Source: DATDCY01 sp031406795 [NCBI: Candidatus Rokuibacteriota bacterium]
GTDB lineage: Bacteria; JAUVQV01
Direction: 5' to 3'
DNA: 19,296 nt
Assembly: GCA_031406795.1 (NCBI GenBank)
Contig: JANOHV010000049.1
Location: 1 to 19,296, forward strand
Part shown: positions 1 to 19,296 of the stretch, one piece after another
How positions within the stretch are numbered: position 1 is the stretch's first letter
How the letters are laid out: the number at the start of each line of letters is the position of its first letter
Program-made: the position numbers and the translations under genes
Notes under the pieces: generated by a model
What the model was told of the DNA's origin: nothing
The model's input: the letters and a program-made list of their open reading frames with translations, nothing else
The model's database searches: none

Positions 1-1
1 G

Positions 2-202
2 ATGTTCCTGCTCTCCGAGTCCTGCACCGGCCACACCAACGGCGAGACGGTCGCCGAGATCACCGTGGCCACCTGTTGGGACGCCGACCGGTTGGACCTT
101 GCGCGTGTCGGCAAGATACCCCGCCCGGAGCGTCTCTGCACAGCTGCCGCCCGCGACCCCGTGATCATCGCTTGGGCCTGTAGCAGGAGCCAGGGTCGAT
201 GA
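2..202 (+). CDS. C-terminal part of an HD-domain-like uncharacterised protein (5' truncated)
   Basis: An open frame enters from the left edge and stops at 200-202; the first ATG (2-4) is probably internal. Visible residues include TCWDADRLDLARVG (about 28-41) and then RPERLCTAAARDP. I recognise this pattern from a family of uncharacterised bacterial HD-type phosphohydrolase-like proteins, in which CWDADRLDLGRVG lies near the C-terminus and its Asp is a likely metal ligand. The N-terminal HD metal-binding part lies outside the window, so catalytic completeness cannot be judged. The family assignment is from memory of the motif; the substrate is unknown. The gene is followed by about 120 bp without a clear gene before the rubredoxin. 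Confidence 0.6.
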   Translation: MFLLSESCTGHTNGETVAEITVATCWDADRLDLARVGKIPRPERLCTAAARDPVIIAWACSRSQGR

Positions 203-325
203 TGGTCAGCGACATCATGGCCGGCTAAGCCTTGTACAACGTGCAGTCGCATCCACAGCAGCCGTGGTGCATCGAAACAAAAATGTTCAGGCCGCGAAGC
301 AATCATCGACGAAAGGAAACCGATC

Positions 326-490
326 ATGTGGCGATGCCAAGGACATAACTGCGGGTACACTTACGATCCAGCCAAGGGGGATAAACGGGGTAAAATCCCG
401 CCCGGGGTCGCCTTCGAGGACCTCCCTGAGAATTGGAAGTGCCCATGCTGCGGTGCCAGCAAGAAGATGTTCAAGAAGATCGACGGCTGA
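326..490 (+). CDS. Rubredoxin (54 aa) with CX4C first metal loop
   Basis: This is a small cytoplasmic one-electron carrier with a single iron held by four cysteines. The reading [20 protein letters not shown] begins at 326, followed by [23 protein letters not shown] and a short basic end. The order Cys-loop, GYTYDP, PPG..FEDLP..W.CP.CG, K..F is diagnostic of rubredoxin, and 54 residues is the usual length. The second metal loop is the normal CPxCG (C41, C44), but the first is C4-X4-C9 rather than CX2C. AAGGAAA lies about 8-12 nt before the ATG as ribosome-binding site. In rubredoxin biology such proteins feed electrons to superoxide reductase, rubrerythrin or flavodiiron oxygen reductases; no partner gene is visible here. 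It converges with the candidate selenoprotein gene at 575-754. Confidence 0.88.
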
Positions 491-574
491 TTTCTCCGTC
501 CTCGTCAGCGGTAGTCGCCCGCGCCCCCGTCGCTCACCCCGGCGGGTCCTTCACCCTGACCGGGTGGGGCAGCT

Positions 575-754
575 TCACCTTACGGCCGCAATCAATCCCA
601 CGAACGCACCGAGCAGCACCATGACCATGGGCTGGCAGGTGATCGCTCAGCCGCTGCCGGCATAACGCGAGAGGAGAGAAACCGTCAAACCAATAGCCGC
701 ACCTGCAGATATGCCAACGACCGCCTTGAGCACAACCTTTGGCTTGTTGTTCAT
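575..754 (-). CDS. Candidate small two-helix membrane selenoprotein, in-frame TGA at codon 36
   Basis: Reading TGA as selenocysteine (U) gives 59 residues. The N-terminus is MNNKPKVVLKAVV, followed by a Gly/Ala-rich membrane helix (about 8-28), then SRYAGSG-U-AITCQP, then a second helix from MVMVLLGAFVGL to the AAVR terminus and a TGA stop (575-577). The internal TGA is at 647-649, between the two helices, and forms U-X3-C with Cys40. The layout of two short helices separated by a Cys-containing GxG..C..P loop resembles small DUF6132-like membrane proteins; that match is from memory and uncertain. The hairpin at 614-634 is a good bacterial SECIS. Selenocysteine use is supported independently by the TGA in selD in this window. 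No convincing Shine-Dalgarno precedes the ATG at 754. The alternative is a TGA-broken pseudogene, but the reading frame beyond the TGA stays clean and hydrophobic. Confidence 0.6.
614..634 (-). promoter_or_regulatory. Bacterial SECIS-like hairpin after TGA 647-649
   Basis: On the minus strand, 12 nt after the TGA, CAGCCCAU pairs with AUGG-U-GCUG. This gives eight base pairs with one bulged U on the 3' side and a GGUC tetraloop closed by U-A. The loop begins 20 nt after the TGA. The E. coli fdhF SECIS, the SelB-binding element, also has a GGUC apical loop and a single bulged U, there on the 5' side, at a similar distance. Pairing was checked by hand only. Confidence 0.65.
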
Positions 755-907
755 ATTGTTTGATAGGATGCGAGGTAGGACTCGACGTTTCATCCGGGCA
801 CGGCTCCCCCATCCAGATGATCTTGAGGGACGCGCACCTCTCCCAGCCTCACATCAACGCTCATCCGGACCATGAAGCCTAACTGCTTGTTTTTCCTTCG
901 AAAGAAC

Positions 908-984
<77 letters not shown>

Positions 985-1067
985 TTTTCAGCGATTCTCG
1001 GCTGATTGTACACGCTTCAACGCACCGGACCTACCCCAGCGGCGGTGCAGGCGCGAAGCGGTCTCGT

Positions 1068-1706
1068 TCAGAAGGCATACGCAAGCGACACCAACGCTGA
1101 AACGTCCCCCGTGTCGAAGAACCATTCCACGCCGATCCCGGCAAGTAGCAACTCGTTCAACCAGCCATTCAGCGACAAGCCCGCCGACAGATCGCCGCCG
1201 TACGCCTTCTTGAAGCTTTCGTGATAGGTCGCACCAAGAAGCAGGGAAATATTCCTGCGAACATTGATCTCGGCGCCACCGCCAAATTGAAACATGAGGT
1301 GCTCGTCGGCGAAGGTGGGTCTGCCGTCGACGATCGTGTCGGCCAAGGCGTTCGAGACCCCAACCCTCAGGAAAGGGTCTGCCGTCCGCCTCGGCAAGAC
1401 GTGGCAGGTGAGGCCGATCCCGTATTCGGAGCTCTTGAATTTCACGTGCCTTGCTCCATGGGTGTCGGGTTCGTCGCCCTCCAGCATCGCCTGCTGATGA
1501 AAGGCGTCGAGATCGAAGTTCTTGTTGACCGGAAGACGGACCCTGGCGCTGAAGTCCAGACTGTTCCGATCGATGGTGACATCGCCCACCCAGGTCGTGC
1601 CGATGCCGATGCCGAAATGGCGTCTGCCCAGCGATTCCGCGCCGGCGGGTGAAACGACGACGAACCCCGAGAGCAATGCTGCAAGGACGGCTGCTTTTCT
1701 CTTCAT
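1068..1706 (-). CDS. Outer-membrane beta-barrel protein, uncharacterised (212 aa)
   Basis: The protein starts MKRKAAVLAALLSGFVVVSP with likely signal-peptidase cleavage after AGA at residues 21-23, so it is exported. The mature part consists of alternating hydrophobic/polar strands rich in Gly and aromatic residues (FGIGIGTTWVGD, LDFSARVRLPV, EYGIGLTCHVLP, FQFGGGAEINV, ISLLLGATYHESF, LLAGIGVEWFF), and it ends VSLAYAF with a C-terminal Phe. That is the classic BAM-recognised end of an outer-membrane barrel. About 190 mature residues would fit an eight-stranded barrel of the OmpA/OmpW size class. No substrate or enzymatic motif is visible. It lies just upstream of tRNA-Arg on the same strand and downstream of the small gene at 1761-1964. 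The ribosome-binding site is weak. Confidence 0.78.
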   Translation of the reverse strand: MKRKAAVLAALLSGFVVVSPAGAESLGRRHFGIGIGTTWVGDVTIDRNSLDFSARVRLPVNKNFDLDAFHQQAMLEGDEPDTHGARHVKFKSSEYGIGLTCHVLPRRTADPFLRVGVSNALADTIVDGRPTFADEHLMFQFGGGAEINVRRNISLLLGATYHESFKKAYGGDLSAGLSLNGWLNELLLAGIGVEWFFDTGDVSALVSLAYAF

Positions 1707-1760
1707 TGCCGTTCGCCTGCCCCGGCGGTGACGGACCCGCCGGTGCTGCGTGTTCTCCCG

Positions 1761-1964
1761 TCAGTTATCTTCCGGCTCCGGCGCCAGCTTGTAGCGGGTG
1801 ATGATTTCCTGCGCCAGCATCGCCGTCCCCTGCCGCATCATCACCTGCTCGCGCTGTTCCGCATCGAGGTTCTCGGGTTCGAGCTTCTCGTTCGCCACGC
1901 GCACGGCGAGTTTGACGTAGGTGAGATACTGGTAGAGCGACTCGCGCGAGAGTTCTTCGGTCAT
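1761..1964 (-). CDS. Small helical protein of unknown function (67 aa)
   Basis: The protein begins MTEELSRESLYQYLTYVKLA and continues with amphipathic helical sequence (VRVANEKLEPENLDAEQREQ, then VMMRQGTAMLAQEIITRYKL) and an acidic PEPEDN tail. There is no signal peptide, cysteine or recognisable catalytic motif; it looks like a soluble helical protein. A strong ribosome-binding site (GAGGAG, 7 nt before the ATG) makes it a credible gene despite its size. On the same strand, TTGACT (2014-2019) and a CACTAT box 17 nt further on could be its promoter. It is 54 bp upstream of the barrel gene and may be co-transcribed with it. I do not recognise the family. Confidence 0.65.
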   Translation of the reverse strand: MTEELSRESLYQYLTYVKLAVRVANEKLEPENLDAEQREQVMMRQGTAMLAQEIITRYKLAPEPEDN

Positions 1965-2063
1965 TTCCGGCTCCTCTGTAAGTTGTCCCGATAGTGAACG
2001 AGGAAGCGGCGGGAGTCAATTCCGGCAACCTCCCGTCGTCGGAGGGCGCGCCGCGCCCGGCTT

Positions 2064-2092
2064 TTGTCAATTCCGGCGAGTTGGGGTAAATT
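2064..2092 (+). promoter_or_regulatory. Sigma70-like promoter for the TPR/cNBD gene
   Basis: TTGTCA (2064-2069), a 17-bp spacer and TAAATT (2087-2092) place a transcription start near 2099, about 58 nt before the GTG start at 2157. The 12-mer GTCAATTCCGGC at 2066-2077 recurs at 2015-2026, overlapping the possible -35 of the divergent gene. Confidence 0.5.
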
Positions 2093-2156
2093 CGCAGCGC
2101 CCGGCGAGCGGATGCTCCGGGGCGTGGCAACCGGAAAGAGGCGGGAGGAGTTCGAC

Positions 2157-3818
2157 GTGACGGTCGGCGGTGCGGCGCGGGCGAGGAGCCTGCTGGAATC
2201 CGGCCGCTACAAGGAGGCGGGAGAGCTGTTCGTCGCCGCGGGCGAGTTGGCCTCGGCGGCCCGCTCCTTCGTGGGCGCGAAGGATTACTTCCGGGCGGCG
2301 GTCTGCTACGAGAAGGCGCGCAAACCGCTGGACGCGGCGCGGCTCTACCAGCAAATCCGTCACTGGAGCAAGGCCGCCGAGTTGTACGCCGTGGCGGGCG
2401 ACACGCTCCGGGCGGAATTCGCCCGGGAACAGCTGGAGAAGGAGCAGGAGGGGCTGGGGCACTCCCGCACTCCGGCCACGGCCTGGGCCCACACGCCCCT
2501 CAGCACCGCGGCGTCGCACGCGGCTCCGGCGGCCGCCGCGCCGTCGCCCGCCTCGCAGCGGGGCCCCGAGGTGACGTGGCCGACCGGGGAACTCTGGCGG
2601 GCGATCCGTGACGGCGACACCGGCGCCGCCGTCGAGCGCTACCTTCACGGTGGCCGCTCGGGCTGGGAGCTCATCGCCGAGGCCGGGTCCGGCGAGGTGC
2701 TCAAGGCGCTCGCGGAAACCCTGCTCCAGGCGCGCGACCACGCGGTGGCCGCCGAGGCGTTCCACAAGGCCGGGGAGCTGCTGCGATCCGCCCAGTGCCT
2801 GAGCCTCGCCGGCGTCAACGAGGAAGCGGCGCACCTCTTCTACAATCTCGGGCAGAAAGCGCTGGCCGCCCAGCACTTCGAGAAGGCCCAGGCCTGGGAG
2901 CAGGCCGCCGCCGTCTATCTGCAGGAATCGCTGTTCCTGGACGCGGCGCGCTGCCACGAGAAGGACGACGACCCGGTGCGCGCCGCCGCGATGTACCTCA
3001 AGGCGCGCAAGCTCGACCTCGCGCTGCCGCTGCTGCAGTCGGTGCCGCCGACGCACCGCGGCTACGCGGCCTGCCGGCTGCTGGCGGGCAAGATCCTCTT
3101 CCAGAAGGGCCAGAAGGAGCTTGCCGTCTCCCTGCTCTCGCCCCTGCTCGAGTCCCCTCCCCGGACCGAGGAGGACCTCGAGTCGTACTATCAGGCCGCC
3201 ACGCTGATGGAGATGGGCGGCGCCACCGAGCGGGCGCGGGACGCCTATCTGCTGCTTCAGGAAACCCGTTTCGGCTACAAGGACGTCACCGAACGCCTGC
3301 AGCGGGGGCCGTCGGCCGAGCCCCCCGGCGCTCCCCTGGCCGCCCCGGCGCCGTCGGAGGGCGCCGCCCCGCCGCCGGCGATGGACCTCGCGCCGCTGCG
3401 CGACTGCAGCCTCTTCAACCGGTTGGGCAACGAGGAACTCCGGCGCCTCTGGACGATCGGCAGGACGGGAGAGTGCAAGCCGGGCAAGGTGATCCTGAAG
3501 GCGGGCGAGGTTGCGGCGGGCCTGATGGTGGTGCTCTCGGGGGGGATCACGATCACCCCCGACCCGGCGAACCCGATCATGGCCTCGGGCTTCCTGGGGC
3601 CGGGGGACTACGTGGGGTTGGGCAGCCTGTTCAACGGGCCGCCGCTGGCCAACGCGCTGGTCGCGCAGAAGGGCACCCGCCTGCTCGTGCTGCCGCCGGA
3701 GCCGCTGGAAGCCCTGCTGACGGCGGAGCCGGAACTGGGAGCGCGCTTCTACCGCTCCGTCGCGGAACACCTCGTCCAGACGCTGATGGCCGGGAAGTCG
3801 AGCCCGACCCGGACGTAG
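2157..3818 (+). CDS. Helical-repeat (TPR-like) protein with C-terminal degenerate cyclic-nucleotide-binding domain (553 aa)
   Basis: GTG at 2157 is chosen because GGAGGAG lies 6 nt before it; an ATG at 2112 is an in-frame alternative without such a site. Residues 5-98 are short helical pairs of TPR/coatomer type (SGRYKEAGELFVAAGELASA, AKDYFRAAVCYEKARKPLDA). Residues 103-138 are an Ala/Pro/Ser linker. Residues 145-380 are further helical repeats. A second Pro/Ala linker (383-408) leads to a cyclic-nucleotide-binding beta-barrel fold (about 411-543: LFNRLGNEELRRL, ILKAGEVAAGLMVVLSGGI, GPGDYVGLGSLFNGPPLANA). The phosphate-binding cassette lacks the Glu and Arg needed to bind cNMP, so the domain is more likely a structural or protein-binding module. 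There is no signal peptide or membrane helix, so it is probably a cytoplasmic scaffold. It converges on tRNA-Pro. Confidence 0.8.
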   Translation: MTVGGAARARSLLESGRYKEAGELFVAAGELASAARSFVGAKDYFRAAVCYEKARKPLDAARLYQQIRHWSKAAELYAVAGDTLRAEFAREQLEKEQEGLGHSRTPATAWAHTPLSTAASHAAPAAAAPSPASQRGPEVTWPTGELWRAIRDGDTGAAVERYLHGGRSGWELIAEAGSGEVLKALAETLLQARDHAVAAEAFHKAGELLRSAQCLSLAGVNEEAAHLFYNLGQKALAAQHFEKAQAWEQAAAVYLQESLFLDAARCHEKDDDPVRAAAMYLKARKLDLALPLLQSVPPTHRGYAACRLLAGKILFQKGQKELAVSLLSPLLESPPRTEEDLESYYQAATLMEMGGATERARDAYLLLQETRFGYKDVTERLQRGPSAEPPGAPLAAPAPSEGAAPPPAMDLAPLRDCSLFNRLGNEELRRLWTIGRTGECKPGKVILKAGEVAAGLMVVLSGGITITPDPANPIMASGFLGPGDYVGLGSLFNGPPLANALVAQKGTRLLVLPPEPLEALLTAEPELGARFYRSVAEHLVQTLMAGKSSPTRT

Positions 3819-3866
3819 CCGGGAGGCGGCCGGGACTCAGCCGCGAGAACCGGGGGCGGGAAGAAC

Positions 3867-3933
<67 letters not shown>

Positions 3934-3943
<10 letters not shown>

Positions 3944-4542
3944 ACATCCGTGCCGAGCAATCGTACCATCTTCGGGGCCAGGAGCCGCAACGCGCGCCCC
4001 CGGTGGCTGACGGCGGCCTTCTGCGCCGGGTCCAGTTCGGCCATCGTCCGTCCGTCGGGGAGCAGGAAGACCGGGTCGTAGCCGAAGCCCCCCGTGCCCC
4101 GCGGCGCCAGGGCGATCGCCCCTTCGCAGGCGCCTTCCGCGGACTCCTCGCGCCCGTCCGGCAGGGCGAACACCGCCGCGCAGACGAAGCGGGCGGCGCG
4201 CTGTCCCGGCGGGACGTGCGCCAGCTCGTCCAGGAGCTTCTCGCACCGGGCGCGATCGTCGCCCGCGGCGTAGCGCGCCGAGAAGATGCCCGGCGCGCCC
4301 CCGAGCGCGTCGACCGCGAGCCCCGAGTCCTCGCCGAGCGTCGGCAGCCCGGAGCCGGCCGCACCCGCCCGGGCCTTGATCCGCGCGTTTTCGACAAAGG
4401 TCGTCCCCGTCTCCTCGGGCGAGAGCAGCCCGGGGAAATCGTCGAACGTCAGCACCTCGAAGCGCGCGCCGGTCAGATCGCCGAGGATCGCGGCCAGCTC
4501 CGCGGCTTTCTTGCGGTTGCCCGAGGCCAACAGAAGCCGCAT
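3934..4542 (-). CDS. rdgB: RdgB/HAM1-family non-canonical purine NTP pyrophosphatase (XTP/dITP diphosphatase)
   Basis: The enzyme hydrolyses ITP, dITP and XTP to monophosphates plus pyrophosphate, keeping deaminated purines out of nucleic acids; it is cytoplasmic. Visible family motifs are the N-terminal LLLASGNRKKAAEL nucleotide-binding segment, TFVENARIKARAG, GEDSGLAVDALGGAPGIFSA, the GTGGFGYDPVF substrate loop and AELDPAQKAAVSHRGRAL near the C-terminus. At 202 residues it has the normal length. It starts 12 nt after the rph stop, and the rph-rdgB order is common in bacteria, so the two are probably one transcript. Only a weak GGGG precedes the ATG, so translation may be coupled to rph. Its last codons and stop lie inside the tRNA-Pro gene. 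Confidence 0.95.
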
Positions 4543-4554
4543 CGGCGCCCCGCG

Positions 4555-5292
4555 CTACTTCTTGCCGATGACGATGGAACCGAGCGCCTCGGCCTGCAGC
4601 GCGATCAGGTCGTGGATGCCGCCGCGCGCCGCCGCGCCCAGTTCCTCGAGCCGGTGCCAGGAGAAGGGGGCGCCCTCGGCCGTGCCCTGGATCTCGACGA
4701 GTTTGCCGCCGCCGGTCATCACGACGTTCATGTCGACCTCGGCGCGCGAGTCCTCCTGGTAGCACAGATCCAGCAGCACCGCGCCGTCCACCACGCCGAC
4801 GCTCACCGCCGCGACGTGCTCGATCAGCGGCACGCGGGCGATCTTGCCGGCGGCGCGCAGCTTCTCGAAGGCCAGCGCGAGCGCGACGAAGGCGCCGGTG
4901 ATCGACGCGGTGCGCGTGCCGCCGTCGGCCTCGAGCACGTCGCAGTCGACCCAGACGGTGCGCTCGCCGAAGGCGCCGGTGTCCGTCACGGCGCGCAGCG
5001 AGCGGCCGATCAGCCGCTGGATCTCGTGGGTGCGCCCGCCGATCTTCCCCGCGCTCGACTCGCGCTGCATGCGCGTGTTGGTCGCGCGCGGCAGCATCGA
5101 GTACTCGGCCGTGACCCAGCCCTTGCCGGTGTTGCGCAGGAAAGGGGGCACTTTCTCTTCGATGCTCGCCGCGCACAGGACCGTCGTGCCCCCCACGCTG
5201 ATCAGGGCCGAGCCCTCCGCATTGCGCTGGAACCCCGTCTGGATCTTCACGGGGCGCAGCCCGCTCGGTTCGCGTCCGTCACATCGCTTCAT
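4555..5292 (-). CDS. rph: Ribonuclease PH
   Basis: This is a phosphorolytic 3'-to-5' exoribonuclease that trims tRNA 3' ends and works as a hexameric ring. The start [14 protein letters not shown] (ATG 5292) is chosen over an upstream in-frame ATG because GAGGAG sits just before it and because RNase PH proteins begin with an R..GR...LRP segment. Further signatures are [51 protein letters not shown] with the phosphate-binding Arg residues, and [20 protein letters not shown]. Length is 245 residues, normal for the family. It is the first gene of an apparent rph-rdgB-tRNA-Pro unit. A TATCAT box (minus strand, 5321-5326) is a plausible -10. Confidence 0.96.
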
Positions 5293-5320
5293 GTCCACTC
5301 CTCGTTGTCGGTAGGCGCGC

Positions 5321-5326
5321 ATGATA
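5321..5326 (-). promoter_or_regulatory. Possible -10 box for rph
   Basis: The minus strand reads TATCAT about 28 nt before the rph ATG, with only a poor -35 (TTTCCT region) upstream. It would give a short leader containing the GAGGAG ribosome-binding site. It faces away from the mtgA promoter candidate. Confidence 0.35.
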
Positions 5327-5377
5327 CCCCATCGCTGCGGGCGAGGAAACCGGCCCACGCGCGGACTGCCCGCCGGA

Positions 5378-5406
5378 TTGACTTTCGCCCGCGTCGGCGG
5401 TAGAGC
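5378..5406 (+). promoter_or_regulatory. Possible sigma70-like promoter for mtgA
   Basis: TTGACT (5378-5383), 17 bp and TAGAGC (5401-5406), a weak -10, would start transcription near 5413, about 20 nt before the GTG start. The spacing is ideal but the -10 matches poorly. Confidence 0.35.
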
Positions 5407-5432
5407 TTGCCCATGCCCTCGCCGGAGATCCC

Positions 5433-6146
5433 GTGGTTCGGCGCGCCGCGCTGAAGAAGCTCCGGCGGTGGCTCCTGCGCGCCGCCCTCGTGCTGGCGGC
5501 CCTGCTGGCGCTCTATGAGGGCGCGATCTTCACGCGGATCCTCTGGTGGCGCACGCACAACCCGACGGACACCGCCTTCATGCGCGCCCGGCTGGGCGAG
5601 CTGCGCAAGAAGGACCCGCGGGCGACGCTGACCCAGGTCTGGGTGCCCTACGAGCGCATCTCGCCGCAGCTCAAGCGCGCCGTCGTGGCCGCCGAGGACG
5701 CCAAGTTCCTGGCGCACGAAGGCTTCGACTGGGAGGGGATCCAGGAGGCCTACGAGAAGAACACCCGGCGCGGCCGGGTCGTGGCGGGCGGCTCGACGAT
5801 CAGCCAGCAGCTCGCGAAGAACCTCTTTCTCTCCCGGGCGCGCACGCCCTGGCGCAAGGGCGAGGAGGCGCTGATCACGGTGATGCTCGAAACCGCGCTC
5901 GAGAAGCGGCGTATTCTCGAGCTGTACCTGAACCTGATCGAATGGGGCGAGCGCACCTTCGGCGCGGAGGCGGCCGCGCGCCGGCACTTCGGCGTCGGCG
6001 CCGCGGATCTCGACACCGGGCAGGCCGCGCGCCTGGCGGCGATGGTGCCGAACCCCCGGTACTACGAGCGGCGCGGGGTGACGCCGTTTCTGGCGCGCCA
6101 GAGCGCGGTCATCCGCGCCCGCATGCCCCAGGTGCGCGTCCCGTGA
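5433..6146 (+). CDS. mtgA: Monofunctional peptidoglycan glycosyltransferase
   Basis: This enzyme polymerises lipid II into glycan strands at the outer face of the inner membrane (GT51 family, without a transpeptidase domain). A basic N-terminus ([12 protein letters not shown]) is followed by one membrane helix (about 13-32). The GT51 motifs are present: [15 protein letters not shown] with catalytic Glu88, [16 protein letters not shown] (119-134), [15 protein letters not shown] (158-172) and [12 protein letters not shown]. At 237 residues the length is typical for MtgA. The GTG start is supported by GGAG 6 nt upstream. It is divergent from rph and followed by the MFS gene on the same strand, which has its own promoter candidate. 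Confidence 0.95.
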
Positions 6147-6175
6147 CGCCGGCCGCGGCGCGATCGCCGGGGAAC

Positions 6176-6203
6176 TTGACATCCGAAGACCGGTCGCGAT
6201 CAT
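6176..6203 (+). promoter_or_regulatory. Sigma70-like promoter for the MFS gene, near-leaderless
   Basis: A consensus TTGACA (6176-6181), 16 bp and GATCAT (6198-6203) would start transcription at about 6210, only about 5 nt before the ATG at 6215. No Shine-Dalgarno is present upstream of that ATG. Confidence 0.45.
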
Positions 6204-6214
6204 AGCGGATTTAG

Positions 6215-7495
6215 ATGGTGACTCAGGGGACGCCGGAGCGGGAGCTTCGGGAACTGCGTTTCGTCGTCGGGGCGCGCAGCCGCGTCGGCCGCTACACGCA
6301 GCGGGCGTGGTGGCGCTCCACCATCCTCGAGGGCGTCGTGCTCGGCGTGTTCATCCTCAACGAGTACGTCGCGAAAAAGACCCTCGGCGCCGGCGACGCC
6401 ATCCTCACGGCGCTGGTCATCGGGCCGACCGCGGCGCTGCTCTTCTCCGCGTGGTGGTCCGGCCTGCTCGACCGCCGCGAGAAATCCTCGACGTTCCTGG
6501 TCTTCGGCATGCTCGGGCGCCTCTCGCTGCTCTTCGTGGCGCTTGCCGGCTCCGCCGGTTCCTTCACCGCCGTCATCGCCGCGGCGACCTTTCTCTTCGG
6601 CGCCATCGTGCCGGCGTCCAACGCGCTGCTCCAGCGCAACTTCACGACGAGCGAGCGCGGCCGCGTCATCGGCCTCGGGATCGCGCTGCAGGCGCTCACG
6701 GCGATCGCGGTCTCGCTGCTGGTGGGCCGCCTGTACGACTGGCAGCCGCAGGCCTACCGGGCCGTCTATCCGCTCGCCGCGGTCTGCGGCTTCTTCTCCT
6801 GCCTGAGCCTCGCGCGGGTGCGCTTCCGCTCGCGCCCCGGCGAACCGTCCGAGCGCAGACTCTTCGGCGCCGGCGTGGGCGGCGCACTGGCCGGCGCGCT
6901 GCGGCGCCCCTTCGGCGGCGCATTGATCCTGCTGCGCGACGACCGCGGCTTCCGGCGCTACGAGATGGGGTTCATGGCCTACGGGCTGGCCTGGATGATG
7001 CTGCAGCCAACGATTCCGGTCTTTCTCGTCGAGAAGCTGCAGGTGGCCTACGCCGAGGTGGCCAACGCGCGCGGGCTGATCTACTTCGCGATGATCGCCG
7101 CGCTCTCGCACCCCTTCGGGCGGTTGCTCGACCGCGTCGGCCCGATCCGGGTCTCCCGGATCGCGTTCACGATCCTGGCGTTCTTCCCGCTACTGCTCGC
7201 CGCCGCCACCGGCGTCCGGATGGCCTATCTGGCCTTTCTCGTCTACGGCTGCGGCATGGCCGCGGTGAACCTGGGCTGGACCACCGGGCCGATCCACTTC
7301 GCGCGCGATCGCGACTCGGCGGGATACATGGGCGCGCACGTCGCGCTGGTCGGGGTGCGCGCCATCGTCGGCGGCCCCTTCGGCATCTGGCTCTACCGGG
7401 CCAGCGGCTCGCCGACGGCGACCTTCGCGCTGGCCTCGGCGCTCTTCCTCACCGGCTCGCTGATCATGGCCAGCGCTAACCGTGACGGTCGCTGA
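6215..7495 (+). CDS. Major facilitator superfamily transporter (426 aa)
   Basis: The polytopic inner-membrane protein has about twelve hydrophobic segments in two halves (for example residues 36-54, 62-81, 97-112, 117-136, 152-170, 184-200). They are separated by a charged central loop near 203-240 (RVRFRSRPGEPSERR). The MFS loop-2/3 signature is visible as GLLDRREK (83-90) and recurs in the second half as GRLLDRVGPIR. No family-specific substrate motif is recognisable, so solute and direction are unknown. ATG 6215 is taken because the candidate promoter ends just before it; no ribosome-binding site supports it or a nearby alternative. The TGA stop falls at the beginning of a dispersed repeat (7490-7630). 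No clear operon partner is present. Confidence 0.85.
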   Translation: MVTQGTPERELRELRFVVGARSRVGRYTQRAWWRSTILEGVVLGVFILNEYVAKKTLGAGDAILTALVIGPTAALLFSAWWSGLLDRREKSSTFLVFGMLGRLSLLFVALAGSAGSFTAVIAAATFLFGAIVPASNALLQRNFTTSERGRVIGLGIALQALTAIAVSLLVGRLYDWQPQAYRAVYPLAAVCGFFSCLSLARVRFRSRPGEPSERRLFGAGVGGALAGALRRPFGGALILLRDDRGFRRYEMGFMAYGLAWMMLQPTIPVFLVEKLQVAYAEVANARGLIYFAMIAALSHPFGRLLDRVGPIRVSRIAFTILAFFPLLLAAATGVRMAYLAFLVYGCGMAAVNLGWTTGPIHFARDRDSAGYMGAHVALVGVRAIVGGPFGIWLYRASGSPTATFALASALFLTGSLIMASANRDGR

Positions 7496-7630
7496 AAAGG
7501 GCCCGCCTGCGGCGGTGGGCGCCTTGCCACCTGCGAGCTTTGCGAGTGGGTGGAAGCCTGCGACGGGCACCAGCCCGTCTCGGCATCTGTTCGTCGTCCG
7601 CCTTGCATCCGGACCCTTTTGATCGACCTC
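7490..7630 (+). repeat. Dispersed intergenic repeat, copy 1
   Basis: It begins GCTGAAAAGGGCCCGCCTGC and resembles the segment at 18826-18940. Both include a hairpin around GGGCAC-AGCCCG and an identical 17-mer TCGTCGTCCGCCTTGCA (here 7591-7607) followed by a C/T-rich end. The hairpin here is GACGGGC-ACCA-GCCCGTC (7562-7579). Both copies follow directly on the 3' end of a plus-strand gene. The block fills the gap between the MFS gene and the next gene; I see no coding potential in it. Confidence 0.65.
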
Positions 7631-7670
7631 TCCGTTACCGGAACTCCTTGGGGGCGCGGAAGGGAGTCCG

Positions 7671-7994
7671 TTATTCCCCCCGGCGGACTTTGGCCTTCCG
7701 GCTCTCGCCGCGCTCGCGCAGTCGCGCGATCTCGCCCCTGATCTCCTCTTCCGTCTTGCGCGCCGCCTCGGCGTCCCCGCTCGCGTGCGCGGCGCTCAGA
7801 CGCTCCCGCGACATGATCTCCTCTTCGGCGATCTTGGCCCGGGTTTCGGCCTCGATTTCGGCGATGGCCAGCTTCTGGTCGTGCGTCAGGGGCACGACGT
7901 CGCCCTGCTTCTGCTGCATCCGCTCCATGGCCAGTTCGAGCGCGCTCTTGATGCCGCCCGTCTTCTTCGCATCTTTTTTCGGATCCTTCGTCAT
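7671..7994 (-). CDS. Small charged coiled-coil protein of unknown function (107 aa)
   Basis: The start MTKDPKKDAKKTGGIKSALE (ATG 7994) is chosen because GAGGGG lies about 5 nt upstream. The protein has a Lys-rich N-terminus, a segment SALELAMERMQQKQGD, then TLTHDQKLAIAEIEAETRAK in the form PLTHDQKL followed by continuous heptad-like Glu/Arg/Ala helices (ETRAKIAEEEIMSRERLSAA, AEAARKTEEEIRGEIARLRE) and a basic end. It is predicted soluble and elongated. I recognise similar short coiled-coil proteins only as conserved hypotheticals; no function can be assigned. It stands alone between two repeat blocks and is downstream of selD on the same strand, but more than 300 bp of repeats separates them. 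Confidence 0.68.
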   Translation of the reverse strand: MTKDPKKDAKKTGGIKSALELAMERMQQKQGDVVPLTHDQKLAIAEIEAETRAKIAEEEIMSRERLSAAHASGDAEAARKTEEEIRGEIARLRERGESRKAKVRRGE

Positions 7995-8120
7995 GTACCC
8001 CTCCCTCTGCACTGGACGACGGTCACACCCCGCGACCTCTACGGTGCATCCGGTGTCGGCACCTTGTCAAAGCCGGTTGGCGGGAACCGGATTAACCGGA
8101 ACGAGCAGAATGATCATGCA

Positions 8121-8188
8121 CCCGACATCGGGCGGGGATCAACCCCGCCCCTACGACGATACCGTACGGGTGTAGGAGAGGGGTTCAC
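8121..8188. repeat. GC-rich hairpin repeat, with first copy of a 39-bp unit
   Basis: GGGCGGGG-ATCAA-CCCCGCCC (8130-8150) is an eight-base-pair hairpin followed by CTACG, the same module as at 19037-19062. The 39-bp segment 8150-8188 (CCTACGACGATACCGTACGG and onwards) recurs at 8221-8259 with one mismatch and contains the palindrome CCGTACGG. The surrounding gap 7995-8297 holds nothing else recognisable. Confidence 0.75.
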
Positions 8189-8220
8189 GCGAGGGACCCT
8201 TTGCCCTTCGGCGCCAGCCG

Positions 8221-8266
8221 CCTACGACGATACCGTACGGGTGTAGGGGAGGGGTTCACCCCCTCC
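8221..8266. repeat. Second copy of the 39-bp repeat plus GGAGGGG hairpin
   Basis: 8221-8259 repeats 8150-8188 with one A/G difference. It runs into GGAGGGGTTCACCCCCTCC, a hairpin of the same type as at 11755-11775. It lies about 30 bp downstream of the selD stop codon. Confidence 0.75.
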
Positions 8267-8297
8267 AGCGCATCGGACGGGCCTGTTCGACGGCCGG

Positions 8298-9356
8298 TCA
8301 ACCGTTGACGGTGATGCCCGGCGCGCCGGCCTCGACGCTCCCGACGATCGCCGCCCACGGCAACCCCGCCGCGTGCAGATCGCGCACGAGCTCACGCGCC
8401 TGCGCCTCCGGCAGCGCCGCGAGCAGCCCGCCCGAGGTCTGGGGATCGAACAGGACCTCCTCCTGTTCGCGGCGCAGCTTCACGGCCAGGCGCAGACGAT
8501 CGCCGCACAGCGCGCGGTTGCCGGCGTTGGAGCCGGTGCCCACGCCCGCGGCGTACATCTCCACGGCGCCCGGGTACAGCGGCAGCGCCGGGAAGGAGAG
8601 GACGATCCGGACCCCCGAGCCGACGGCCATCTCCTCGGCGTGCCCGGCGATCCCGAACCCGGTGATGTCGGTCAGCGCGTGAATCTCGTACTTGAGCGCC
8701 GCTTCGCACGCCGCCATGTTCAGTGCGGCGGTCACCGGCAGCACGTCGCGCTCCAGATTGGCGAAGGGATACTTCCCGGCGCGGCTGGCGTTGAAGAGCA
8801 CGCCGTTGCCGAGCGGCTTGGTCAGCACGAGCGCATCGCCCGGCCGCGCCCCGCAGTTGGCCAGCACGCGGTCGGGGTGTACCAGGCCGGTCACCGCCAG
8901 GCCGTATTTCGGCTCGGGGTCCTCCACCGAATGCCCGCCGGCGAGGCAGGCGCCGGCCTCCACGACCTTCTCGGCGCCCCCGCGCAGCAGATCGCGCAGC
9001 AGGCCGAGATCGAGTTCCTTCGCGGGAAAGTTCACGATGTTGAGCGCCATGATCGGCCGCCCGCCCATGGCCCAGACATCGGAGAGAGCATTGGCGGCGG
9101 CGATGCGCCCGAACCAGACCGCGTCGTCCACTACCGGCGTGATGTAATCCACCGTAGAGATGATGGCGATTTCGGGGCTGACCCGGTACACCGAGGCGTC
9201 GTCCGCCGTCTCGAAACCGACGAGCAGGTTCGGGTCGGCGCTGCGCGGCAGCCCGGCGAGCACCTCCGACAGCACGGCCGGAGGAAGTTTCGCCGCTCAA
9301 CCGCAGGTGCGCGAGGCACCCATCAAGGTCTTCTTCGACCCGAAAGGCTGCTGCAT
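8298..9356 (-). CDS. selD: Selenophosphate synthase, itself selenocysteine-encoded (TGA at 9297-9299)
   Basis: SelD makes monoselenophosphate, the selenium donor for Sec-tRNA and selenouridine, from selenide and ATP. Reading begins MQQPFGSKKTLMGASRTCG, then TGA as U20, then AAKLPPAVLSEVLAGLP. Family members have Cys or Sec at exactly this position (GxG-C/U-xxK). Downstream come STVDYITPVVDD (67-78), ANALSDVWAMGG (88-99), the GGHS loop (140-143) and FDPQTSGGLL near the C-terminus. Total length is 352 codons, matching the family. The ATG at 9356 is preceded by GGGAGGGG; a second in-frame ATG is at 9323. A hairpin follows the TGA. Starting instead at the GTG inside the downstream frame (9275) would lose the active site. 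The gene follows the ykgJ-type gene by 20 bp, probably in one transcript. Confidence 0.93.
9263..9284 (-). promoter_or_regulatory. Bacterial SECIS-like hairpin of selD
   Basis: On the minus strand CCUCCG (9284-9279) pairs perfectly with CGGAGG (9268-9263) across a ten-base loop GCCGUGCUGU that can close further by G-U and C-G. The stem starts 12 nt after the TGA, the same spacing as in the candidate selenoprotein at 575-754. Confidence 0.6.
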
Positions 9357-9376
9357 GATCCCCTCCCGTGAGCGCG

Positions 9377-9814
9377 TCAGGCGGCCGGCGCGCGGTAGCG
9401 GCGGTGCTTGCGGCGAACCTTGCTCCCCGCCACGCGATAGTTTGTCTCGAAGAAACGCTCGAACTCCTCGACCGTGCTGAACTCGGCGACGTTGTCGCCC
9501 ACCTCGTCCGCGCGCTCGCAGGCGTCGGAGCCGTAGTTGCGGCAAAGCTGCGGCCGGAGCTCGTAGACGCCGCAGCCGCCGTCGGCGGCGATGTGCCGGC
9601 AAGGAGTCCCGACCTGGATCCACCAGTCCTCGTCCTTGTCGATGTAGATGCAGACACCCAGGTGCGAGAGATACCAGTGGATGAGATCGCGGTCGTCCTC
9701 GCCGCGCGGCGGTTCGAGGGCCACCGCGACGTAGCGGCAGCAGGTCGCGCCGCAGGCGTGACAGGGATGCCCGTGTGCGAGGCCCGCAGTTTCCGCCTTC
9801 GTGCTGTTCGCCAT
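9377..9814 (-). CDS. YkgJ-family cysteine-cluster protein (145 aa)
   Basis: The protein starts MANSTKAETAGLAHGHPCHAC (ATG 9814). The family pattern is clear: PCHACGATCCRY (CX2CX3CC), then GTPCRHI, GGCGVYELRPQLCRNY and a last Cys in SDACE. YkgJ-type proteins bind Zn or an Fe-S centre through such cysteines; the physiological role is not established. A basic C-terminus (SKVRRKHRRYRAP) is notable. A longer in-frame reading upstream is possible but would run through the promoter region and low-complexity sequence, so I reject it. No Shine-Dalgarno precedes the ATG; a strong -35/-10 pair puts the transcript start only a few bases upstream. The gene is followed after 20 bp by selD, suggesting a shared transcript. 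Confidence 0.85.
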   Translation of the reverse strand: MANSTKAETAGLAHGHPCHACGATCCRYVAVALEPPRGEDDRDLIHWYLSHLGVCIYIDKDEDWWIQVGTPCRHIAADGGCGVYELRPQLCRNYGSDACERADEVGDNVAEFSTVEEFERFFETNYRVAGSKVRRKHRRYRAPAA

Positions 9815-9824
9815 GCCGTCGCGG

Positions 9825-9853
9825 ATTGTCGGGGGATCGCCGGCGCTTGTCAA
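9825..9853 (-). promoter_or_regulatory. Sigma70-like promoter for ykgJ-selD, near-leaderless
   Basis: On the minus strand, consensus TTGACA (9853-9848), a 17-bp spacer and GACAAT (9830-9825) predict a start at about 9818. The leader to the ATG at 9814 would then be about 4 nt. Confidence 0.55.
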
Positions 9854-9887
9854 CCATCGCCGGACCCGCCCCGCGATTCCCGCGCCG

Positions 9888-9915
9888 TTGGAAATCCTCC
9901 CGCCTGATGTATACT
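9888..9915 (+). promoter_or_regulatory. Sigma70-like promoter for the membrane-anchored TPR gene
   Basis: TTGGAA (9888-9893), 16 bp and TATACT (9910-9915) predict a start near 9922 and a leader of about 77 nt. The promoter is divergent from that of ykgJ-selD. Confidence 0.5.
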
Positions 9916-9998
9916 TCCCGACAAATGTTCGTAACTGGCACCAGATCTTCGACCAGCACACTGAGACGGCATCGCGGGCCGCATCTCGCGTCGGAGTC

Positions 9999-10808
9999 AT
10001 GAGCGGGCAGAGCCCCCACGGCGCCGCGGACCCTCCGCCGGGAAGCGAGACGCCGACCCGAGACAGCCACGGGCGATGGGTGCGCCGTGCCGCCGAGGAG
10101 GGCGAAGCCCGGCCCGGAAAAACCGCGGTCCCGCGTTTCGTCATCGACGACCGGATCTTCGAGGCCACGGCGCCCGTCGCGGAAGAGCGCCCCCCGGATG
10201 AGGAGGGATTCGGACGCGGCATGTCCCGCCGGCTGCTCCTCGCCGGCGCCCTGCTGCTGGGCGCGGCTCTGTTCGCCTTCCAGCGCGGCTGGTTCACCGC
10301 CGGTCCGCCGGACGCGGTCGATCCGGAGCCTTCCCCCTCGGTCGTCGCGCCCGTGACGGTCCCCACCTTGCGCAAGCAGGCGATCCCCCGCCCGGCCAGG
10401 CCGGCCGTCACCGCCGCGGCGCCCCGCCCGGCTGCGGAGCCGATCGCTCCCGTGCCTGCTCCCGCGCCCGATCCCGCTCCTGCGCCCACGCTGGCGCCCG
10501 CACCGGCTCCGACGCCGGCTCCGGCGGCGACCGCAGTCGAGGTCGCCCCGTCCACCCCCTCCGCCCCGTCGCTGCCGAACGAAGAGGACTTGTTCAACCT
10601 GGCCGAGGAATACCTGCAGCTCGGCGACGACAAGAGCGCCGAGGCGCTCTATCGCCGCATCCTCGACGAGGGGAGCCAGCGGGGCCGGGCGGCCCTCGCA
10701 CTCGGCGACGTCTACTCACGGAAAAACGACTTCGCCCGCGCCCAGCAGTTCTATCGGGCGTCGAAACAATTTTTTCGGGACGAGAGCCGCACGGTGTCGC
10801 CGCCGTGA
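9999..10808 (+). CDS. Membrane-anchored TPR protein with Pro/Ala-rich spacer (269 aa)
   Basis: ATG 9999 lies 77 nt downstream of the promoter; a GGAG is present but only 2 nt away, so the start is not certain. Residues 1-75 are hydrophilic and cytoplasmic. One membrane helix follows (about 79-95, LLLAGALLLGAALFAF). Residues 105-191 are a low-complexity Pro/Ala spacer built of PAP and APT units. A C-terminal TPR-like pair (about 196-262: FNLAEEYLQLGDDKSAEALY, ALGDVYSRKNDFARAQQFYR) completes the protein. The architecture suggests a periplasmic TPR held away from the inner membrane by a stiff arm, as in some secretion or pilus-assembly accessory proteins. That role is an inference from the neighbouring prepilin peptidase gene 23 bp downstream; no specific family is recognised. 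Confidence 0.75.
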   Translation: MSGQSPHGAADPPPGSETPTRDSHGRWVRRAAEEGEARPGKTAVPRFVIDDRIFEATAPVAEERPPDEEGFGRGMSRRLLLAGALLLGAALFAFQRGWFTAGPPDAVDPEPSPSVVAPVTVPTLRKQAIPRPARPAVTAAAPRPAAEPIAPVPAPAPDPAPAPTLAPAPAPTPAPAATAVEVAPSTPSAPSLPNEEDLFNLAEEYLQLGDDKSAEALYRRILDEGSQRGRAALALGDVYSRKNDFARAQQFYRASKQFFRDESRTVSPP

Positions 10809-10831
10809 GCGACCGGCGCGGCGGCTGACCC

Positions 10832-11668
10832 ATGCCGCATCCCTGGTTGCTGCCGCTTCTCGCCGGGCTCTTCGGCGCGATCATCGGCAGCTTTCTCAAC
10901 GTGGTGATCCACCGGCTGCCCGCCGGCGAGTCCATCGTCTTCCCGGGTTCGCACTGCCCGCGCTGCGACGCGCCGGTCCGCGCGTGGGACAACATCCCGG
11001 TCCTCGGCTGGATCGCGCTGCGCGGGCGCTGCCGCGACTGCCGCGAGCCGATCTCGACGCGCTACCCGCTCGTCGAGATGGCGAACGCGCTGCTCTGGGC
11101 GGCCCTGGCGCTGCGCTTCGGACCTGGGGTCCAGTTCTTCACGTCCGCCGCGCTGTGCTCCGCGCTGCTGGCGATCACGCTGATCGACGTCGACCACTGG
11201 ATCATCCCCGACGCGATCACGCTGCCCGGCATCCTCGTCGGCCTGGCGACGAGCTTCTTCCTGCCGCCGCGCGACAGCCTGCTCGCCGAATTCCTCCACC
11301 ATCGCCTGGGGCTCGGCCACCTACCCGGCCTTCTCGCGTCACCAGGGTTCTGGGACTCGCTCGCCGCGATGCTGCTCGGCGGCGGGTTGTTCTACCTCGT
11401 CGCCGTGCTGAGCCGCGGCGGCATGGGCGGCGGCGACATCAAACTCACCGCGATGATGGGCGCCTTCCTCGGCATGCGCGACCTCGGCGTCGCGGTCTTC
11501 GTCGGGTTGCTCGCGGGGTCGACGGTCGGGATCGCGCTGATGATCGCCGGCCGCAAGACACGCAAGGACGCGATCCCCTTCGGCCCCTTCCTCGCCCTCG
11601 GCGGAATCTGCGCGGTCTTCTGGGGACGCGCGCTCGTCGCCTGGTATCTGGACCTGCGGGGCTATTGA
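10832..11668 (+). CDS. pilD: Type IV prepilin peptidase / N-methyltransferase (A24 family)
   Basis: This inner-membrane aspartyl protease removes leader peptides from type IV pilins or type II secretion pseudopilins and methylates the new N-terminus. Visible are GSFLNVVIHRLP (19-30), the Zn-binding pairs CPRC (42-45) and CRDC (67-70) needed for the methyltransferase part, LIDVDHWIIPD (118-128) with the first catalytic Asp region, and MGGGDIKL (198-205) with Asp202. Eight or so hydrophobic segments give the expected polytopic layout, and 278 residues is typical. All residues for both activities are present. No pilin or secretion gene lies in the window, so which system it serves is unknown. 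There is no clear Shine-Dalgarno; it probably follows the TPR gene in one transcript. Confidence 0.95.
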   Translation: MPHPWLLPLLAGLFGAIIGSFLNVVIHRLPAGESIVFPGSHCPRCDAPVRAWDNIPVLGWIALRGRCRDCREPISTRYPLVEMANALLWAALALRFGPGVQFFTSAALCSALLAITLIDVDHWIIPDAITLPGILVGLATSFFLPPRDSLLAEFLHHRLGLGHLPGLLASPGFWDSLAAMLLGGGLFYLVAVLSRGGMGGGDIKLTAMMGAFLGMRDLGVAVFVGLLAGSTVGIALMIAGRKTRKDAIPFGPFLALGGICAVFWGRALVAWYLDLRGY

Positions 11669-11701
11669 CGCTCGAGAAAACCATAAAGGGACACGGCGAT
11701 T

Positions 11702-11780
11702 CGTAGCGGCGGGGTTGACCCCGCCCGGGATGAAACGATCGGGCGAGCGCTGGAGGGAGGGGTTCAACCCCTCCCCTATG
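11702..11780. repeat. GC-rich twin-hairpin intergenic repeat
   Basis: Hairpin A is GGCGGGG-TTGA-CCCCGCC (11708-11725). Hairpin B is GGGAGGGGT-TCA-ACCCCTCCC (11755-11775). They are separated by a 29-bp spacer. Outer ends GTAG and CTATG resemble the GTAGGGG...CCCCTAC ends of the copy at 18981-19062. It occupies most of the gap between pilD and queD and could also act as a transcription barrier. Confidence 0.78.
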
Positions 11781-11822
11781 ACGAACGGCAGGGGTGAGAA
11801 ACGGCCTGCCAAGGAGGGTGCA

Positions 11823-12191
11823 ATGTATTATTCTGCCATTACCGCGACGTTTTCCGCCGCCCACTCGCTGCGCAACTACCAGGGCAAGTGCGAGCGCCTG
11901 CACGGGCACAACTGGAAGATCGAGGTCATGACCGCCACCGAGACGCTCGACGAGGCGGGAATGGGCCTCGACTTCACCGTGCTGCGCGAGCGCCTGGGCG
12001 CCGTTCTCGCGCTGCTCGACCACCGCTTCCTGAACGATCTGGAACCATTCCAGGCCTGCAGCCCCTCCTCGGAACTGATCGCCCGCCACATCTTCGAGCA
12101 GCTCGAGCCGGCGGTGAATGACGCGCGCGTGCGGCTCGTCGCGGTCAAGGTCTGGGAGTCCGAGGGCTCGTGGGCGGAATTCCGGCCCTGA
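11823..12191 (+). CDS. queD: 6-carboxy-tetrahydropterin synthase / PTPS family protein
   Basis: QueD converts dihydroneopterin triphosphate to 6-carboxy-5,6,7,8-tetrahydropterin, an early step in queuosine and 7-deazapurine synthesis. The start MYYSAITATFSAAHSL is fixed by the near-perfect AAGGAGG 6-7 nt upstream. The signature CERLHGHNW carries catalytic Cys23 and Zn ligands His27 and His29, and the third ligand is His14 in SAAHS. GLDFTVLRERL (48-58), DHRFLND (66-72) and WESEGSWAEF near the end also fit the PTPS/QueD fold. At 122 residues it is normal. No other queuosine genes (queC, queE, queF) are visible, so a QueD role is the most likely but not the only one for a PTPS-fold enzyme. The next gene overlaps it by 22 nt. 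Confidence 0.93.
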   Translation: MYYSAITATFSAAHSLRNYQGKCERLHGHNWKIEVMTATETLDEAGMGLDFTVLRERLGAVLALLDHRFLNDLEPFQACSPSSELIARHIFEQLEPAVNDARVRLVAVKVWESEGSWAEFRP

Positions 12192-13441
12192 TCGGCAAGC
12201 CGGCCGGGTCGCGACTCCGGGTCGTCGTCATCGGCGCCGGCCCGGCCGGCCTGATGGCCGCCGGCGAGGCGGCGGCAGGCGGCGCGGCGGTCACGCTGCT
12301 CGACGGCGAGAATCGCCCCGGGAAGAAACTCCTGCTCACCGGCAAGGGCCGCTGCAATCTCTCGAACACGCTGCCGCTCGAGCAGTTCCTCGCCGGGTTC
12401 GGCGCGAACGGCGTCTTCCTGCGCAACGCCTGCCACCGCTTCTTCTCGGAACAGCTGCGGGAGTTCTTCGCCGGGATCGGCGTCGAGACCGCACTCGAGC
12501 GCGGCGGGAGGATCTACCCGGCTCACGGGGGCGCCGCGGCGGTGCTCGAGGCGCTGCTCGCGTGGGTCGCCCGGCGCGGCGTGCGGGTGCTCACCGGGCG
12601 GCGCGTGATGCGCGTGACGGGCGAGCCCGACGGGGGCTTTCTGGTGGCCGGGGCGGACTTCGCGGAGCCCGCCGATCGCGTGGTGCTGGCCGTCGGCGGG
12701 GCTTCGTACCCGCACACCGGCTCGCGCGGCGACGGCTACCGGATCGCGGCGGCGCTCGGGCACCGCATCGTCGCGCCCCGCCCCGCGCTCGTGCCCGTGG
12801 TCTGCCGCGAACCCTTCTTCAAGCGTCTGGCGGGGCTGAAGCTGCGCAACGTCCGACTCGTGGCGCGGCCGGCCGGCCACCCGGCCCTCGAGTCCTTCGG
12901 CGAGGTCCACGCCACGCCCTTCGGGATCTCCGGACCGGCGGTCTTCCCGGTCAGCGCGGCCATCGGCGCGCTGGCGTCCGTCTCCCCCGTGCCGCTGCGG
13001 ATCGATCTCAAGCCGGCTCTGGATGCGACGACGCTCGAAGCGCGCGTGGAGCGCGAGATGAGCTCCCTGGCCAGCCGGAGTCTCGCGACGGCGCTCGCGA
13101 CCCTGCTGCCGCGGCAGTTGATCCCGGTCTTCCTCGAGGTCGCCGCGCTCGACGGTTCACTGGCCGCGGTGAAAGCCGGGCGCGCGGCGCGGCTGAAGAT
13201 CGCAGAACTGCTCCGGGCCTTCCCCTGCACCGCGGTCGGCACCCTGCCGATCGCGTACGGTATGGCCACCGCCGGCGGCGTCGATTTGCGCGAGGTGCAC
13301 CCGGTGACGATCGGCTCGCGGCTGGTCCCCGGGCTCTTCTTCGCCGGGGAGGTGCTCGACCTCGACGGTGACACCGGCGGGTACAACCTCCAGGCGGCCT
13401 TCACCACGGGGCACCTGGCGGGGAAGGCCGCCGCGTCGTGA
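12170..13441 (+). CDS. HI0933/YhiN-family flavoprotein (NAD(P)/FAD-dependent oxidoreductase)
   Basis: The N-terminal Rossmann motif is VVVIGAGPAGLMAAGEAAAG (GxGxxG at 22-27). It is followed by the family-specific GKKLLLTGKGRCNLSN (51-66), VLAVGGASYPHTGSRGDGY (FAD contact), FGISGPAVFPVS and the C-terminal GLFFAGEVLDLDGDTGGYNL ATP/flavin motif. Length (423) matches HI0933-like proteins. These are soluble flavoproteins whose physiological substrate is not established. The GTG at 12170 is the only plausible in-frame start before the Rossmann motif; it overlaps queD by 22 nt, so translation is probably coupled. The end overlaps rlmN as GTGA. Confidence 0.9.
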   Translation: MGGIPALIGKPAGSRLRVVVIGAGPAGLMAAGEAAAGGAAVTLLDGENRPGKKLLLTGKGRCNLSNTLPLEQFLAGFGANGVFLRNACHRFFSEQLREFFAGIGVETALERGGRIYPAHGGAAAVLEALLAWVARRGVRVLTGRRVMRVTGEPDGGFLVAGADFAEPADRVVLAVGGASYPHTGSRGDGYRIAAALGHRIVAPRPALVPVVCREPFFKRLAGLKLRNVRLVARPAGHPALESFGEVHATPFGISGPAVFPVSAAIGALASVSPVPLRIDLKPALDATTLEARVEREMSSLASRSLATALATLLPRQLIPVFLEVAALDGSLAAVKAGRAARLKIAELLRAFPCTAVGTLPIAYGMATAGGVDLREVHPVTIGSRLVPGLFFAGEVLDLDGDTGGYNLQAAFTTGHLAGKAAAS

Positions 13442-14457
13442 TCGATCTCAAGCGGCTCACCCGCGACGAACTCGCCGGGTGTCTGGCCGCGATCGGCCAA
13501 CCGGCGTGGCAGGCCGACGAGGTGCGCCGCTTCCTCTTCGTCAAGGGCGTGAGCGACATCAAAGCGCTGACGACGCTGCCGAAGCCGGCGCGGGCGGCGC
13601 TCGCGCAGCACTGCGCGATCCTGACGCCGGAGGTGGCCGAGCGGCGCGCCGGCGCCGACGGGACCACCAAGCTGCTGCTGCGGTATCACGACGGCGCCGC
13701 GTGCGAGACCGTGCTGATGCCGGCGGGCGGGCGCCTGACCCAGTGCCTCTCGTCGCAGGCCGGCTGCCCCCTCGGCTGCGTCTTCTGCCGGACGGGGGAA
13801 CTCGGCCTGACGCGCAGCCTGCACTGGTCGGAGATCGTCGACCAGTGGCACGCCGCGCGCCGCGCGCTGCCGGCGGGCGCCGCGGTCACCAACCTGGTCT
13901 TCATGGGGATGGGCGAGCCGTTGCTCAATCGCGAGGCGCTGGCCGAGGCCGTGCGCTTTCTGACCTCGAGCGCCGGCGGCGGGATCGCCGCGTCGCGCGT
14001 GACGATTTCCACCGCGGGCATCGTCCCGGGGATCGACTGGCTCGGCGCGGAGCTGCCGCGGGTGAAACTCGCCGTTTCGCTCAACGCCCCGGAGGACGCG
14101 CTGCGCTCGCGGCTGATGCCGGTCAACCGCAAGTACCCGCTGAGCGAGCTGGTCGCGGCGCTGCGCCGCTACCCGACCGGACGGCGGCCGATCACGATCG
14201 AGTACGTGCTGCTCGGCGGGGTCAACGACACGCCGATTCTCGCCGACGCGCTGGCCCGCCTGCTGCGGCGGGTGCACTGCAAGATCAACCTGATTCCGTT
14301 CAACCCCCACTCGGGGCTGCCGTACACCGCGCCGTCGGCCGCAGCCGTGCTGGCTTTCCAGAAGCGGCTCAGATCCGCGGGCTTCACCGTTCTCGTCCGT
14401 CAGAGTCAGGGGGCCGAGATCGGGGCGGCCTGCGGCCAGCTCGGGGCAGGCAGCTGA
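13438..14457 (+). CDS. rlmN: Dual-specificity RNA methyltransferase RlmN
   Basis: RlmN is a radical-SAM enzyme making 2-methyladenosine at A2503 of 23S rRNA and A37 of some tRNAs. The start is GTG within a GTGA overlap with the flavoprotein stop. The [4Fe-4S] motif is CPLGCVFC (C110, C114, C117). The conserved Cys103 lies in QCLSSQAGC, and the methyl-carrying Cys332 is in GAACGQL near the C-terminus, so the active site is complete. NLVFMGMGEPLLN (GEP motif), VTISTAGIVPGI, LAVSLNAPEDALRSRLMPVN and KINLIPFNPHSG are further family motifs. The 339-residue length is typical. It is the last gene of the queD-flavoprotein-rlmN run and converges on the histidine kinase gene 25 bp away. Confidence 0.96.
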   Translation: MIDLKRLTRDELAGCLAAIGQPAWQADEVRRFLFVKGVSDIKALTTLPKPARAALAQHCAILTPEVAERRAGADGTTKLLLRYHDGAACETVLMPAGGRLTQCLSSQAGCPLGCVFCRTGELGLTRSLHWSEIVDQWHAARRALPAGAAVTNLVFMGMGEPLLNREALAEAVRFLTSSAGGGIAASRVTISTAGIVPGIDWLGAELPRVKLAVSLNAPEDALRSRLMPVNRKYPLSELVAALRRYPTGRRPITIEYVLLGGVNDTPILADALARLLRRVHCKINLIPFNPHSGLPYTAPSAAAVLAFQKRLRSAGFTVLVRQSQGAEIGAACGQLGAGS

Positions 14458-14482
14458 GGAAAGCTTGCCCGTTTCGCGTTTC

Positions 14483-16264
14483 TCAGCGCCTCGCCACGGG
14501 CTTGCCAGGCTTGCCAGGCTTGGCGGGCTTGGCGGGCTTCATCTCGGGAAACCAGAGCCGGACGCAGGCCCCGCGGCCGGGAAGGTTCTCCGCGGCGATG
14601 CGCCCGCGGTGCGCCGCGACCACCTGGCTGGTGATCGACAGACCGAGCCCGGTCCCGGTCTCCTTGGTCGTGAAGAACGGCTCGAAGATCTTCCCGAGCA
14701 GGTGGGCGGGAATGCCCGGACCGCTGTCGGCGATGCCGACCTCCAGACCCCGGGACCCGCCGCGGACGCGGCGGTCCAGCCGGACGGTGAGCGTGCCGTC
14801 CGCCCCGATCGACTGGGAGGCGTTCATGATGATGTTCAACAGCGCCTGCTGGATCTGCGCGGGGTCCCCCACCATCCACAGCGGCGCCGTCGGCACGGCG
14901 ACCACGAGATCGATGCGCTTCTCCTGCAGCGTCTTGTCGACGAAGGCGAGCATCTGGGAGACCAGGTCGCCGAGGTCGATGGGACGTGTCAGCAGCGGCT
15001 GGTCCTTAGCGAGGATTCCCATTCGTCCGATGATCGCCTCCATCCGCTCCATGTGGTCGATGGTGACCTGAATCCGCCGGTGGAACTCCGCGGGCGTCTT
15101 TTCGAGGAGCCACTCCATGTTGGCGTACATCACGGTCAGCGGGTTCTTCAGCTCGTGCGCGACGTTCGCCGAGATCTCTCCCAGCGAGACGAGCCGGTCG
15201 ATGCGGCGCATCTCGTTGCCGAGCCGCTGATTGTCGGTGATGTCCCGGAAGAGCAGGATCCAGGAGATCCCGGCGCGGGACCGCCGCAGCGGGGTCACCG
15301 AATAGCCGATGCTCTTGCTCTCGCCGTTGCCGATGACGACCGTCGCCTGCGCGCGCGTGATGTGCACGCTGCGACGGCCGAGGCGTCCCAGCAGCGCGGC
15401 GACGAAGTCCGCGCCGAAGAGTTCGGCGAGGTGGCGCCCCTCGACGGGCGCGTCGCCAAGCTGCAGGACCGCTCGCGCCGGGGGGTTCGCGGTGATCACC
15501 CGTCCCGCGCTGTCGAACGTCACGAGGCTGCTGGCCAGGCTGGCGATGACCTGCTCGCTGTAGCGCCGCAGCTCGCGGACCTCGGTCAGGGAACGGCGCA
15601 GGGCGCGGTTGGCCTCGTTGAGCTCGCGCGTCCTCGTGCGCACCGTGGATTCCAGCGCGCGGCCGGCCGCCGCCAGCTTCCGGGTCAGGCTCATCCGGTC
15701 GAGCGCGAGCGAGACGGCCTCGGCGATCGGCAGGAACCACTCCATGTCCGCCGGGGTGCAGCAGCGGGCCCCGGCCGGCGGCGCGAGCACGAGCAGACCG
15801 AGCACGCGGTCGCGGACCACCAGCGGCAGCGCGAGCAGCGACCCCGTCCGCGCGGGCAGCAGCGGGCGCAGGCGCGAGCGGCGCCAGCGGGGGTCACGCG
15901 CGAGATCCGGCGCCACCAGCGGCCGCCCCGCCGCGCACAGCGGTGCGATCAAGGGCTCGTCGGACGCCACCCCCGCCGAGCGCGAGGCGCCGCGGGGGAC
16001 GCCGCGTCCCGCCTTGAGGAAGAAGACGTTCTCGCCTTCCTCCCGCAGCAGCAGCAGCACCACCGAACCGGTATCGAGGCTGCCGGCGAGCAGCTCGACG
16101 AACTTCTCGAGAATCCGGGGCAGCGTGAGCGGCGCCGCGAAGAGCCGCGAAGTCTCGGTGAGCAGGTGCAGCTGGATCGCCGCCGACGCCGACCAGGCGA
16201 CGGCGCCGGCTCCGCTTGCGCCCTCCTTGCCGGCCGGCGGGCTAGCGGAGCGGGATTTCGCCAC
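14483..16264 (-). CDS. Cytoplasmic GAF-PAS sensor histidine kinase
   Basis: Numbering is from a GTG at 16264, which overlaps the upstream cytochrome gene by 23 bp; an ATG at 16309 would overlap by 68 bp and is the alternative. Domains are: GAF (about 45-185, FVELLAGSLDTGSVVLLLLR, LLALPLVVRDRVLGLLVL), a coiled coil (190-235), PAS (about 236-345, SLVTFDSAGRVITANPPA, ISWILLFRDITDN), HisKA with phospho-acceptor His370 in NVAHELKNPLTV, and HATPase with N box (NIIMNAS), G1 DSGPGI, F box FEPFFTTK and G2 GTGLGLS. All catalytic boxes are intact. No membrane segments are visible, so the signal is probably cytoplasmic and sensed by GAF or PAS. The end is a repetitive KPAKPAKPGKPGK tail. No response regulator lies in the window. 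Confidence 0.93.
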   Translation of the reverse strand: MAKSRSASPPAGKEGASGAGAVAWSASAAIQLHLLTETSRLFAAPLTLPRILEKFVELLAGSLDTGSVVLLLLREEGENVFFLKAGRGVPRGASRSAGVASDEPLIAPLCAAGRPLVAPDLARDPRWRRSRLRPLLPARTGSLLALPLVVRDRVLGLLVLAPPAGARCCTPADMEWFLPIAEAVSLALDRMSLTRKLAAAGRALESTVRTRTRELNEANRALRRSLTEVRELRRYSEQVIASLASSLVTFDSAGRVITANPPARAVLQLGDAPVEGRHLAELFGADFVAALLGRLGRRSVHITRAQATVVIGNGESKSIGYSVTPLRRSRAGISWILLFRDITDNQRLGNEMRRIDRLVSLGEISANVAHELKNPLTVMYANMEWLLEKTPAEFHRRIQVTIDHMERMEAIIGRMGILAKDQPLLTRPIDLGDLVSQMLAFVDKTLQEKRIDLVVAVPTAPLWMVGDPAQIQQALLNIIMNASQSIGADGTLTVRLDRRVRGGSRGLEVGIADSGPGIPAHLLGKIFEPFFTTKETGTGLGLSITSQVVAAHRGRIAAENLPGRGACVRLWFPEMKPAKPAKPGKPGKPVARR

Positions 16265-17645
16265 GTGCCGCGACCATGTCGATGACCGGGATCTTCGGCG
16301 CGCCGGCACCGAGCAGCAGGTTCGCCAGCCCCTGGTCGAAGGAGCGGTAGCGCAGGGTCGCCGTCACCGTGAGCCGCCCCTTCGCGTCCACCGGCAGCGC
16401 GAAGCCGTACGAAGGCGCCGCCTCGCCCTTGGGCGGAATCGAGGTGTTCGACTCGAAGTGCACGATCTCCCAGGGCTTGACGGTGTGGCGGCCGTCCTTG
16501 TCGATGGCCACCGCGTGGAACATTACCGCATCCGGGTCGACGGCCCCGGCGCCGTCCAGGGCGCCGCTGTGGAAGACCTCTTTGCCGTCGAGCTGCGCGA
16601 CCACCTCGAGCCAGAGCTGACGCACGTCGGTCAGACTCGTCGGCAGATTGTGCCCGGCCGTTTCGTTGCGCACCCTGACCTGGAACGCGACGGCGCTTCC
16701 CGGCGCGACCTGCGCCGGAAGCTCCAGCGCGATCGACGCCGCGTTCTGCAGGCGCTTCACGGCGATCGCGGCGTGGTTCTTGGCCCCGAGCAGCGCGGTG
16801 ACGACGGCGTTGGCGCCGACGAACTCGTGCGTGTGCATGTGCTCGCGCCTGGGCCCGGTGATGCTGGGCTGCCCGGGGTTGAGCTGCTTCACGAGGGTCC
16901 GGGCGGCCTCGATCGCCTTCTCGACCGGCATCATGTGGCAATCCTGGCACTGGATGCCGGCCTTCGCATAGACCGAGTTCTTCCACTCGCGGTAGGTGTC
17001 CTCGATCGGGAAATTGTTCGAGGGGTGAAAGACGTTGTGGCAGTTGGCGCAGAACTCGCTCTTCGTGTGCAGCTCGGAGTACTCCGAGTCGTGGTACGCG
17101 GAGTCCGAGTCCTTGTACGGGCCGCGCTTGACGTCGCCCGGGTCCACGATGATCGAGGCGTTCTGCGGCTCGCCCGTCGGCGTCTCGTGGGCGCGCGAGC
17201 CCTTGATCGTGTGGCAGAGGTCGCAGATCACGCCCTTCTTCGCGATGTCGCTCGCCTGGAAGACCCCGTCGGCTCCGAGCCGGATTTCGCCGGAGACCGT
17301 GCCGATCGCCGTGTGGCACCCCGCGCAGAGCTTTTCGACCGCCCCGTTCGTCTCTCTGACGCCGATCCGCCACAGCGCCTGGAAGACCGGGTCGACGAAG
17401 GCGTTCGAATGCATCGAGCCGTTCCACTGCTTGAAGATGTCCGGGTGGCAGGCCATGCAGACCGCGGGGTCCTCGAATTCCGACGAGGCCACCTGCCGGC
17501 CATCCGCGGTGGTGAGCAACGAGGGATAGAAGGGGAACGTCGCGCGGACCCGTTCCCGCTCGCGCGATTCCGCCTCCCGCTCCTTCTCGTCGGCGCGGGC
17601 GGAAGCGGAACCGAGCATCACGATCAGCACAAGGACCAGGCGCAT
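16242..17645 (-). CDS. Pentahaem c-type cytochrome with C-terminal beta domain (467 aa)
   Basis: ATG 17645 follows AAGGTGATC; a TTG at 17657 behind GGAGGA is an equally possible start. The signal peptide is MRLVLVLIVMLGSASARA, then a charged stretch. Five CXXCH haem sites are visible: C63-H67 (CMACH), C107-H111 (CAGCH), C141-H145 (CDLCH), C199-H203 (CANCH) and C233-H237 (CQDCH). The first has the CMACHPDIFKQWNGSMHS form typical of cytochrome c554-like multihaem proteins. After about residue 290 there is a haem-free beta-rich part with NETAGHNLPTSLTDVRQLW, like the GHxxPT domain in other periplasmic multihaem cytochromes. It is a periplasmic electron-transfer protein; partner and terminal acceptor are unknown. 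It is the first gene of a pair with the histidine kinase and divergent from the prenyl-synthase-like gene. Confidence 0.92.
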   Translation of the reverse strand: MRLVLVLIVMLGSASARADEKEREAESRERERVRATFPFYPSLLTTADGRQVASSEFEDPAVCMACHPDIFKQWNGSMHSNAFVDPVFQALWRIGVRETNGAVEKLCAGCHTAIGTVSGEIRLGADGVFQASDIAKKGVICDLCHTIKGSRAHETPTGEPQNASIIVDPGDVKRGPYKDSDSAYHDSEYSELHTKSEFCANCHNVFHPSNNFPIEDTYREWKNSVYAKAGIQCQDCHMMPVEKAIEAARTLVKQLNPGQPSITGPRREHMHTHEFVGANAVVTALLGAKNHAAIAVKRLQNAASIALELPAQVAPGSAVAFQVRVRNETAGHNLPTSLTDVRQLWLEVVAQLDGKEVFHSGALDGAGAVDPDAVMFHAVAIDKDGRHTVKPWEIVHFESNTSIPPKGEAAPSYGFALPVDAKGRLTVTATLRYRSFDQGLANLLLGAGAPKIPVIDMVAARGEIPLR

Positions 17646-17721
17646 GATCACCTTCAAGGCATTTCCTCCGTCATGTCCGGCCATCGCCCGGAGGGCGCGG
17701 CGCACTGTCTGCTCACTCGTC

Positions 17722-17750
17722 AATTAACCCCAGTTGCCGGGGGAAGTCAA
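17722..17750 (-). promoter_or_regulatory. Sigma70-like promoter for the cytochrome-kinase pair
   Basis: On the minus strand TTGACT (17750-17745), 17 bp and TTAATT (17727-17722) predict a start near 17715, giving a leader of about 70 nt. Confidence 0.45.
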
Positions 17751-17762
17751 CCGGCCGCGCCG

Positions 17763-17791
17763 TTGTGTCGGCCCGCGACTCCCGCTATCAT
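17763..17791 (+). promoter_or_regulatory. Sigma70-like promoter for the prenyl-synthase-like gene, near-leaderless
   Basis: TTGTGT (17763-17768), 17 bp and TATCAT (17786-17791) predict a start at about 17798, immediately before the ATG at 17800. There is no Shine-Dalgarno. Confidence 0.5.
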
Positions 17792-17799
17792 CGGGCCGC

Positions 17800-18819
17800 A
17801 TGCCTGGACTGGCGTTTCTCGGCCGGATCGGCCTGTTCCGCGAGAGCCTCGCGGAGCACGGCACGGTGCTGGCCGACTACTGGGCCAAGGCCCACGCGGT
17901 GCTCGCGGGCTCGGGGGTGGCGCTCGCCCCGCTGCCCCGGGCCTGGACGACGCTGCGGCACAATCACTTCTCGGTGCTCTTCATCGCCGTGTTCCGACTG
18001 CTCGACATCCCGGCCCCACGCCGGTTGCTGTACGCCCGGATCAACCACTGCCTGCGCGCCTGGGTCACGGCCTGCGACAACCTGCTCGACGGCGAATCGC
18101 GCGAGACGCTGCTGACCGACCTGCCGGCCGGGGCGGCCGTCTTCAAATCGGCGCACACGCTGCTCGTCGTCGACCGGGTCTTCTTCCTGATGCTGCGCGA
18201 GGCCGAACGCGACGGCGTGATCACGCCGGCGGAGGCCGAGCGGCTGATCGGCGTGAGTCTCGGGGCACTCAGCGCCAGCGGGCGCCAGGAGGCGGAGGAG
18301 GAGCACGGCGTCGCCGGGCGGCTGCGCCCGGCGCGGGTCCTGCGGGAGGTTCACGGCCGCAAGGCAGGACTGCTCTTCACCGCGCCGCTCGCCGCTCCCC
18401 GGGCGCTGGGCGACGCCGGCACGGGCCGGCGGTTCGCCGACCTCGCGCGCGGGCTGCACCGTTTCGGGCTGGGCGTGCAGATCCTCGACGACCTCACTGA
18501 TCTCGGGCAGGACCTGGCCGGACGGCGCCAGAACTTCTTTGCCTCGGTGATCGCCCACGGCGCGGATGCCGGCGAGAAGGCCCGGCTCGAAACGCTCGAG
18601 GGCGACGAGGCCGTGCGCGCGAACGAGCTGCTCTGGAGGCAATTCCCCCGGGGCCTCGCCCGGACCCAGGCCGAATGTCTCGCGCAGTTCCGCTCCGGGA
18701 TCGACCTGCTCTGCCGCGGCGGGCTGCCGTTGAGCCGCACGGAGCGCGTGGCGCTCGCCGCCGGACTGGCCGCGGTGGTGCGCCACCCCCCCCTGGCCAC
18801 GCGCCTCAGGGCCCGGTAG
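17800..18819 (+). CDS. Trans-isoprenyl diphosphate synthase-like protein (class I terpenoid fold, 339 aa)
   Basis: The all-helical sequence contains both aspartate motifs of the family: DNLLDGES (D93 and D97, a first motif of DxxxD form) and LGVQILDDLTDLGQD (D230, D231, D234). Between them is HGRKAGLLFTAPL, the equivalent of the K(T/A)GxLF segment. This supports a Mg-dependent prenyl-diphosphate-binding enzyme of the polyprenyl synthetase superfamily. Product chain length cannot be read, and the first motif lacks the usual DDxxD, so it could be a divergent synthase or a related terpenoid enzyme rather than a housekeeping one. ATG 17800 is chosen because the promoter ends just before it and the protein begins naturally there (MPGLAFLGRI). 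No isoprenoid-pathway neighbours are present. It ends just before a dispersed repeat. Confidence 0.78.
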   Translation: MPGLAFLGRIGLFRESLAEHGTVLADYWAKAHAVLAGSGVALAPLPRAWTTLRHNHFSVLFIAVFRLLDIPAPRRLLYARINHCLRAWVTACDNLLDGESRETLLTDLPAGAAVFKSAHTLLVVDRVFFLMLREAERDGVITPAEAERLIGVSLGALSASGRQEAEEEHGVAGRLRPARVLREVHGRKAGLLFTAPLAAPRALGDAGTGRRFADLARGLHRFGLGVQILDDLTDLGQDLAGRRQNFFASVIAHGADAGEKARLETLEGDEAVRANELLWRQFPRGLARTQAECLAQFRSGIDLLCRGGLPLSRTERVALAAGLAAVVRHPPLATRLRAR

Positions 18820-18825
18820 CAGGCC

Positions 18826-18940
18826 GCTGATAAAGACCCATCTGCGGCATTGTCCTTCTCCCCGCTCCCTGTGCGGCGGGCACGAGCCCGCCTCAGTCGC
18901 TGGGTCGTCGTCCGCCTTGCACCTGGGCCTTTCTAACACT
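18826..18940 (+). repeat. Dispersed intergenic repeat, copy 2
   Basis: It begins GCTGATAAAGACCCATCTGC and aligns with 7490-7630, sharing the identical 17-mer at 18905-18921. Its hairpin is GGCGGGC-ACGA-GCCCGCC (18875-18892), in which the A-T pair of copy 1 is replaced by G-C. It starts 6 bp after the stop of the prenyl-synthase-like gene. Confidence 0.65.
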
Positions 18941-18980
18941 ACAGCGAATCTTTCCTGTGTTACCCCAGACCGTTAATTTT

Positions 18981-19062
18981 CGTAGGGGAGAGGGTTTATC
19001 CCCTCCCGCCCGTTTGCGGTGAACTGTCCTCAACTCGGGCGGGGATGAACCCCGCCCCTACG
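18981..19062. repeat. GC-rich twin-hairpin intergenic repeat with inverted ends
   Basis: The element is bounded by CGTAGGGG (18981-18988) and its inverse CCCCTACG (19055-19062). It contains a GGAGAGGG-TTTAT-CCCCTCC-type hairpin on the left and GGGCGGGG-ATGAA-CCCCGCCC (19037-19057) on the right, and CCCGCCCG and CGGGCGGG can also pair with each other. It is the most complete copy of the family seen at 8121-8266 and 11702-11780. Confidence 0.8.
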
Positions 19063-19167
19063 AACCGTTGTGCGTTTATCGCAATATTCTCAATGTGATA
19101 TTCACAAAGGTTCGCTTTAGTGCTAAGCGGCCTGCCGTCCTAGCCCAGCGAAGCGAGGGCAACGAAC

Positions 19168-19296
19168 ATGATCAACCCGGCAGTTATTCTTCAGGCACGT
19201 GCTGCCCGGGTCGATCGGGAGCGTCCTGACGCGTCCCGGCAAGGCAGCGCCGAGCGCGCGCGGAGGCGCACTCGTGTGCGCCGCACAAGCGACGCG
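19168..19296 (+). CDS. Possible start of an unidentified gene, cut by the window edge
   Basis: From ATG 19168 (MINPAVILQARAARVDRERP) a frame stays open to the window end (43 codons), with GAGGG about 9 nt upstream. The sequence is Arg/Ala-rich, which any GC-rich frame can produce, and I recognise no family. Upstream, 19063-19167 is AT-richer than the rest of the window and has the short inverted repeat AATAT...ATATT (about 19082-19102). The evidence is weak. Confidence 0.2.
   Translation, partial: MINPAVILQARAARVDRERPDASRQGSAERARRRTRVRRTSDA

Follow-up and report, generated by a model that had tools for sequence, protein, structure and literature searches.

A short gene in the window, the 19,296-nucleotide stretch of DNA analyzed here, very likely encodes a selenocysteine (Sec)-containing protein that belongs to a family of two-helix proteins. 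As far as sequences can tell, the decisive evidence for Sec is comparative: a TGA stands in the same place in 69 other homologs. The hosts of this selenoprotein family, judging by the genomes in which we find it, very probably include several bacterial groups. The original prediction, made from the window alone, of a small membrane selenoprotein whose two helices are joined by a loop with Sec and a Cys partner is supported by homologs from several phylum samples, by SECIS hairpins that are enriched at the Sec sites relative to the Cys sites, and by a Sec-encoded selD gene in the same window.

A short gene with an in-frame TGA

The 60-codon frame, its two helices, and the TGA in the loop between them are as originally predicted, and the strand, which had been left unstated, is the minus strand. 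The features of the gene are the following.

754-575, minus strand: candidate small selenoprotein gene, 59 residues plus a TGA terminator, with an in-frame TGA at codon 36
649-647, minus strand: predicted Sec codon TGA, residue 36
637-635, minus strand: codon TGC of the putative partner Cys, residue 40 (U-x3-C)
745-653, minus strand: predicted helix 1, residues 4-34 (AlphaFold2 model and hydropathy)
646-581, minus strand: predicted helix 2, residues 37-58 (AlphaFold2 model and hydropathy)
733-731, minus strand: alternative start GTG, coinciding with the start of most homologs

Translation of positions 754-575 on the minus strand gives MNNKPKVVLKAVVGISAGAAIGLTVSLLSRYAGSGUAITCQPMVMVLLGAFVGLIAAVR*. 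An AlphaFold2 model of the window's own protein, the only one folded, was built from the single sequence with Cys in place of Sec (mean pLDDT 78.8); it consists of two helices (residues 4-34 and 37-58) with residue 36 in the turn. By eye, the window gene has no clear Shine-Dalgarno sequence ahead of the ATG at 754, and the GTG at 733 agrees with most homologs, so the start of the gene is unsure. Gene-calling software that treats every TGA as a stop would be expected to split genes of this kind into pieces of ≈30 residues.

Homologs conserve TGA or cysteine at the same position

Direct scans of genome contigs, viral contigs, and plasmids with the 59-residue protein alone returned no match. SelD was used as a lure to Sec-using genomes; the 59 residues were then run against 16 of the genomes behind the 36 loci to which it led. 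The two first matches, from MAGs titled Eremiobacterota and Fermentibacteria, are 38% identical to the window protein, and each has one TGA, in the same place. Later searches used profiles against phylum samples, each named here by the record title of the MAG at its center. The Eremiobacterota-centered sample has matches in 26 of 149 genomes (E ≤ 0.05), and its 29 rows comprise 13 Sec forms and one Cys form on reading; the 15 excluded rows are the paralogs L074 and L061, the chance rows L066 and L068, and eleven judged from the table. The profile matches one of three genomes in the Fermentibacteria sample and 25 of 297 in the Deltaproteobacteria-centered sample, in which all 27 matches have one TGA in the loop. 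Among the Zixiibacteriota-centered genomes, 62 of 132 match, with one TGA in 50 of the 63 matches; 23 of the 63 lie outside the sequences read and are, by the table, 22 with one TGA and one stop-less fragment. With occurrence on the scale of these last two samples, the selenoproteome would gain a widespread family. No profile match was found in any of the 299 genomes in the phylum sample of G001, whose center is titled Gammaproteobacteria. Of the 33 genomes behind the SelD loci, three match at E ≤ 0.01, and one sequence from the SelD-locus genomes, from a MAG titled Bacillota (L213), is a C-x4-C form that stands outside the counts below. In a Maribellus-centered (Bacteroidota) sample of 118 genomes, the Pfam model for DUF6132 matches 28 sequences from 27 genomes, and no TGA occurs in any of these sequences; one partial row (L131) was excluded.

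Homologs with TGA or Cys at position 36 were to be expected under the original prediction, and of the 110 sequences that we read, 70 have TGA and are counted as Sec forms and 40 have Cys. The Sec forms come from the window (1), Fermentibacteria (1), and the samples centered on Eremiobacterota (13), Deltaproteobacteria (27), and Zixiibacteriota (28), and the Cys forms from those centered on Maribellus (27), Zixiibacteriota (12), and Eremiobacterota (1). The window protein reaches its highest identity, 49%, with L084, and the clade of its most similar relatives consists of L081, L084-L086, and L088-L091. The tree of the 110 proteins, which are so short that the alignment offers few columns, leaves many forks open and its bootstrap unsettled, and we read only coarse clades from it. 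The RNase PH of the window has its best match, at 63%, in G173 of the Deltaproteobacteria-centered sample and matches of 58-61% in several other samples, which is suggestive but not decisive.

The internal stop is a TGA in all 70 Sec-form sequences, one in each, and neither TAA nor TAG occupies the site in any of them. Sec and Cys exchange within a close pair of homologs, L169 (GSQUMLMCQP) and L160 (GSQCMIICQ). In 46 close pairs, with some sequences belonging to more than one pair, changes 3' of the TGA number 141, 49, and 331 at codon positions 1, 2, and 3, and those 5' of it number 213, 115, and 462; by this measure, the stretch 3' of the TGA evolves as protein. None of the 110 proteins ends at the TGA, an outcome that would have spoken against the original prediction. 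That every homolog should have Sec or Cys at this position holds for all 110, each of which has one or the other in the loop, but not for the paralog rows L074 and L061 (genomes G153 and G152), which have no Cys whatever and whose genomes also carry a Sec form. A UGA conserved among homologs that have Cys counterparts, the pattern by which bacterial selenoproteins are recognized, is what the family displays. Two different Sec paralogs occur together in G278 (L094 and L104) and in G248 (L096 and L103).

Two readings in which the TGA does not specify Sec are contradicted by this comparison of homologs. The TGA could be an ordinary stop, with the downstream frame a coincidence or a decayed remnant, and SECIS-like hairpins are indeed common in the GC-rich window; the TGA is conserved in 70 homologs, however, the sequence that follows it is under coding constraint, and 40 further homologs have Cys in its place, and we regard an ordinary stop as highly improbable. 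Reassignment of TGA to Trp or Gly (codes 4 or 25) would likewise explain the open frame, but TGA terminates 38 of the 110 genes, that of the window included (the others end in TAA, 40, or TAG, 32), and the homologous residue is Cys, so that we give reassignment almost no credence.

SECIS hairpins and the Sec machinery

Within the coding sequence, the TGA of the window gene is followed by a hairpin.

634-614, minus strand: candidate bSECIS hairpin CAGCCCAUGGUCAUGGUGCUG, 8 bp with a bulged U and a GGUC apical loop, 12 nt past the TGA

The spacing of 12 nt, the bulged U, and the GGUC loop match the original description exactly. On its own, the hairpin CAGCCCAUGGUCAUGGUGCUG has an energy of −8.3 kcal/mol; under the bSECIS rules, applied here as they are set out in PMC13188914, the site has a GGUC loop, 20 nt, and a value of −14.0. 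The site thus fits the rules, as expected of a SECIS element, but the fit is not significant alone. Synonymous reshuffles of the window gene equal its hairpin score in 6.7% of 60 draws (P = 0.067), and among the 390 TGA triplets on both strands of the window, 158 reach −14.0 and 323 pass the loose bSECIS energy rule. A GGUC loop on four Watson-Crick pairs at 16-37 nt past the TGA occurs at one of the 390, which is that of the Sec gene itself. The window hairpin alone is suggestive and not significant by itself.

Across the family, the bSECIS energy rule (−7.5 kcal/mol) is satisfied at 54 of 70 Sec sites versus 9 of 40 Cys sites, a loose rule for which reshuffled sequences give base rates of 0.67 and 0.27, respectively. 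After correction for the reshuffles, the difference between Sec and Cys sites has p = 1.4 × 10−6, with sites counted as independent and kinship ignored. Individually, 20 of the 70 Sec sites and 3 of the 40 Cys sites reach P ≤ 0.05; one of the Cys sites in the hairpin comparison (L126) was placed at the other Cys of its pair.

The window also contains a selD gene.

9356-8298, minus strand: selD, predicted to be Sec-encoded, likely start at 9356, TGA at 9299-9297 (CGUAAK), hairpin at 9284-9263

The selD hairpin begins 12 nt past its TGA, and the earlier observation that selD has a TGA of its own followed by a hairpin at the same spacing is exact. A selD that appears to be Sec-encoded suggests that the organism makes Sec. 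The nearest match of the window SelD, at 65% identity, is L001, from a MAG titled Gammaproteobacteria. In the Eremiobacterota-centered sample, where 113 of all 149 genomes have SelB above the cut-off, it exceeds the cut-off in 11 of 13 Sec-form genomes but not in G028, the one with a Cys form; the TGA-form genomes G029 and G164 lack a SelB match at E ≤ 1e-40. In the Zixiibacteriota-centered sample, SelB exceeds the cut-off in 25 of the 28 Sec-form genomes read and in 11 of 12 Cys-form genomes. SelB exceeds the cut-off in 113 of the 132 genomes of that sample overall, with tRNA-Sec in 106 of 132, so that its presence there does not tell the two forms apart.

A conserved Se/S pair with a relocating partner cysteine

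In an alignment of 24 sequences, G22, G33, Sec/Cys36, P42, and G49 are invariant, and P42 is kept in 68 of the 70 Sec forms. Both helices reach a hydropathy of 1.6 in 47 of the 70 Sec forms and 16 of the 40 Cys forms. Sec forms average 2.9 Lys and Arg residues in their ends and 0.53 in the loop; for the Cys forms the averages are 5.5 and 0.47, respectively. By the positive-inside rule, positively charged parts of a membrane protein stay inside, so that ends rich in Lys and Arg and a loop with few of them place the loop outside. Given this charge bias and the exported-looking partners described below, the loop is most likely on the periplasmic side.

The U-x3-C arrangement of the original prediction is the commonest geometry of the Sec forms (58 of 70, with Cys at +4) but not the sole one: eight are C-x4-U, three are C-x5-U, with the partner at −6 (L100, L152, and L172), and one is C-x-U, with the partner at −2 (L056). 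No Sec form has Cys at both +4 and −5, and every one has a Cys within six residues of Sec. Exactly one Cys lies within eight residues of Sec in 68 of the 70, and L150 and L165 have a second. All 40 Cys forms contain exactly two Cys in the whole protein, spaced as C-x4-C in 31, C-x3-C in eight, and C-x5-C in one. On the coarse tree, L152 and L172, as well as L056, are nested in clades that are otherwise U-x3-C, a placement that suggests that the partner Cys was probably relocated more than once during evolution. By comparison of the sequences, the conserved core of the family is the Se/S pair, and its retention despite the shifting geometry points to a bond, or a shared ligand, between the two residues. 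The relocating partner Cys amounts to a natural experiment on Sec-Cys pairing.

Gene neighborhoods

We compared 58 loci, 46 with Sec forms and 12 with Cys forms, leaving aside the window and the duplicates L210 and L211. Their flanks run from 0.6 to 7 kb, some stopping at contig ends, and wide regions were fetched for 15 of the 27 Deltaproteobacteria-centered genes and at least 10 of the 13 Eremiobacterota-centered genes. The 13 neighbor proteins used as queries were chosen for their recurrence in these same loci, so the contrast between same-strand and opposite-strand occurrences is the sole control. Of the 58 loci, 31 have a thioredoxin-fold, DsbH-type, OsmC, or DUF302 relative (in Pfam terms, Thioredoxin, Thioredox_DsbH, OsmC, and DUF302) no more than 3.5 kb away on the strand of the gene, and none has one on the opposite strand.

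The frequent order in the Zixiibacteriota-centered Sec loci is DsbH, OsmC, DUF302, Sec gene. L204:3535-6778 and similar loci of that sample, with a DsbH-type thioredoxin, OsmC, DUF302, and the Sec gene, form a possible thiol/oxidant module. In the Cys loci of the same sample, DUF302 is directly 5' of the gene in four and a thioredoxin-like gene is 3' in seven. A thioredoxin gene ends 15-19 nt 5' of the Sec gene in five Deltaproteobacteria-centered loci (L173, L174, L175, L177, and L180) and stands 28 nt 5' of it in the Eremiobacterota-centered L201. Several of the thioredoxin-like partners open with signal- or lipoprotein-like stretches by eye; the Deltaproteobacteria-centered thioredoxin lacks an evident signal peptide, whereas thioredoxin-like proteins elsewhere look exported. 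Recurrent redox neighbors of this kind give a starting point for work on an uncharacterized domain.

The thiol-redox genes that we sought are missing at 27 of the 58 loci, including nine of the ten Eremiobacterota-centered loci and all five C-x4-U loci fetched; five of these loci come from the clade in which the window protein has its most similar relatives. In the window itself, none of the thioredoxin-fold, DsbH, OsmC, or DUF302 genes sought occurs near the Sec gene, which has a different neighbor.

326-490, plus strand: rubredoxin, a convergent neighbor of the Sec gene on the opposite strand

The rubredoxin is convergent with the Sec gene and on the other strand, and hence the two do not form an operon. 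Rubredoxin recurs at 1.0-5.7 kb from the gene in four of the 58 loci, all of them among the six loci fetched from the window's closest clade, on the same strand as the Sec gene in three of the four. The original suggestion that the neighboring rubredoxin hints at a redox role is borne out as regards the setting, which recurs in this clade, but not as an operon or a rubredoxin partnership. By Pfam, rubrerythrin is present in three of the six closest-clade loci (L176, L182, and L183); an Fe/Mn superoxide dismutase (SOD) lies 27 nt 3' of the gene in two, and DJ-1/PfpI and an NAD(P)-disulfide oxidoreductase family protein are found in one each. A heavy-metal P-type ATPase is near the gene in two, L183 (by Pfam) and L182 (as a cluster mate). 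Taken together, L176, L179, L182, and L183 show a clustering around the Sec gene of genes for rubredoxin, rubrerythrin, SOD, DJ-1/PfpI, and a heavy-metal P-type ATPase. Elsewhere in the window, positions 17723-16242 on the minus strand encode a cytochrome with a Cytochrome_C554 match, adjoined by a gene that by eye is histidine kinase-like, and positions 17734-18819 on the plus strand hold an ORF of 361 residues that matches no Pfam family at E ≤ 0.001.

Proposed function and alternatives

By comparison of homologs, UGA at codon 36 is very probably read as Sec under the direction of the SECIS hairpin that the coding sequence contains. The product would be a hairpin of two predicted membrane helices whose short connecting loop holds Sec and a single Cys. 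Given a partner Cys that is kept while it relocates, Sec and Cys may form a selenenylsulfide/selenol-thiol redox pair, which in many relatives would, by gene order, be regenerated by a thioredoxin-fold protein encoded in the same operon. Most likely the selenoprotein would serve envelope thiol balance or the defense against oxidants, as a membrane-side thiol redox carrier or reductase. Redox chemistry of either sort is, in our estimation, rather likely for the Se-S pair.

In the membrane thiol relays CcdA and DsbD, chalcogen residues sit at the membrane helices, and the partners are thioredoxin-fold proteins. A stripped-down counterpart, in the form of a minimal, probably oligomeric Se-based transmembrane thiol relay built from a hairpin of 55-60 residues, is a tentative idea and somewhat unlikely to be correct as it stands; in such a relay, the Se-S pair would pass electrons between thioredoxin-fold proteins and envelope targets. 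The likeness to CcdA and DsbD would be one of analogy, if the redox reading is right, and we claim no relation in sequence or fold. A narrower job, in which a small membrane reductase reacts through its Sec to defend the membrane against peroxide or other oxidants, is a serious possibility that nevertheless falls short of probable. OsmC neighbors in 14 of 46 Sec-form loci speak for it, as do rubredoxin (four loci), rubrerythrin (three), SOD (two), DJ-1/PfpI, and the NAD(P)-disulfide oxidoreductase (one each) among the six loci fetched from the closest clade and the rubredoxin of the window, and this setting favors oxidant defense in the window's clade. The rubredoxin, rubrerythrin, and SOD setting is limited to that one clade among the loci read, however, and the model is a bare helical hairpin without a peroxidase fold. 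A different chemistry altogether, in which the two-helix protein would assemble into an oligomeric pore or carrier and its Sec/Cys pair would bind a soft ion (sulfide, selenide, Cu, Hg, or As) with no electron cycling, would suit the glycine-rich helices (G22, G33, and G49), the two chalcogen ligands per subunit, and the heavy-metal P-type ATPases seen in L183 and L182 among the minority of neighbors that were annotated, and metal/sulfur membrane selenoproteins are listed in PMC13188914; with thioredoxin and DsbH-type genes adjoining the gene in many loci, we consider soft-ion binding unlikely.

Relationship to DUF6132 and to known selenoproteins

The window protein was originally called undescribed, which holds insofar as the family is absent from a table of 119 prokaryotic selenoprotein families (PMC13188914, a 2026 review, Table 1) but must be qualified by its relation to the known domain DUF6132 (PF19628). 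Neither PF19628/DUF6132 nor a fitting name or domain appears in that table, in which many hypothetical families carry NCBIfam numbers. Searches of NCBIfam with 16 members gave no match at E ≤ 0.01. With 24 members at E ≤ 1, matches scatter over 22 families, the best at 4.7e-4 (a riboflavin transporter model, two members), and none is named selenoprotein, among models that may not cover all the numbers in PMC13188914. A word search of the literature for DUF6132 led only to work on plant nucleotide sugar transporters, and the main-text passages of the deep-Sep paper (PMC12013277), the GOS survey (PMC2398784), and Peng 2016 (PMC5029168) contain nothing alike. Within the literature searched, the family is unreported.

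Sec-thioredoxin and the Prx-like selenoproteins (PMC13188914) share with the family a UGA with an in-frame hairpin that fits the bSECIS rules, Sec and Cys homologs, and a chalcogen pair. The family differs from them in its two-helix membrane hairpin, in the use of U-x3-C or C-x4-U rather than UxxC or CxxU, and in standing outside the 119.

PF19628 matches eight of 16 members of the new family at E ≤ 0.01. The window protein itself scores 13.2 bits, under the 23.2-bit cut-off, and 14.0 bits with a glycine-zipper model. Like the family, DUF6132 comprises small proteins of two helices; a pair of Cys stands in their loop, as in GCxSGxCPITSNP, and the loops align. Two helices and a loop with two Cys or with Sec and Cys, which is our own description of DUF6132 forms and not that of Pfam, describe the family as well. 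DUF6132 forms are mostly C-x4-C, as in 31 of the 40 Cys forms read, whereas the Sec forms are mostly U-x3-C. By these sequence relations, the family appears to be a mostly Sec-containing branch related to DUF6132, of which the window protein is not filed as a member.
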